A stretch of DNA of 64,000 nucleotides from Gammaproteobacteria bacterium (lineage in GTDB: Bacteria > Pseudomonadota > Gammaproteobacteria > Pseudomonadales > Pseudohongiellaceae): assembly GCA_030831125.1 (NCBI GenBank), contig JAURLQ010000089.1, positions 1 through 64,000 on the forward strand, read 5' to 3'. Numbering within the stretch: position 1 is the stretch's first letter; each line of letters begins with the position of its first letter. The translations under genes and the position numbers were made by a program. Under the pieces are notes generated by a model, which was not told the origin of the DNA, did not search any database, and worked only from the letters and a program-made list of their open reading frames with translations. This document shows, one piece after another, positions 1-64,000 of this stretch.

Positions 1-50
1 ATGCGACCGAACTGGCACTCCGTGGTGCTCGTTTTCAAATCAGTAAAATA

Positions 51-87
51 GGTGTCCCTTGGATTGAGTGGGTGTCCCCTTGTATTG
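51..87. repeat. Two tandem GGTGTCCC-TTG motifs
   Basis: Two imperfect copies of a 16-17 base motif (51-66 and 71-87) lie just beyond the terminator of the cytochrome c peroxidase gene. They share GGTGTCCC followed by TTG and ATTG. Motifs of this type occur between genes in many gammaproteobacteria, but I cannot confirm a family from one pair. The stretch 1-50 shows no gene I can support. Confidence 0.3.
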
Positions 88-90
88 GTC

Positions 91-116
91 AAAAAAAACC
101 ACGCCGAAGCGTGGTC
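91..116 (-). terminator. Rho-independent terminator of the cytochrome c peroxidase gene
   Basis: Read on the minus strand, a six-base-pair CCACGC/GCGTGG stem (99-114) closed by a TTCG tetraloop is followed directly by eight T residues (91-98). It lies about 30 bases past the stop codon of the upstream minus-strand gene. Stable tetraloop, GC-rich stem and T tract make this a textbook intrinsic terminator. Confidence 0.9.
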
Positions 117-146
117 AAGAGGGGGTTCTGTTACTGGTGCTCAGAT

Positions 147-1139
147 TCAGTTGAACGGCTCCGGGCTGGGCGTATGTGCTGTTGACGGCGGCAGTATCGG
201 CAGCGCAAATGAAGGCTGATCTCCGGTCAGTGTCAGCAGGAAAGCCACAATATTGTCGACTTCCGGATCGCTCAGTACACGCCCCAACTGGATTCTGGAC
301 ATGATCTGTACTGCCTCAGACAGGGTTTTCACACCACCATCATGGAAGTAGGGATAGGTCAGTTCAATATTGCGCAACGTTGGCACCTTGAATACATTCA
401 GGTCATTGGCCTGACCGGTTACGCTGATACGGCCATGGGCTTCATTGTCCGTTTCGTAAGGCGCAACAATGCCGAATTTCATGAATGCCTCACCGCCCAG
501 TGCAGGACCTCTGTGACATGAAGTGCAGCCCATTGCCTTGAACAAGGCATAGCCATCCTGTTCCTGGTGCGTAAGCGCACTTTCATTACCACCGAGCCAC
601 TGGTCAAAGCGTGAGTTGGGTGTAACAAGCGTACGTTCAAATTCAGCAATGGCTGCAGTGACTCGCTCGATGTCAATACCGGGTGATCCGAAAGCAGTCT
701 CGAATTCAGACTGATAACCGGGAATTGATTCAAGCACATCTATTGCAAGTGTATGCGAGGATGCCATTTCTCCGGGGTTCGCGATCGGCCCGCCTGCCTG
801 CACCTGCAGGTCGGAAGCACGACCATCCCAGAATTGCGCCAGATTGAAAGAAGAATTCAGCACGGTAGGGGCATTGATTGGTCCCTGATTCCAGCCATGT
901 CCGATGGAAACAGGCAGGTTGTCTGTTCCGCCCATGCTGAGGTTGTGGCAGGAGTTGCAGGAAATGAAACCGGATTTCGACAATCGCGGATCAAAAAACA
1001 GCTTCTTGCCCAACTCCACTTTTGTCAGGTCGACATCTACCGGTATGGTGATGGGACTGAAAGGCTCCTGGGCATGAACCGCCACTGCACCAAGCCCCAG
1101 CAAAAGCCCTATGGAAAGACAGATTATGATGGTACGCAT
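147..1139 (-). CDS. Di-haem cytochrome c peroxidase (MauG/CcpA family)
   Basis: The 330-residue product should be a periplasmic di-haem peroxidase that reduces hydrogen peroxide with electrons from small cytochromes. It starts with a signal peptide (about residues 1-23, ending VHA). Two haem-binding CxxCH sites are visible, CNSCH at 61-65 and CTSCH at 205-209. Between them are the family motifs for the first domain (LGKKLFFDPRLS, residues 43-54) and the FWDGRA segment (103-108); YFHDGGV lies near the C-terminal haem ligand. Length matches the family. It stands alone, with its own terminator downstream and 388 bases before the divergent mltD. MauG-like modification enzymes share this fold, so the physiological substrate is not certain. 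Confidence 0.88.
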   Translation of the reverse strand: MRTIIICLSIGLLLGLGAVAVHAQEPFSPITIPVDVDLTKVELGKKLFFDPRLSKSGFISCNSCHNLSMGGTDNLPVSIGHGWNQGPINAPTVLNSSFNLAQFWDGRASDLQVQAGGPIANPGEMASSHTLAIDVLESIPGYQSEFETAFGSPGIDIERVTAAIAEFERTLVTPNSRFDQWLGGNESALTHQEQDGYALFKAMGCTSCHRGPALGGEAFMKFGIVAPYETDNEAHGRISVTGQANDLNVFKVPTLRNIELTYPYFHDGGVKTLSEAVQIMSRIQLGRVLSDPEVDNIVAFLLTLTGDQPSFALPILPPSTAHTPSPEPFN

Positions 1140-1527
1140 GTTGAATCCTGCAATTGGTGAATTAATGACAATCCCCGGATTGCATATGCCGTACCAACTT
1201 CCGGACCTACACAGAAATTATTTTATTCAATAAAATCAACATGTTGAAAATTTTACCAAGAATACCGTGCTTGTCTGCAACTACTTCGCACGATTCCATG
1301 TGTCAGAAATGACACCCTTTAGACAATATTGGCACGAAGCATGCATCAGAATACCCAGTTATTTCAAACCAGTTTCTTTTTGATGAAACGGAACTATTGA
1401 AGATCCTCGCTGACCAAGTGCCATACCCGGAGCAGTGGGATACAGCTCCCCATTTTTGAAAGTTCCAGTTTCCAACATGTGGCATTTATGGATAATGCCG
1501 TGGTCCTTTGCCTGAAGAGTTTTATTT
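1140..1527. other. Intergenic region between divergent peroxidase and mltD
   Basis: This 388-base AT-rich stretch has no convincing gene; short reading frames here are not conserved-looking. It holds a perfect palindrome (1300-1315) and a sigma-54-like element (1329-1345), described separately. Promoters for both flanking genes must lie here. Confidence 0.6.
1300..1345 (+). promoter_or_regulatory. Candidate sigma-54 promoter with upstream palindrome
   Basis: At 1329-1345 the sequence TTGGCACGAAGCATGCA has the GG-N10-GC spacing of -24/-12 promoters; the -24 part matches the consensus TTGGCACG exactly and the -12 part (ATGCA for TTGCA) misses one base. Immediately upstream (1300-1315) is a perfect palindrome, GTGTCA-GAAA-TGACAC, the shape of an activator site. 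It points toward mltD, about 180 bases before its start. Enhancer sites are usually further upstream, so the pairing is tentative. Confidence 0.35.
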
Positions 1528-3213
1528 GTGCCTCCGCATCGCTTATACCCACTCAGCATCACACTGATTTCACTGGCAATTTCTGCTTGCAGCAACACCA
1601 GCACTATCAATCCGGTTGCCGGAGAAGCGCAGACAAGTGCCGTAGAAGCATCAAAAGCACGCCCTGTGCCAGTGATCGAACGGCTGGTTTCCGAGGCACG
1701 TGCCAGGGGAGAAATACCTTTTGAGCTTCAGGGCAATGAAACTGAAGTAGCGCCCATAACCACCACTATTCCGATGACTGCCAACCGGGTGGTCGAACGC
1801 ACAATCAACGACTACCTGCAAAACCGGCGATCACTGCTCAGGATGTGGGTAGGTCGCAGCCACACCTATTTCCCGATGATTGAAAAGATTTTCGAGGAAG
1901 AAGGTGTGCCTGATGAGCTCAAATATCTGGCCCTGGGTGAAAGCAGTCTCAACCCTGTAGCCCGCAGTCCTGCCAATGCAGTTGGTATGTGGCAGTTCAT
2001 GGCTGGTACGGCTCGTGGCGAAGGGCTTCGCGTGGACAGCTGGGTCGACGAACGCCGCGACCCGGAATTGTCTACCAGGGCTGCAGCGAAACATCTCAAG
2101 GCTCTCAACAAGGACTATAACGGCAGATGGCATCTGACGGTCGCAGGCTACAACTGCAGTTACAGATGTATCACTCGTGCTATCCGCGCAGCCGGTGGTT
2201 CCATCGAATCACCACCAACCTACTGGGACATTTATCCCAACCTGCCGCGCGAAACACGGGAATTCGTCCCCAAATTCATAGCGGCAGCATTGATAGTTTC
2301 CAATCCCGGCTTCTATGGAATTGAAGTGGACGATTTCGGCTCGGAACTTGCCTGGGATACAGTCCGTATACAAGGCATGCTGAGCCTGGAAGATGCAGCG
2401 CAATTTGCCGGCACCGACATGGCAACCATCAGGGCCCTGAACCCGGCACTGCTCAGAACTTCATTGCCTGCCGATACAGAGCCGTATCCCCTGAAAATTC
2501 CCCGGGGCTCATACGATCGCTTTGTAGCGGCTTTCAATGCCGCACCTCCACAGAGCAAAACCGGTACCGGAGAATACATAGTCAAAAAAGGCGATACCCT
2601 GGACGCAATAGCACGGACCAACCAGAGCACAGTTGCAGAACTGCAGCAGGCGAACAATATTCGTGGTCATATCATCCAGATCAACCAGAAGCTGCTTATT
2701 CCCGGCATGTCGGGCAGTGGAGAAATCAGACTGGCCAGCACAGCACCTGAATCGATTGCATGGGGTGAGCATCATTTCCAGCCCATCGACCTTGGTGATG
2801 AATACCAGATAGTCCGCCAGTCCGGTACGGAAGCCGCGCCCTTGCTGGCCGTTAGTCTGAGAGTGCAGGAAGCTGATGAAGGTGCCATGGCATTGGTGCC
2901 GACTATCTACAAGGTCAGACGGGGTGACACGCTTGGAGCCATTGCCCAGCAGTTCGGCGTCTCTGTCGCCAGCATCCAGCAGGCAAACAACATCAACAAT
3001 TTCCTGATTTACCCTGATCAGGAGCTGACCATACATTCGGCTGCAAGTACCGACGCTGTCGGAATTGCCCAGGCCATTACCTATGAAGTACAGCGTGGGG
3101 ACAGTCTTTACCAGATAGCCCAGCGGTTCAATACCAGCGTGGACAACATCAAGCGCGCCAACAACCTGCGCAGCAACCTGATCCATCCTGGCCAGAGTCT
3201 GCGGGTAAACTGA
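1528..3213 (+). CDS. mltD: Membrane-bound lytic murein transglycosylase D, lipoprotein
   Basis: The enzyme cleaves the glycan strand of peptidoglycan, forming 1,6-anhydro-muramic ends, from the periplasmic face of the outer membrane. The start is GTG: it gives a lipoprotein signal ending ISAC, with Cys21 as the lipidation site. The SLT domain spans about residues 110-215, with catalytic Glu138 in ALGESS, the GMWQFM motif (153-158) and GYNCS (207-211). Three LysM peptidoglycan-binding domains follow at about 350-395, 459-503 and 517-561, each with the GDT/GDS-L-x-x-IA signature. Length of 561 residues and the lipoprotein-SLT-LysM order fit MltD. A long stem-loop terminates it. A sigma-54-like element lies upstream. 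Confidence 0.93.
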   Translation: MPPHRLYPLSITLISLAISACSNTSTINPVAGEAQTSAVEASKARPVPVIERLVSEARARGEIPFELQGNETEVAPITTTIPMTANRVVERTINDYLQNRRSLLRMWVGRSHTYFPMIEKIFEEEGVPDELKYLALGESSLNPVARSPANAVGMWQFMAGTARGEGLRVDSWVDERRDPELSTRAAAKHLKALNKDYNGRWHLTVAGYNCSYRCITRAIRAAGGSIESPPTYWDIYPNLPRETREFVPKFIAAALIVSNPGFYGIEVDDFGSELAWDTVRIQGMLSLEDAAQFAGTDMATIRALNPALLRTSLPADTEPYPLKIPRGSYDRFVAAFNAAPPQSKTGTGEYIVKKGDTLDAIARTNQSTVAELQQANNIRGHIIQINQKLLIPGMSGSGEIRLASTAPESIAWGEHHFQPIDLGDEYQIVRQSGTEAAPLLAVSLRVQEADEGAMALVPTIYKVRRGDTLGAIAQQFGVSVASIQQANNINNFLIYPDQELTIHSAASTDAVGIAQAITYEVQRGDSLYQIAQRFNTSVDNIKRANNLRSNLIHPGQSLRVN

Positions 3214-3233
3214 ATAAATGGGGTCAATAAACA

Positions 3234-3290
3234 GGGGGCAGATGAAAATTAATTTCCAGGTTTAATTTTCATCTGCCCCCATTTGTTTTT
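3234..3290 (+). terminator. Long inverted repeat/terminator between convergent mltD and ammonia-lyase
   Basis: A perfect 19-base-pair stem (3234-3252 with 3262-3280) and a nine-base loop are followed on the plus strand by ATTTGTTTTTATT. It sits between two convergent genes, 20 bases past the mltD stop. The arm GGGGGCAGATGAAAATT resembles the arm of the inverted repeat at 17683-17768 (GGGTCAGAGTAAGTT), so it may belong to a dispersed repeat family doing terminator duty. Confidence 0.75.
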
Positions 3291-3291
3291 A

Positions 3292-4971
3292 TTAAAACAA
3301 TTGCTGTCTGACCGCTGCCATTGACTGTACTATTTTTCCATCCTGCTGCAGATCTGCCACTATCTTCGCCAGATAGACATCCATCTCCTGTTCGTCATCA
3401 TTCCTGATCAGGGCTTTGCTGCCATCCGGCTCAACATTGATTACCCGGTATACCGCTGCATAAAGCTCCCTGCTTGCAGGAGAGAGTGTGGCTAGCCCAT
3501 CGTAATGACCGGCAACCAGCTTGCTGCGCAACTCCGCAGCCTGCATGCCAAAAAGCAGCGCCACAGCCACGTAGTGCTGGAATATTTCCACTGCCCGCCG
3601 AGAGAGATTGGCTGATCCGTAGCCCTGGCTGTTGATATTCTGGTTGAAGCCTTCAGCATGGCTGGGGTAATGGCTTACAAGCGAATTACCATAGAACATC
3701 AACTGCGGCATGATGCAGTTGCCACAAATCTGCAGGCTCTGCAGTCCGCCATTGATCGTGCGCTCGGGGTTGCCCACAAGCATCGCAGGCAAACCATTGT
3801 TGAAGGCCGGCATCGCTGCCATGGCAATCTGGATATCGAGATGCTTGGCCAACAGTCCGATGTGGTAACGCAACTGGTCCATGCCAACCCCGATGTACTG
3901 ACCCAGGAAATTGCCGCCGTGATAGGTAAGCCCCCGCTCATGATCCACCAGCGGATTGTCGGTGGCGGAATTCATTTCCATTTCCACCTGAGAGGCGATC
4001 AGGCGAATACCATCCACAACCGGTCCCATGTACTGGGGCAGGCATCGCAACGAATAGCGGTCCTGGATGGGTTCGTCTCCACCCCTGAATTCATGCTGAC
4101 CATCCAGCTCATCAGCAATCAGGATTGAGCCTTTCAGCAATTGGAGCATCACATCTGCAGCAGCGACCTGACCCGGTAAAGGCTTGTGTTGATGAATGAA
4201 AGGATGAAAGCTCTGGTTGGTTGCTGCCAGCCCCTGGAACAACAGGGCATGCACGCCGAAACTCAGGGCCAGCAAGTTCTGCATGTCATGCACACAGCCA
4301 GCCGCGATGGCTGTCATGACCGAAGTACCGTTTACCATGGCCAATCCTTCTTTCGGTCCGAGGGTTTCCGGCCCTATCCCGAGGGTATCAACCAGGGTCC
4401 TTGCCCCCACTACCCTGCCCTGGTAGTCCACTTTCCAGCCATCATCCAGTCCGATAAGACAGGCTGTGATGTATGACAAAGGAGAAAGGTCTCCGCTGGC
4501 CCCGATGGAACAGAATTCGTAGACATGGGGTGTGGCCCCTTCATTCAGAAAAGTCCCCATGCGCTCGATCATGCTCATGCGTATGCCTGAAGCCCCGCGC
4601 AGATGCGAATTCATGCGTAACAGGATCGCGCCCCTGACATCGGCACCCGGAATCCGGTTACCGGTACCCACCTTGTGAAACCATGGAATGTTGTTCTGCA
4701 GCTCAACAGCCTGCTCTTTGGATATGGTTTTGAAGGCCATGGCCCCGAAACCGCTGGTTACCCCGTAAATTGGCTGATTGTCTGCCACGGCCTGCAGGAT
4801 GAAATCTGCACTGCGTTTGACCCTTTGCTGGATTTCAGGCGAATCACTGATCCCCACAGCAGCACCTTGCCTCGCTACGCTGATCAGATCACTGATCGCA
4901 AGTCCTTCTCCCTGAAGGATTATTCTGTTTTTCCCAGGTTGCATTCCGATACTCCGGCAGGTCAAATTCAA
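3292..4971 (-). CDS. Histidine/phenylalanine/tyrosine ammonia-lyase family protein (MIO enzyme)
   Basis: The 559-residue protein belongs to the lyases that remove ammonia from an aromatic amino acid using the autocatalytic MIO cofactor. The Ala158-Ser159-Gly160 triad that forms MIO sits in IGASGDLSPL. The catalytic Tyr69 is in YGVTSGFG, and EGLAMVNGTS follows. The protein is about 50 residues longer than typical HutH and there are no other hut genes nearby. The selectivity position after LQNN reads WFH (97-99) rather than the SH usual in histidine lyases, so a tyrosine or phenylalanine substrate, or an aminomutase role, is open. A downstream Met10 could be the true start. It is convergent with mltD and divergent from rpsU. 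Confidence 0.85.
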   Translation of the reverse strand: MNLTCRSIGMQPGKNRIILQGEGLAISDLISVARQGAAVGISDSPEIQQRVKRSADFILQAVADNQPIYGVTSGFGAMAFKTISKEQAVELQNNIPWFHKVGTGNRIPGADVRGAILLRMNSHLRGASGIRMSMIERMGTFLNEGATPHVYEFCSIGASGDLSPLSYITACLIGLDDGWKVDYQGRVVGARTLVDTLGIGPETLGPKEGLAMVNGTSVMTAIAAGCVHDMQNLLALSFGVHALLFQGLAATNQSFHPFIHQHKPLPGQVAAADVMLQLLKGSILIADELDGQHEFRGGDEPIQDRYSLRCLPQYMGPVVDGIRLIASQVEMEMNSATDNPLVDHERGLTYHGGNFLGQYIGVGMDQLRYHIGLLAKHLDIQIAMAAMPAFNNGLPAMLVGNPERTINGGLQSLQICGNCIMPQLMFYGNSLVSHYPSHAEGFNQNINSQGYGSANLSRRAVEIFQHYVAVALLFGMQAAELRSKLVAGHYDGLATLSPASRELYAAVYRVINVEPDGSKALIRNDDEQEMDVYLAKIVADLQQDGKIVQSMAAVRQQLF

Positions 4972-5156
4972 GGTGGCGGATTATACCCGCCAAGCCCGGT
5001 TTTTGCTTTGCAATTGCCCGCGTGACCCATTACAATCCGCACCCCTGTTACCAGCCACCCGGCTGGTCTTTGTTTTTGCAAGCGTTAAACAAGCGTTCAT
5101 TCAGAAACAACAACAGACAAATCAATAAACTGGTACTGGATTAACTGGAAGCGAAT

Positions 5157-5372
5157 ATGCCTGTCGTCCGTATAAAAGAAAACGAGCCTTTTGACGTTGC
5201 CCTGCGCCGTTTCAAGCGTTCCTGTGAAAAAGCCGGTGTACTGGCTGAAGTACGTCGTCGCGAGTTCTATGAAAAGCCTACTTCCGTGCGCAAACGCAAG
5301 GCAGCTGCTGCTGTAAAGCGTCATCAGAAGAAAGTATCCCGCGAAACCCGCCGCACCCAGCGTTTATACTGA
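5157..5372 (+). CDS. rpsU: 30S ribosomal protein S21
   Basis: The 71-residue basic protein begins [18 protein letters not shown], characteristic of bS21, and ends in an Arg/Lys-rich helix. It binds 16S rRNA in the small subunit and supports translation initiation. Its length equals the gammaproteobacterial standard. It opens the macromolecular-synthesis block: yqeY follows after 22 bases and dnaG and rpoD lie further on, as in the classical rpsU-dnaG-rpoD arrangement. Confidence 0.98.
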
Positions 5373-5394
5373 TCCCCCGGATCAGGTTCCTGTC

Positions 5395-5847
5395 ATGGCA
5401 GATCACCCGATCAAGGCCCGCATTACGGAAGCGATGAAAGACGCAATGCGGGCGCGGGAAAAAGAACGCCTTGGCACCATCAGGCTTATTCTGGCCGATT
5501 TCAAGAAGATCGAAGTGGATGAACGCATTGATGTGGACGACACACGTGCCGTTTCTGTGCTCGACAAAATGGTCAAGCAGCGCCGCGAATCCATCAAGCA
5601 GTACGAAGCCGGTGGCCGCCCTGAACTGGCAGCCGCTGAACAGGCTGAAATTGAAGTTATCAGCGAATTCCTGCCAGCAGCCCTTTCAGAAGACGAAGTA
5701 AAAGCCATCATCAACAAGGCTATCGCCGAATCCGGCGCAAGCGGTATGAAAGACATGGGCGCCGTCATGAACATTGCCCGCCCCCAACTCACCGGCCGCG
5801 CTGACATGGGCCAGGTAAGCCAACTGGTCAAGCAGCTACTTGCCTGA
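5395..5847 (+). CDS. yqeY: GatB/YqeY domain protein
   Basis: The 150-residue protein consists of one YqeY domain, the tRNA-binding helical module also found at the C terminus of GatB and some glutaminyl-tRNA synthetases. The motifs RLILADFKKIEVDER (28-42) and the C-terminal GMKDMGAVMN (115-124) with GRADM are typical. It is 22 bases after rpsU and surely co-transcribed. In many bacteria it sits between rpsU and dnaG; here dnaG is 2.5 kb away because an opposing TonB receptor gene lies between. Its stop is three bases from the convergent receptor stop. Confidence 0.93.
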   Translation: MADHPIKARITEAMKDAMRAREKERLGTIRLILADFKKIEVDERIDVDDTRAVSVLDKMVKQRRESIKQYEAGGRPELAAAEQAEIEVISEFLPAALSEDEVKAIINKAIAESGASGMKDMGAVMNIARPQLTGRADMGQVSQLVKQLLA

Positions 5848-5850
5848 CCC

Positions 5851-8091
5851 TCAGAATTGCATTCTTACACCTGCCAGCGCCGTTCTGCCACGGTTGGGTC
5901 TGGCGCCATAAGGCTGCCTTCCCATGATCTCGGCTGTATCTGCCAGATTTTCCACCCTGCCGTAAAAGCTGATAACCGGGCTGAACCGATAGTTGGCTGA
6001 AAGATCCGTAATCAGGGTCGCATCAGTCCTCTCAAACGCGTTACATCCACCGCTTACGCAAACTTCATCAATGAAATTGAGAGACAGGTTCAAATCCCAG
6101 CTTTCCTGCCCTATACCTGCAGACAATCGCCATTGATGCCCTGGAAGGTAGGGGATCGGATCTCCCTTGCTGACATCTCCGAAAAATCCTGTATCTGCTA
6201 TATCCGAATCGAATTGCCCATCGGTCCAGGTCCAGGTAAATGAAAGCGGGAACTGCAGCCCTGCAGTTTCCAGTGTTGTTGCTGCCTGCAGTTCTGTGCC
6301 CTTCACTGTTGCTGCATCGCCATTGAAGGTATCACCAACCACGCAATCCACACCTGATGAAGCAGTGCATACTCCCACCAGGTTTTCGTAATTGCTGTAG
6401 AAGCCGATCAATTCCAACCGGGTATTGCCTGAGGCAAATCTGAAGCCTGTTTCATAATTGTAGGATTGTTCAGCCTTTTGCCCGGGCTGATTGGAGGGTG
6501 CTGAAAAGCCTTTGTGCACACCTGCTATGAGTCGCAAACTGTCTGCAACCTGCACCGTTACGCCGAACCCGGGTAACCAGACCTTTTCAGTATTGGTACG
6601 CTTGTCACGGAAATTTCTTGCCTCTGCACCATTGAAGCGGACTCTTTGCTGGTCTATATCTTCATAGCGAATACCGGGTGTAAATTGCCAGTTTCCTATG
6701 CTTATTGTGTCCTGTAAAAATGCAGAGAATGCTTCAGCCTGTTGTATCTGGTTGCCAGCGCCCCCGGCTTCGCCAATCGCATTGAACACAAGCCTGCCAT
6801 CCAGTTGCTGCCAGCTTGTGTCGTGCTGGAAACGATCTTCCGCATCTTCGTGATAGCGTAAACCACTGCTTAGTTCATGTGTAACCGCTCCCTGATTGAG
6901 CTGCCATTGAAAGCCCAATTGCACACCTTTGGAATAGTAATCACGGTTGTTGGCCCGGGATGCAATGCTGCCGAACGGTGTATCCATGCTGCCATCCATA
7001 ATGGCCATGAGTTGCGCAGCACTATAGGCACCACGTCCGACGCCATTGTTGATACTGTCAATTATTGAAGACCAGCTTGTTCGGGACAATTCAGCAACAG
7101 AATTGCTGCCATCAAAATCCATGCCTTCAGTCTTGAACCAGTTGCGTGCATGGTCGTTGCGGTAGATAACCGCTGTAAATCCGGTATTCTCAGAAGGATT
7201 GAAGCCATAACGCAGTATCGCCTGTGTGTGCTCAGTCTGGATATTGTCAAGTTCGCTGAGCCCGTACCGCCTGTATGGTGAAGCGCTGAAATCAGCATCA
7301 GCAAGCCCGAGATAACTCTGGTTGGAATCCTGATTGGTAGCCTGCAACTTCAACTCGATACTGTGAGCTGAATCTATGGGTGCATAAGCAAGTTTGAGTG
7401 TGTAGTCTTGCAGTGAAAGTCCCGTATCACGATTGCTTCGATCAATAGTCTGGAAACCGTCAGATTCCCACAAATGGGTTTCCAGCAACGCTCCAAAACC
7501 GTTGTCGGAAAAACCACCATACCAGGCATGCAGACGATTACTGCTGTTCTGTCCTGTCTCTGCCAGAACATATCCTGCTTTCGAAGCAGGAATTGGTGTT
7601 GAAACCATGTTCAATGCTCCGCCAGTGGTATATGGTCCCTGGGTTATGGCGCTCGGACCCTTGACTACTTCAACAGCATGCATGCGCCCGGAAGTGGGGA
7701 AGTAATAGGCGGCAGGGGCTGCATAGGGCGCAGGTGCAATCAGGACATTGTCTTCCAGAAGTGTGATACGGCTGCTCCGTTCACTTGCCACACCTCGAAT
7801 ACTCAAATTGGGGCGCAGTCCGAATCCGTCTTCGATCTGGACATACACACCCGGAACCTCCCGAAGAATGCGCTGGATATCGGAATAGGAAAAAACTGCC
7901 AGCTGTTCCGGACTGATGAAATGTACCGCACCGGCTGATCGACTGGCTTCTTCGGCATTCCCGACTATGCTTACTTCTTCTATTGAAGCTGGACTTTGGG
8001 CAGAAACCTGGCCAGCAAGCTGGATAGCAAATGCCAGCGTGCTGTATTTTCCAATTGTCTTGCGTGGACCTGAAAATGAATTGCGTTTCAT
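5851..8091 (-). CDS. TonB-dependent ferric-siderophore receptor, FecA-like
   Basis: A 746-residue outer-membrane receptor that would import a ferric chelate with energy from TonB-ExbBD. A signal peptide (about 1-31, ending VSAQ) precedes the plug domain (about 37-170), with IQRILREVPGVYVQ and NLSIRGV motifs and the plug segment VEVVKGPSAITQG. The remainder is a 22-strand barrel ending in the required aromatic residue (GVRMQF). A perfect Fur operator lies 28 bases before the start codon, so repression by iron-loaded Fur is predicted. It is transcribed against, and placed inside, the rpsU-yqeY-dnaG-rpoD block, suggesting a later insertion. No regulator or TonB genes adjoin it. The ligand is unknown. 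Confidence 0.92.
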   Translation of the reverse strand: MKRNSFSGPRKTIGKYSTLAFAIQLAGQVSAQSPASIEEVSIVGNAEEASRSAGAVHFISPEQLAVFSYSDIQRILREVPGVYVQIEDGFGLRPNLSIRGVASERSSRITLLEDNVLIAPAPYAAPAAYYFPTSGRMHAVEVVKGPSAITQGPYTTGGALNMVSTPIPASKAGYVLAETGQNSSNRLHAWYGGFSDNGFGALLETHLWESDGFQTIDRSNRDTGLSLQDYTLKLAYAPIDSAHSIELKLQATNQDSNQSYLGLADADFSASPYRRYGLSELDNIQTEHTQAILRYGFNPSENTGFTAVIYRNDHARNWFKTEGMDFDGSNSVAELSRTSWSSIIDSINNGVGRGAYSAAQLMAIMDGSMDTPFGSIASRANNRDYYSKGVQLGFQWQLNQGAVTHELSSGLRYHEDAEDRFQHDTSWQQLDGRLVFNAIGEAGGAGNQIQQAEAFSAFLQDTISIGNWQFTPGIRYEDIDQQRVRFNGAEARNFRDKRTNTEKVWLPGFGVTVQVADSLRLIAGVHKGFSAPSNQPGQKAEQSYNYETGFRFASGNTRLELIGFYSNYENLVGVCTASSGVDCVVGDTFNGDAATVKGTELQAATTLETAGLQFPLSFTWTWTDGQFDSDIADTGFFGDVSKGDPIPYLPGHQWRLSAGIGQESWDLNLSLNFIDEVCVSGGCNAFERTDATLITDLSANYRFSPVISFYGRVENLADTAEIMGRQPYGARPNRGRTALAGVRMQF

Positions 8092-8118
8092 GATGACTCC
8101 GACCAGTTTTGATCTTAA

Positions 8119-8133
8119 TGATAATGATTATCA
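8119..8133 (-). promoter_or_regulatory. Fur box upstream of the TonB receptor
   Basis: TGATAATGATTATCA is a perfect 7-1-7 inverted repeat matching the core Fur consensus, with flanking AA/TT extending the symmetry. It lies 28 bases upstream of the receptor start on the minus strand, a position that blocks promoter access. dnaG is divergent, about 200 bases away, and is less likely to be affected. Confidence 0.92.
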
Positions 8134-8333
8134 TTTATATTCGCGGTTGAAATCAACTCCCATTCCTGATTTTTCCCAATTCAGGAAATCAAGTCAGGCC
8201 ACCACCAGCAATCTGGTACCTTAAGCTCAGTGGCGGACCAATACACCAGCTCAAGTTACTGTGTTGCTGAAAGCGTGGCTGCTAGACTTGCATTCCGATT
8301 TCTCCAGGCCCTGGTCTGGTAACCTGTATTCTT

Positions 8334-10118
8334 ATGGCTGGGCTGATTCCGCAACGTTTCATAGATGATCTACTCTCGCGTGTGGACATCGTTGACGTGG
8401 TCGACTCTCGCGTAAAACTACGAAAAACCGGCAAGAACTATTCAGGTCTGTGTCCTTTTCATCAGGAAAAAAGCCCTTCTTTTACCGTGCAGCCAGAAAA
8501 GCAGTTCTATTACTGTTTTGGCTGTGGTGCCGGCGGAAATGCAATTGGCTTTGTCATGAACTATGAAAACATGGATTACCCCGATGCCATTGAGTTGCTG
8601 GCAAAAGATATTGGTCTTGAAGTGCCACGGGAAGAAAGCTCTCCACAGGCAAGAAAGGAAAAGTCACGTCACGAAGCCCTTCTGGAACTGCTGGAGGGGA
8701 TCAACAACTGGTATCAGATGCAGCTTCGCAAGCATCCTGGTCGGGAGTCTGCAGTCACCTATCTGAAATCCCGAGGCCTCAGTGGCGAGATAGCCAGGGA
8801 TTTTGGCCTTGGTTATGCACCTGCGGGCTGGTCCAACCTGCTGGAGGCCTTTGGTATCAATGAAGAAGAAAAGCGGAAACTGCTTGATACCGGCATGCTC
8901 ATCGAGAACCCCGACAACAAGCGCAATCCGCTTTACGACCGATTTCGTGACCGCATCATGTATCCCATTCGCGACCAACGTGGCCGGGTTATCGGCTTCG
9001 GTGGCAGAGTGCTGGGTAACGACAAACCCAAATACCTCAATTCCCCGGAAACACTTGTGTTCCGCAAAGGCGAGGAGCTGTACGGCCTGTATGAAGCCAA
9101 AAAGAAGCTCCGCAAGATTGACCGCTTCCTGATTGTGGAAGGTTACATGGATGTGATTGCGCTGGCGCAAAACGGCATACACTACAGTGTTGCAACACTG
9201 GGCACTGCCACCAGTGCAAACCATCTGCGCATACTGTTCAAGAGCACGCCTGAAGTAGTGTTCTGTTTTGATGGCGACAATGCCGGACGGGAAGCAGCAT
9301 GGCGTGCCCTGCAGCAGTGTCTGCCTTTGCTTGAAGATGGTCGCAGTGCCCGATTCCTGTTTCTTCCCGAAGGACAGGATCCGGATACACAGGTAAGGAC
9401 AATTGGCGCCAAGGCCTTTGAAGCCAGTCTTGAAATTGCAACGCGCCTGCCGGATTTCTTTTTCGATACACTCACTGCTCGTATCGACATGAACTCATTC
9501 GAAGGCAAGGCCAGACTCGGCAAGATCGCCTTGCCTCTTATTGAAAAATTACCCAAGGGTATTTTCCGGCAGCTTATGCTGGATGAACTGTCCCGACGTA
9601 CTGGTTTGGAGAATGCTGCACTTGCCCACAACGGACAGGAATCCCGGCCCGATCTTCCACCAGCTCCACCTCCGGCATATTCCCATTCTGTGCCGGGCCG
9701 CCCCAAACAACCGCCTATCAGGTCGGAGTGGACACCCTGCATGAAGGCAGTGAATCTGCTCATTCGCAAACCCTCACTGATAAAACAGGTTAACGTTGAT
9801 GACGGTCTTGGTGAAATAAGATCTCCTGATATGGATCTGTTGCTGAAAGTCATAGAACTGGCTCGGGCATGGCCTGACAGCACAACCACAGATTTCATGG
9901 GACGCATTTATGCGACAGCCTACGGCAGTCAACTGACCCAGCTGCTGACCAGGGAACAGATTACGCCTGAAGAAGGTATCGAAAAGGAATTCCAGGAAAT
10001 TCTCGACAAATTGCTGAAGGCTTATCGTCAACGCCAGCAAAAGACTGAATTGCTCTCGAAACTCCGACAACATCATGCCGATATCAATGAAATTCCAGAC
10101 CAGCACCACGAAAGCTGA
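8334..10118 (+). CDS. dnaG: DNA primase
   Basis: The 594-residue primase makes RNA primers at the replication fork and associates with the DnaB helicase. The N-terminal CHC2 zinc-binding domain shows Cys40, His43, Cys61 and Cys64. The primase core has IGFGGRVLG, and the Toprim domain has the catalytic Glu269 in IVEGYMD and the metal-binding Asp313/Asp315 in FDGDNAGRE. The C-terminal third, after a proline-rich linker near residues 440-465, is the helicase-interaction domain. Length is normal. In the classical operon it would follow rpsU-yqeY and precede rpoD directly; here both junctions carry extra genes, so it probably has its own promoter in 8135-8333. Confidence 0.97.
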   Translation: MAGLIPQRFIDDLLSRVDIVDVVDSRVKLRKTGKNYSGLCPFHQEKSPSFTVQPEKQFYYCFGCGAGGNAIGFVMNYENMDYPDAIELLAKDIGLEVPREESSPQARKEKSRHEALLELLEGINNWYQMQLRKHPGRESAVTYLKSRGLSGEIARDFGLGYAPAGWSNLLEAFGINEEEKRKLLDTGMLIENPDNKRNPLYDRFRDRIMYPIRDQRGRVIGFGGRVLGNDKPKYLNSPETLVFRKGEELYGLYEAKKKLRKIDRFLIVEGYMDVIALAQNGIHYSVATLGTATSANHLRILFKSTPEVVFCFDGDNAGREAAWRALQQCLPLLEDGRSARFLFLPEGQDPDTQVRTIGAKAFEASLEIATRLPDFFFDTLTARIDMNSFEGKARLGKIALPLIEKLPKGIFRQLMLDELSRRTGLENAALAHNGQESRPDLPPAPPPAYSHSVPGRPKQPPIRSEWTPCMKAVNLLIRKPSLIKQVNVDDGLGEIRSPDMDLLLKVIELARAWPDSTTTDFMGRIYATAYGSQLTQLLTREQITPEEGIEKEFQEILDKLLKAYRQRQQKTELLSKLRQHHADINEIPDQHHES

Positions 10119-10225
10119 ACCACAAGGCAAATCATGCTGAATGGTCAAACAAACGGGGAAAATCATGCCCGATCGTGAGAAACTCTCACGCCAGACAACC
10201 AGAAAAACTCTGACCTGCCTTTCCC

Positions 10226-12010
10226 ATGAGTTCCGGAAAATCCGAATACAAGAACAACCAGACAATACTTACACCGGAACAACAATGTCACTTTGATCTG
10301 TTGTCCCAGTCCGGCCTCAGTGGCAATTATTTTGTTACTGCCATGATACTGCTGGTAGCCATTGAACCCTCATTACGCAGCAGGCCGATCATGGCAGGCA
10401 CATTCATCGTGCTCATCCTGGTGCCATCGCTGATCCGGATGTATTACTACCGCAAATTGCTGCCCGAATTTGCCTTCAGATTGCCAAAGCTGTATTTCAG
10501 CTGTGTCTGGTTCAATGCCCTGATCTGGGGCCTGTTCAATCTTTGGGTCATGCAGCAGGATCCTGAATTCACCCGCTTGAGCGCCATGGTGTTTGCTGCC
10601 ACTTCTGCAGCAACTGCCGGTGCAATTATTACCCTGTCACCATTGCCCTGGCTTAGCAGAACAACTGCTACCCTGTTTTTTGCACCCACCATCCTGAACC
10701 TGATTTTTAACTGGCGTCCGGAACTTTCCCTGCCGTTTATCGGACTCATCATCATCTACCTGACCTTCCTGCTTAACCTGGCCAACAGACTGTACAGTGA
10801 TTACTGGACCTCACTGTCCAGGGAAGTACAGTTGCGCACCCGTTCGATCGAACTGGAAGAAGCCCGCAACAGTGCACTGGCCGCCAGCAACGCCAAGGGA
10901 GAATTCCTGACTCACATGAGCCATGAAATCCGGACACCACTCAATGGTGTGATCGGCATGGCAGACATACTGGGAAGAACCTCTCTGGATGAACAGCAGC
11001 GCCAGTATGTACATACCATCCAGAACTCCAGCGAACTCCTGCTCAACCTGGTGAATGATGTTCTGGATTTTTCCCAGATCAACTCGGGAAAAGTGGAACT
11101 GGACTATCGCGAATTCGACATGGAGCAAATGGCGATTGAAACACTGGATATGCTCCGGATAATGGCAGAACAGAGAGGCAACAAGCTAAAGCTGCAAAGC
11201 ACTCTGCCGCCCGGCCTGCTGATCAACAGCGACAGACTGCGCCTTCAGCAACTCATTACGAATTTGCTGACCAATGCAATCAAGTTTACCAGGGATGGCA
11301 GCATCAAACTGATTATTGACCTGATTGATCCCGGTTTAGAAAAACTCCGCATCGAAGTAAAAGATACTGGTGTGGGCATTCCCTTGTCTTCTCTGAGCAC
11401 TATTTTTGAAGCTTTTGAGCAATTGAAAGATTCACAGAGAAGCCTGCGCGGTAACGGACTGGGTTTGGCCATATGCCGCAAGATAGTGGAGCTGATGGGT
11501 GGTGAAATCGGTGCCAGCAGTATTGTCAAAGAAGGGTCTTCCTTCTGGCTCGAAATTCCGGTGCATACCAGACAATGTGAGCTGCCTGACGGGAAGGAAA
11601 CCTCGACCCTGACTGCAGAGCAAGGCAGCTCACATATTCACAACCCGATACTGGTCGTGGAAGACAACAAGGTCAATCAACTGGTAATTGACGCTTTCCT
11701 GGACAAACTGGAACTGGTGCACAGCCTCGCAGAATCCGGCGCACAGGCACTGACTGCCTGGTAAAAACAGGCCCCCGCCCTGATACTCATGGACCTCAAT
11801 CTGCCCGATATCAGTGGTGTGGATGTAACCCGGGAGATACGCCTCAGGGAAAAGGAAATACAGAGAAGTCGGGTGCCCATAATTGCCGTAACGGCACATG
11901 CATTTTCTTCAGTTACAAGGGAATGTCTGGAAGCCGGAATGGACGATCATATGTCAAAACCAATTACACTTTCTGCTCTGAAGGAAAAGCTGGAAAAATG
12001 GATGAATTGA
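10226..12010 (+). pseudogene. Hybrid sensor histidine kinase interrupted by an in-frame TAA in the receiver domain
   Basis: The first 512 codons encode a membrane sensor kinase: several membrane segments in residues 35-200, a short coiled coil (about 195-225), a HisKA domain with phosphorylated His233 in THMSHEIRTPLNG, and an ATPase domain with the N box (NLLTNAIKFT), DTGVGIP and GNGLGLAI. A receiver domain begins at about 475 (ILVVEDN) but TAA at 11762-11764 ends it. The same frame continues uninterrupted for 81 more codons with the rest of the receiver: phospho-acceptor Asp523 in LILMDLNLP, VTAHAF and the terminal K of MSKPI. A single base change (for example AAA to TAA) explains it. The kinase core could still act alone; a restart at the Met522 codon would give an incomplete receiver. 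A sequencing error is possible. It sits between dnaG and rpoD. Confidence 0.85.
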
Positions 12011-12220
12011 AATAATCCAGCAAGGCTGGCTCCAGAACCTGATTCTCTGCAATATGTTATTGAAATAATTAGGTTTTCTGCTGCCAGCTCCGGCCTTGAA
12101 ATTTTGTCCGTCTGCCACAATCTATATCTCATATAGCTGGAACGGGAAGGCTGTTTTGGTTAATATGCCCGGCTATCCCGAATTCCCCCTCAACCTCTTC
12201 AATACAGGTACGCAGCAGAC

Positions 12221-14089
12221 ATGAGTGATGCCGGCAGCCAACAGTCCAGTCTCAAAGCGCTCATTGCCAAAGGCAAGGAACAGAATTACCTGACCTTTGC
12301 CGAGGTTAATGACCACCTTCCCGAGTCTATTTCCGATCCTGACCAGGTAGAAGACATCATACAAATGATCGACGACATGGGGATCAAGGTCTATGAGACC
12401 GCGCCCGATGCCGATCAGTTGTTGATGATAGAAAACGAGTCGACCACCGACGAGCTTGCCGCCGCTGAAGCCGCTGCTGCGCTTGCAGCAGTCGAGAATG
12501 AAGCTGGCCGAACAACCGATCCCGTACGCATGTACATGCGTGAAATGGGCACGGTGGAACTGCTTACCCGCGGTGGTGAAATTGCAATTGCCAAACGTAT
12601 AGAAGAAGGCCTGCGCGAACTGATGGCAGCCATGGCTTGCTTCCCCGGTACTGTAGACATGGTGCTGGCGGATTACGATGCCGTTGAAAATGAAGGCAAG
12701 CGTCTTGGTGATGTACTTGTAGGCTATCTCGACCTGAACGATCCTGAAGTTGTTGAAGACACCGACGACAGCGCTGGTGCTGACGTGGATGCTGCTGCAA
12801 CTGATGATACTGATGATGAAGAGGAAACAACTGCAGAAGCTGCCAAACCCACAGAGGATGATGATGAAGAAACCTCAAATGGGCCCGACCCTGAGCTCGC
12901 CAGACAACGTTTTGGCGAATTGCGCAAGCAGTTCAAATCTACCGAACGCGCCCTGAAAAAATATGGACGTGCTGATCCCAAAGGCCAGGAAGCACTGGAA
13001 AAACTGGGCGAAGTATTCAAGTTCTTCAAACTGTCCCCTCGCACCTTCGATCCATTGTTGGCCTACATCCGCCTGTCCTTGAACCGTATTCGTCGTCATG
13101 AAAAGAACATCATGACCCTGTGCGTGAAGTCCGGAAAAATGCCGCGCAGCACCTTCCTCAAGAGTTTCCCCGGCAACGAAGTGAATCTCAAGTGGATAGA
13201 CAACCACCTGCGTCGCAAGCCGTATTCCGAAACCCTTGGCAAGTTCAAGATCGAGATACAACGCGCCCAGCGCAAGATGATCACGCTTGAAGAAGAAACC
13301 GGGCTGACTATTGCCGAAATCAAGGAAATCAACCGCCGCATGTCCATTGGCGAGGCCAAGAGCCGCCGCGCCAAGAAAGACATGGTGGAAGCCAACCTGC
13401 GTCTGGTTATTTCCATCGCGAAAAAATATACCAATCGCGGCCTGCAGTTCCTCGACCTCATCCAGGAAGGCAACATTGGCCTGATGAAAGCGGTAGACAA
13501 GTTCGAATACCGTCGCGGCTTCAAGTTCTCGACCTATGCCACATGGTGGATACGCCAGGCCATAACCCGCTCAATTGCGGACCAGGCCCGAACCATCCGT
13601 ATTCCGGTACACATGATCGAGACCATCAACAAGCTCAACCGTATCAGCCGCCAGATGCTGCATGAAAAAGGCCGCGAGCCTACCCCGGAAGAACTGGGCG
13701 AGCGCATGGACCTGAGTGAAGACAAGATCCGCAAGGTGCTCAAGATTGCCAAAGAGCCGATTTCCATGGAAACCCCGATCGGCGACGACGAAGACTCGCA
13801 TCTGGGCGACTTCATTGAAGACTCCAGCGTCGACAAGCCGGACGACTCTTCCATGGAAGAAGGCCTGCGCGAAGCCACCCGCGAAGTGCTGTCGGGCCTG
13901 ACTGCCCGGGAAGCCAAGGTACTGCGCATGCGCTTCGGTATCGACATGAACACCGACCATACCCTGGAAGAAGTGGGCAAGCAGTTCGACGTTACCCGCG
14001 AGCGTATCCGCCAGATTGAAGCCAAGGCCCTGCGCAAGCTGCGTCACCCGACCCGTTCGGACCATTTGCGCAGCTTTCTGGACGAGTAA
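12221..14089 (+). CDS. rpoD: RNA polymerase primary sigma factor, sigma-70
   Basis: The 622-residue housekeeping sigma factor directs RNA polymerase to -35/-10 promoters. Region 1.1 occupies the N terminus; region 1.2 contains [11 protein letters not shown]. The non-conserved insert includes a very acidic stretch (about residues 170-225). Region 2 has the -10 recognition helix around [13 protein letters not shown], region 3 follows, and region 4.2 has the helix-turn-helix [20 protein letters not shown]. Length fits gammaproteobacterial RpoD. It is last in the macromolecular-synthesis block and is followed by a strong terminator and a tRNA. About 210 bases separate it from the interrupted kinase gene, room for its own promoter. 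Confidence 0.98.
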
Positions 14090-14114
14090 GCAATACCTGG
14101 TTGGAAGATCAGTG

Positions 14115-14144
14115 AGGGGCGCATATAATGCGCCCCTTGTTTTT
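14115..14144 (+). terminator. Rho-independent terminator of rpoD
   Basis: A perfect nine-base-pair stem AGGGGCGCA/TGCGCCCCT (14115-14123 with 14129-14137), loop TATAA, is followed by TGTTTTT. It lies 26 bases after the rpoD stop and just before the tRNA, which therefore needs its own promoter or read-through. Confidence 0.9.
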
Positions 14145-14146
14145 GT

Positions 14147-14223
14147 GGGCCTATAGCTCAGTTGGTTAGAGCGTCCGACTCATAATCGGCAGGTCGCAGG
14201 TTCAAGTCCTGCTGGGCCCACCA
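14147..14223 (+). tRNA. ileX: tRNA-Ile2 with CAU anticodon
   Basis: A 77-base tRNA with encoded CCA folds fully: acceptor GGGCCTA/TGGGCCC, D arm GCTC/GAGC, anticodon loop CTCATAA giving CAU, variable loop and T arm with GTTCAAG. CAU could mean methionine, but the acceptor pairs C4-G69 and C5-G68 are recognition elements of TilS, the enzyme that converts C34 to lysidine, and the anticodon stem and T arm resemble enterobacterial tRNA-Ile2. I therefore assign isoleucine (AUA codons) rather than elongator Met. Its last 12 bases are repeated 129 bases downstream. Confidence 0.85.
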
Positions 14224-14384
14224 CCTTTTTTCTCAAACACCTTCAAGACACCCCGAGGTGTCATCCAGCCAGCAATCACAGATTGCTGTCGTTCAGGCTG
14301 CGCTCGAAGCTTTGCTTCGAAAACGCTTGCCTTCACCCAACTGGGCCCACCACCTTTTTTCTCTCAAACACCGTCAAGACACCC
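14212..14384 (+). repeat. Duplication of the tRNA 3' end flanking a small hairpin-rich segment
   Basis: The sequence from the tRNA 3' end onward (14212-14253, beginning CTGGGCCCACCACC) recurs at 14341-14384 with only a two-base insertion and one substitution. The 87 bases between hold two hairpins, GACACC-CCGA-GGTGTC (14247-14262) and TCGAAGC-TTT-GCTTCGA (14304-14320). Direct repeats of a tRNA 3' end are the footprint left by site-specific integration, or a relic of a lost tandem tRNA. No integrase is present. Confidence 0.6.
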
Positions 14385-14393
14385 AGAAACGCA

Positions 14394-14423
14394 AAACGGC
14401 GACGCATTTCTGCGTCGCCGTTT
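14394..14423 (-). terminator. Terminator of the G8-domain gene
   Basis: A perfect 13-base-pair stem, AAACGGCGACGCA with its complement, closes a four-base loop that reads GAAA (a GNRA tetraloop) on the minus strand, followed by TTTTGCGTTTCT. It lies 27 bases after the stop codon of the minus-strand G8-domain gene. Confidence 0.85.
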
Positions 14424-14449
14424 GTTGTCAAACGATTGCGGGGTTCAGC

Positions 14450-17041
14450 TTATCGGCTGACCTCGATGCTTTCTCCAGGGCCAGGTCCGCCGCCGCCGCC
14501 AGGGAAGTCACCCTTGGAAACCAGCTTGACCCACAGCGTGTCGTTACCTTTGTAGTAGGAAGTAATGTTGGCAGTACGCAGCGCATCCATGCTGCTCTGT
14601 GCCATGCCTGCGTCTGCCTTGGCGAATCCTGGCAACTCGAACATCACCCATGATCCTTCGTCCAACTCGGTCACGTTGATGTTCACGGTTTCCCTTTCGG
14701 TAGTTACCTTGTACTGGGTTCCTGCGCGCACATTGGTTGTACCGTTGGCAGTAAATTCATTGCCATTGCGGCTGAGCACAACAGGTACTGAAGGTGGACG
14801 TACGCCTCTGATACGGCCACCACCAGGTGCAATTTCAAAGGTCGTGGGGGCAGCACCCCCGCCGAAGCCAAAGCCCAAAGCACCACCTCCGCCGCCAACA
14901 TTCATGCGGCCAATATCACCTGTACACACATAAGCCTTCCAGGTAGGCCTGGCTTCGCATGCTTCGTCGGGGTCGATGCCGGTTTCATTGATGATGTAGG
15001 AATCCGGAATACCGGTAATGGTGCCGTCCTTGTCTTTGAATACCGAAGTCAGGTAAACCGTATTTCCGTAATCATCGTTGCTCCAGCGGTTTTCAATCGG
15101 CGGGAAGTACACCGGCTTGGCATTTTCAAAGGTTGAGCGCGCAACAACGTTGTTGGAACTCATGCCGAAGCTGGTATACAGCAGGTAGGAAATTGCCCCG
15201 GTCTTGCGGGTGTCGTTGTCCTGGTAATTGATGAAGGTATTGCCATCCAGTTCATGATGGAAGTCGTAGAACTCGTAGCCGCGGATCGGGAAATCCGCAA
15301 CATTGGGATGCGGCAGACTGCGACCGTAGGCCAGTTCAACCGGCTCGGTGGGGTTGCCGATATTGCCGGATTCACCCACGAACAGCGAGTCAATCACCTT
15401 CGAGGTAAATTCGGACGGACCGAAACCGCCGGAGGCATGGGTGAAGCCAATGCCGTTATCAGCCATCTTCAGGTTCCTGTAAACATGCTTCTGCCCCCTG
15501 GCCCAGATGCCGCTATTGCGGTTCTTGTAGGAGGTGAAGTCCTCAATAAGGTCTTCTACTTGCGCGCTCTCTCCGTCAGATGGGTCGGCCAGGGCAATAT
15601 ACCCGCCCACACCGAAAGTGCCATCGGCCCTTGGAGCGCGGTCGCCCATGAAACCATCAAAGTTCGAATGGGAAACGTTGCCTTTGAATTCCCGGAACTT
15701 CATGCGGCGCGGCCAGGTAGCCATACTCACATCCGAGCCTTCGAACGCGCCTGTAGGATGTACCGGAAAGGCCAGCCAGAACCCGGTAGAGTCGGAGCCC
15801 GCGGACACATTGTCGCGGTAGGTGTTATCCGGATTGGTTATCCAGTATGAGGCGGCCGTGTTGTCTGAAGGGATCAGGATTTCCGGAGAGTTCTGCCCGG
15901 TAGTGGTGAAGTTCAAACCGTCTGGAGTTGATCCGAACGGAGCAAGGTTGGTTGGATCGCAGGGCAAGGACGTATGGCATTTGGTCTGGATTGCGAGGTT
16001 GCGGATATACTCGTTGCCGGTTTCAATGCCGTCTTCCATGAAGAAGCAGTGGCCCACGGTATTGTAGGTAACGTTGTTCTCAACCTGCAGATTGTTGGTG
16101 CCATGCACCGTTACGCAACGGTTGTAGGTGTCGTGGATCGCCGCGTTGCGGACATACTGCCCCTCGCCTGCGTCCCCAACAAGATGCCAGTGGATCGGAT
16201 AACGGGCAAGCTCCAGATTCTGACCCATGCGATAGAGTTCAACTCCCTCAACATACATTTTGCTGGTAACCATGCCCATGATGTGACCGCCGAAGAATGA
16301 CTGCTCGGCATCACCAGAGGCCTGCACCTTTATGTTGCGTGTCAGCAATCCCACTTCACCGCGCTGATCCACACCGAAGGTGATCTCACCAAAGTGCATG
16401 TAGTCCAGGGGCGCGTCAAGGGTGATGGAGTTTCCGCTGATGGCTGTGATATGGCGGGTTTCAGCCTGGCGCGGATTGAAATCAGTTGAGGCAAGAACAA
16501 TCTCGTCACCAATCTGCCATTGGGCGGCATTGAGCACTTCGATCGTGTTGCTGCCAGCCTCGGCAGTGCTGGCCAGCTTGGTCCAGGCATTGGTGCGGTT
16601 GCCGTGCAGGTTCAGGGTACCGCCCGACAGCATGATGCCGCGATCGCCCATACCCATCAGCTGTTCATTCTTGACCTTATCGGTGAGGGTAATGGTTGCC
16701 CTGCTCTTGTGGGGGCTGGCTTCGGTACCTATTTCAAGTTCGCCGAACACCATGATCCACTCGGTAGCCAGCTCAAGATCGGTGTTGTCTGCAAAGCTGA
16801 GCTTGCCATTGATGGTCAAACCACTCAGTGCCGGCGGGCTGACATCAAGAATCACTTCCTTGCCGTTCTCGATAACGACCCTGTCGCCTTCAACCGGCAC
16901 CTTGTTGTCTGGCCAGGTGGCAGGATCGGACCAGCGTAATTCCTGGCCCAGAGCATTGTGGTAGCCAACGAGCAGGAAACAGACAGACAGGATCTTGATG
17001 AATAATCGGGTCTGCAAGAACCCGCGATAATTGATTGTCAT
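14450..17041 (-). CDS. Secreted G8-domain, parallel beta-helix protein related to CEMIP/TMEM2
   Basis: The 863-residue product (ATG at 17041, preceded by GGGGGA; an earlier in-frame start is less likely) begins with a signal peptide ending HNALGQ. A G8 domain covers about residues 35-145 (LRWSDPATW, GDRVVIENG, LTINGKL). A right-handed beta-helix region follows and carries motifs shared with animal CEMIP and TMEM2: YPIHWHLVGD (281-290), RCVTVHGTNNL (308-318) and GHCFFMEDG (330-338). Those animal proteins degrade hyaluronan. A glycine-rich linker and a small C-terminal beta domain end the protein. A polysaccharide-degrading or carbohydrate-binding role outside the cytoplasm is inferred; the substrate in this bacterium is unknown. 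It is monocistronic with a strong terminator. Confidence 0.8.
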   Translation of the reverse strand: MTINYRGFLQTRLFIKILSVCFLLVGYHNALGQELRWSDPATWPDNKVPVEGDRVVIENGKEVILDVSPPALSGLTINGKLSFADNTDLELATEWIMVFGELEIGTEASPHKSRATITLTDKVKNEQLMGMGDRGIMLSGGTLNLHGNRTNAWTKLASTAEAGSNTIEVLNAAQWQIGDEIVLASTDFNPRQAETRHITAISGNSITLDAPLDYMHFGEITFGVDQRGEVGLLTRNIKVQASGDAEQSFFGGHIMGMVTSKMYVEGVELYRMGQNLELARYPIHWHLVGDAGEGQYVRNAAIHDTYNRCVTVHGTNNLQVENNVTYNTVGHCFFMEDGIETGNEYIRNLAIQTKCHTSLPCDPTNLAPFGSTPDGLNFTTTGQNSPEILIPSDNTAASYWITNPDNTYRDNVSAGSDSTGFWLAFPVHPTGAFEGSDVSMATWPRRMKFREFKGNVSHSNFDGFMGDRAPRADGTFGVGGYIALADPSDGESAQVEDLIEDFTSYKNRNSGIWARGQKHVYRNLKMADNGIGFTHASGGFGPSEFTSKVIDSLFVGESGNIGNPTEPVELAYGRSLPHPNVADFPIRGYEFYDFHHELDGNTFINYQDNDTRKTGAISYLLYTSFGMSSNNVVARSTFENAKPVYFPPIENRWSNDDYGNTVYLTSVFKDKDGTITGIPDSYIINETGIDPDEACEARPTWKAYVCTGDIGRMNVGGGGGALGFGFGGGAAPTTFEIAPGGGRIRGVRPPSVPVVLSRNGNEFTANGTTNVRAGTQYKVTTERETVNINVTELDEGSWVMFELPGFAKADAGMAQSSMDALRTANITSYYKGNDTLWVKLVSKGDFPGGGGGPGPGESIEVSR

Positions 17042-17254
17042 GATTTTCCCCCAGCAGTCCAATAGGCAAGAATAAACCATTCTCATCTAAAATCGTACGT
17101 GATGGTATAACTGAATTTGTGAATAAATAATGAAAATCGGAAATGACCCGCCCCGCAGCAGACTTTGTTACACTGCAGCCCTGGAGTCTGCCGGACCCCG
17201 ATTGCCAGGCTGCGGCAAGCTCAAGCCATGTAAATCAACACTTTTGAACAGTAA

Positions 17255-17677
17255 ATGCCCATAATTCCCGTCATGCCCAGGTTTCACCTTTTGTTTGCCT
17301 TCGCCATGGCAATCCTTGCCCCCACTGTCCAGGCAGCAGACACTGCACCGGACATCCCGGATATCGAGCACGGCAAGGCAACATTCAACATCATGTGCAG
17401 CGTTTGCCATGCAGTACAGAAGACAGGAGGCCCCGTGGAAGGCCCCAATCTGCTGGGGCTTGTTGGCCGCAAGGCTGGCAGCCAGCCCGGGTTTGCCAAG
17501 TACTCGGAGGCGCTCAAGGCCTCCGGACTTATCTGGAATGAAGGGACCCTCAACCGTTTTCTGGTGAATCCCATGGCAATGGTACCCGGCACCCTGATGC
17601 CGATGCTGATACCTGACGACAAGACCCGTGCGGATGTGATTGCCTACCTCGCTACACTTGAGGCACCTGAGAAGTAA
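17255..17677 (+). CDS. Class I cytochrome c, periplasmic
   Basis: A 140-residue mono-haem cytochrome c that would carry electrons between periplasmic redox enzymes and the respiratory chain. The second Met (17273) gives a clean signal peptide ending VQA and may be the true start. The haem site is CSVCH (48-52), and GTLMPM near residue 113-118 supplies the distal methionine. The GPNLLGLVGRKAG and FAKYSEALKASGLIW segments match cytochrome c2-like proteins; the same pattern is fused to the sorbosone-type dehydrogenase at 32388-34121. It ends at a large inverted repeat shared with the convergent ferritin-like gene. Confidence 0.92.
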   Translation: MPIIPVMPRFHLLFAFAMAILAPTVQAADTAPDIPDIEHGKATFNIMCSVCHAVQKTGGPVEGPNLLGLVGRKAGSQPGFAKYSEALKASGLIWNEGTLNRFLVNPMAMVPGTLMPMLIPDDKTRADVIAYLATLEAPEK

Positions 17678-17682
17678 TACTG

Positions 17683-17768
17683 GATCAAAAGGGTCAGAGT
17701 AAGTTGGTTTGCAAGCAGCCTGAATGAAGACAGGAAAATCAAATCAACTTACTCTGACCCCTTTGATC
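17683..17768. terminator. 28-bp imperfect inverted repeat between convergent genes
   Basis: Arms at 17683-17710 and 17741-17768 match over 28 bases with two differences, around a 30-base loop. The arm core is GGGTCAGAGTAAGTTG. It exactly fills the gap between the cytochrome c stop and the ferritin-like stop and could end transcription both ways. The arm resembles the stem at 3234-3280, suggesting a dispersed palindromic repeat family. Confidence 0.65.
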
Positions 17769-18962
17769 TCACACGGAATTCAGTAGCTGGTCATAGAGAT
17801 CGATATTGAAATCGGCTGGCAACAGGTTCTCGAGTGAACGGGCAAAGTCACGGGTTTCCTGCAGCATCATGTGGGCAAAGCGTTTGTTTGCTGCCTCGTT
17901 CAATCCGGGATTGAAATCCATGCTCAGCGGGTCGAAAGGTACCGCGGATCCCCTGGTTGGCAGGTAGCGGGCAATCGAGTTGAGCGGCCCCAACATGATG
18001 GACTGGGCCAGTGCAACATCAGTTGCAGAACTGCTCCTGTAAGCTGAATCCAGCATCAACAACATACTCCAGTAATTCATATAGCCCAGCCAGGCCAGAG
18101 CCCTCAGTTCTGTATCCTCAATGCTGGTTGGACGGCCATCATACGCAGTTGGATTTATGGGTACATCATGGCTCGGATAACGAGCATTGGATGCGGGAAG
18201 TGTCCAGATGTCAGGTGTGCCCTCGATAAGTGGGTGTGACGCCTCATAGAGGGAATGAAAGAACTGGAAGTGACCGAATTCTCCTTCAGCTTTTACGTCG
18301 CCGATTTCCTGGAACCACGCATTGTAATCCAGCTCAAGATCGGCGGCTTCCTTGAGTTCAGCAAGAGTGGTGATAACTGCATCGTAGAGTTTTCCGACAT
18401 GATTGGCTGCGATTTCTCCGCCGAGGGTACCCTTTATCTTGTCGACCAGATAAACAGAATTGCTTTCGACAGACCTCACACGCGCAAGGCGAACCGGATC
18501 GGCTTCACAATAGGTATATTTGGCCAGACTGACTGAGCTCAATGGTGCAAGCTCAAACGGAAATGGATAGAGGTCTGTCTCGTAGGGAAAGTCCTGGCGC
18601 GAAAGTACCGGTGCAGCACCCAGCTCAACCAGAAGCCGGTTTACCCCTCGCAGGTGTTGCATCTCCTCGATGATAACGCCCATGAGTGAAGTCGAATTCG
18701 GAGCTGGCGCACCGACGATTTCAGCATAGCCGGGTTTGAGCGCTTAGGCACTGTAGAGATACTGGATCATGAGGTCATGTTCAATCTCCGAGGCTTCCTT
18801 CAGCAACCGTACAATCTCGAGATAAGGATCGTCGAAACTCCGCTTTACCGTGGAAAACCGGTGGGTCTTCCGCGCAGCGATAGCCTTGCCATGACCAGCG
18901 GCTAGACCAAACATGGCCATACTGCGCAGTAACGCGCGGCGCGTGTAATCCTTTCCTTTCAT
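17769..18962 (-). pseudogene. VioB-type ferritin-like domain protein, broken by an in-frame TAA
   Basis: One continuous frame from ATG 18962 to 17769 would encode about 397 residues, but TAA at 18744-18746 stops it after 72. The part before the stop has a twin-arginine-like leader (TRRALLRSMAMFGLAA) and the first ferritin-like helix (EASEIEHDLMIQYLYSA). The next codons continue the same helix (ALKPGYAEIVG) and the second helix (IIEEMQHLRGVNRLL), so the carboxylate/His pairs of a di-iron centre lie on both sides of the stop. The family includes VioB-type iminophenyl-pyruvate dimer synthase domains. A TAT/TAC tyrosine to TAA change would explain it. Either a recent pseudogene or a read error; an internal ATG at 18683 lacks the first helix. 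Confidence 0.82.
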
Positions 18963-18998
18963 AGAAGGTAGTTCCCCGAATCTGAATTCATATATCAA

Positions 18999-19424
18999 CA
19001 GCGATTTATAACAATTGATAGCGTCCTTGCAAACCAGAGTATTGATGGTGGCGGGTTAATTTGTTCATCAAAACCCATGGTTTTCCGGTTCAAAACACTT
19101 TGGCCCATTGCTGTCCCACTCTTGGGCTGGAGGACATGAATTCCAAAGGCCGGGCAGCGACTGTCGCCAGCATGGGTGGAACAATGCACATTGCGAGCGC
19201 AGCTTGCAGCATTGTGGAACGACACCCGCCTTGCGGGTGGCTGGACCCGCTTGCGGGCTGGCGTCAAGCCTACACGGATGTATTTACGGCGTGTCGCAGC
19301 ATGGCCTGTGAAACTCATGTCCATTCATCGAGCTTTCAGGCTGCGTTCCTTCAGAAACCTGATCATGGATACGACAAAAGAACTGTTAACCGTGACAGCA
19401 AAGACTCTGACTCCTTTGATCTGA
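18999..19424. repeat. Intergenic region with a repeat motif shared with 45272-45293
   Basis: About 430 bases without a supportable gene. GC-rich short repeats cluster at 19200-19265 (CTTGCGGGTGGCTGG-type units). The segment 19276-19297, ending TTACGGCGTGTCGC, matches 45272-45293 in 19 of 22 bases, and both are followed by GAAACT/GAAAACT. This looks like part of a genome-wide palindromic intergenic repeat. Confidence 0.45.
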
Positions 19425-20417
19425 TCATTGTCGTACAGCCGAATCCCCGACTACCAGGCCTGCAAATTTGGAAAGTTGCGCTTCATAGGCCCGCAAGTGC
19501 TGCAACCTGCCCTGAACTATGGAACAGAACAGCCGATTACGTCGGAGATAATCAAAGGAAATCAGGATTTCCTTCTGGCTGGTGGTCTGCAGGAAAAAAC
19601 ATTCAACACCATCTTTGTCGGGATCAAGCCCCCGGATTACATAGCTTTGTGATGCCGGTCCCACATGCAGCACTTCGCCTGTATCTACCAGCCAGTCATC
19701 TACTGCTTTACGCACACCCCCTGAAGGATGGTGGTAGTCATCAAATACAGCCACTGCATGCTTGCCAAGACGCTTCCACACATGATGCAGACAATCCACC
19801 GTGGATGAATACAGGTCAGCATCAAAATAGGCAAAACAGAAACGCTGTTCATTGTCCAGGCGGGGCAGGGTATCAGCAAACCAGCCTTCATGAATCACAC
19901 AGCGCTGAAGTACATTGAATTGCGCAAGACGCTCCTCGACCTCCTGTCGACTTGCCGACCAGCCCCCCTGCTGGAACCTCGCACTGGCATCCACACGCCT
20001 GTCTGGTTCAGGCAGCCCCTGGAAGGAATCAAACAGATACAACTTCTTTTCTGACTGGCGGATATCCATGAGCCGTGCCATGAGTATACTGGTCACACCC
20101 TGGAAAATGCCGCATTCAATAACATCTCCCGGCAGCTTCAATGCCTGATCAAGTCGTTCAACAACATTCAGTGCCTGCAATGGATGAAGTATCGACAACT
20201 CTGCAATTTCAGGCCACAACTGCAGAAATACATGATCCCGGGGAAGAAATGCCTTGAGGTCGTCCAGAGATACCGGCACTTGTGCAATTTCCATCGCACC
20301 AACAACGAGAGGGTCAACTTTTTGCATGAACGGGAGTTCCTGTTTACAACTTTCCGGGAATATTCGTGAATCCGGATACTGCCAACCATGATAGCTGCTC
20401 TTGATTGCAAAGCCCAA
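19425..20417 (-). CDS. TylF/MycF-family class I methyltransferase
   Basis: A 330-residue SAM-dependent methyltransferase resembling the macrocin O-methyltransferase family that methylates sugar hydroxyls. Visible are the SAM-binding segment VIECGIFQGVTS, the acidic LYLFDSFQGLPEP strand-loop, YFDADLYSSTVDCL and VAVFDDYHHPSGG, whose aspartates bind the metal ion in TylF-like enzymes. The frame opens at a TTG (20417) behind an AGG; ATG at 20327 is a plausible alternative giving 300 residues. A divergent 2OG-oxygenase-like gene begins about 150 bases away. No sugar biosynthesis genes are adjacent, so the substrate is unknown. Confidence 0.82.
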   Translation of the reverse strand: MGFAIKSSYHGWQYPDSRIFPESCKQELPFMQKVDPLVVGAMEIAQVPVSLDDLKAFLPRDHVFLQLWPEIAELSILHPLQALNVVERLDQALKLPGDVIECGIFQGVTSILMARLMDIRQSEKKLYLFDSFQGLPEPDRRVDASARFQQGGWSASRQEVEERLAQFNVLQRCVIHEGWFADTLPRLDNEQRFCFAYFDADLYSSTVDCLHHVWKRLGKHAVAVFDDYHHPSGGVRKAVDDWLVDTGEVLHVGPASQSYVIRGLDPDKDGVECFFLQTTSQKEILISFDYLRRNRLFCSIVQGRLQHLRAYEAQLSKFAGLVVGDSAVRQ

Positions 20418-20570
20418 GTTTTAACCTGGATCAAGCGGCAGCTTGCATGGAAGTACTGTTGGCTGGACGCACACAAACTGCAGGTATATTCTTGCCCACG
20501 CTCCTGGATTCATCACAATACAGGTAGAAATTCCGCAGATCATGCAAGCACAGCAGCAAACAGGAAGAAC

Positions 20571-21209
20571 ATGGAACCAGACAACACATTTTCGGTCGCA
20601 ATCGTAAAACCGTTTGGCCCCTCTATAGTAAAGGCACGATTACCCCAGAGTCTGCTGGATCAGCTCAACGAATATACCGATACCATTATTACGGATGAGG
20701 AAAAACTCAAGGCGCTGGATCATGGACCGTATCTGGCGGGTAATGTAAATCAGGAAATTCTTCTGGAAGAGGAATTCATGGCCAGAATCAAGTGGACCGA
20801 ATTCATAGGTACTATCTGCAACCAATGGCTAAAAAAGACCTCCGGGAAAGAACTGAAGGGCCTCCGGATCATCAACTCATGGATAGTGCGGCAGTTCCAG
20901 GGTGAATATAACCCTGTTCACCACCACGCAGGTCACATTTCAGGGGTTGCCTATCTCAAAGTACCCAAACACATGGGTAACACCACCCAACAGGGGAAGT
21001 ATTCCAATTCCAATGGCAATCTGGTGTTCATCAGTGGATCGGCAAACCTGTTTTCCAATTCCGCTTTTGAAATTCAGCCGGAACTTGGTGATTTTTACAT
21101 GTTCCCCAACTATCTGGATCATGCCGTTTATCCTTTCAGCGGCACAGATGAAGAAAGAAGATCTGTTTCTTTCAACGCCATTCTCGACCCGGAAGCTTCC
21201 ACATACTGA
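20571..21209 (+). CDS. Putative 2OG-Fe(II) oxygenase family protein
   Basis: The 212-residue protein starts at ATG 20571 behind AGGAAG; the open frame runs further upstream but without conserved content. It resembles a family annotated as putative 2-oxoglutarate/iron oxygenases: NPVHHHAGHISGVAYL (114-129), then GDFYMFPNYLDHAVYPF (173-189) with His184, and RRSVSFN (196-202) that would bind the 2-oxoglutarate carboxylate. The usual HxD pair is not obvious around His117-His119, so the iron ligands are uncertain. It is divergent from the TylF-like methyltransferase; both could modify a shared small molecule, but this is only inference. Confidence 0.7.
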   Translation: MEPDNTFSVAIVKPFGPSIVKARLPQSLLDQLNEYTDTIITDEEKLKALDHGPYLAGNVNQEILLEEEFMARIKWTEFIGTICNQWLKKTSGKELKGLRIINSWIVRQFQGEYNPVHHHAGHISGVAYLKVPKHMGNTTQQGKYSNSNGNLVFISGSANLFSNSAFEIQPELGDFYMFPNYLDHAVYPFSGTDEERRSVSFNAILDPEASTY

Positions 21210-21844
21210 CAGCACACCGCAGTTGATCAGGCATCTTTGCACTTTGCCAGTCATGCAGCTGGTGATTTGCGCAATCAACTACATTTGCTCGCATTCGTAT
21301 TTGACTTATCAATCTGGAAATCCTGGCAGAACAAAGCCCTATACGCTTACAGCTTCCGACAGAAAGCTGTACAGCGATATTCTGAAGATTGCCCTCTAAA
21401 GAGAAGCTTTGCTGCCTGGAGGGCTCAGCAACAGCGAAAAGAAAACGCTTCTCAGGATCATGAAGAAATTTTCCGGAAATCCTGAAGTGCTTTGATCTTC
21501 ACAATGGAACACGGCAAACAAGCATTCTGATAACAATAAAAACATTCTCATCAAAAGGGTTTGACAGATGGACAGTTTTGCGGGTTCGTACGCTGACATT
21601 CTGCTTTGTGCTTAACATGCTTGATGCCGCACATACGGCCCTTGTCATATTCGAAACTGGCCCAGAGTTACTGTCCTGGCTGACCAGGGAAGCAATGTGC
21701 TTGCCAATTGTCTCGCAATCACTTTGCGTCTCGATTTCGCCTGTGGCATATTCAGCCCGGATTACCTGATTTTACGGTTAACAAGAGGTACGTATTGGTA
21801 AAGCGTTAGCATTCCATAACAGATAATGTCTCCAACCTGAAGGT
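21210..21844. other. Gene-free region upstream of module A
   Basis: The 635 bases hold only short unconvincing reading frames. I see no tRNA-like fold or strong palindrome. It must contain the promoter of the ankyrin-DUF1592-DUF1552 unit that follows, but no single -35/-10 pair stands out. Confidence 0.5.
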
Positions 21845-23413
21845 ATGAGAGCCATGACAATAACAAGAATTCATTCTGCGCTACTGCTGTGCCTGCTTGC
21901 ATCCGCCCCCTTGTTGACCCCAGTTGCAACCAGTGCTGCCGGGCTGATTACAGCAGTTCGCGATGGAGATTCAGCGCTGTCAAAACAGTTGCTTGTTGAA
22001 GGTGCTGATCCGGATATTGCCGAGCCTGATGGCTCCACTGCCCTGCTCTGGGCTGTCTACAACTCTTCTCCTGAACTGGTTTCGTTGTTGCTTGAAGCCG
22101 GCGCAAACCCTGACACTCCGAATTCGCTTGGAATTTCGCCACTACTGCAGGCCAGCCGCTATGGCAATGCAGGAATGATCAAGTCACTTCTTTCCAAAGG
22201 CGCATTACTTCCCTCCGCTTCCGGTAGCACAGAAACACCCCTGCTGGCTGCTGCCAGATCCGGGAGTATTGATGCGGTCAAAGTGCTGCTGGATGCCGGA
22301 GCAGATCCGGATGCAACAGAGCCACTTCATGACCAGACAGCACTCATGTGGGCTGCAGCTGAAGGTCACCTTGATGTTGCCGGACTATTGCTGGAGGCCG
22401 GTGCAGACCCGAACGGGCATGCCAGGTTAAACACGCTTGCCGAACGGAAGAATGCCGATTTTCCTACAGGGGGATTCACTGCCCTGCACTGGGCCGGCCG
22501 AAATGGAGATGAGGGAATGATTCGACTCCTGCATGAACGTGGCGCCGATATCAATACCATCAACGGTGACGGGGCAAGTCCCATGATGCTGGCTATTGTG
22601 AACGACCGTTTTGATATCGCGGCACTGTTTCTTGAGCTTGGCGCCAATGCTGACGATGGATCTCTGTTCTATGCCACAGAAATGCGGGATGCCACTACTG
22701 ACTGGCGCGCCAAAGACGGCACAATCTACAGGGCAGATCATCCCAATTCACTTGACGCATTGGCGCTCACAGAACGACTTCTCCAGGCAGGCGCAAACCC
22801 GAATCAGGTAGTGAATATGCAAATGCATAACACTTCCATGTGTTGTGATACCAAAGCTGCAACAACTCCGTTCTATCGGGCTGCAGTTGCTGCCGATGTA
22901 CAAGGTCTCAGAATGATGCTGGCTTATGGTGCCGACACAGCCTGGAAGCCGCCTGTTGCAACGAAGGAAGGAGAACCTGCACCCGATGGGAACCTGGGTA
23001 CTACCGCACTGATGGTCGCTATCAATGGTGGCAAGGGAGTCGGGATTTCTGGTGGCCCGAATGATATTCGCCAGACCCTCCCGCCATTCAGGGAACCCGG
23101 AAACCGTAATCCGCTTGATGCCATAAACGTACTCCTTGAGGCAGGCGCTGATGTGCATGCCAGGGACATCAATCTCGAGACTGCGCTGCATATAGCTGCA
23201 AAGGCTTTGCATCCGGGGATTGTGAAAGCCCTTGTTGCCCATGGCGCAGACATCGATGCCGTCAACAAGGACGGTGACACGGCTTTGCAAGTTGTGGATA
23301 AAATGGAAGTGCCGGCCCCACGTCCCGGTTTTCCATTTTTTCCGCCTCCGGCGCAACCAGCTGAAATTATCGCCTTGTTGCAAACATTGAAAACCGGCAA
23401 ACAGGCTGAATGA
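21845..23413 (+). CDS. Exported ankyrin-repeat protein, module A
   Basis: A 522-residue protein with a signal peptide (about 1-31, ending TSAA) followed by some ten ankyrin repeats; TALLWAVYNSSPELVSLL and TALMWAAAEGHLDVAGLL are clear units. A longer insert between repeats (about 290-370) contains a Cys-Cys pair and a proline-rich C terminus follows. The second ATG (21854) has better spacing from AGG. Its stop overlaps the next start as ATGA, so translation is coupled to the DUF1592 gene. Export of ankyrin repeats to the periplasm is uncommon; the position suggests it binds or assists the two redox-type partners. It is the only module in which the ankyrin gene comes first. Confidence 0.85.
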   Translation: MRAMTITRIHSALLLCLLASAPLLTPVATSAAGLITAVRDGDSALSKQLLVEGADPDIAEPDGSTALLWAVYNSSPELVSLLLEAGANPDTPNSLGISPLLQASRYGNAGMIKSLLSKGALLPSASGSTETPLLAAARSGSIDAVKVLLDAGADPDATEPLHDQTALMWAAAEGHLDVAGLLLEAGADPNGHARLNTLAERKNADFPTGGFTALHWAGRNGDEGMIRLLHERGADINTINGDGASPMMLAIVNDRFDIAALFLELGANADDGSLFYATEMRDATTDWRAKDGTIYRADHPNSLDALALTERLLQAGANPNQVVNMQMHNTSMCCDTKAATTPFYRAAVAADVQGLRMMLAYGADTAWKPPVATKEGEPAPDGNLGTTALMVAINGGKGVGISGGPNDIRQTLPPFREPGNRNPLDAINVLLEAGADVHARDINLETALHIAAKALHPGIVKALVAHGADIDAVNKDGDTALQVVDKMEVPAPRPGFPFFPPPAQPAEIIALLQTLKTGKQAE

Positions 23414-25860
23414 GCCAGAGAGCTCCAGGCAAGCATATGAAGATGAGGGGAATTGCAATGGCCGGTCTGACTCCGGCCATATTGTCGATATCAGTGGCTG
23501 CCCAGGCGCCAGATCCTGCGCTGGCAGATCATTGGAACATGATTGGCACCTACTGCCTCGATTGCCACGACTTTGACAGTTTCAGTGGAGGACTTTCGCT
23601 GGAGGCTTTTTCCCCAGAAGATGTAGCCGACAATCCGGAAGTATTCGAGAAAGTTCTGCAAAAACTGAAGATCCATGCGATGCCTCCGCGCAAACAGGAG
23701 CAACCCGATGAACGTGAGCGCACACGCTTTGTTGCTGCGCTGGAAAAGACGCTGGATGATGCTGCAGCTGAAAATCCCTATGCAGGCAATACCACCATTC
23801 ACCGCCTGAACAGAGCTGAATATGCCAATGCCATTCGTGATCTGCTTGGTGTTGATCTCGATCTTGCCGAACTGCTACCCAGCGACGGGGGCGATTTCGG
23901 CTTTGACAACATTGCCGAACTGTTGCGTACCTCTCCCCTGTTACTCGACCGCTATATGACTGTGGGCTTGCGTGTAGCTGATCTGGCCATGGGTAATGAT
24001 GAGGCTGCACTGAGTGTAACGAGCTATACCATCCCCTTTGATACTTCGCAGGAAAAGCATCTGTCCGGATTTCCCATTGGCACACGCGGGGGGGTGCGCA
24101 CTACCCACTATTTTCCGTCTGACGGCGAATACATATTCTCTGCCCGTCCACTGCAGGGAGTGGCAGAAGGGTACTTCGGCATTGAAGGACATGATCGTCC
24201 GCATGAGTTTCTGGTTTATCTGGATGGCGCCATCATCTATTCAAGCGAAATAGGTGGAGAAGAGCAGCACGCCATCAGTATCAAGGAATTCAATGATGTA
24301 ATCCCCGTAGTAAACAGACAACTGACTTCGCCACGGATTCCGGTCACTGCCGGACCTCATGAAGTGGTATTTACATGGCGCGAAAGGGTTACTGCCGAAC
24401 AGAACTCCTGGCAACCACCTGCACGCAACACACTTGAAATCCACAATCCTTCAGGCATGCCAAGACTTGAAAAAGCCCAGATTGAAGGACCATACAATCC
24501 TGCAGGCATAAGCAACATGCCAACCAGAGACAGGATTCTGACCTGCACTCCACAAATGTCCGATGGAGAAGACAACTGTGCAAGGGAAATTCTGTCCAGC
24601 CTTGCCCGCAAGGCCTTTCGTCGACCGGTAAATGCTGAGGACATTGCAGCGCCACTCGATTTCTACCTGGATGAACGTGTCAGAGGCGGCACTTTTGATG
24701 AAGGCATTCGTGTTGCCATCGCCCGCATGATAGTCAGCCCCTTCTTTTTGTTCCGGATTGAAACCAATCCGCCCGACACTGCCCCCGGATCAGTGCAGCC
24801 CCTGAGCGATCTGGAACTTGCCTCACGCCTTTCCTTTTTCCTGTGGTCATCCCTGCCCGATGAAACACTGCTGTCTTTGGCAGAATCAGAATCGCTGCGT
24901 AACGAAGAGGAACTGCAGGCACAGGCCGGGCGCATGCTTGCTGATTCACGGGCCGATGCCTTTGTGGAGAATTTTGTCGGTCAGTGGCTTCAACTGCGTA
25001 ATCTCCAGATGCGGGCCCGGCCAGACCTGCTGATGTTCCCCGACTTTGATGACAACCTTCGCCAGGCCTTCCGCAGGGAAACAGAGTTGCTGTTTGCCCA
25101 TGTGCTCAGGGAAAACCGTCCGGTGCATGAACTGCTCACAGCAGACTACACTTTTGTGGACGAACGTCTTGCCCGGCACTATGGTATTGAGGGTGTTTAT
25201 GGGGCCCGCTTCCGCAAGGTTGCCGTTGAGGATACCAACCGCCAGGGTCTGTTCGGACACGGCAGTCTGCTTTCCCTGACATCGGCCAGCAGCAGAACTT
25301 CCCCGATCATGCGCGGCAAATTCATCCTCACTGAATTCTGGAACAATCCACCACCACCTGCACCACCCAATGTGCCGGCACTCGACGAAAGCATTCCGCA
25401 GGGACGCCCGTCAACCATACGGGAAAGACTGGAGCAACATCGCAGTGATCCCGCCTGCTCTTCCTGTCACGATATTATCGATCCGGTCGGATTTGCACTG
25501 GAAAACTTCGATGTGGATGGCGCCTGGCGCGAAACCACGCGGGAAGGTCTGCCGATAGACTCTACCGGCATACTGCTTGATGGCTCGCCAGTGAACGGAC
25601 CACAAGCCTTGCGTGAAGCCCTGCTCAAGGATCCTGAACTGTTTGCCAATACCATCACCGAAAAACTCATGGTTTATGCTCTGGGTCGTGGCCTTGATGC
25701 CAGAGACATGCCGGTAGTACGCAGTGTTGTACGTTATGCAGCAGAAAATGATTATCGTCTGCAGTCCATAATCACAGGAATTATTACCAGTTATCCCTTT
25801 CTTATGCGGACCAACAGCGACGCATCCAACATCAGCACCATCGCAAGTATGGGAGATTAG
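23410..25860 (+). CDS. DUF1592-family exported protein with two CxxCH sites, module A
   Basis: An 816-residue protein in the DUF1587-1595-1592-1588-1585 (PSD/PSCyt) architecture first described from planctomycetes; function unknown. Signal peptide ends about residue 32 (VAAQ). CLDCH (49-53) in a cytochrome-like N terminus and CSSCH (683-687) in the DUF1588 part could attach haem. In between: HRLNRAEYANAIRDLL (DUF1587), RKAFRRPV (DUF1595), LASRLSFFLWSSLPDE (DUF1592), TSPIMRGK (DUF1588); the C terminus has EKLMVYALGRGLD (DUF1585). The ATGA start overlap may be supplemented by ATG 23437. DUF1552 follows after three bases. A periplasmic oxidase or electron-transfer role is inferred from the haem motifs only. 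Confidence 0.9.
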   Translation: MSQRAPGKHMKMRGIAMAGLTPAILSISVAAQAPDPALADHWNMIGTYCLDCHDFDSFSGGLSLEAFSPEDVADNPEVFEKVLQKLKIHAMPPRKQEQPDERERTRFVAALEKTLDDAAAENPYAGNTTIHRLNRAEYANAIRDLLGVDLDLAELLPSDGGDFGFDNIAELLRTSPLLLDRYMTVGLRVADLAMGNDEAALSVTSYTIPFDTSQEKHLSGFPIGTRGGVRTTHYFPSDGEYIFSARPLQGVAEGYFGIEGHDRPHEFLVYLDGAIIYSSEIGGEEQHAISIKEFNDVIPVVNRQLTSPRIPVTAGPHEVVFTWRERVTAEQNSWQPPARNTLEIHNPSGMPRLEKAQIEGPYNPAGISNMPTRDRILTCTPQMSDGEDNCAREILSSLARKAFRRPVNAEDIAAPLDFYLDERVRGGTFDEGIRVAIARMIVSPFFLFRIETNPPDTAPGSVQPLSDLELASRLSFFLWSSLPDETLLSLAESESLRNEEELQAQAGRMLADSRADAFVENFVGQWLQLRNLQMRARPDLLMFPDFDDNLRQAFRRETELLFAHVLRENRPVHELLTADYTFVDERLARHYGIEGVYGARFRKVAVEDTNRQGLFGHGSLLSLTSASSRTSPIMRGKFILTEFWNNPPPPAPPNVPALDESIPQGRPSTIRERLEQHRSDPACSSCHDIIDPVGFALENFDVDGAWRETTREGLPIDSTGILLDGSPVNGPQALREALLKDPELFANTITEKLMVYALGRGLDARDMPVVRSVVRYAAENDYRLQSIITGIITSYPFLMRTNSDASNISTIASMGD

Positions 25861-25863
25861 AAA

Positions 25864-27198
25864 ATGTTCATCAAAAAAAAGCATCTTGATCGACGTACAC
25901 TGCTGAGAGGTGTCGGTACCGCACTGGCACTGCCGCTGCTTGATGCAATGGTTCCAGCAGCCACAGCACAATCCGCTACCGCCGCAGCTGCCAGATTGCG
26001 CTTTGGTGCCATTTACGTACCCAATGGCATCTATCCGGATCACTGGCATCCGACAACAACCGGACGTGGTTTTGACTTCAACCGCGTAATGAAACCGGTT
26101 GAGGCATACCGCGAGTATGTGACCACCATCAGTCGTCTCAAGTCTCCGGAAGGCGCCCAGGACATGGGAGGCATCCATATGGGCGCCAGCGCTGCCTTCC
26201 TCAATGGAGCCGGCCCTTTGAGTGAAAACGGCAACTTCAATCAGCTGCGGTCAAAGAAATCTCTCGACCAGTACATAGCTGATGCAATAGCCGGTGACAC
26301 GCCAATACGATCACTGGAAGTGGGCACAGAAGATATGGGTACTGCCGCCGGGGCCTGCGACAACTATCCTTGCATATTCTTCAACACAATGGCCTGGTTT
26401 GACGATGAAAGCCCCCTGCCGGTAGCAGTCAGTCCGCAATTGACCTTTGAGCGTATGTTCGGTGACCCCGGCACTGCAGAACAGAGACTGCGTCGCCTTG
26501 AGACCAAACAGAGCATGCTCGATTCTATTCTTGATGAATCAAGACGGCTGGAGCGCATGCTGGGTGCAAGTGACAGTGCACTGCTTGATGAATACCTCAC
26601 CAATGTGCGCCGTATTGAAGACCAGATACAGAAACTGTCTACCCGATCAGCAATCATTGCTGAAACAGAGGGAGGTCCGGTGGGTATACCCGAGGATTTT
26701 GATACTCACATGACCCTTACCTATGACCTGATCCACCTGGCTTTCCAGGGAGACATGACCCGTGTATTCAGTTTCATGACCGGGCATGAGGCCACCGGAC
26801 GCAGCTATGCGCACGTGGGAGTAAACGAGCCTCACCATAATGTTTCCCATCACCAGAATACCGAGGAAAGCCTCGATAAATACTCGCGCATCACCACGTA
26901 CCAGATGCAGAAATTTGCGGAATTTGTAGCCAAAATGAAAGACACGCCTGATGGCGATGGCAGCCTGCTTGACTCATCTCTACTGTACTTCGGAGCAGGC
27001 ATGAGTAACGGCCTTGTACACGACAGGCATAATGTACCGGCAATGCTGGTGGGACGTGCAGGAGGCCGACTTGCAGGCAATCGTCACATCCAGGCCAGTG
27101 AAGATGAACCTACATCCAACCTGCTGTTGGGCATTGCCGATATCATGGGTGCCGAGCTTGAGACTATCGGGATTGCAACCGGACGTCTGACAATATAA
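25864..27198 (+). CDS. DUF1552 (HxxSHH) Tat-exported protein, module A
   Basis: A 444-residue protein of unknown function with a twin-arginine leader (LDRRTLLRGVGTALALPLLDA) cleaved near TAQS. The family-defining HxxSHH motif is HNVSHH (325-330). A C-terminal block (GDGSLLDSSLLYFGAGMSN, then AGGRLAGNRH) is shared with the other three copies in this window. It may be related to the DUF1501/alkaline-phosphatase fold, since metal-ligand-like His and Asp residues recur; this is inference. It follows the DUF1592 gene after three bases and ends at a terminator. Tat export suggests folding or cofactor insertion in the cytoplasm. Confidence 0.9.
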   Translation: MFIKKKHLDRRTLLRGVGTALALPLLDAMVPAATAQSATAAAARLRFGAIYVPNGIYPDHWHPTTTGRGFDFNRVMKPVEAYREYVTTISRLKSPEGAQDMGGIHMGASAAFLNGAGPLSENGNFNQLRSKKSLDQYIADAIAGDTPIRSLEVGTEDMGTAAGACDNYPCIFFNTMAWFDDESPLPVAVSPQLTFERMFGDPGTAEQRLRRLETKQSMLDSILDESRRLERMLGASDSALLDEYLTNVRRIEDQIQKLSTRSAIIAETEGGPVGIPEDFDTHMTLTYDLIHLAFQGDMTRVFSFMTGHEATGRSYAHVGVNEPHHNVSHHQNTEESLDKYSRITTYQMQKFAEFVAKMKDTPDGDGSLLDSSLLYFGAGMSNGLVHDRHNVPAMLVGRAGGRLAGNRHIQASEDEPTSNLLLGIADIMGAELETIGIATGRLTI

Positions 27199-27240
27199 CC
27201 AGAGTCAACAGGTCTCAAAGATGTGCCGGGAACTCCTGAT

Positions 27241-27275
27241 TGCCAAGGCATAACGAACTGCCTTGGCACTCCTTT
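27241..27275 (+). terminator. Terminator of module A
   Basis: A ten-base-pair stem TGCCAAGGCA/TGCCTTGGCA (27241-27250 with 27259-27268) with an eight-base loop is followed by CTCCTTTTC. It lies 42 bases past the DUF1552 stop and before the convergent transporter gene. Confidence 0.7.
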
Positions 27276-27384
27276 TCGCCTATCCTTGCCAACTTGAAGG
27301 CATTATCCCGACATGCATGATCTGCAGATAAAGCAAATCTGATTCCAGTAAAATCCGGACCAAATCAAAACACTCAGTTGCCGT

Positions 27385-28719
27385 TTACGCCCGACTGGCA
27401 GGTGGGACCTGCCTGTCAACTACGAAAGCAGCACAGGAAATCAATACTGACCCCACACAGAGCAAAGCAAAAAACGGGACAGAACTGCCATTGCCCAGAT
27501 CCAGCAGCCATCCACCCATTGCAGTTGATCCTATTGCGCCGATACGCCCCATGAAAATGCCGAAACCAATTCCCGCAGAACGGCAGGAGGGTGGATATGC
27601 ATAGGTCATCATTGCGTAGATACTGGCAATACAGCCACTGAACAAAGCGCCTGCCAGACCTGTCAATACAACAACCAGCATGCGTTCGCTATCAGTAGGC
27701 ACATCCGATACCGCTTCCACACTGGTAGCCAGCATCAACAAGGTGAGGAACAAGCTCGCACTCATGGTAGCCATGACCAGACGGGAACCAAAATGGCGAA
27801 CCAGTAAACCGGCCGCAATTGAAGCAAAAATTGAAGTCAGTCCGGCTATGGACACTGCATAGGCAGCCTGATCAAACGCGAAGCCCTTGCCGGTCAATAG
27901 TGTGGTTGTCCAGCTCAGAATTCCGTAGGCAACCATTGTTGCGGAAGTGAATGCAATGCCAATACCTACATTCAGACGCAAGTTACTGCGGTCAAGTACA
28001 CCGATCTCTCGGCCAGCAACATCAGTGGAATGACGTTCCGGTACCAGTTCAAGGGTTTCGTCCGTGAGGATTCTGGCTGCTTTCCTGGCCTCTTCATCCC
28101 TGCCTCTGGCCAGCAGGAACGAGGGACTGTCCCGCAAAAACACCATGATCAGCACAACCACAAAGAATGTGGCAATTCCCAGAAAAACAAAGGTACCTTT
28201 CCAGCCATACAACCCGATCAGCGTTGGCGCAAGTGCCGCCACTACCATACCACCGGCCGGTGTGCCCACGGAGATGGTTGTTACCCCGACAAACTTGAGA
28301 CGATCAGGTAGCCACTCACCTACCATGGTAATGGCATTGGCGTAGGCTGAGCCAAAGCCCAGGCCGCCAACCAGCCGCCATATCGCCATGGACCACACAT
28401 CAGTAGCGGTACTGGCAGCAACAGTGGCAAGTGAAAACACAGCTGCAGCCAGTGCCAGTGAATAGCGCCTCCCTGCGCGGTCACCCAGCCATCCTCCGGA
28501 CCAGGAGCCCAGCCCGAAACCCACCAGGGCTGCACTTATCGCCAGACCAAAGGACCCCCGGTCTATGCCCCACTCCTCGATGATAATCGGAGCAACAATA
28601 CCTAGCAGTTGTGCATCCATGCCATCTGCAACAAGTACCACCATACAGATGACAAATGTAATGACCTGGAACGCACGTAATGGCAGGCGTGACATGACTT
28701 CACTGAAAGTGACTTGCAT
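27385..28719 (-). CDS. MFS transporter, aromatic acid:H+ symporter type
   Basis: A 444-residue inner-membrane permease with 12 predicted membrane helices. The first helix carries DGMD (33-36), the signature of the AAHS family that imports benzoate-type acids with protons, and GDRAGRRYSLAL (80-91) is the loop 2-3 MFS motif. A central cytoplasmic loop (about 205-245) is charged. The start is ATG 28719 behind GGGGATA. It stands alone, convergent with module A. The aromatic-acid specificity rests on family resemblance; the nearby molybdenum hydroxylase and sorbosone-type dehydrogenase are compatible with aromatic catabolism. Confidence 0.88.
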   Translation of the reverse strand: MQVTFSEVMSRLPLRAFQVITFVICMVVLVADGMDAQLLGIVAPIIIEEWGIDRGSFGLAISAALVGFGLGSWSGGWLGDRAGRRYSLALAAAVFSLATVAASTATDVWSMAIWRLVGGLGFGSAYANAITMVGEWLPDRLKFVGVTTISVGTPAGGMVVAALAPTLIGLYGWKGTFVFLGIATFFVVVLIMVFLRDSPSFLLARGRDEEARKAARILTDETLELVPERHSTDVAGREIGVLDRSNLRLNVGIGIAFTSATMVAYGILSWTTTLLTGKGFAFDQAAYAVSIAGLTSIFASIAAGLLVRHFGSRLVMATMSASLFLTLLMLATSVEAVSDVPTDSERMLVVVLTGLAGALFSGCIASIYAMMTYAYPPSCRSAGIGFGIFMGRIGAIGSTAMGGWLLDLGNGSSVPFFALLCVGSVLISCAAFVVDRQVPPASRA

Positions 28720-29028
28720 AGGCTTATCCCCAAATCTGCTGTTTTTATCTCTGCTTTTCTGGTTTTATCCTGCCCCATTTCCAAGAGGATAGCCGGGCAT
28801 TACCTGCACCTTGCGCAGAGAAGCTTATTAAACCCGATTTTTGCGGCTTTTACCCGATTTTCTCCATACTGCCAGGAAGGTCCGGACGGTCTTATCCAGT
28901 ACGTTAACAACGCTGAACATGTTTGCACCATCGCTCAAATCAATGATGCCTTTTTCCATGGCGATGCATATCACAATACATTAATCTGATCAGGTTACAT
29001 TCCTTCCAGCGATGATTGGTATAGCCCG
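28720..29028. other. Intergenic region upstream of transporter and unknown protein
   Basis: About 310 bases between divergent genes. It contains a repeated pyrimidine-rich phrase, ACCCGATTTT, at 28832-28841 and 28852-28861 (TTACCCGATTTT), a spacing of 20 bases that could mark an operator, but no regulator is adjacent. No small gene is supportable. Confidence 0.4.
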
Positions 29029-29616
29029 ATGAACACCCGTATTACAGAGTTGACCAACAAGATTGCCCGACTTGAGAATCAGCTTCTTGATGAACTGGAA
29101 AAGCAACAGGAGCAATTCAGTTACAGACTGGAAGGCACCAGAGTCCGGTTTGAAGCAGAGATACTGGAGGCTCACAGAAAACTGAAGGTTGCAGTATTGC
29201 CATGGCTGCTGTCTTCAAGGGTTCGCAGCGTCTTATCTGCCCCTTTCATTTACGCCATGATTATCCCTATCGTATTTTTTGATCTGACGATCACTGTTTA
29301 CCAGCACATCTGCTTTCGACTGTACGGAATACGCCGGGTAAAACGTGCTGACTATATCGTACTGGACAGACAGAACCTGGCTTATCTCAATTTTATTGAA
29401 AAACTCAATTGTGTTTATTGCGGCTACGGTAATGGCGTGGTGGCCTACTCCCGGGAAGTGATTGCCCGCACAGAACAATACTGGTGTCCGATCAAGCATG
29501 CCCGCAGGGCATTGGGCAGACATGCCCGCTATAGCAGATTTGCCAATTATGGTGATGGAGAACGCTACAAGGAACAACTGGTTCGTCTGCGTGACGACCT
29601 CAAAACCGGGGACTGA
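29029..29616 (+). CDS. Unknown membrane-associated protein with a three-Cys motif
   Basis: A 195-residue protein I do not recognise by name. The first 50 residues form a charged coiled coil; one hydrophobic segment (about 72-98) should be membrane-inserted. The C-terminal half holds CVYCGYGNG (128-136) and WCPIKHA (152-158); Cys128, Cys131, Cys153 and His157 could bind a metal ion such as zinc. It stands between divergent MFS and convergent molybdenum hydroxylase genes and has no partner. Conservation of the Cys motif would be the best clue to function. Confidence 0.75.
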   Translation: MNTRITELTNKIARLENQLLDELEKQQEQFSYRLEGTRVRFEAEILEAHRKLKVAVLPWLLSSRVRSVLSAPFIYAMIIPIVFFDLTITVYQHICFRLYGIRRVKRADYIVLDRQNLAYLNFIEKLNCVYCGYGNGVVAYSREVIARTEQYWCPIKHARRALGRHARYSRFANYGDGERYKEQLVRLRDDLKTGD

Positions 29617-29683
29617 ACACCTGTTGCTTTACAGACATTCAGTCCCGGATACTTGCTGATACAGATCTTTGCAGGCTGACAGC

Positions 29684-31858
29684 TCAGGCCAGGCTCAATC
29701 CATGTTGCTTGAGTGGCAGTGACCTGACCCGGATACCTGTTGCAGCGAAAATAGCGTTGCACAACGCAGGAATCAACGGCGCCTGACCGGGCTCACCCAC
29801 ACCGCCCCAGAATCCTCCTGTTGGTGCCAGCACCACTTCAACAGGCGGCATCTGCGAGAGCCTTAGCAAACGGTAATCATGGAAATTACCTTCCCTTACC
29901 CGCCCCTGGTCTATCGTGATTTCTCCCCAGAATGCTGCACTTACTGCCCAAACCGTAGCACCTTCCAGCTGAGCTTCGATATTGTCCGGATTGACAGCAT
30001 GACCGGGATTGATCGCCTGGATGATGCGATGGATTTTTACCTGACCTGCATCATTAACCGATACCTCCACCACCGATGCCGTAAAGCTGTCATAGGGTTC
30101 TGTAGTGGCTATACCACGAAATACACCCTGTGGTGGAGCAGTGTCCCAACCGGCAGCTTCAGCAACTGCCTGCAGAATATGCCGGGAAAGCTCATCCTCA
30201 GCCATGTGACGCAGCCTGAACTGATAGGGATCTTCACCTGCAGCCACTGCCAGTTCATCAATGAACTGCTCACGCGCAAATGGGGTCTGGGACCAACCTA
30301 CAGTCCGCCAGAAACCGAGCGGCACATGTGTGGGCGAAAGTTTGAAGTCGTGGAACTGGTTGGGCACCTGATACGGCAGGCGGGTAAAGCCTTCTGATGC
30401 AATCATGTCCACGCCGCCACCCAGAGGCACGCCGTTCATCTGGTTGAGAATGGAGCCACTGGCTATCCGTGTTTTCCAGCCGGTAATGTTGCCGCTGGCA
30501 TCCAGACCACCCTTGAGCTTGTACATTGCCAATGGCCGATAGAAATCGTGCTGCATGTCTTCTTCACGCGTCCACAAGAGTTTCAGCGGAGTTCCCACAG
30601 GCAGTGAAGCTGCAATTTGTGCTGCCATACGTGTGTAATCGCCAGCACCGCCACGACGCCCAAAGCCACCACCAGCCTGAACCCGATGAAAATAGACACT
30701 ATCCACCGCGACCTGCAAGGTGTTGGCGACTGTTGTTGCCTCCCCTGCAGCACCCTGGGTTGAAGCCCACACATCAACGCGATCTGCATTGATCCGGATG
30801 GTTGCACCCATCGGTTCCATCGGGGTATGACTCAAAAAAGGCGTGAAATATTCCGCTTCAAGCACCTGGGCTGCTGATGACAAGGCCGCATCGGCATCAC
30901 CCTGATTGTTGGGCAATGGTGCTGCATCGTCTGCTTCAAGGTTGCTCCTGAAATACGCCAGAATGCTTTCACTGCTTACGGCATCGTTACCCTGGTTGTC
31001 CCACTCGATTTCCAGTCCTGCCAGAGCCTGCTTGGCACGCCACCAATTGTCGGCGATGACGGCCACAGCACCACCATCCTCAATTGTCAGTACATCGATA
31101 ACACCACGTCGGGTGCGAGCTGTACTGGCGTCGTACAGCCTTACCTTGCCACCGAAAACAGGACTTTGTGCAACTGCTGCATACACCATACCGGGCAACT
31201 CGACATCAATGCCATAAACCTGCGAACCGTTTACAGAAGCCGGGATATCTATACGCGGCATCGACTGACCAATGATGTGCCAGTCGGCCGGATCCTTGAG
31301 CGTTACATCTTCAGGTATAGCCATGGTAGCTGCCATGGCTGCCAGCGCACCGAAACCAGTTTCACGATTGCTGCCTGCATGACGCACAATGCCACGCTGC
31401 ACGGTAATTTCTGCCGCATCCACATTCCAGGCCTGGGCAGCTGCCGCAACCATCATGGCACGGGCAGTAGCACCAGCTCGTCGCAGATAATCCTGCGAGC
31501 TGCGAATGGTTCTGCTGCCTACCGTAGACATGTCGCCCCAGGCACTGTTCATACGCAGGTGCTCGTTGACATCCACATACTCGATCCTGACCTGCTCCCA
31601 ATCTGCATCAAGCTCATCTGCCACCAGTTGAGGTGCGGAAGTCATGCTGCCCTGCCCCATCTCACTGCGAGCGTATTTGATGGTGACAGTACTGTCGTCC
31701 GCAATTTCCACCCAGATATTGACTCTTCTGTTCTGGTCTGCCTGCTGTGCCTGCAGCTTGCCGGAAGGCATATGCAGTCCAATGGCAAAACCACCGCTGA
31801 CCGCAGCAGTAGTCATCAGGAAATTGCGACGAGCATTGTTGATTTTCGGATTATTCAT
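29684..31858 (-). CDS. Molybdopterin-binding aldehyde/isoquinoline oxidoreductase large subunit (IorB type), Tat-exported
   Basis: A xanthine-dehydrogenase-family molybdenum subunit of about 724 residues from ATG 31858 (a GTG at 31870 is the alternative). The leader [16 protein letters not shown] is twin-arginine. FGRRGG and the C-terminal GVGEPGQAP, whose Glu is the catalytic base of the family, are present. The start codon overlaps the stop of the 2Fe-2S subunit gene (ATGAATAA), so the pair is translationally coupled. IorAB-type enzymes lack a flavin subunit and pass electrons to cytochromes; the cytochrome c-fused dehydrogenase just upstream fits this. Hydroxylation of an aromatic N-heterocycle or oxidation of an aldehyde is likely; substrate unknown. 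Confidence 0.9.
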
Positions 31859-32348
31859 TGCTGCCACCACTCACATTTGCGACATCCGCCATTGCCACTT
31901 CATAGAAGTTTCCAGCCACTTCATGGATGGCTTCTCGAATGCGCTTGTAGGTTCCACAACGACAGATATTGGTCATGGCGTTGTTGATATCGACATCAGT
32001 GGGATTCGGTTTTTTGGCCAGCAGGGAGGCCGCTGCCATGATCTGCCCTGACTGACAGTAACCACACTGCGGCACCTGATGCCCGATCCAGGCCTGCTGC
32101 AGGGGATGCGAGGCATCCTCGGAGAGCCCCTCAATTGTCGTAATCCGGCGCCCCTCAACGGCAGCCACAGGCAAGGAGCAGGAACGCATCGGCTCACCAT
32201 CCACATGCACCGTGCAGGCCCCACACTGGGCGATACCACAGGAAAACTTGGTTCCCTTGAGATTGAGCATGTCGCGAAGTACCCACAACAGGGGCATTTC
32301 GGGTTCCACATCCACTTCATGGACCTGGTTGTTAACTGTTATTTCCAC
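31851..32348 (-). CDS. 2Fe-2S subunit of molybdenum hydroxylase (IorA type)
   Basis: A 165-residue iron-sulfur protein. GTG 32348 sits behind GGGAGGAAG with ideal spacing and gives the usual VEITVN start; the frame itself opens earlier at a TTG. The plant-type ferredoxin cluster is bound by CGIAQCGAC and a later Cys (about residues 37, 42, 45, 57), and the C-terminal cluster by CGYC and CRC (about 95, 98, 129, 131). It moves electrons from the molybdenum site outward. It is coupled to the large subunit by overlapping stop and start codons and would be co-exported through the Tat leader of its partner. Confidence 0.94.
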
Positions 32349-32387
32349 AATCTTCCTCCCGGGATGCAAGCATCCTTTGTATTCATC

Positions 32388-34121
32388 TTATTCGTCGTAG
32401 GAAATCCTGTACACGATATTGGCACCATCATCACTCAACAGCATAGACCCGTCACTGGCAACAACTATTGCAACCGGTCTGCCCCACGGACTGCCGTCAG
32501 GATCAATGAAACCGGTCAGAAAATCGATATATTCCCCGGTCGGTTCCCCGTTTTCAATCGGCAGTTGTACTACTTTATGACCCGTACGGTGGGCACGGTT
32601 CCAGGAACCGTGCAATACCGCAAAGCCCTGCCCTGCATATCTCGCCGGGAAAGCTGATGCCCCTTCCGGCTGCAATGGATAGAATGCCAGATCAACAGCA
32701 GCGGAATGGGCAGTATAGGGTACATCAGGCACATTGATCTTGCCTGCCAGATCAGGTCGGGCACCCGCATGGCGGGGGTCTTCATTGTTGCCCATGTAGT
32801 ACCAGGGCCATCCGAAGAAACTGCCTTCTGGCACACGGGTGGAATAATCCGGCACCAGATCGTCGCCCAACTGGTCGCGCTCGTTGGTACTGCACCATAC
32901 ATCGCCTGTTTGCGGCTGTACTGTCAATCCGACACAGTTGCGAATACCGGTTGCGAAAAGTCTGCCACTGGCCGCTTCATTGCCATTATCGAAAACCAGG
33001 ACAGATGCACGGTTTTCCTCGTTACCCCAGGCAGCACCCAATCCCTTTTCAGCCTCCCATGCGGCTATCTCAGCCGCAGATTTGACTGGCTGCAGGTCAT
33101 TGGGACCATCTGCCACATTGGTCATGGAACCCACGGATACATAGATTTTTGAGCCATCCGGTGAAAATGCCAGATCGCGAGTGTAGTGCCCGCCCCCGGT
33201 AGGTGCCAATTGTGGCACGATCACTTCCGGAACCGCGTTGGCAACGGTGTCGCCCGTATTGTAGGGGTAACGCACAACCCGGTTCATCTCCGCCACATAA
33301 AGCCATTGGGGATTATTCGCAGGGTAGAAAGCCATACCCAGCGGCTGGACAACCCCCTGGGCGTAAACAGATATGGATTCAGCCCGGCTGTGATCAGCAC
33401 CTGGGCGCATTACACTGATGCGGTTTGAAGTAGTTTCGGTAATGAAAATATCACCATTGGGGGCAATTACCATGTTGCGGGGTGCCTGAAGCCCTGTTGC
33501 AAAGGTTTCGACCCTGAAACCGGCGGGTACCTGCAACTCGCCATTGGCAGGTCTTGGCACAACAGTAGGAAAGTTGACTGCTGACCCTGTTGCAAAAGGC
33601 GCCGGCAATGCTGACAGGTCAACCTTGTGGACCCTGCCTGGCCTGTCATTGATCCAGTCGGGGTCACCTGCCGGTGGTTCGGCTGCAGAAGGTCCGAAAC
33701 CGCCAAAACCACCGGTTCTCGGCGCAGGTTCACTGAAAGTGCCTTCCTTGAGCGCCTGGAAATAGGCGATGACATTACCACGGGCCTCAACGTCTGCAAT
33801 GGGCACTACCATGAGAGAACCGGGCACGACTTCAGTTGGTGCCGCGAGAAAGCGGTCCAGCGTTGCAGCATCCCAGGTAAGCCCTGAATTGCGCAGGGCC
33901 TGCGAATAGGAAAACCCGGTACTGGCGGCTTCCTGCCCGAAAATTCCATGCAGCAAGGGCCCCTGCGCGCCACCATTGTCACCGGGAGCGGCGCTATGGC
34001 AAAGCGCACATTGCTGCTCGAAAACTGCCTTGCCCATATTGGCTGGCTGGGGGGCATCGGCAGCAAAGGTCGCCGATGTACTGCAGATTGCGGTTACAAA
34101 AAACAGTTTTCTGGAAAACAC
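32388..34121 (-). CDS. Cytochrome c-PQQ-type sorbosone dehydrogenase fusion, periplasmic
   Basis: A 577-residue fusion starting at GTG 34121, which follows GGAGGTAAC and opens a normal signal peptide (VFSRKLFFVTAICSTSATFAA). The N-terminal cytochrome domain has CALCH (38-42 in this numbering) and GSLMVV near residue 100 as distal ligand area. A glycine-rich linker leads into a six-bladed propeller typical of soluble PQQ glucose/sorbosone dehydrogenases: FRVETFATGLQAPRNM, GGHYTRDLAFSPDG, and GVRNCVG-like IRNCVGL. It would oxidise a sugar or aldehyde and pass electrons directly to its own haem. It is 39 bases before the IorAB pair in the same direction, so the three probably form one operon. 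Confidence 0.88.
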   Translation of the reverse strand: MFSRKLFFVTAICSTSATFAADAPQPANMGKAVFEQQCALCHSAAPGDNGGAQGPLLHGIFGQEAASTGFSYSQALRNSGLTWDAATLDRFLAAPTEVVPGSLMVVPIADVEARGNVIAYFQALKEGTFSEPAPRTGGFGGFGPSAAEPPAGDPDWINDRPGRVHKVDLSALPAPFATGSAVNFPTVVPRPANGELQVPAGFRVETFATGLQAPRNMVIAPNGDIFITETTSNRISVMRPGADHSRAESISVYAQGVVQPLGMAFYPANNPQWLYVAEMNRVVRYPYNTGDTVANAVPEVIVPQLAPTGGGHYTRDLAFSPDGSKIYVSVGSMTNVADGPNDLQPVKSAAEIAAWEAEKGLGAAWGNEENRASVLVFDNGNEAASGRLFATGIRNCVGLTVQPQTGDVWCSTNERDQLGDDLVPDYSTRVPEGSFFGWPWYYMGNNEDPRHAGARPDLAGKINVPDVPYTAHSAAVDLAFYPLQPEGASAFPARYAGQGFAVLHGSWNRAHRTGHKVVQLPIENGEPTGEYIDFLTGFIDPDGSPWGRPVAIVVASDGSMLLSDDGANIVYRISYDE

Positions 34122-34310
34122 GTTACCTCCGGGTGAAACTGCTATGGCAGGGATTCTGTTCAGGATTGTCACGATGCATCAATTGCCCCTATGGATCAAG
34201 ACTGCTGTGTAACTGGAGAATTTTCCTGATACTAGCCAGATATTCCAGGGGAGCCCAGTACATCGATCGCATTAATGTATCGCTTGTAGCGGTTCCGCTA
34301 TACTGCGCAC

Positions 34311-35117
34311 ATGGATGTCAAAATATTTCCCAATACGCTTCGTCCCGGTACCGGGTTAAAACCCAAAAAGGAAGCACAACGGCCCATGCTGCCCCAGCAT
34401 GCCCGCTTGTGCCCTGTACTCGAGGCCGGCAGTTCGCTCGGCTTTCTGGTTTACCCTGCCCTGAATGAAAACGAACAGTTCCATATCGGCTACGAAGGCG
34501 AGGGACTGTACCAGTTCGGCTATTCCATCAACCCTACCGGCAAGAAATGGGAGCAGGTTTTCTACATCAATTACCAGCTCTCGGTAGGGACCATTGGCAT
34601 GCGCAAGGAAGAAGTCAAAATGTTGATGCCGGAAACACCCGGCTTCAGGGAGACCGCCCTGATGATGGCAAGAGCCTTCATATCTGTTGACGATCTTGGC
34701 ACACCGGAAGGTGCGGTCACACTGCGGGGAGCCTGGAACTTCCAGACACCTTCAGGCTGGGACACGGTTTACAGTGGTGTCATCAACAATACACAGCGAC
34801 CCATCGCCCCTGTACTGGTAATCCGTGTTGAAACCGACTGGTATGTGCACGACTCAGAATTCCGTTATGTGCTGACACCGGGCGACATGATTACCGTATC
34901 CCACAACCTGCCGATCGGTCAGGTATATTTCGTACCGCGGGAAGAAATATCGCTCATAGAAGGGACAAAGGAAGAAAACGCCAGGCGTCTTGAAAAAAGC
35001 AGGTCCTTTTTCGAAGAAAAAGCGGGCAACAAACAAAAAACGCCATATGGTATGGAATACAGTCCGCTTTACCAGAAACTCAGCAGGGAGCAGCGCAAGG
35101 CCGACAAGAAGAAATAA
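34311..35117 (+). CDS. Conserved protein of unknown function, possibly DUF6065-like
   Basis: A 268-residue soluble protein without signal peptide. It has an aromatic beta-rich core (GEGLYQFGYSINPTGKKWEQ, WNFQTPSGWDTVYSGVIN, VIRVETDWYVHDSEFRYVL) and a highly charged helical tail (about 225-268). The opening CPVLEAGSSLGFLVYP followed by YEGEG resembles proteins annotated as DUF6065, but I hold this weakly. It stands between the divergent dehydrogenase operon and the convergent end of module B, with no obvious partner. No catalytic motif is recognisable. Confidence 0.7.
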   Translation: MDVKIFPNTLRPGTGLKPKKEAQRPMLPQHARLCPVLEAGSSLGFLVYPALNENEQFHIGYEGEGLYQFGYSINPTGKKWEQVFYINYQLSVGTIGMRKEEVKMLMPETPGFRETALMMARAFISVDDLGTPEGAVTLRGAWNFQTPSGWDTVYSGVINNTQRPIAPVLVIRVETDWYVHDSEFRYVLTPGDMITVSHNLPIGQVYFVPREEISLIEGTKEENARRLEKSRSFFEEKAGNKQKTPYGMEYSPLYQKLSREQRKADKKK

Positions 35118-35161
35118 ACCTTCTACCTGATTGACAAGCCTTCGCGCTCTGCAGGATAAAC

Positions 35162-36973
35162 CTAGTTCGTAATATCGAGTGGATCGTAGTCGGGCGAACA
35201 TACTTCCACGATACAGATCGACTCAAGAGTGCGTCCGGCTGGCGGTGCATCGAGCCCCTGCTGGATCATGTACTGCCTCAGCACTTCAGCAGTTTCAGGA
35301 TGGGGAATGGCTGACTGCACACCTACTCGCACCAAACCATCTGCATAATCTATGGGCAACCAGGTATGTGCAGCCAGTTCGGCACTGCCCCTGTTGTCTG
35401 TATTGCCGAAGTCACGCACATCAAGCCTTGCCCCTGCTTCAACAAGCAATCTGGCCACTTCTGTAGCACCTTTGTGGGCTGCGCCATGCAGTGCAGTGCG
35501 GCCTGTATCAGCCTGATGATTCGGGTCGATCCCCAGTTCAAGCAAAAGTTTTACCGCTTCCACAGTCTGCGCAGTTGACCATTCGGTGGTTACCCCTTCT
35601 ACCCAACCGATTCCCGCAGCCACAGCAAGCGGCGTTACCTCAAGCTCTGTATAAATGAAGGGGTCTGCACCATAATCCAGCAGTAACTTCATCAGGGGAA
35701 CATCACCTGACTGTGAAGCACGCAAAAATGCGGTAGCGCCATCTTCATCCAGCCACTGGTTGGTGAACACAGTGCGGGTTTCGGTACTTTCCGTAAGTCT
35801 GGCATTCACATCAGCGCCGGCATCCAGTAGCAGCTTGATGTAGTCCAGATGATCCATATCCGGCTCGCGGGTAGGATAGTCTCCTCCTTCAACGTTCCGG
35901 TTATCGGTTGCCAGATAAAGGTTGGTCCAGCCACCTTTATTGGCAATATTGACGTCAGCACCCTGCTCTATCAGGAACCTGCCCATCTGGTAGTTACGGT
36001 TCTGGGTGGCTGCCAGCAACGGACTCCAGCCATAACGGCTGGTCTGGTTCACATCGGCACCGGCATTGATCAGCACGCGTGCCGCCTCAATAGCACCGGA
36101 GCGTGCAGCGTAGATAAGCGGAGTGAGTTCACCACCATCAGGCACTCTCTCTACCCGACCACCACCATTATTGTTTACAAAGCTCAGGGCGCCACGGCGT
36201 ACATTGGCGCAAACATCTTCCAGCCCGGGATCAGGATTTTCCCGCAATAGATCAGTCCATACCTGGGCTCTGCTTTCCCTGACAAGTTTCATCAAACCAT
36301 CCATATCCGGATTTTCCTCATCGCAGATAATCGCGATTACCTGGCGGCGAACAGCTTCCCTTGGATCATCGGAAGAGCCCAGTGCCGCAGTACGACCATC
36401 CCTGAATACCGGGGCAGACACAGCAGCATAATCGGCACCATTTTCCAGAAGCGCCCTGATCACGTCTGCATGCCCCTGATCAGCCGCCTGCATTATTGCG
36501 GTTGTACCACGCTCACTTTCAGCCGCATTGGGATCAGCGCCGAATTCGAACAACACCTGCACAGCTTCCACTACGCCTGATCTGGCCGCCAACATCAGGG
36601 GCCTGCGGCCCAGCGGTAACAATTCATTCGGGTTGGCACCACCTTCCAGCAATACCTCAAGTACGGCTGTATCGCCCCGCTCTGCTGCAAGCCACATGGG
36701 GGTGGAACCATTTCGATTGGTAGCTTCAGGGTTGGCACCGGCAGCAAGCAGCAACTCAACCATGTCTGCATTACCATGATAAGCGGCCCAGTGTATTGCT
36801 GTAGCACCGTCTGCCTGCATGACGTTGACATTGGCACCACTTTGGATGAGTCGCTGCACTGCTTCAACATTACCGGACATGGCGGCATCTGCCACATCGG
36901 ATTGAGCCAGCAATGAATCAGACAGCGAGAAGAGCAGCGAAACAAGCAGTATTCGGGTATTCATTTTGGACAT
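35162..36973 (-). CDS. Exported ankyrin-repeat protein B1, module B
   Basis: A 603-residue protein from ATG 36973 behind AGGAA, with a signal peptide ending LLAQ. About eleven ankyrin repeats follow. A non-ankyrin insert near the middle (about residues 210-270) includes a short glycine-rich stretch. The C terminus carries a block shared by all three B paralogues: GNTDNRGS, AAHTWLPIDYADGLVRVG and LESICIVEVC. It is the last gene of the module B transcript. Compared with B2 and B3 its linker is shorter and most diverged. Likely periplasmic partner or scaffold for the DUF1592/DUF1552 proteins encoded upstream; no enzymatic motif is seen. Confidence 0.86.
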   Translation of the reverse strand: MSKMNTRILLVSLLFSLSDSLLAQSDVADAAMSGNVEAVQRLIQSGANVNVMQADGATAIHWAAYHGNADMVELLLAAGANPEATNRNGSTPMWLAAERGDTAVLEVLLEGGANPNELLPLGRRPLMLAARSGVVEAVQVLFEFGADPNAAESERGTTAIMQAADQGHADVIRALLENGADYAAVSAPVFRDGRTAALGSSDDPREAVRRQVIAIICDEENPDMDGLMKLVRESRAQVWTDLLRENPDPGLEDVCANVRRGALSFVNNNGGGRVERVPDGGELTPLIYAARSGAIEAARVLINAGADVNQTSRYGWSPLLAATQNRNYQMGRFLIEQGADVNIANKGGWTNLYLATDNRNVEGGDYPTREPDMDHLDYIKLLLDAGADVNARLTESTETRTVFTNQWLDEDGATAFLRASQSGDVPLMKLLLDYGADPFIYTELEVTPLAVAAGIGWVEGVTTEWSTAQTVEAVKLLLELGIDPNHQADTGRTALHGAAHKGATEVARLLVEAGARLDVRDFGNTDNRGSAELAAHTWLPIDYADGLVRVGVQSAIPHPETAEVLRQYMIQQGLDAPPAGRTLESICIVEVCSPDYDPLDITN

Positions 36974-37107
36974 GGCGCTATTCCTGTTCCTCTTTTCCTG
37001 TTCTTTTTGCAACAGTACCAAGCCTGGTCAGCCAGTTGTAGATCCCATCAGGAAGCCTGGCCTCCAAAGCGCATAAACCCGGTATTTACCGGGCTTATAC
37101 TGTTACA

Positions 37108-38955
37108 TCATCTTATTTTCTTTGGATCGTAATCGACTGAACACACTTCAACAATACAGATTGATTCCAGTGTTCGTCCAGCAGGTGGTGCATCCAGCCC
37201 CTGCTGGATCATGTATTGCCTGAGCAGTTCGGCTGTTTCCGGGTGTGGTATTGCAGATTGCACACCTACACGGACCAGACCGTCGGCATAATCGATAGGC
37301 AGCCACGTATGGGCTGCAAGCTCTGCACTGCCCCTGTTGTCGGTGTTACCGAAATCTCGCACATCAAGTCGTGCTCCTGCTTCCACCAGCACCCGGGCAA
37401 CTTCAGTGGCGCCTTTATGGGCAGCACCATGCAGCGCAGTTCTACCAGTGTTTGCCTGGTAATTGGGATCAAGTCCCAGCTCCAGCAGCAGTTTTACTGC
37501 TTCTACTGTCTGCTCCGTTGACCATTCGGTCGTAACGCCTTCCACCCAGCCGATACCTGCAGCCACGGCAAGCGGTGTAACACCAATCTCGGTGTTTATG
37601 AATGGATCCGCATCGTACTCAAGCAACAATTTCAACAGGGGAACATCACCTGACTGTGAAGCACGCAGAAATGCGGTGGCACCGTTTTCATCGAGCCACT
37701 GGTTGGTAAATACCGTGCGGGTTTCTGAACTCTCGATCATGCGGGCATTCGGGTTGGCACCTCTATCGAGCAACAGCTTGATATATTCCAGCGAGTCCAT
37801 ATCCGCAGAGCGGGTAGGATAGTCACCCCCTTCCATGTTCCGGTTGTCAGTAGCCAGATACAAAGGCGTCCAGCCACCCTTGTTGGCAATATTTACATCA
37901 GCACCATGTTCAATCAGGAACTTGCCCATCTGGTAATTGGCGTTCTGGGTTGCAGCCAACAGTGGGCTCCACCCGTATCGGGTTGTCTGGTTTACATCAG
38001 CACCCGCATCCAGGAGTACCCTGGCCGCTTCAATGGCATTGGAACGGGCGGCATACACCAGTGCGGTAAGTTCCCCACCATCCGGCTCTCTTGCAGGTCC
38101 GCCAAAGCCACCACCGAATCTTTGTGATTCACCGGCAACTACCGCAAAGCCGATGCCGGCTCGCTCAAATTTACTGCACATGAGTTCAGTGGTCAGTTCT
38201 GCACCTGATGCAATCATCTCTTCCAGCACCGGATCCCGACTACCGTCATCATCAGTCGCCCCCTGAATGGACACCCTTCTGAGTATCTGTTGGTCGGGGT
38301 TTTCATTTTCGCAAAGAGCAACAATAGTCTGTCTGCGAACATTGATTCTGGGATCTTCAGAGTTGCCAAGCGCAGCAGTTCTCCCATCCCTGAAAATGGG
38401 TGCAGACACAGCTGCATAATCACTGCCGTTTTCAATCAGAAGAGAAAGCACATCTGCATGACCCTGGTCAGCAGCCTGCATGAGAGCAGTCGTGCCGCGT
38501 TCACTTTCCTTGAGGTTGGGATCTGCACCGAACTCGAGCAATATCTGTACTGCACTTACAACACCAGAGCGGGCTGCCAGCATGAGAGGTCTGCGTCCGA
38601 GAGGCAGGAGTTCATTGGGGTTGCCGCCTCCCTCAAGCAGACTTTCGAGTACAGCCGTATCTCCGCGCTCTGCTGCAAGCCACATCGGTGTAGAGCCATT
38701 ACGGTTGGCTGCATCGGGATTTGCGCCTGCCTCAATCAGCTGTTCAACCAGAGAGGCATTGCCTGAATAGGCAGCCCAGTGAAGTGCAGTGGCACCATCG
38801 GCCTGCATGCCATTGACATTGGCACCTTTGCTGATCAGTTCCAGCACAGCAGCAGTATCACCGCGCATTGCAGCATCTGCCACTTCAGACTGGGCATAGG
38901 AAAAACTTGATGACGCCAGACATAGCGCCAGAACCAGAGATTTTGATCTGAACAT
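37108..38955 (-). CDS. Exported ankyrin-repeat protein B2, module B
   Basis: A 615-residue paralogue of the flanking genes, with signal peptide MFRSKSLVLALCLASSSFSYAQ. The ankyrin array and C-terminal block (AAHTWLPIDYADG, LESICIVEVC) are nearly the same as in B1 and B3. The central insert is longer than in B1 and glycine-rich (RFGGGFGG, about residues 290-297), after a CSKFERAGIGF motif shared with B3. About 135 bases separate it from B1 and 150 from B3. The triple arrangement shows tandem duplication; divergence concentrated in the insert may tune partner choice. Confidence 0.86.
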   Translation of the reverse strand: MFRSKSLVLALCLASSSFSYAQSEVADAAMRGDTAAVLELISKGANVNGMQADGATALHWAAYSGNASLVEQLIEAGANPDAANRNGSTPMWLAAERGDTAVLESLLEGGGNPNELLPLGRRPLMLAARSGVVSAVQILLEFGADPNLKESERGTTALMQAADQGHADVLSLLIENGSDYAAVSAPIFRDGRTAALGNSEDPRINVRRQTIVALCENENPDQQILRRVSIQGATDDDGSRDPVLEEMIASGAELTTELMCSKFERAGIGFAVVAGESQRFGGGFGGPAREPDGGELTALVYAARSNAIEAARVLLDAGADVNQTTRYGWSPLLAATQNANYQMGKFLIEHGADVNIANKGGWTPLYLATDNRNMEGGDYPTRSADMDSLEYIKLLLDRGANPNARMIESSETRTVFTNQWLDENGATAFLRASQSGDVPLLKLLLEYDADPFINTEIGVTPLAVAAGIGWVEGVTTEWSTEQTVEAVKLLLELGLDPNYQANTGRTALHGAAHKGATEVARVLVEAGARLDVRDFGNTDNRGSAELAAHTWLPIDYADGLVRVGVQSAIPHPETAELLRQYMIQQGLDAPPAGRTLESICIVEVCSVDYDPKKIR

Positions 38956-39104
38956 AATGATTGCCTCTACCTGTTCCGGTATATCTGGATACCGGTCACC
39001 CCCATGGTGGTAAATGCTTTATATACTTTATATAAATGCCACATCAAACACGTGACATTCCCCGGGGTCTGGCTCTGCAAATCCTGCCTTTTACAGGCAA
39101 TTGA

Positions 39105-40937
39105 TCAGTTGATTTCCAATGGATCGTAATCCACGGAGCATACTTCCACGATACAGATAGATTCGAGAGTACGGCCTTCGACCGGAGCATCAATTCCAGC
39201 CTCAATCATCAACTGGCGCATAACATCTGCTGTTTCCGGATGTGGAATAGCAGACTGCACGCCTACACGGACCAGCCCATCGGCATAATCTATTGGCAAC
39301 CAGGTATGGGCTGCCAGTTCAGGACTGCCACGGTTATCGGTATTACCGAAATCCCTGACGTCCAGGCGACCGCCTGCGGCCACCAGAATCTTGACCACTT
39401 CAGTGGCACCTTTGTGTGCTGCCCCATGCAGCGCAGTACGTCCGGTATCGGCCTGGTAATTGGGATCGATACCCAGTTCGAGCAGTAGCTTCACAGCTTC
39501 TACAGTCTGCTCAGTCGACCATTCCGTTGTGACACCCTCAACCCAGCCGATCCCGGCTGCCGCAGCCAGAGGCGTAACGCCCAACTGGGTATTGATATGC
39601 GGATCTGCGCCATATTCAAGCAGCATTTTCATTAACGGCACATCCCCTGACTGGGATGCCCGCAGAAATGCAGTAGCACCATTTTCATCCAGCCACTGGT
39701 TGGTAAATACAGTACGGGTCTCTGAACTTTCAATCATTCTGGCATTGGGATTGGCACCTGAGTCCAGTAACAATTTGATGTACTGGAGTGAATCCATATC
39801 AGCAGAACGGGTCGGGTAGTCTCCACCCTCCATGTTCCGGTTATCTGTCGCCAGGTAGAGCGGCGCCCAGCCACCCTTGTTGGCAATATTCACGTCAGCA
39901 CCCTGGCTGATAAGAAACTTGCCCATCTGATAATTCTGGTTTTGTGTAGCGGCAAGCAATGGGCTCCAGCCATAACGGGTTGTCTGGTTTACGTCCGCAC
40001 CAGCATCAAGCAGAGCCTGGGCAGCTGCAATTGAACCGGAACGCGCTGCATAAACAAGAGCAGTCAATGCGCCGCCATCAGGTTCACGTTCGCGACCACC
40101 GCCACCAAAGCCGCCGCCACCCTCTCCAACCACAGAAGCAAAGCCAAGACCACGACGCTCGAATTTGCTACAGATATTTTCTACTACCAGATCCCCGGAA
40201 GCAGCAAGATCCTTGAGTACCTGATCTCTTGTGCTGCCCAAAACAAGGCGTCTTAGCATGCGTTCATCAGGCACAGGTTGCTCGCAATGCGAAACAATGG
40301 TCTGACGTCTGACGTTGATTCTCGGATCTTCTGAATTACCCAGAGCCGCCGTACGTCCACCACGCATCAGGGGTGCAGACAAAGTTGAAACGTCTGCGCC
40401 CTTTTCTGCCAGCAGTCTGATGACATCTGCATGTCCCTGATCTGCAGCTTGCATGATTGCTGTTGTACCACGTTCAGATTCCGCAGCATTGGGGTCTGCA
40501 CCGAACTCAAGCAGGGTTCTCACAGCTTCAATAACACCTGAACGCGCTGCAACCATGAGTGGTCTACGCCCCAGCGGCAATAGCTCATTGGGATCTGCAC
40601 CGGCCTCCAGCAATGTCGTGATAACTGCAGTCTCTCCGCGCTCGGTTGCCAGCCACAAAGCGGTAGATCCGTTGCGGTTGGTCGCCGCAGGATCCGCACC
40701 GGCTTCAAGCAATACTGCCACAAGCGCCTGGTTACCATGGTAGGCTGCCCAATGCAGAGCAGTCGCACCATCAGCCTGCATGCTGTTCACATCAGCTCCA
40801 CTCTTGATGAGATTAAGGGCTGTTTCTGTGTCACCACGCATAGCAGCATCTGCTACGACTGTCTGTGCTACCGCTGGATTTGCAGTAACCAGTGGTAATG
40901 CCAATGCCATTGTGATGGCTAGAGTTCTGAGCTTCAC
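39105..40937 (-). CDS. Exported ankyrin-repeat protein B3, module B
   Basis: GTG 40937 behind GGAAGG is chosen because it opens directly on the signal peptide VKLRTLAITMALALPLVTAN; the frame extends further but without signal character. The 610-residue product has about eleven ankyrin repeats, a central CSKFERRGLGF segment and a glycine-rich linker, and the shared C-terminal LESICIVEVC tail. It directly follows the DUF1552 gene of module B and is probably the founder-position copy, as an ankyrin gene follows DUF1552 (directly or after an MBL gene) in C and D too. Confidence 0.86.
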   Translation of the reverse strand: MKLRTLAITMALALPLVTANPAVAQTVVADAAMRGDTETALNLIKSGADVNSMQADGATALHWAAYHGNQALVAVLLEAGADPAATNRNGSTALWLATERGETAVITTLLEAGADPNELLPLGRRPLMVAARSGVIEAVRTLLEFGADPNAAESERGTTAIMQAADQGHADVIRLLAEKGADVSTLSAPLMRGGRTAALGNSEDPRINVRRQTIVSHCEQPVPDERMLRRLVLGSTRDQVLKDLAASGDLVVENICSKFERRGLGFASVVGEGGGGFGGGGREREPDGGALTALVYAARSGSIAAAQALLDAGADVNQTTRYGWSPLLAATQNQNYQMGKFLISQGADVNIANKGGWAPLYLATDNRNMEGGDYPTRSADMDSLQYIKLLLDSGANPNARMIESSETRTVFTNQWLDENGATAFLRASQSGDVPLMKMLLEYGADPHINTQLGVTPLAAAAGIGWVEGVTTEWSTEQTVEAVKLLLELGIDPNYQADTGRTALHGAAHKGATEVVKILVAAGGRLDVRDFGNTDNRGSPELAAHTWLPIDYADGLVRVGVQSAIPHPETADVMRQLMIEAGIDAPVEGRTLESICIVEVCSVDYDPLEIN

Positions 40938-41081
40938 TACTGCCTTCCGATAAATTCTGTTCGATACAATCCGGAACCCTGGTTCATTCCATTGAGGGAA
41001 TGGGTCGTGGCTCAACTTCAGGATTCTTGATTAACGTCGGGGCGATATACTGGATATCACCCCTCACCAGAGTATTGGCGA

Positions 41082-42437
41082 CTAAATAGATATCTCGTCC
41101 ATCCTGCCCGTACTGTCACCAAAGCTGTCAAGATGTATGTCGAACTGATCAAGAATGCTCAACAACAGGTTACCGCTTGGTACAGTTCTCGTCGGTAAGG
41201 CTATATGACGATTACCTTTCAGCTTGCCATTGTTACCACCCACCAGAATATGGGGAACATCGTAATGAAGGTGCTGGTTGGGATTACCCATGTTGCTGCC
41301 ATACAACAACAGGGAATGGTCAAGCAACGAACCATCACCATCAGGGGTGTTGGCCAGCTTGTCCACAAAGTAAGCCAGCATCTTGACGTGATACTGATTG
41401 ATTTTGGAAAGCTCTACGATTCTTGAGGGATCCTCGCCGTGGTGTGATCCACCATGGAAACCCAGAGTCGGCGCATCACTTTGCGGATAGATTCGACCTG
41501 TAAGGTCTCTTGCAAGCAACATGGTGCTTACACGGGAAATATCCGCCTGCCATGACAGAGCAAGCAGGTCAAACATCAGCTTGATGTGCTCGTCGAAAGA
41601 CTGGGGGATGCCCGGAGGGACATCAAAATTTTCCGGTGCCGCAGTAGTGGCCTGCGCTGCAATCTGCAGACGGCGTTCGATTTCGCGGACGTTATCAGTA
41701 AAGCTGTCCAGTCGAACACGGTCAGGCACACTGATTTCACGACGCAGAGAAGAGATTTTGCCTGTAATTGAATCCAGGATGCTCTGGTTACGCTCACGAC
41801 GCGCTTCACGCTGTTCTGGTGAACTACCGCTGCCGAACATACGCTCAAAAACAACCTGTGGGTTCAATTCCATGGGCAGTGGTGTTGTAGGAGATGCCCA
41901 GGCAATGGTGTTGGTATAGACGCAGCTGTAGCCTTCACCGCAGTTACTGGATCCGGAACCCGGGTCTTCCACAGTTATTTCCATGGATGGAAGCAGGGTT
42001 CCCTGGCCAATTTTTTCAGCAATGATCTGGTCAATGGTATGACCTGCATATACGTCAGCGCCGGCAGTTTTTCTTGGCTTTTCAGCACACAGGAAAGCTG
42101 CTGCAACCCAGTGGTCGGCACCGGTTTCACCCGGAGGCGGCTCGGCCGAGGTGGAATGCATTCCGGTCATGATGGTCAGGTGATCGCGGAAAGGCTCCAG
42201 AGGCTTCCAGACGAAGGGAAGTTCAGCTGGAAGGGCGCCAGCTTTCTCAGGCTCCCAGAATCCTGGCGCCATGCCATGCGGCACGAAACCACCGAAAAAT
42301 CTTGATGGTGTATTGGCAGCTGTCTGGGACTGCGCAGTGGCCGCAGGAATCATGGAATCCAGCAGAGGAAGCGCCAAGGATGCACCTGCACCACGCAGCA
42401 GTGTGCGACGGTTGATATGTTTCTTGGTAATAATCAT
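41082..42437 (-). CDS. DUF1552 (HxxSHH) Tat-exported protein, module B
   Basis: A 451-residue member of the family; ATG 42437 follows AGGAG. The twin-arginine leader INRRTLLRGAGASLALPLLDS ends near TAQS. HxxSHH is present as HGGSHH (328-333), and YGSNMGNPNQHLHYD near the C terminus is the block shared with modules C and D. It begins four bases after the DUF1592 stop, so the two are translated from one message. Unlike the C and D copies it has a longer segment before the CGEGYSCVYTNTIAWAS motif; disulfide pairing there is plausible. Confidence 0.9.
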   Translation of the reverse strand: MIITKKHINRRTLLRGAGASLALPLLDSMIPAATAQSQTAANTPSRFFGGFVPHGMAPGFWEPEKAGALPAELPFVWKPLEPFRDHLTIMTGMHSTSAEPPPGETGADHWVAAAFLCAEKPRKTAGADVYAGHTIDQIIAEKIGQGTLLPSMEITVEDPGSGSSNCGEGYSCVYTNTIAWASPTTPLPMELNPQVVFERMFGSGSSPEQREARRERNQSILDSITGKISSLRREISVPDRVRLDSFTDNVREIERRLQIAAQATTAAPENFDVPPGIPQSFDEHIKLMFDLLALSWQADISRVSTMLLARDLTGRIYPQSDAPTLGFHGGSHHGEDPSRIVELSKINQYHVKMLAYFVDKLANTPDGDGSLLDHSLLLYGSNMGNPNQHLHYDVPHILVGGNNGKLKGNRHIALPTRTVPSGNLLLSILDQFDIHLDSFGDSTGRMDEISI

Positions 42438-42441
42438 TGGA

Positions 42442-44835
42442 TTACTCCTTTCTCATTGCCAGAGAATCACTGGCGGATTTCTGGTTCTTGGTGAATGCTT
42501 CACTTTCAATTACACCCAGCAGCAGTGAAGAAAACTTGTAGTTATCTTTCGATGCTTCGCGGGTAATTGCACGAATTTTCGGCATATCTTCAAATTCAAC
42601 ACCACGCCCCAGTGCATAAGTCATCAGTTTTTCAGTGACTGCGCGTGCAAACAGGTCGCTTTTCCTGAGCGTAAGGGCTCGCAGACCCTTGATACCATCA
42701 AGTTCGGTTCCATCCGTTACCACGCCAAAGGAATCAATTGCATTTCCTTCATCTTCAGTACGGAATTTCCCAACCGCGTCGAAATTTTCCATCGCAAAGC
42801 CCATTGGCTCAAACATCTTGTGGCAAGTTGAACAGGTCGGGTTGGTTGCATGCTGCTCAAGCCTCGCACGAAGCGTCTGCGGTGCAGCACCTGGTTTCTG
42901 GCTCAAATCTGTTTCAACACCTGGCGGCGGATCTGGCGGACTTACATCGAGGAAGGTTTCCAGGAACCATTTACCACGCTTGACCGGCGAAGTTCTGGCC
43001 GCTTCAGAGGTAATGGTCAACAAGGCTCCTTTGCCCAGCAAGCCTCTTCTGGCATCAAATTCCTCACTCAGCTCGACGCGACGGAACTGTGATCCGTAAA
43101 CATCGGGTATACCGTAGTGTTTGGCAAGTCGCTCGTTCACGAAGGTATAGTCTGCATTGAGCAGGTCGATTACGCTTTTGTCTTCCTTGATGATGCTTTC
43201 AAAGAACATCTCGATTTCAGTCTGGAAGGCATCACGCAGCGTACTGTCAAAATCAGGGAACATTTCAACTACCGGCTCACTGGCGGCCATACCACGTACA
43301 TTCAGCCACTGTCCGGTGAAGTTCTTGACGAAAGACTCTGAACGCGGGTCATCAATCATGCGCATGACCTGCTGCTCAAGCACATCCTCGTCATGCAGTT
43401 TGTTCTGTGAAGCCAGTTGAACCAGCTCTTCATCAGGAATACTGCTCCAGAGGAAGAAGGACAGGCGAGAAGCCAACTCAAGGTCGCTGATCTCATAAGG
43501 AGTGCCACCCGGTAAATTCTCAGGCTCAATTTCACTGCGATAAATGAATTCAGGGTCTGTCAGCATGCGCTGGATGGCAGCCTCGATTCCGTAGTCAAAG
43601 TTGCCGCCTTCTTCGCGACCCACCATGAAGAAATCCATCAATACTTCAAGATCCGCTTCGGTCGAAGGACGTCTGTAGGCCTTGGTGGAGAGCGTGGAAA
43701 TGATCTGTCTTGCACAACCGGCTTCCTGACTTACATTCTGCGGGTAGCACTCGAACACTTTGTCACGGCTCTGCTTGCTGGTAGCAGGAGCGCCGTTGAA
43801 AGGCCCTTCGATGAACACCTGGCCTACATGCGGGTAGAAGGTATAACCGGAAATAGATCCAGGAGAATTCATGGTTCTCTGGAAAGACTTGTTCAGGCCG
43901 GTATCAGGCAGGTCGCTGGTGGCTATGAACGTAATGCCAATCCTGTGGAAACCTGCCTTGATAGGGATGGTTGGCGTACGACCGCCGTTCCCTTCCTTGT
44001 TACCGATTTCAGAGTCCCAGTCATACAGGTAAACACGTTCACCATCTACGGTGACTTCCAGCTGTTCACCCTGCACATTACCCAGAACACGGGTGAAGTA
44101 TCCTGTCATGCCCTTTACAGTGAAGACATATTCACCATCAGACGGGAATTCATGTTCAATTAACATGCCACCACGGGTACCGAAGGGCAGACCTTCGATG
44201 TGACTATTCTGTGAGGTGTCTACCGGCACATCGAAAACTGCCAGCGTTGGTGCTGTTTCAGTACCAATAGCCAGACGCGCAATTTTGCCTGCAGCCGACA
44301 GATATGCTTCCATCAAGGCTGGTGAAGTGGTGAGCGTGCCCGCCATGTTGTCAAATCCGTGACTTGAGTCATCGGCAGGGAGGAAGCGTGACGCATCAAT
44401 ATTGAGGCTCAGCAGATCCCTGATGGCGTTTGAATATTCGGTACGGTTCAGACGATGCAGGCCGGGAGGTGGCAAAAAGGCCTCTTCGGCAAGTGCCTTT
44501 TCATCAATGGCATTTTCGAGCGATGCCGCAAGACTCTGGACAATTCTGTCTTCAGGGCGCTCTTCGCCAACTGGAGGCATCATGCCGGCGCGCAGGCGTT
44601 TGATCAGCTTTTCACCAATCTCGGGATATTCGGTCAAGGTGTGCGCATCCATGCCGGTGAGATCAATTCCCCCGGCATAGTCGTCAAAGTTGTGACAACC
44701 CACACAGTACTCATCAAGCAGAGCACCGCTGTCCAATTCAGCTCCCTGGGCGACTGCGTTTTGAGTGAAAAATGCAACTCCCCCAGCCATGGAGAGCATG
44801 CGGAATGTTGATTTGAATATATTAGTACGGCCCAT
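42442..44835 (-). CDS. DUF1592-family exported protein with two CxxCH sites, module B
   Basis: A 797-residue homologue of the other three large proteins. Signal peptide ends about residue 30 (AVAQ). Haem-type sites are CVGCH (44-48) and CSTCH (668-672). The chain of motifs HRLNRTEYSNAIRDLL, STKAYRRPS, LASRLSFFLWSSIPDE, TSPVKRGKW and EKLMTYALGRGVE follows in the standard DUF1587-1595-1592-1588-1585 order. It heads the module B transcript: DUF1552 starts four bases later, then three ankyrin genes. The 738 bases upstream contain no gene and hold its promoter along with a MITE-like element. Confidence 0.9.
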   Translation of the reverse strand: MGRTNIFKSTFRMLSMAGGVAFFTQNAVAQGAELDSGALLDEYCVGCHNFDDYAGGIDLTGMDAHTLTEYPEIGEKLIKRLRAGMMPPVGEERPEDRIVQSLAASLENAIDEKALAEEAFLPPPGLHRLNRTEYSNAIRDLLSLNIDASRFLPADDSSHGFDNMAGTLTTSPALMEAYLSAAGKIARLAIGTETAPTLAVFDVPVDTSQNSHIEGLPFGTRGGMLIEHEFPSDGEYVFTVKGMTGYFTRVLGNVQGEQLEVTVDGERVYLYDWDSEIGNKEGNGGRTPTIPIKAGFHRIGITFIATSDLPDTGLNKSFQRTMNSPGSISGYTFYPHVGQVFIEGPFNGAPATSKQSRDKVFECYPQNVSQEAGCARQIISTLSTKAYRRPSTEADLEVLMDFFMVGREEGGNFDYGIEAAIQRMLTDPEFIYRSEIEPENLPGGTPYEISDLELASRLSFFLWSSIPDEELVQLASQNKLHDEDVLEQQVMRMIDDPRSESFVKNFTGQWLNVRGMAASEPVVEMFPDFDSTLRDAFQTEIEMFFESIIKEDKSVIDLLNADYTFVNERLAKHYGIPDVYGSQFRRVELSEEFDARRGLLGKGALLTITSEAARTSPVKRGKWFLETFLDVSPPDPPPGVETDLSQKPGAAPQTLRARLEQHATNPTCSTCHKMFEPMGFAMENFDAVGKFRTEDEGNAIDSFGVVTDGTELDGIKGLRALTLRKSDLFARAVTEKLMTYALGRGVEFEDMPKIRAITREASKDNYKFSSLLLGVIESEAFTKNQKSASDSLAMRKE

Positions 44836-45172
44836 AATGTTCCTGCCCTAATTTAGCGATTTCAGTATCAGGATCTGATTTACGGGTATGCAGGCGGTTT
44901 ATTATGTTTTTATTGGCCTTGGCACCCCCCGAATCCCCTTTGCAACCATGTTTCAAGGTGTCGGATGAGGATAAATCCATTTGTCCAGCCAGCGCCAGCA
45001 AATGACCTCCAAGTTCCTTTATTTTTACAATATTTGCACTATTTTCCTTTTCCCTTGCTTAGTGCAGCAATGACCGGGATTGCTTGTCTGATATACCCCT
45101 AGATTTGCAGACTTGCAGCCTTGGGAAAGTAACACAGCCGGATGCGCCGGTACAGATATCTGACAATCCGGC

Positions 45173-45350
45173 AGTGTCTCAGTTTGAATCATGGGAGATT
45201 TTTACGGAGGCTGGATTACAGTAAAAGCTTGAGCGACCGTCTGCGGCAGGGAGCCGCAGACGAGCCCCCATGGATGGGTTCACGGCGTGTCGCGAAAACT
45301 ATTACTGAAATCCAGCCAAATTGGATAGTCATTTTTCAAACTGAGACACT
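45173..45350. mobile_element. MITE-like nested inverted-repeat element
   Basis: Perfect 16-base terminal inverted repeats, AGTGTCTCAGTTTGAA (45173-45188) and its complement (45335-45350), enclose a second inverted pair (GGCTGGATT-ACAGTAA near 45211 with TTACTGAAATCCAGCC near 45302) and a central GTCTGCGGC/GCCGCAGAC hairpin. The outer ends are flanked by GACAATCCGG and GACAATCCCGG, a possible imprecise target duplication. It encodes nothing. The centre contains the ACGGCGTGTCGC motif also found near 19290. Confidence 0.55.
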
Positions 45351-45460
45351 ACCGACAATCCCGGCCTGCCCGGTAATACCTCGCTTTTCGGGATATCTGA
45401 CACATTGCATCAGCGGAACAAGCCCGGGAAGACTGTCCGGGCACATGACATAACCATATA

Positions 45461-45501
45461 AAAAAAGGGGGAATGCACCAGGCACCCCCCTTTTTTTTTG
45501 T
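45461..45501 (-). terminator. Terminator of the GFA-domain gene
   Basis: A-rich and T-rich tracts flank a GGGGG...CCCCC stem (45467-45471 with 45485-45490), so the hairpin is followed by a T run on either strand. It lies about 75 bases past the stop of the minus-strand GFA gene and faces no plus-strand gene. Confidence 0.75.
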
Positions 45502-45573
45502 GTCCAGCCACAAAAATGTGATCCGGAAAAGCCTGCCCTCTGCAATCAGCCGGGCAGGTTGTATTACTGCGTT

Positions 45574-46524
45574 CTATCCGAACAGTTTTTTCAGCCAGCC
45601 GAAAAAGCCGCCACCAGAACTCTGGGCAGCAGCTGCAGCAGAGGCTGTACCGGCAGGCCAGACAAAATCCGGACGCAAGCCTGCGTAAACCGGCCTTCCA
45701 TCATCCGGCTTTGGTACACCGGTTGCAGGGTCGTAGAACGCATGGTAAGTGGCTGGCAGGCTGGCCGGATCAAAGCCCATCAGGTTTGGCACAGCAACGC
45801 GAATACGCTTGACCTTGTCGTCCAGCATAATTGGCGTGCCGCAATCTTCACACACGCACAGTTCCAGCGGGCCATCAGGATTCTGGTCATTGAAGGGCAT
45901 GCGCTTGAGCGTGCTGGCACCTTCCACTTTCATGTCACCATGATTGAAAAACACTACATGCGTAGTTGGCTGACCGGTTACACGCTTGCAAACGGAGCAA
46001 TGGCAGGTGTGGTTATCAATCGGGTCCTTGTCTGAATAGGTCTTGTGATGCGCGCAACCCCCGGCATATTTGTGGGCTGAAGCAGCTGCCGCCGGTTCTG
46101 GCCATACAAAATCCGGACGCAGCCCCTCATATACAGGACGACCATCATTCGGTTTTTCAACACCGGTCGAAGGATCATAGAAAGCATGGTAGTTGGCAGG
46201 CAGACTTTCGGGATCGAATCCCATCAGGTTCGGCACAGCAACTCGGATACGCTTGACCTTGTCATCCAGCATGATGGGGGTACCACAGTCTTCACATACG
46301 CAAAGCTCCAGGGGTCCATCCGGGTTCTGGTCGTTGAAAGGCATGCGCTTGAGAGTATCTGCACCTTCAACGGTCATGTCGCCATGCTTGAAAAACACTA
46401 CGTGTGTGGTCGGTTGGCCAGTTACCCGTTTGCAGACCGAGCAATGACAGGTGTGGTTATCAATTGGATCTTTGTCGGAATACGACTTGTGGTGCGTGCA
46501 GCCACCTTCATATTTGTGCGCCAT
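45574..46524 (-). CDS. Tandem two-domain GFA/CENP-V-type zinc protein
   Basis: A 316-residue protein built of two nearly identical domains of about 145 residues (approximately 1-148 and 149-290). Each has GGCxHHK, NHTCHCSVCKRVTGQ and ELCVCEDCGTPI, the Cys sets that bind zinc in the family of glutathione-dependent formaldehyde-activating enzymes. The two halves differ at only a few amino acids but at many third codon positions, so the duplication is old and both halves are constrained. Ala-rich linkers follow each domain, and a short hydrophobic/basic tail (GGGFFGWLKKLFG) ends the protein, perhaps for membrane contact. No signal peptide. Monocistronic, with its own terminator. Substrate unknown. 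Confidence 0.85.
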   Translation of the reverse strand: MAHKYEGGCTHHKSYSDKDPIDNHTCHCSVCKRVTGQPTTHVVFFKHGDMTVEGADTLKRMPFNDQNPDGPLELCVCEDCGTPIMLDDKVKRIRVAVPNLMGFDPESLPANYHAFYDPSTGVEKPNDGRPVYEGLRPDFVWPEPAAAASAHKYAGGCAHHKTYSDKDPIDNHTCHCSVCKRVTGQPTTHVVFFNHGDMKVEGASTLKRMPFNDQNPDGPLELCVCEDCGTPIMLDDKVKRIRVAVPNLMGFDPASLPATYHAFYDPATGVPKPDDGRPVYAGLRPDFVWPAGTASAAAAAQSSGGGFFGWLKKLFG

Positions 46525-46994
46525 GACTACCCCTTCTGAAGTTGGTAAAAAATTCGGTTAAGTTTTTATCACGAAAGTACTTTCACTGCATACAGCGGAA
46601 CTTCGGTTCACAGCAAATTCCTTTCGCCTGCGCATGAATATAGCCCAAGGTCGGGCATTTGATAAGGGATCAGGGAAAATCATTTGAAATCAGGGCTGGT
46701 ATGACTCCACTTTCGGGGTTTCAGGACCCGGGATATCGCCGATGCAGGCCATTTTCTGGAATATGAAGCCCAGAAGTGCCCGTTCGGCCTGGCAGGATCG
46801 ATCCAGCCATATAGCAAACCCTGTCCTTTCCCGGCCGCGGGATCATGTTTTCATGATCCATGTCCTTGTATGACATCCGCTGCACTACAGGATTTCTCCA
46901 CGTACAGCTTCTCGGCATGATCAAGGCTGGTCCTGACATTATCGGCCTGTTCGCCCAATGTTGTTCCCCGGGAACTTGAGTACCAGGCAGCAGA
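46525..46994. other. Intergenic region between GFA gene and module C
   Basis: About 470 bases with no supportable gene. A perfect palindrome GATCATG-TTTT-CATGATC is at 46848-46865 and lacks a T tract on either side, so it is more an operator- or processing-type structure than a terminator. The promoter of the GFA gene should lie in the first 100 bases. Confidence 0.5.
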
Positions 46995-48605
46995 CTACTC
47001 CTCGGCAGCTGTCCCGGCGAGCAGTGCCTGAAGCATTGCAACAACCCGCTGACGCCCTTCTTCATCAGTCAGCGGACCTGAAACAGCCGATGTCCCTGCT
47101 CCGACAGGTTCCAGGGCTGCATCCAGTGCTGTCTTGCCCGCAGCATCACGAACAGTCGGGTCAGCACCTCTTGCCAGCAGGTGCTCAACAACCCTGTCAA
47201 ACCCGAGTTCAGCCGCGCCGAACAAAGCTGTTTTGCCCTCATGATCGCGTCCCTTCACATAAGCCACCAAAGTGGCAGTGTAGGTATGGCTATCTGTCAC
47301 CCGTGCATTTATATCAGCACCCGCATCAAGCAGGAGATCGAGAGTCCGGATGATGTGCCCTTGCAGATCCTCCACGTCGGGCAAAGTGGTTGAACCCCTG
47401 GCAGACCCGTTAAGGCCAGCTGCAGCCATCAGAGGGGTAAGTCTGAATACATTCGGCAAATCGACTTCTGCTCCATGTGCAAGCAGCGCAGCCATGGCCT
47501 CATGGTCATGACTCAGCGTGGCCACCATCAATGGCCCAGTACCACCTCGCATCATGTAATCCACAAAACGTCCCCTGCCATTGCCATTGGGCCGGATACG
47601 GGTCAGCTCATGATCCGTATCCACTCCCATTTCCAGCAGCCGATTGACTACATCCATGGCAGTGGCCTTGTCGGGCGCCCGCGCTGCCACTCTGTCGAAT
47701 CCGAAACCATTGGTAAAACCAAGCAGGGTGAATGAATTCATGTCTACTGCCACATAAAGGGGCGTTCTCCCATGTATGTCCCAGGCTTCTGCATTCGCAC
47801 CCTTGTCGAGCAGATACATGGCAATATCGAAATTCTTGTTGTCTAGCGCATTGATCAGCGGCGTAATTCCATCAGGATTGGGCTGGTTGATATCGGCACC
47901 ACCTTCCACAATTGCCACTGCACAGCGGTAACAACCTGAACGGGTGGCATAAAGCAATGCAGTCAAGCCACCTGTAGCCCGGTATTGCGCCCTTGGTTCA
48001 GCTGTCATCTGCCGTGGCCAGTCATCATATTTGGCACGCAGGCTTACATCCGCACCTTCCTCTACCAGCAATTCTGTTATTTCAGGCAGGTTCTCCGCCG
48101 CAGCCCACATCAGCGCAGTCTGGTCACGAAAGGTTTCCACTGCATTGATGTCTGCACCGGCGTCGATCAGCATCCGGACAATTTCTAGCGATCCAGCTGA
48201 AACTGCCAACATCAATGCAGTCTGGTTATCCTGATTTGGCGAATCTGCATCCGCGCCTGCTTCAAGCAGCATGCGTACAAGCTCAACATCTCCCAGCTTT
48301 ACAGCCTCGGCAAGCGGACTGGAACCGAACTTGTTGGTGATATCGGCCCTGGCGCCCCTTTCAAGCAGCGCCTGTACCAGTTCCCGATCAACCTGATAAG
48401 TGGCCCAGTGCAGGGCAGTGGAACCATCCGGCGCCCTCGCATCCACTTCCAGATCAGGTGAGGTAATGGCCGCGAGCACAGCCTCACGATTGCCCGCACG
48501 CACCAGATCAACCAGTGTTTCCTGGGACCATGCAAAAGAAGATAAAGATAAAGTTCCAGCAATGAGGAACTGTGCGATTCTTGATTTTTTTCTGTTCTTG
48601 TTCAT
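46995..48605 (-). CDS. Exported ankyrin-repeat protein, module C
   Basis: A 536-residue protein with signal peptide ending FAWSQ and about ten ankyrin repeats. It is closer to the module D ankyrin protein than to the B set: both share DQTALMWAA-type text, a DDWPR/DHDWPR segment, EPR, and a repeat that begins GC-x-x-C (here GCYRCAVAIVEGG). A CxxC pair in an exported ankyrin repeat could form a disulfide or contact a haem protein. It ends the module C transcript after the MBL gene, from which 186 bases with a repeat-like segment separate it. Confidence 0.86.
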   Translation of the reverse strand: MNKNRKKSRIAQFLIAGTLSLSSFAWSQETLVDLVRAGNREAVLAAITSPDLEVDARAPDGSTALHWATYQVDRELVQALLERGARADITNKFGSSPLAEAVKLGDVELVRMLLEAGADADSPNQDNQTALMLAVSAGSLEIVRMLIDAGADINAVETFRDQTALMWAAAENLPEITELLVEEGADVSLRAKYDDWPRQMTAEPRAQYRATGGLTALLYATRSGCYRCAVAIVEGGADINQPNPDGITPLINALDNKNFDIAMYLLDKGANAEAWDIHGRTPLYVAVDMNSFTLLGFTNGFGFDRVAARAPDKATAMDVVNRLLEMGVDTDHELTRIRPNGNGRGRFVDYMMRGGTGPLMVATLSHDHEAMAALLAHGAEVDLPNVFRLTPLMAAAGLNGSARGSTTLPDVEDLQGHIIRTLDLLLDAGADINARVTDSHTYTATLVAYVKGRDHEGKTALFGAAELGFDRVVEHLLARGADPTVRDAAGKTALDAALEPVGAGTSAVSGPLTDEEGRQRVVAMLQALLAGTAAEE

Positions 48606-48639
48606 GGATTTCTATCTCTGGTTTTCACCAGGTTGAAGT

Positions 48640-48790
48640 AATAACCACATATACCAAATTGAATACGTTATCGAAGACGGCAATGCAAGGCGGTAAAAGC
48701 CGAAAGAGCGGAGTTTACACGCCAGTAAATGAGCATTTTGAGGCTGTTACCAACGCAACAGTGCCTATGCAGATGGTTTTTCATTTGGCT
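48640..48790. repeat. Repeat-like intergenic segment inside module C
   Basis: The gap between the MBL and ankyrin genes contains text (GAGCGGAGTTTACACGCCAG, then AAATGAGCATTTTGAGG and GCAGATGGTTTTTCATTTGG) that resembles intergenic repeats I associate with marine gammaproteobacteria. Only one copy is in this window, so the identification rests on memory and is weak. Confidence 0.3.
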
Positions 48791-48791
48791 A

Positions 48792-49763
48792 TCAGACGAT
48801 GTTGCCTCCAAAATTGGTGTAATGCGCCCAATGCCCTTTGGCCACGTCGTAAAGAAACCGGTAAGGATCACGAAACTTCCGGTCCACTTCATCCATCACA
48901 CCTTCATCCAGCATGTCCTGCGCGCTTCTTCCCTTGTCGGTCAGTTCCGTGGTTCTTTCATACAAATGCAACATCATGTCCCGTTCAGCCTGCAACTGGG
49001 CCCTGTTCATTACCGGCCCATAGGATGGCACGATAACCGTTTGATCATTGGCCAGTGCCAGCAGGTCATCCATGGCATCGACCCGCCCGCCCAGCCAGCC
49101 ACCGGCATACCAGTCGTGGGATGGGTCGAACAGCGGTGAGGCAACATCACCTACTGCCAGTACATTCGAGTCCCGAAAATGGACATAGATATCGCCACGT
49201 GTATGAGCCTCCAGCAGATAACCTGTCTGGATACTTTCTTGACCTGCCGTAAACTCTTCCATATTCCGGAAAGTTGCCTGTGGCTGCCCGGCTTCCGGAA
49301 TGGCTTTTACCCAACGATCCTCGAAAGGCACATAGTAATCAGTTGCAAGCCATTGTCGGGTAATTTCATGGGCCCGTATCAAGGCGCCCTTGTCTCCGAA
49401 GAACGCATTGGCTCCGGTCTGGTCTGCATGATGATGGGTATTGACAAGGGTATGGACAGGTTCGCCACCGAGGCTTGCCTCTACAGCATTGACGTATAAC
49501 GAAGCGCCACTGTCTACCAGCAGTAGGCCTTCCCCGGTTTTCAGCACAACAATATTGCCGGGAGCGCCACCCAAAAGACTAATGCGTTCTGTCAGAGCCG
49601 CAACGGGCAGTGACTCAGGTGCTCTCTGCAGTACCTGCGCTGTTGGCGCCCCTTCTTCCTGACGGGAACAGCCAGCCAGATAACCCAGTGACGGCAAGAC
49701 AGCCAGACTTGTCATGGCACGCAAGCCGGTTTTGAGTACAGTTCTGCGATCTTGCAATTTCAT
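48792..49763 (-). CDS. Exported metallo-beta-lactamase-fold lipoprotein, module C
   Basis: A 323-residue protein from ATG 49763, which follows AGGAA; the frame opens six codons earlier. The leader joins a twin-arginine motif (DRRTVLKTG) to a lipobox (LAGC, Cys32), so it is probably a Tat-exported lipoprotein. The MBL fold shows LLLVDSG, the metal motif NTHHHADQTGAN (about 108-119; HxHxD present, but the sixth position is Gln instead of His) and a later His in EAHTRGDIYVHF. Similar proteins accompany quinoprotein dehydrogenases. It starts five bases after the DUF1552 stop. A hydrolase acting on a product of the module is inferred. Confidence 0.86.
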   Translation of the reverse strand: MKLQDRRTVLKTGLRAMTSLAVLPSLGYLAGCSRQEEGAPTAQVLQRAPESLPVAALTERISLLGGAPGNIVVLKTGEGLLLVDSGASLYVNAVEASLGGEPVHTLVNTHHHADQTGANAFFGDKGALIRAHEITRQWLATDYYVPFEDRWVKAIPEAGQPQATFRNMEEFTAGQESIQTGYLLEAHTRGDIYVHFRDSNVLAVGDVASPLFDPSHDWYAGGWLGGRVDAMDDLLALANDQTVIVPSYGPVMNRAQLQAERDMMLHLYERTTELTDKGRSAQDMLDEGVMDEVDRKFRDPYRFLYDVAKGHWAHYTNFGGNIV

Positions 49764-49786
49764 TGATTTTCCTGCGGCCATACCAA

Positions 49787-51136
49787 TCAGACTTCTGGAA
49801 TCATACCTGTGCTGTTGCCAAAACTTTCCTGCCCGATACCAAGTTTGTCGAGCATGGTCAGATGCAGATTGGCCAGTGGTGTCCGCTCAGGCAGCACGAT
49901 GTTCTTGCCACCCCTGTGGGCACCATTGGCAGCTCCGACCAGTATCCCTGGCAAGGGGTAGTTGTCGTGCTGGTTACTGTTGCTCATGTTTGATCCATAG
50001 AGAAACAGAGAATGATCAAGAATGCTGCCATCGCCATCAGGAGTAGCTGCCAGTTTGGCCAGAAACTCCGAGAAGCGCTGCATGTGATACCGTTGGATCA
50101 ACACCAGGCGGCGCATGCGCTCACGGTCATTGCTGTGATGACTCACAGGGTGGAAACTGTCAGGTACGCCTATGTGGTTATAGGTACGGTTGGTGCCTTC
50201 AGCAACCATCAGATAGGATGCAATACGGGTAAGGTCTGCCTGGTAGGCCAGCGCAATAAGATCAAACATCAATTTGACCTGCTCATCAAAACTGTCGAGC
50301 TCGCCCACAGGCGCATCAGGCACATCCAGCCCTGTCAGGTCGCGGGCACCAGCCATGGCTACACGTCGTTCAATCTCACGAACGGTATCAAGATAATCAG
50401 AAAGTGTTGCCTGATCTGCCGCTCCCAGATTGCGACGAATTGAGTTGGTACGTTCAGCAATCATGTCCAGAATTGAGGCGTTTTTGCGCAACAAGGCTTC
50501 CCGCTCTTCTGCAGTATCTCCTTCGCCCATCAACTGGATGAAGACCTTGCGAGGATTACTTTCCATCGGCAATGGCGAATTCGGGCCGGCATAGGAAAGT
50601 GTAGAAGCATAAAAACAGCTCGCTCCACCACATGCTGCCACCTGGATAGTGGTTTCAGAACTGACCTCAAGCGATGGCAGCGCAGTCTCCTGTCCAAGTT
50701 GCCGGGCAATTATCTGGTCGAGTGTAACCGCCATACTTGCACCTTTTGCAGCAGTATCAGGCCGCACGCAGGAAAGCCAGGTTGCCGGGTTGAGAGTGTG
50801 GACCGATCCGCCAGCGGCAGTATTCTCGATATTGTCAAAAGTGGTGACCATGTGCTTGAACTGCTCGAGCGGCTCCAGAATGTGGCCCAGCTTGAAATTG
50901 TCTCCGGAACCGGTAGAGGACCAGGCGTCAACCTCTTTGCCGTATATCGTGTTGTTCATGATGGCGCCATGCGGCAGATAGAAAAATCCCGCTCTGGTTT
51001 TTGGCATGGCGGCAGTCTGGGCAAGTGCAGTGCCTGCAGGAATCATGGCATCCAGCAGCGGCAGTCCTAAAGCCACACTTCCACCCCGCAACAGTGCGCG
51101 ACGCGACATATGCTTTCTGGTCAGAAAATTTGCCAT
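49787..51136 (-). CDS. DUF1552 (HxxSHH) Tat-exported protein, module C
   Basis: A 449-residue family member; ATG 51136 lies behind GAGGGAG. Leader MSRRALLRGGSVALGLPLLDA is twin-arginine and ends near LAQ. HPVSHH occupies 329-334. The CGGASCFYASTLSY segment and the YGSNMSNSNQHDNY block are shared with the other copies. It lies 67 bases after the DUF1592 gene and five bases before the MBL gene. Function unknown; Tat export and repeated His/Asp positions suggest a metal centre. Confidence 0.9.
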   Translation of the reverse strand: MANFLTRKHMSRRALLRGGSVALGLPLLDAMIPAGTALAQTAAMPKTRAGFFYLPHGAIMNNTIYGKEVDAWSSTGSGDNFKLGHILEPLEQFKHMVTTFDNIENTAAGGSVHTLNPATWLSCVRPDTAAKGASMAVTLDQIIARQLGQETALPSLEVSSETTIQVAACGGASCFYASTLSYAGPNSPLPMESNPRKVFIQLMGEGDTAEEREALLRKNASILDMIAERTNSIRRNLGAADQATLSDYLDTVREIERRVAMAGARDLTGLDVPDAPVGELDSFDEQVKLMFDLIALAYQADLTRIASYLMVAEGTNRTYNHIGVPDSFHPVSHHSNDRERMRRLVLIQRYHMQRFSEFLAKLAATPDGDGSILDHSLFLYGSNMSNSNQHDNYPLPGILVGAANGAHRGGKNIVLPERTPLANLHLTMLDKLGIGQESFGNSTGMIPEV

Positions 51137-51203
51137 ACTGATACTCCCTCTTGTGATGTGCCGGCTACTAAAAACACCGGCCTCACCCTGATTAGGTTAA
51201 TTT

Positions 51204-53606
51204 TTAATTCCCGCTCGAAGCTACCTGGGTCAACTGTTGCTGGGGACCCTGGGTTCTGAACGCCTTGCTTTTTATAACGCCCTTGATAATTGCAGAAAAA
51301 TGATAGTCTGAAGCTGCTGCTGTACGCACGATTTCCCTGACCTGTGGCATATCATAATACTCGACCTCGCGATTGAGCCCGTACATCATCAGCCTTTTGG
51401 TGACTGTGGTCGGGAACTGGTCAGGTATGCTGGTCAAGTGGCGTCTGAGATCTGCAGGACCTTCCAGCACAAGCCCACTGGTCAACACTGTGCTGGCATC
51501 TATTTCTGCCTGCGCAGTTTCATCCACTTCACGCCAGCGACCGGAAACATCGAAATTCTCAAGTGCCAGCCCCGGCGGGTCTATAAGTCCGTGACAGCCA
51601 TTGCAGCTTGGGTTTGCCCTGTGCGTTTCCAGACGCTCGCGCACTGTAGTAGGAATTTCCCCCGGCTTTAGCGAAAGATCAGTTTCCACGTTGGGAGGAG
51701 GAGGTGGTGGCGGGGTTCCAACCAACCTGTCCAGCACCCAGGCACCTCTCAATACCGGAGAAGTCCTGTCGCCATAGGAAGTTCGCAGCAACATTGCACC
51801 CTTGCCCAACAGACCCCATCGGCTTTCATCTTCAAGGGTAACGCGGCGGAACTGGGGACCGAGCACACCCGGGATATCATAATGACTGGCCAGGTCTGCA
51901 TTGACGAAGGTGTAATCTGCGTCAATCAGGTCTGTAACACTGCGATCCTCAAGCAGCACGCTTGCCAGGAACATCCGGATTTCTGTCTCGAAATTTGCCC
52001 GCATGGCATCATTGAATGAAGGATCAATGGGCTCTACCTGTTCCAGTTCGTCGAGGTTCAGCCACGCAAGTGCGAAATTTTCTACCAGCGCATAAGCTCT
52101 GGGATCTTTCAGCATGCGATCGACCTGCGCATCGATAGCAGCAGGATCAGATAGTTTGCCATCTGCTGCCAACGCTATAAGTTCAGCATCCGGCCCCTGA
52201 CTCCAGATCAGGAAAGAAATGCGGGAAGCCAGCTCAAGATCGTCCAGTTGACGCTCATCTTCGCTTGCGGGTGCGCCATCGATTACCCGATACAAAAAAT
52301 CAGGACTCGAAAGGATGGCAGTTACCAGCTCCGTAACACCAGCATCAAAGCCACCGGCTTCTGCACGCCCGTCTTCATAGAAAGGCATGAGCCAGTCAAT
52401 ATCTTCTTCCGTCACCGGGCGACGGAATGCCAGGGTACCCAGATGCCTGGCAATGTTTTCCGCACAGGGCCTTTCGTCCGCCTGCTCTGCAGGCTCGCAG
52501 ATGAAAATCCTGCTGCGGCTGTCGCTTTGCGACAAACCCAGGGGATCAAAAGGACCATCTACCTGCATACCTCCCTGGACTCTGGGCATGCCGGATACCA
52601 GACTGTTGCCGGTTGGCTCATTACTTTGCGCCCTTGAGCGTTCGATAAAAGTTGCGGTTATTTCATGGGCGCCTGCAGTGACAACGGCAGACAGGTTGGA
52701 CACCTTGCCCATGACTGTGGCCTGTCCCTCGGGACCGTCCCTGTCAACCAGGGCCAGATCTTCATGCCCCCCTACCGTCACACGATCTGCTTCTTCACCA
52801 TCCACAAGCAGTACCAGTGTGGCTTCGGTTTCGAGACCTCTTGGATAGAGTGCTGCATCAATATCAGTAATCGTGAAACGATATTCTCCATCGGCAGGGA
52901 AAACATGTGTGAACTGCATCCCGCCACGGGTTCCCAGCGGAAATCCATCCCTGTGACTGGTCTGGTTCCTGCCGCCATCACGCTGGGATCCGCCATCGGA
53001 TGGGTAGAAAATACTGCTCAGTTTGGGCACCGGCTCACCAATCGCCAGTCTGGCTGCACGTCTTGAAACAGAGATGTACTGTTCAAGAAAGGAAGGTGAT
53101 ATATCGAGCGCTTCGGCAATATTGTCGAAACCTTCCACTTCTATATCGGTCGGGAGTATCTGCTGTGGATCAAGCTCAACACCAATCAGGCCTTTTACGG
53201 AAGCCGCGAATTCCCTGCGATTGAGCCGCTGAATCGGAACATGACCAGTGCTTTTTGCAAGCTCACTGTTGTCTATCGATGATTCCAGATAGCGGACCAT
53301 GCTGTTGACCGCTTCCTGGCTTGGCTGATCGGCCCCAGCCGGGGGCATAAGTCTACCCCTGAGCTTGCTGATGGCTGTTTCCCAGATCTCCGCCTCTTCC
53401 TCAACGTGCCCAAGATCCAGTGTATCCATGGCTACGCCGCCAGCCCAGTCCTCAATGTTGTGACAGTTCAGGCAGTAGGTTTGTACCATTTCATCAATTG
53501 CCTCTGTCGAGGCCAATGGTTGCTGGCCAGATGCAGTATGCATTGCACCAGCAAGGACGGCTCCTGACAGAAGCCTGGTCATGGTTTCGGATAATGCACG
53601 GCTCAT
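51204..53606 (-). CDS. DUF1592-family exported protein with two CxxCH sites, module C
   Basis: An 800-residue protein of the same architecture. Signal peptide ends near TASGQ. CLNCH (45-49) and CNGCH (668-672) are the two possible haem sites. Motifs run HIPIQRLNRREFAAS-like (QRLNRREFAASVKGL), LAFRRPV, LASRISFLIWSQGPD, TSPVLRG, a proline run GTPPPPPPPNVETD, and KRLMMYGLNREVE. The DUF1592 segment is the most divergent of the four (SFLIWSQ for SFFLWSS). It is the first gene of module C and is divergent from the carotenoid oxygenase gene, with 182 bases between. Confidence 0.9.
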   Translation of the reverse strand: MSRALSETMTRLLSGAVLAGAMHTASGQQPLASTEAIDEMVQTYCLNCHNIEDWAGGVAMDTLDLGHVEEEAEIWETAISKLRGRLMPPAGADQPSQEAVNSMVRYLESSIDNSELAKSTGHVPIQRLNRREFAASVKGLIGVELDPQQILPTDIEVEGFDNIAEALDISPSFLEQYISVSRRAARLAIGEPVPKLSSIFYPSDGGSQRDGGRNQTSHRDGFPLGTRGGMQFTHVFPADGEYRFTITDIDAALYPRGLETEATLVLLVDGEEADRVTVGGHEDLALVDRDGPEGQATVMGKVSNLSAVVTAGAHEITATFIERSRAQSNEPTGNSLVSGMPRVQGGMQVDGPFDPLGLSQSDSRSRIFICEPAEQADERPCAENIARHLGTLAFRRPVTEEDIDWLMPFYEDGRAEAGGFDAGVTELVTAILSSPDFLYRVIDGAPASEDERQLDDLELASRISFLIWSQGPDAELIALAADGKLSDPAAIDAQVDRMLKDPRAYALVENFALAWLNLDELEQVEPIDPSFNDAMRANFETEIRMFLASVLLEDRSVTDLIDADYTFVNADLASHYDIPGVLGPQFRRVTLEDESRWGLLGKGAMLLRTSYGDRTSPVLRGAWVLDRLVGTPPPPPPPNVETDLSLKPGEIPTTVRERLETHRANPSCNGCHGLIDPPGLALENFDVSGRWREVDETAQAEIDASTVLTSGLVLEGPADLRRHLTSIPDQFPTTVTKRLMMYGLNREVEYYDMPQVREIVRTAAASDYHFSAIIKGVIKSKAFRTQGPQQQLTQVASSGN

Positions 53607-53788
53607 GGGCCAGATATCTCCCTGATCGATTCGGTAACTGCTTATTGTTTCACAACTGCAGGCTATTAAACCAAGAATTTGCAGTCATCGGAATTTTTAG
53701 CCAATGGTGGAATTACCATCACCTGCATACGGCACTGAGGTCAACTTCGGACTATAATTCCCGGAAAAAACAAGAACAGGCTCAGAAA

Positions 53789-55249
53789 ATGACCAAACCT
53801 TTTCCAAAATCACCTACTTTCATGACCATAGACGAACCCTTCCGCTTTGAAGGAGAGCTTTTCGATCTGGAAGTGGAAGGTGAAATTCCTGCCGGGCTTG
53901 ACGGCACCTTCTACCGGGTTGGACCGGATCAGGCCTTCCCCCCTCGCATGGGTGATGCCAACCCCTTCAACGGCGATGGCATAGTCACGGCATTCAGAAT
54001 CAGGGACGGGCACTGTGACATGCAGCACCGTTATGTGATGACTCACCGTTTGCAGGCGGAACGCGCAGCAAGACAAGGGCTGTTCGGGGATTATCGCAAC
54101 CCCTTTACTGACGATCCTGCCGTGAAAGGAATCCAGAGAACTGTCTCAAATACCAATGTGATAATGCACAACGGCATTCTGCTTGCCATGAAAGAAGACG
54201 GTCCGCCCTATGCCATGGATCCTGCCACACTGGAAACCAGACAACTGTGGGACTGGAATGGCCAGATGACTGCCACCAGTTTTACTGCCCATCCCAAGAT
54301 TGATTACGCTACTGGAGACCTTTACGGTTATGCCTATGCAGCCAGAGGTGAAGCTACGGACGATATCGCTGTATACAGTTTTGACAAGCACGGCAACAAG
54401 ACCTGGGAAGTCTGGTTCAAATCACCCTGGCCGGGCATGATTCACGAATGTGCCATCAGCGAGAACTACATCATTCTCCCTTTAATCCCCCAGATCATGG
54501 ATCTGGAGCGCATAAAACAGGGAGGCATCATTTTCCAGTGGGATGCCTCTCGGGATCAGGTCTACATCGTCGTGCCGAAAGGTGGTGACGCCGCTGATGT
54601 CCGCTTTTTCCATGCACCCAATGCCATGCCCGGTCATGTAGTAAACGCCTTTGATGAAGGCGGCAAGCTTTACCTTGACCTTCCTGTCGCCCTCGACAAT
54701 GTATTCTGGTTTTTCCCGGACGAGGACGGCAAATTCCCGCCACCCGGATCCTTCGGTACTGAAATAACGCGCTGGTGTTTTGACATGGACAACAAGAATA
54801 CCAAGGCGGTACCCAAGGTCATTTCCACACTGGCTGCAGAATTTCCGCATTGCGACGACCGCTACATCGGCAAACCGTATCGTTACGGTTTCATGCAGGC
54901 GAGTGACCATACCAAACCCTACAATGCTGACAAGGCCGGGCCAATCATGGGATTCTTCTTCAATACATTCCTGACCATGGACATGAGCACGGGCAAATAC
55001 GATGCCTGGTTCTGTGGTGATACTTCCAGCACACAGGAGCCGGTATTTGCACCGAAATCAGCAAATACCCCGGAAGGAGAAGGCTATGTAATCGGGGTCG
55101 TGAACCGTCGTGCAGAAAACCGCAGTGATCTGGTGATTCTTGATGCCATGAACATGGCAGCAGGACCAATGGCAACAATCAGGATTCCCGTGCGTCTGAA
55201 ATACGGCATTCACGGCAACTGGGTTCCGGCTGTGCAGCCACACGGCTAA
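53789..55249 (+). CDS. Carotenoid/lignostilbene cleavage dioxygenase family protein
   Basis: A 486-residue seven-bladed-propeller oxygenase that would cleave a double bond of a carotenoid, apocarotenoid or stilbene-type substrate with O2. I start at ATG 53789; the frame is open further upstream but overlaps the divergent promoter region. The four iron-binding histidines are in place: His168 (TAHPKID), His219 (MIHECA), His283 (PGHVVNAFDEG) and His475 (GIHGNW). The N-terminal GTFYRVGPDQAFPPRMGD is typical. No signal peptide is seen, so it is cytoplasmic, unlike the neighbours. It is divergent from module C and convergent with the Cys-repeat protein. Substrate unknown. Confidence 0.9.
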   Translation: MTKPFPKSPTFMTIDEPFRFEGELFDLEVEGEIPAGLDGTFYRVGPDQAFPPRMGDANPFNGDGIVTAFRIRDGHCDMQHRYVMTHRLQAERAARQGLFGDYRNPFTDDPAVKGIQRTVSNTNVIMHNGILLAMKEDGPPYAMDPATLETRQLWDWNGQMTATSFTAHPKIDYATGDLYGYAYAARGEATDDIAVYSFDKHGNKTWEVWFKSPWPGMIHECAISENYIILPLIPQIMDLERIKQGGIIFQWDASRDQVYIVVPKGGDAADVRFFHAPNAMPGHVVNAFDEGGKLYLDLPVALDNVFWFFPDEDGKFPPPGSFGTEITRWCFDMDNKNTKAVPKVISTLAAEFPHCDDRYIGKPYRYGFMQASDHTKPYNADKAGPIMGFFFNTFLTMDMSTGKYDAWFCGDTSSTQEPVFAPKSANTPEGEGYVIGVVNRRAENRSDLVILDAMNMAAGPMATIRIPVRLKYGIHGNWVPAVQPHG

Positions 55250-55271
55250 CCGCGGGAGGTCATAAAAGGAG

Positions 55272-56168
55272 TTATTCCGGCTTGATCAGACACAAGCCGT
55301 TTTCTTCCCTGAAGCCTTCTTCACATTCCCAGCCGCTTCCACCGAAGGAGAGAAATCCGTTTGCTGGTACTTTGATTTCATTGCAAGTGCCTGCCATGCT
55401 CTTGCGGTATCCCCTGCTGCACTCCCAGTCTTCGCCATCCTCAGCAAGAAAAGCATGTTCTGGCAGGTTGATATATTCGCAGGTCGTCACGGTCTTGCGA
55501 TAACCTCTTTCGCAACTCCAGCGATTTCCATAGGAATCAAGAAAGGCATTTTCCGGCACTTCGATAGGTGTGCAGCTATTCTGGTTTTTGCTGAAACCGA
55601 ACTGACACTCCCAGCCATTGCCATAGCGGGTATTGGTAACGTAGGCATTAGCAGGGGCAATTACCATTACACAATTTCCGGCTTCTTCCCTGTATGGAAA
55701 ATTGCATACCCAACCTTTTCCGGGAACTCCATTGGTGTAACTGGCATTTTCAGGCAACCTTATTCTGCTGCAGACATTACCCTGCTTGATATAGCCCCTG
55801 ACACATTGCCATCCATCCCGGACACTTGATGTACTGAGATAGGCGTTGGCCGGCATTTCGATCAAATCACAGGCATCAACATTCTTCCGGTAACCCCTTT
55901 CACACAGCCATCTGTCACCCTGACTATCCAGATAGGCATGGTCAGGAATTTTCATGACCTCACAGCGTTGTTCCCCCCTGACTTCCTGATACCCTCTGTT
56001 GCACTCCCAGTTACCATTGAGATAACCAGGGTGGGCATACTCGGGCATCTCACCGTTTTGGACATTTGGCCCTGCTGTCTGTGCCGACAGCAATTGACTG
56101 CCAAGGAGTCCGGTTAATATCAGTAATGCGATGTGCAAGGTTGATCTGCATGGAAAAAAGCTGGTCAT
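55272..56168 (-). CDS. Secreted protein of eight two-Cys repeats
   Basis: A 298-residue protein with signal peptide ending LLSAQ, followed by eight consecutive repeats of 31-34 residues. The repeat pattern is P-x-(N/H)-A-(Y/F)-L, about eight residues, W-x-C-x-x-G-(Y/F), about eight residues, then C. Each unit contributes two cysteines, sixteen in all, with none unpaired elsewhere in the mature protein, so one disulfide per repeat is likely. The fourth unit has lost the Gly (NFPYREE). I do not recognise a named family; the layout is EGF-like in spirit but shorter. A binding or surface-structural role is possible. It is convergent with the carotenoid oxygenase and preceded by a 150-base gap after module D. 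Confidence 0.78.
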   Translation of the reverse strand: MTSFFPCRSTLHIALLILTGLLGSQLLSAQTAGPNVQNGEMPEYAHPGYLNGNWECNRGYQEVRGEQRCEVMKIPDHAYLDSQGDRWLCERGYRKNVDACDLIEMPANAYLSTSSVRDGWQCVRGYIKQGNVCSRIRLPENASYTNGVPGKGWVCNFPYREEAGNCVMVIAPANAYVTNTRYGNGWECQFGFSKNQNSCTPIEVPENAFLDSYGNRWSCERGYRKTVTTCEYINLPEHAFLAEDGEDWECSRGYRKSMAGTCNEIKVPANGFLSFGGSGWECEEGFREENGLCLIKPE

Positions 56169-56318
56169 TGTGTGCTTCCGGGGGAAATCACGCGATAATG
56201 CCTATTGCAGGCACAGCACGAAGAGAAGAAGAGTAGTCCCAAGGGTACTCCGTATCAGCACGAATAGATATGCAGCCAGAAAGCACTGTAAAAACTGGTG
56301 CCAGCAAAAACCCAGATT

Positions 56319-56807
56319 TTACTTGGCGGTGATGGCGTTGCTTGTGGCCCCATTGGCCAGATTCTGGCCTTCCCTGAGAGCTGCTGTAAGGCCAATGATG
56401 TACTGGACTGTAGTCCCGTAATACGTGTCAGAAGCAACATCAAGATTGCTGGACGCTATGTTGAGCACTCTTGTGTAGAAACGTCCCGGAGGATTTTTCT
56501 CGCCGAAACGGGGTGCGTTCGGAAATCTTCCCGCCCTGGTCATTTCTTCCAGTGAAAGCATCACCTGGGTCAGGTTGGCTTCCATCTGCTTTTGGGGAAG
56601 GTTCGCTCCTGATTCCCTGCCCATATTGAAAGCAACGTCTATGGCCGCCTGTGCTATCACGTCTGCAGAGGCAGTGGCAGCCGAAATTCCGGATGGCAGA
56701 GCCTGCAAAATGTCATTATGGATATTTGCATCATTGGCTTTCTGGGCATCAACACTGCCACAAGCAAGCGAAATGATGAGCATGAAAATTGCTGCAGTTC
56801 TGTTCAT
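56319..56807 (-). CDS. Small secreted protein of unknown function, module D
   Basis: A 162-residue protein with a signal peptide (about 1-21, ending SVDAQ). The rest is mostly helical, with no Cys, and contains ILQALPSGISAATASADVIAQAAIDVAF (alanine-rich) and VQYIIGLTAALREGQ. It begins eight bases after the ankyrin stop, so it is the last gene of module D. No known domain is recognisable. It could be a further periplasmic partner specific to this module. Confidence 0.72.
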   Translation of the reverse strand: MNRTAAIFMLIISLACGSVDAQKANDANIHNDILQALPSGISAATASADVIAQAAIDVAFNMGRESGANLPQKQMEANLTQVMLSLEEMTRAGRFPNAPRFGEKNPPGRFYTRVLNIASSNLDVASDTYYGTTVQYIIGLTAALREGQNLANGATSNAITAK

Positions 56808-56815
56808 TGTCCGAA

Positions 56816-58318
56816 CTACCTGATGCCCAACAGCTGATCGATCAACGCAGCGGTTTCAACATGCCCTTTCATCAGCGCGAGATCACGTGGTGTCAACCCG
56901 CCGACATCGGGCGCATTGATATCCACCCCCTGCTCGAAAGCAAGTTGAACCGCCTCATTCCAGCCGGCTTTCGCTGCGCCATGCGCAACATTCTGTCCGT
57001 TTGACGCTACATCATGGATGCTGGCACCCGCTTCCATGAGAAGCTTCATGATATTCGCCGCACCCTGTCCCGTCTTGAACTCGCCTGATATGGGCCTTTC
57101 CATGAAAATTCCGTAAATATGCCACACCCCTGCAGCACTGAGCATAGGGGTAACTTCATAGACATAGTTGGGAATATCTACGCGGGCACCAAACTCAAGC
57201 AGAAGTTTCACTGCTTCTATATCCCCTGCCTTTGCTGCCTTGTGCAGCGCAGTAGCGCCAGCATTCAGCACTCGTGAGTCCGGTGTTCCATCAGTGTAAC
57301 CCCGATCGCCGCCAGCACGGAAAGGAGGATCCTTTTTGAGGCGCATATCCACATAGGCTCCTTTCTCCAGCAGTACCCTGGCAATCTGCAAGGCAGTCAT
57401 GCTGTCTGTGGAAGGAAGGTCTCCACGACTGCTGCTGGGAGGAATATTCAGGTCAATGGCATTATAAAGCGCTGTTCGCCCCCACCAATCCCAACGCTTG
57501 ATGTCAGCACCACGATCTATCAAAAGTGCTGCCGTATCGTAATGCATGTTGAGCGTTGCCATGAGCAGAGGCGTTTCTCCCCACAGATCGGTCTTGTTGA
57601 TGTCGGCCCCACCGTCCAGCAAGGCACGAACACAATCAATGCAACCTTCCCTGGCAGCATAGAGCAGTGGTGTATAACCCCCTGGATCAAGTGGTTTGTT
57701 TCGGGGTTCAGAAGTAATCCAGCGTGGCCAGTCGTGATCCCTGCTTCTGGCATCAACATCTGCTCCATGTTCGATGAGCAGTCTGGTCATGGCCGGCTGT
57801 TTCTGGGAGGAAGCCCACATCAATGCTGTCTGCTCTCCCCAGCTTTCCATGGCGTTGACATTCGCGCCCTTGTCCAGCAAGAGACTCGCCGTATCGGTAT
57901 TGCCGGTTCTGGCAACAGCCATCAACAGTGTTTGCCCTTCAGCATTGGGAGACTCTATATCACCACCAGCATGAACCAGCGCTTTCATGATTTCAAAGTC
58001 ACCATGCCCAGATGCAACCGTCATCGGTGTAGCACCGTAATCATTGGCGATATCGGGATCAGCGCCTTCTGCAAGCAGCATTTGTACCAACTCAAGATCC
58101 TTGTAATAAACAGCCCAGTGCAATGCGCTGGTACTGTCTACCGAAAGCTGGTTGACATCAGCGCCTCCGGCTATCAGCTCCATGGCAGTGCTTCTGTCAC
58201 CGGCGTTCACGATATCCGGCAGCGTATCCACTGCATAAGCATGAAAAGAAGCAGCTGACAGGAAGGCGATCAATCCGGCCCGCAAAACAACCCTTGTTTC
58301 TTTGCCAAAAGCTTTCAT
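56816..58318 (-). CDS. Exported ankyrin-repeat protein, module D
   Basis: A 500-residue protein; ATG 58318 follows CAGGGAT. The signal peptide ends FHAYAV. About ten ankyrin repeats are present, including a repeat with GCIDC (GC-x-x-C) preceded by DHDWPRWITSEPR, the feature shared with the module C protein. A charged insert (KKDPPFRAGGDRGYTDG) breaks the array at about residues 310-330. It starts 17 bases after the DUF1552 stop and is followed at eight bases by the small secreted protein gene. Confidence 0.86.
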   Translation of the reverse strand: MKAFGKETRVVLRAGLIAFLSAASFHAYAVDTLPDIVNAGDRSTAMELIAGGADVNQLSVDSTSALHWAVYYKDLELVQMLLAEGADPDIANDYGATPMTVASGHGDFEIMKALVHAGGDIESPNAEGQTLLMAVARTGNTDTASLLLDKGANVNAMESWGEQTALMWASSQKQPAMTRLLIEHGADVDARSRDHDWPRWITSEPRNKPLDPGGYTPLLYAAREGCIDCVRALLDGGADINKTDLWGETPLLMATLNMHYDTAALLIDRGADIKRWDWWGRTALYNAIDLNIPPSSSRGDLPSTDSMTALQIARVLLEKGAYVDMRLKKDPPFRAGGDRGYTDGTPDSRVLNAGATALHKAAKAGDIEAVKLLLEFGARVDIPNYVYEVTPMLSAAGVWHIYGIFMERPISGEFKTGQGAANIMKLLMEAGASIHDVASNGQNVAHGAAKAGWNEAVQLAFEQGVDINAPDVGGLTPRDLALMKGHVETAALIDQLLGIR

Positions 58319-58335
58319 ATCCCTGCCCGTTCCAA

Positions 58336-59667
58336 TCAGACTTCAGCCAGTAGCCCTGTGCTGTCACCGAGGGACTCAACACCCGGTATGCCGGCACGAT
58401 CAAGAATGGTCAGTACCAGATTGGCATGCGGTGTATCAGCTTCGTACTTCAGATGCTGACCACCCTTGATGCGACCATTGGCGCCACCAATGATGACTGA
58501 CGGCAGAGGATTGGAGTTGTGGGCATTGGAGTCGCTCATGTTACTGCCGTAAAGCATGATTGAGTGATCAAGCAATGAGCCATCACCATCCGGGGTGTTA
58601 CTGAGCCTGTCGAGGAATTTGGCAAAAATGCGGGTATGGTAGTTCTGGATCATCGCACATCTGTCCATCTTGTCCTGTACATAACGGTGATGTGAAAGTG
58701 GATGATATGCCTCGGAAATGCCAATCTGGTTATATGTCAACATACTCAGTTCGGCAGAAATCATCATCGATGTTACTCGGGTCAATTCTGTTTCATAACC
58801 CAAAGCCGCCAACTCATACATGAGGTTTATATGCTGCTCCCAGTTGCCTGGCACACCAAGCGGAGCATCAGGAATGTCTACACCGGTGAAATCCTGCTGC
58901 CCCAGTTTCTGCACCTGCAGCTCAACATCGCGCACGGAATCCAGATACTCTTCCATGCGGGCCTTGTCGTTTGCACCAAGGCGGCCATTCAGTGAGTTGG
59001 CGCTTTCTGACACCAGATCAAGCAGACTGAACTTCTGGTTCATGATCATGTCACGCTCTTCGGCAGTATCTCCCTGGCCGAACATGCGGAAAAACAGCTT
59101 GCGCGGATTGTGTTCCAGCGGCAAAGGCTGGGTTCTGGTTCTGAATGAAATGGTAGAGCCATAGCCACAACCCAGATTAGCATCACAGGCACCTGCACTG
59201 GATCCCTTCACTTCTGTACAAAGCTCCAGTGAAGGGAAAGGGGTATCCTGCCCCAGATACTGGGCAGCAATCTGGTCAGCAGTTATTCCGTAGTTCGGAT
59301 CATTCTGGTCCACCGTGAAAGGTGATGCACAACTGAGCCACGTGCCCGGGGAAGTGGCATGCACACCCGCACCTTCTGCAGCCCTGTTTCGCAGATTGCT
59401 GACGATGGTCATTTGATCCTTGTATTTTTCCAGCGGCTGCAGGATGAAAGGCACTTCAAAATCAGTACCGGTTGTGGACGGTGTCCACTTGTCCATGATC
59501 GCGCCATGGGGGAAATAGAAAAATCCGAGCTTTGGTTTTGGTGAAGCTGCAGTCTGCGCCAGCGCAGTGCCGGCCGGAATCATGGCGTCAAGCAAAGGAA
59601 GCGCAACAGACGCACCAGCGCCCCTCAATAAAGTCCTGCGAGACAGGTGTTTCTTGCTGATAAACAT
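58336..59667 (-). CDS. DUF1552 (HxxSHH) Tat-exported protein, module D
   Basis: A 443-residue family member. I choose the second ATG (59667), which is correctly spaced from GAGGGA; the first ATG touches that site. The twin-arginine leader LSRRTLLRGAGASVALPLLDA resembles the module B leader closely. HPLSHH lies near residues 322-327 in this numbering, and CDANLGCGYGSTISF and YGSNMSDSNAHNSN match the other copies. It is 207 bases downstream of the DUF1592 gene, the widest internal gap among the modules, and 17 bases upstream of the ankyrin gene. Confidence 0.9.
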   Translation of the reverse strand: MFISKKHLSRRTLLRGAGASVALPLLDAMIPAGTALAQTAASPKPKLGFFYFPHGAIMDKWTPSTTGTDFEVPFILQPLEKYKDQMTIVSNLRNRAAEGAGVHATSPGTWLSCASPFTVDQNDPNYGITADQIAAQYLGQDTPFPSLELCTEVKGSSAGACDANLGCGYGSTISFRTRTQPLPLEHNPRKLFFRMFGQGDTAEERDMIMNQKFSLLDLVSESANSLNGRLGANDKARMEEYLDSVRDVELQVQKLGQQDFTGVDIPDAPLGVPGNWEQHINLMYELAALGYETELTRVTSMMISAELSMLTYNQIGISEAYHPLSHHRYVQDKMDRCAMIQNYHTRIFAKFLDRLSNTPDGDGSLLDHSIMLYGSNMSDSNAHNSNPLPSVIIGGANGRIKGGQHLKYEADTPHANLVLTILDRAGIPGVESLGDSTGLLAEV

Positions 59668-59874
59668 GTTCATTCCCTCTGCTTTCGAAACGGTTGTAAT
59701 GCGATTTACTGCACTTTTTACAACTTGCCCGCGTGAACCCGGATCAGGAACCTGTGGCTAATCCGGGCAATAACACGATGTTATTCAACTGCTTTTTGAC
59801 TACTTGCGTCCTACCTTATCCGAATTTGCCGATTTTTTACACTGGCCTGATACATCCTCTGTGGCCATGATGCT

Positions 59875-62349
59875 TTACTGACCGGCAGCGATGGAAGCTG
59901 TCAGAATTTCGACCTCTTCGGTTTTTCTCATCCTGAACTGCTCACTGTTGACGATATTCAGCACTATGCTGGAGAGCCGATAATCATCTGCAGCTGCCTT
60001 CCTGACTATATTCCTGATCATGGGCATATCCTGGTATTCAATGCTTCTCCCAAGGCCGAAAGTCATGAGCTTTTCGGTAAAAGTCTGGGCAAACTGGTCG
60101 GGGCGTTCAAGAATCGCAGCCCTGAGCGCCACTGGACCATCCACAGGAGTACCACCTGCCATGACACCAGAAGCATCAATCGGGGTTCTCGCAAACCGGT
60201 CAATGTCCCTCCAGCGCCCAACTGCATCAAAATTCTCCAGCGCAAATCCCAGCGGGTCGATAACGCCATGACAACCGTTGCAGGAAGGATTGACACGGTG
60301 CTTTTCAAGACGTTCGCGGACCGTGCTGTATTCCTGACCAGCCTCGATTTCAACGAAACCCTCTACATTCGGTGGTGGTGCAGCCGGAGGCGTGCCCATT
60401 ATTCTTTCCAGCAGCCATTTGCCGCGCAAGACAGGAGAGGTGCGATTGGGATAGGAGGAAACCATTAACACTGCCCCTTTGCCCAGAATTCCCCACCGAC
60501 GCTCATCATCCAGAGTCACTCTGCGGAATTCAGCCCCTTTTACATTGGTTATGCCGTAATGCAAGGCAAGATTCTCGTTCAGGTAGGTATGATCGGCAGT
60601 CAGCAGCTCCAGAACGCTCCTGTCTTCACTGAAGATACTCTGCATGAACATCAAGGCTTCTTCGGTCATATCGGCCCTGATATTCCTGTCAACATCCCTG
60701 AAAAGCTGGCCATCGGGCGCAATGTTTTCCAGTTCTCCCAGGCCCAGCCATTGGAACCCGAAATTGTCAGCCAGATTCCGGGCTTTGGGATCTTTCAGCA
60801 TCCTGATGACCTGTCTCTCCAGTGTGGCAGGGTCCCTGAGGCCTTCATCCACTGCTATCTCCAGCAAAGTTTCGTCCGGAATGGAGCTCCAGAGGAAAAA
60901 TGCCAGCCTGGAAGCCAGTTCAAGGGAGCTAAGTTCATAGGAAACGCCCGGCGGTAATGAATCCGGCTCCGGCTCTATGCGGTACAGGAACTTGGGATGC
61001 GCAAGGATGCCTGACAGCGCGAAGCTGATGCCATTTTCAAATCCGCCATTGGCATAGCCTGTGTCGTACATTCTCATCAACAGGTTAGTGTCTTCATCAG
61101 ATAACAGCCCCCTGAAAGCTTCATCGGCAAGATCAGTCACTATTTGCCTTGCGCAGGAGCTTTCCTCTGCGTCCCGATCCGGATGGCAAGAGAATATCTT
61201 TTCCCTGCTCGGCGTCGCACTCAGCCCTGTGGCATTTACCGGGCCATATATTTCGAATCCACCAACATCAGGTATGGCTGTCTGTCCTGTTCTTGGAGTC
61301 AATTGCTGCAGTGGAGAATCAGACTCGGCAAACGAGCGATGCAGGAAAAAGACAGCAATTTTGTGCGGCCCTGCGGTTGTAGTCAGCGGTATCCCCCGCA
61401 ACCTTCCATTGATTTCATCCACAATAGGCGCCCTGAGCTTGTCCAGGCGCTCAGCCTCCTGTGGACCACCCAGCTCTGTTTCAAAAAACTTCCTGCCATC
61501 AACCGTGGCCACCAGGGTATTCTTGTGCTCGAAACCGGCTGTAGCCAGGCCATTGGCCATACCGGAAATATTGAGCAGATAATCGCCGTCACTGGGGAAA
61601 TAGTGTTCAACCACAGCACCACCTCTTGATCCCAACGGCAAACCATCAACATGAAAGGACTGACCTACACCGGAAAAGGAATAGGGTGTACCCGCCGGAC
61701 GGGCCGATGGGGTACCGACAGCCTGCTCGCTGACCACTCTGGCAGCACCAAGATACTGGTCAATGAAAGTGGGACTTACCTGCAGCGCTGTAGCAATATT
61801 GTCAAATCCCTCTTCAGCACCATCCAGTGGCAGCAATGCTTCTGCATCTATATCAAGTTTCAGCAGATCACGAATGGCATTGGCATATTCAGTCCTGTTG
61901 AGCCTATGCAGCAGCTTTTCACCGGGATCGGTAAAGTCACGGGGCTGGTCAAGATTGCCTTCCAGCCAGGCAACCAGTGCGTCGACATTGGCATTTTCAG
62001 GGCGCTCCTGGCCCGGCGGAGGCATCATCCTGCCACGCAGTTTGCGCACTACCTTTTCCCAGACTTCTCCATCCTGTGCTATTGCCTGATGATCCATCAG
62101 GTCAAATGCCAAACCCCCACTGTAATCATCAAGGTTGTGGCAGTTCATGCAGTACTCTTCAATCACCGCCCATTGCTGATCAGCACTCGCCTCAAGTTCA
62201 GAGGGTGTGGGCATGCTGTAGGCTGCAGAGCTCTGTGATTGAGAAGCAGACTGCATGCTGGCTTCATCAGAACAAGCACCAGCCAGCAGCGCTGCTGAAA
62301 CAATACTGACCAGAGTCAGGTTTTGGAATGCGGGATTTCTGTGTTTCAT
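59875..62349 (-). CDS. DUF1592-family lipoprotein with two CxxCH sites, module D
   Basis: An 824-residue member whose N terminus differs from the other three: LLAGACSDEAS looks like a lipobox, with Cys26 as lipid anchor, followed by a Ser/Gln-rich spacer. CMNCH (67-71) and CNGCH (690-694) are the haem-type sites. HRLNRTEYANAIRDLL, ADEAFRGLL, LASRLAFFLWSSIPDE, TSPVLRGKWLLE and EKLMTFGLGRSIE follow in the standard order. RGLL replaces the usual RRPV. It begins 16 bases after the MBL gene. Membrane anchoring would place this copy apart from the soluble homologues. Confidence 0.9.
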   Translation of the reverse strand: MKHRNPAFQNLTLVSIVSAALLAGACSDEASMQSASQSQSSAAYSMPTPSELEASADQQWAVIEEYCMNCHNLDDYSGGLAFDLMDHQAIAQDGEVWEKVVRKLRGRMMPPPGQERPENANVDALVAWLEGNLDQPRDFTDPGEKLLHRLNRTEYANAIRDLLKLDIDAEALLPLDGAEEGFDNIATALQVSPTFIDQYLGAARVVSEQAVGTPSARPAGTPYSFSGVGQSFHVDGLPLGSRGGAVVEHYFPSDGDYLLNISGMANGLATAGFEHKNTLVATVDGRKFFETELGGPQEAERLDKLRAPIVDEINGRLRGIPLTTTAGPHKIAVFFLHRSFAESDSPLQQLTPRTGQTAIPDVGGFEIYGPVNATGLSATPSREKIFSCHPDRDAEESSCARQIVTDLADEAFRGLLSDEDTNLLMRMYDTGYANGGFENGISFALSGILAHPKFLYRIEPEPDSLPPGVSYELSSLELASRLAFFLWSSIPDETLLEIAVDEGLRDPATLERQVIRMLKDPKARNLADNFGFQWLGLGELENIAPDGQLFRDVDRNIRADMTEEALMFMQSIFSEDRSVLELLTADHTYLNENLALHYGITNVKGAEFRRVTLDDERRWGILGKGAVLMVSSYPNRTSPVLRGKWLLERIMGTPPAAPPPNVEGFVEIEAGQEYSTVRERLEKHRVNPSCNGCHGVIDPLGFALENFDAVGRWRDIDRFARTPIDASGVMAGGTPVDGPVALRAAILERPDQFAQTFTEKLMTFGLGRSIEYQDMPMIRNIVRKAAADDYRLSSIVLNIVNSEQFRMRKTEEVEILTASIAAGQ

Positions 62350-62365
62350 CGGTTTTGACTTGTTC

Positions 62366-63352
62366 TCAGGGTATATTGAGTACGCGGTAGTTCTGGGGAT
62401 CCCTTACCCGGCCCTGGAAACTTTGATATGCCAGGGTCATGAATCGTGTCGGGTCACCCATTTGTGCATCAAATTCTGCGGTATGTTTTTCAGCCAGTAT
62501 ATCCTGCAGTCCCCAGCTCTTGATCAGGGACCCGTGGAAACGGTCGAACACTGTCAGATACATCTGGTTCTGGGCACGGAGCTGGTCAAGGTTCATTAGT
62601 TCCCCATAGCCGGGGATGATCCTGGTGCTGGCTGTTGGCACTGTAAGCAATGAAACAAAGCCATCAAGCATGCCGCCTATATAACCCCCTGTCCACCAGT
62701 CAATGTCTGGCCAACGTCCATTGGAAACAAGCGGACCCGTTGCCAGCAGATCCTCTTCCTCGAAGTAAACCCAGATATCTCCATCTGTATGGGCGCTGCG
62801 CATGTACCCGAAATACACATGGGTATCTCCAAAAGTCATCATGCCATCATCCTGAATGATGGTCCCGGGAAGTGCAGCATCGGGAAGTGGCTCAAAAGTG
62901 GTATCAGACCAACGCTGCCATACTTCGGTGCTCATCCAGAGCATGGTGTTTTCATGTGCAATTATTTCAATACCCTGCTGACCAAGCGCAAGGTTGGCAC
63001 CGGTGACTTCACGGTGCCAGTGTGTGTTGAAAAGCGCGCGCATCGGCCTGCCAGGAAAATTGTCCTGTATGGCAGCATCAAGATCAACAAACCAGTCTTG
63101 ATGCCCTCCGTCTACCAGGACCAGTCCTTCGCTGGTATCTACTACAAGCACATTGCTTTGCGGCCCTTTCACAAAAAGAGCCTTCTCTGAAAGCCGGACG
63201 GTCTCCAGCTCTGCAGCCTGTATGCTGAATGCGAACAGAGCCACAAACCAGGCCGAACCGCCTGGCACGGACCATTTGGGAAAATGCCGGATTACCGCTA
63301 CCAGATTCAGCGTGTGCAGTCCGCGCGCATAAAATTTATTTCGCATTTTCAT
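62366..63352 (-). CDS. Exported metallo-beta-lactamase-fold protein with altered metal motif, module D
   Basis: A 328-residue MBL-fold protein, first gene of the module D transcript. The N terminus is uncertain; a hydrophobic export segment ends FSIQAAE at about residue 48. LVLVDGG (77-83) is followed by NTHWHREVTGAN, where His111 and His113 are kept but the usual Asp is Glu115 and the next position is Val. SAHTDGDIWVYF supplies a further His. With a changed ligand set it may bind one metal ion or have altered activity. It is a distant homologue of the module C protein, and heads the operon here, whereas that one is third. Confidence 0.82.
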   Translation of the reverse strand: MKMRNKFYARGLHTLNLVAVIRHFPKWSVPGGSAWFVALFAFSIQAAELETVRLSEKALFVKGPQSNVLVVDTSEGLVLVDGGHQDWFVDLDAAIQDNFPGRPMRALFNTHWHREVTGANLALGQQGIEIIAHENTMLWMSTEVWQRWSDTTFEPLPDAALPGTIIQDDGMMTFGDTHVYFGYMRSAHTDGDIWVYFEEEDLLATGPLVSNGRWPDIDWWTGGYIGGMLDGFVSLLTVPTASTRIIPGYGELMNLDQLRAQNQMYLTVFDRFHGSLIKSWGLQDILAEKHTAEFDAQMGDPTRFMTLAYQSFQGRVRDPQNYRVLNIP

Positions 63353-63456
63353 ACATTTCAGGAGTTTTATGACTTAGACTTGATCGACTTGTTCGTTTTT
63401 GTTTTTGCCGATAATGCTGCCAGTAAGAGCCAGCATTACATACCAATGGGGACATT

Positions 63457-63858
63457 ATGAAAAACAATAATAAAAGTAAACATTTATCGGGAATGGTCTT
63501 ATTTGCTGCATCATTATCTGCTGCAAGCCTGCAGGCCCATCATTCACTGGTAGGAGAGTTCGACACATCAGTGGAATTTGAATTGCGCGGCGCCATCACC
63601 GCCGTTGAATGGACCAATCCCCACATATGGCTCTATATGGATGTTGACGGTGAAAATGGCCAGACAGTCAAATGGGAATGCGAAATGGGATCACCGAACC
63701 AGCTCATCCGTCAGGGCTGGAAAAAGGAGGATCTGCCCACAGGCACCGTTATCCGTGCCCAGGCCAATCCTGCAAGAGATGGCTCCAATACATGCAGCAC
63801 CAGAAGTATCACACTTGATGATGGCACTCCGGTGTTCTCACGTGTTGGCAACAGGTAA
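63457..63858 (+). CDS. DUF6152-like exported small protein
   Basis: A 133-residue protein with signal peptide ending LQAHH. The mature part has AHHSLVGEFD, RGAITAVEWTNPHIW and WECEMGSPN, which I associate with the DUF6152 family of unknown function. Its promoter region (63353-63456) is shared with divergent module D. The partial gene that follows after 18 bases is in the same direction. Such proteins are often paired with PDFNGIW-type secreted proteins, as here. Confidence 0.78.
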   Translation: MKNNNKSKHLSGMVLFAASLSAASLQAHHSLVGEFDTSVEFELRGAITAVEWTNPHIWLYMDVDGENGQTVKWECEMGSPNQLIRQGWKKEDLPTGTVIRAQANPARDGSNTCSTRSITLDDGTPVFSRVGNR

Positions 63859-63876
63859 GTAACAGGAGGACAGAAG

Positions 63877-64000
63877 ATGAAAAAGATTTTTACCACTGCA
63901 ATCATTTCAACGATTTTTGCCGCGCTGCTTTGTCAGACAGGCCTGGCGCAGGACATCCCCCGCATGGCCAATGGCAAGCCTGACTTCAACGGCATCTGGG
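63877..64000 (+). CDS. Start of an exported PDFNGIW-type protein, cut by the window end
   Basis: ATG 63877 lies behind AGGAGGACAGAAG. The 41 residues seen comprise a signal peptide (MKKIFTTAIIS... ending GLAQ) and the mature start DIPRMANGKPDFNGIW. Secreted proteins with this N-terminal PDF-GIW motif are common beside DUF6152 genes. The rest lies outside the window, so function cannot be judged. Confidence 0.72.
   Translation, partial: MKKIFTTAIISTIFAALLCQTGLAQDIPRMANGKPDFNGIW

Follow-up and report, generated by a model that had tools for sequence, protein, structure and literature searches.

The 64,000-nucleotide stretch of DNA analysed here (the window) encodes a protein from the CEMIP/TMEM2 branch within the G8 beta-helix superfamily, cut down to its core. 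By its domains, its helix match and its domain X it belongs to the CEMIP/TMEM2 (G8 beta-helix) family in the broad sense, and it is no singleton, being one of hundreds of bacterial relatives. It is filed outside the strict-sense CEMIP/TMEM2 hyaluronidases on account of the missing GG domain, the disputed activity of TMEM2 and the open question of the active site. The initial annotation, which had read it as a bacterial homologue of the animal hyaluronidases, is right on the family and over-read the function. We give about an even chance (probability of roughly 0.5) to the reading that the beta-helix is itself catalytic through a cluster of conserved residues, acting in the manner of a lyase on a uronic-acid polysaccharide other than hyaluronan.

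Gene, domains and kinship with human TMEM2

The gene lies at positions 14450..17041 of the minus strand, as do all features given below by range (863 aa, stop codon within the coordinates). Its open reading frame is real, starting with an ATG at 17041 and running uninterrupted as far as the stop at 14450. A likely ribosome-binding stretch, GGGGGAAAATC, was read from the sequence just 5' of the ATG (17042..17052), and a promoter and terminator scan gave signal at the level of shuffled sequence. Residues 1-32 (16946..17041) were judged by eye to form a probable Sec signal peptide, with a basic start, a hydrophobic core and the motif ALG-Q, and on that basis the protein is likely to be exported by Sec. 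Model confidence is low in this region (aa 1-31; AlphaFold2).

The G8 domain that had been claimed was confirmed at aa 42-157 (16571..16918), where PF10162 matches at 5e-30 (104 bits against a curated cut-off of 22.9) and makes up the first turns of the beta-helix. It is followed by CEMIP_beta-hel (PF24606, 8e-80; 268 bits against 27.3) at aa 250-462 (15656..16294). Beyond these two, no domain of the 863-aa protein exceeded the Pfam cut-off; at E<=1 Pfam added only Beta_helix and K1-lyase_Rider, and an NCBIfam scan returned no match. The three motif blocks quoted as typical of the animal proteins are present, namely YPIHWHLVGD (aa 281-290), RCVTVHGTNNL (aa 308-318) and GHCFFMEDG (aa 330-338).

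Homology to CEMIP/TMEM2 is borne out by sequence, fold and tree. A phmmer search against all PDB sequences gave a single match, the human TMEM2 ectodomain 8c6i (E 1e-84), and the profile search that had been proposed as a check, run with a profile of five paralogues, matched the same chain at 6.5e-110 and nothing else among PDB sequences at E<=10. With the Pfam matches, these values exclude a chance resemblance. About 550 residues align with TMEM2 at 35% identity; within aa 175-345 the figure rises to 45% in the window protein and to 49% in the closest member of the clade. The AlphaFold2 model, built from a 66-row alignment (pLDDT 83.5, pTM 0.86), is a right-handed parallel beta-helix at about aa 34-717 (14891..16942) with a C-terminal beta-sandwich corresponding to TMEM2 domain X at aa 750-863 (14453..14794). 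TMEM2 was the best PDB match in Foldseek (E 4.6e-44, TM 0.76 by query), the runner-up reaching 1.7e-11 and TM 0.21. Superposition with VIA-align, the other proposed check, placed model residues 32-863 on TMEM2 118-1156 (Z 37.4, rmsd 3.6 A, 754 residues), far more than a generic beta-helix would give; the next family was the AlgE4 epimerase, with Z 19.6 over 333 residues. The C-terminal 114 residues, modelled alone (pLDDT 87.6), found TMEM2 1004-1156 as their top match (Z 9.3, rmsd 2.5, 112 of 114 residues; next match 7.5), and the profile alignment with TMEM2 extends to the start of domain X. Helix and domain X are thus common to both proteins, as are G8 and the cysteines C309/C332 and C695/C706, while the transmembrane anchor of TMEM2 is absent from the bacterial protein.

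Missing lectin-like domains and a candidate active site

TMEM2 has an inserted lectin-like (GG) domain and a C-terminal lectin-like domain, whereas the bacterial protein has neither. The site of the insert was placed at aa 157-167 (16541..16573) from the profile alignment and Pfam: about 9 bacterial residues stand against the stretch of 8c6i from chain residue 166 to 341, and the roughly 175 residues found at this point in TMEM2 comprise a small beta-sandwich and lectin-like domain 1 (the GG domain). No GG domain was found in Pfam scans of the window protein. The second domain is likewise absent, since the model stops at the position that corresponds to TMEM2 residue 1156.

CEMIP (HYBID) is a paralogue of TMEM2 (CEMIP2). 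Substitutions in the GG domain, at R187 of HYBID and at R265, D273, D286 and H248+A303 of TMEM2, abolish hyaluronan degradation (PMC10276149, PMC10206443). Whether TMEM2 and CEMIP are enzymes is itself disputed (PMC10206443, PMC10474455, PMC10276149): human TMEM2 has been reported as inactive (PMC10206443, PMC10276149) and as a bona fide hyaluronidase (PMC10474455). For the purified soluble human ectodomain, hyaluronidase activity was undetectable and hyaluronan was not bound, and the active site of CEMIP/TMEM2 is regarded as an open question with no agreed groove (PMC10206443). CEMIP activity is reported to require living cells (PMC11764312).

Neither GH88 nor GH20 was found in the genome of the bacterium, and hyaluronan catabolism in this genome was rejected for lack of both; its four sulfatase matches are uninformative in this respect. 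Hyaluronan as a substrate is therefore unsupported, given that both lectin-like domains and both enzyme families are missing, and so is the label of hyaluronidase.

A total of 121 positions show at least 95% conservation in the 66 bacterial rows and are identical in TMEM2. Within the proposed active-site block at aa 280-340 (16022..16204) they include R280, Y281, H284, H286, R308, H313, H331, E336, D337 and E340. Across 12 distant bacterial G8 proteins, Y281, H313 and E336 are invariant wherever aligned, and H253, H216 and H286 nearly so; RYxxHxH (280-286) is found in all 12, with H or S in place of R in two, and across the superfamily E336 is conserved and E340 mostly so. The identical TMEM2 counterparts include R546, Y547, H550, H552, H585 and E608 (8c6i chain index plus 82, checked on C554). 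In the AlphaFold2 model H284, H313 and E336 lie on or just past strands 283-285, 310-312 and 331-335, and when the turns are aligned by hand, by sequence register, H286, H313 and E336 form one row with C309 above C332. These two cysteines, conserved throughout the clade and in TMEM2, probably form a disulphide linking neighbouring turns; the list of unpaired cysteines in TMEM2 contains neither of the counterparts, C581 and C604 (PMC10206443). The groove-middle loops of TMEM2 (627-662 and 733-756) correspond by sequence register to about aa 355-395 and 466-489. We propose the cluster of RYxxHxH, H313 and E336 as the active site of CEMIP/TMEM2, with a catalytic role inferred from its conservation.

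In the reading that we favour, the beta-helix itself would be the working part. The residues R280-Y281-x-x-H284-x-H286, H313 and E336, helped by R308 and D337, would form a catalytic site on three consecutive turns. Their Tyr/His/Arg chemistry at the uronate C5 would most likely result in lyase-type cleavage of a polysaccharide containing uronic acid. The substrate would probably be an algal or bacterial acidic polysaccharide outside the cell, and probably not hyaluronan. This choice of a lyase on a non-hyaluronan acidic polysaccharide is favoured by the lack of a lectin-like domain, of GH88 and of GH20, and the many divergent copies per genome suggest that there may be several substrates.

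As regards fold, the closest matches after TMEM2 include the uronate-acting AlgE4, AlgE6 and AlgG (Z 18-20) and the NosD periplasmic protein; an alginate epimerase/lyase (Z 17.9) and the K1 capsule lyase (Z 17) follow in VIA-align. Alginate epimerases use Tyr/His/Arg sets. The mannuronan C5-epimerases AlgE4 and AlgG and the K1 capsule lyase act on uronates and, like the window protein, are right-handed parallel beta-helices; they align with Z 17-20 over about 310-380 residues, but with 10-16% identity, and none of them gave a sequence match at E<=10. For the mannuronan C5-epimerases (Z 18-20, 312-334 residues aligned) the likeness is one of common fold only, and their DPH catalytic motif is absent from the translated window protein. 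PL6 lyases of the chondroitinase B type gave no sequence-family match either (PDB sequences at E<=10; Pfam at E<=1). The similarity to epimerases and lyases is no demonstration of chemistry.

Three other explanations were weighed against the lyase reading. Hydrolases are common among beta-helix depolymerases; the P22 and Sf6 tailspikes are examples, and both appear among the VIA-align fold matches of the window protein. A glycoside hydrolase on the same helix, with E336, D337 and E340 as acid/base, would have a precedent in the fold and would agree with the retention of E336, and mostly of E340, across the superfamily; we consider it unlikely, as the strongest superfamily constant is rich in Tyr, His and Arg rather than a carboxylate pair, and most of the folds that rank next after TMEM2 belong to uronate C5 enzymes. 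Less probable still is a helix that serves as a non-catalytic binding or matrix protein, the depolymerisation linked to CEMIP/TMEM2 needing other proteins. The purified human ectodomain carries the same cluster and neither acts on hyaluronan nor binds it (PMC10206443), so the helix may be non-catalytic; the reported dependence of CEMIP on living cells (PMC11764312) points the same way, and the conserved residues may be structural or metal-binding (three His and one Glu). However, strongly conserved clusters of ionisable residues that run over successive turns typically mark a catalytic or metal site, and helix and domain X have been retained while the clade dispenses with the lectin domains.

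The third explanation, to which we give the least credit, takes the protein for a genuine hyaluronidase or a chondroitin-degrading enzyme of the CEMIP kind, in which the animal lectin-like domain merely improves capture. It would fit the identical type of fold and the helix residues that are all common to TMEM2, yet it has to do without the very domain in which substitutions abolish activity (PMC10276149) and in a genome without GH88 and GH20. Moreover, the relatives of the protein are mostly environmental MAGs and isolates whose record titles show no evident animal link.

Distribution, phylogeny and gene neighbourhood

The genome (3.16 Mb in 179 contigs) carries five copies of the gene, two of them in tandem (L011:10933-16323), and the other four are 60-66% identical to the window copy. 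All 11 sampled genomes of the same genus have one to six copies, as have 6 of 6 in one other genus; the remaining genera of the family gave none except two weak matches. Among other genomes of the class 6 of 368 matched, all weakly, and among other genomes of the phylum 2 of 397 matched strongly. A scan of the genome collection revealed 241 bacterial relatives with a patchy spread, and the best 78 of these 241 loci belong to Gammaproteobacteria (mainly MAGs), Alphaproteobacteria (Erythrobacteraceae, some of them cultured) and Acidobacteriota. Alteraurantiacibacter and Croceibacterium are among the cultured strains with a relative. RefSeq already names such genes 'G8 domain-containing protein', and no paper on a bacterial CEMIP/TMEM2 homologue was found in the literature searched. 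Tandem arrays were also observed elsewhere, with four genes in about 13 kb of a Euryhalocaulis MAG (L072:1912-14510). Two MAG records titled Klebsiella pneumoniae (L105) and Bordetella parapertussis (L115) carry clade genes and are probably mislabelled bins; the L115 copy clusters with Acidobacteriota sequences.

A viral origin was rejected, there being no relatives among viral contigs and only weak viral fold matches (TM <=0.31 by query). Plasmid carriage occurs, yet explains little of the patchiness: close relatives were found in one plasmid record, from Croceibacterium, with two copies, and the other plasmid matches are distant G8 proteins.

The other bacterial G8 types, among them those of Leisingera (L122), Planctomyces (L121) and Vitreoscilla (L120), share the G8 start and the RYxxHxH/H313/E336 core. 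Those that were compared are 31-44% identical to the window protein within aa 175-345. In these types the profile match fades past about aa 280-620 and the C-termini differ. A new observation is that TMEM2 outscores all 12 other bacterial G8 proteins tested on the clade profile, with 374 bits against 274 for the best of them, from Vitreoscilla, and at most 170 for the others. Scored in the opposite direction, from TMEM2, members of the clade reach 237-300 bits, against at most 85 for bacterial G8 proteins outside it. In plain identity within aa 175-345, the Vitreoscilla protein (44%) and TMEM2 (45%) stand about equally close to the window protein. Once the longest branches were taken out of the tree, TMEM2 grouped with the clade as its sister (99/96 support). 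The Planctomyces G8 protein fell outside this group, and a separate branch (100/99) took up the remaining G8 proteins, the Leisingera type among them. In a first tree that included the long branches L033, L034 and L120, the placement of TMEM2 was blurred (p-AU 0.25 and 0.33).

Acidobacteriota and proteobacterial rows are interleaved in the tree, and thus the gene appears to move between bacterial phyla. The trees hold human TMEM2 as their one animal sequence, and the direction of transfer is not readable from such a tree. The suggestion that the protein could show the ancestral activity of the fold is accordingly not borne out, as a single animal sequence adjoins the bacterial clade. Only tentatively, and with doubt, would we entertain an ancient bacterial polysaccharide-cleaving beta-helix, working through RYxxHxH, H313 and E336, that was transferred to animals and acquired its hyaluronan specificity after insertion of the lectin domain.

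The neighbours of the gene in the window, a cytochrome c (17255-17677), a ferritin-like protein (17769-18683), a TylF-like methyltransferase and a 2OG oxygenase, offer no substrate clue, and no carbohydrate-utilisation cluster was found around it. The wider neighbourhood was rejected as a clue as well, with no conserved cluster across the best 78 of the 241 loci. The adjoining cytochrome c gene recurs in seven loci, which was taken as shared descent. Genes of DUF6152 recur near family loci, a background effect given that this genome alone has 56 of them. So many matches to a single DUF6152-type protein (e.g. L013:15205-15618) within 3.16 Mb are an unusual expansion in their own right. Also in the window, positions 21845-27198 hold an ankyrin-repeat protein, a large cytochrome-like protein (about 810 aa) and a protein of about 440 aa, all named by eye; the genome has several copies of the trio, among them similar blocks at L011:3016-8333 and L012:1-5218.

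A possible partner of the CEMIP-like proteins is a protein of about 290 aa, encoded within about 100 bases of their genes at L043:2658-3641, L070:4610-5482, L072:4705-5685 and L099:7397-8575. It is 60-73% identical across Gammaproteobacteria, Alphaproteobacteria and Acidobacteriota, has a signal-like start, is probably secreted, and found no counterpart in Pfam at thresholds up to E 10. A more distant relative lies within the same distance of a CEMIP-like gene at L107:4168-5982. The protein is adjacent by position also in genomes G016 and G014, of which G014 seems to be the source of L043. In G006 and G011 its copies are close to contig ends, and the window copy has no such neighbour. On a plasmid of Leisingera sp. 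NJS204 (L122, 1-6996), a distant G8 gene lies among genes for a glycosyltransferase, a sulfotransferase and an O-antigen ligase, which agrees with an exopolysaccharide as substrate of the Leisingera-type G8 protein and suggests that this type takes part in exopolysaccharide processing.

Implications for the CEMIP/TMEM2 family

A soluble homologue that keeps the helix residues and is free of lectin-like domains, and that is present in cultured Erythrobacteraceae, opens the disputed active site of CEMIP/TMEM2 to direct tests. As it is without exactly the lectin part that bears the published activity mutations, it could help to locate that site. It would also bear on the point from which the animal lineage started, before hyaluronan became its substrate.
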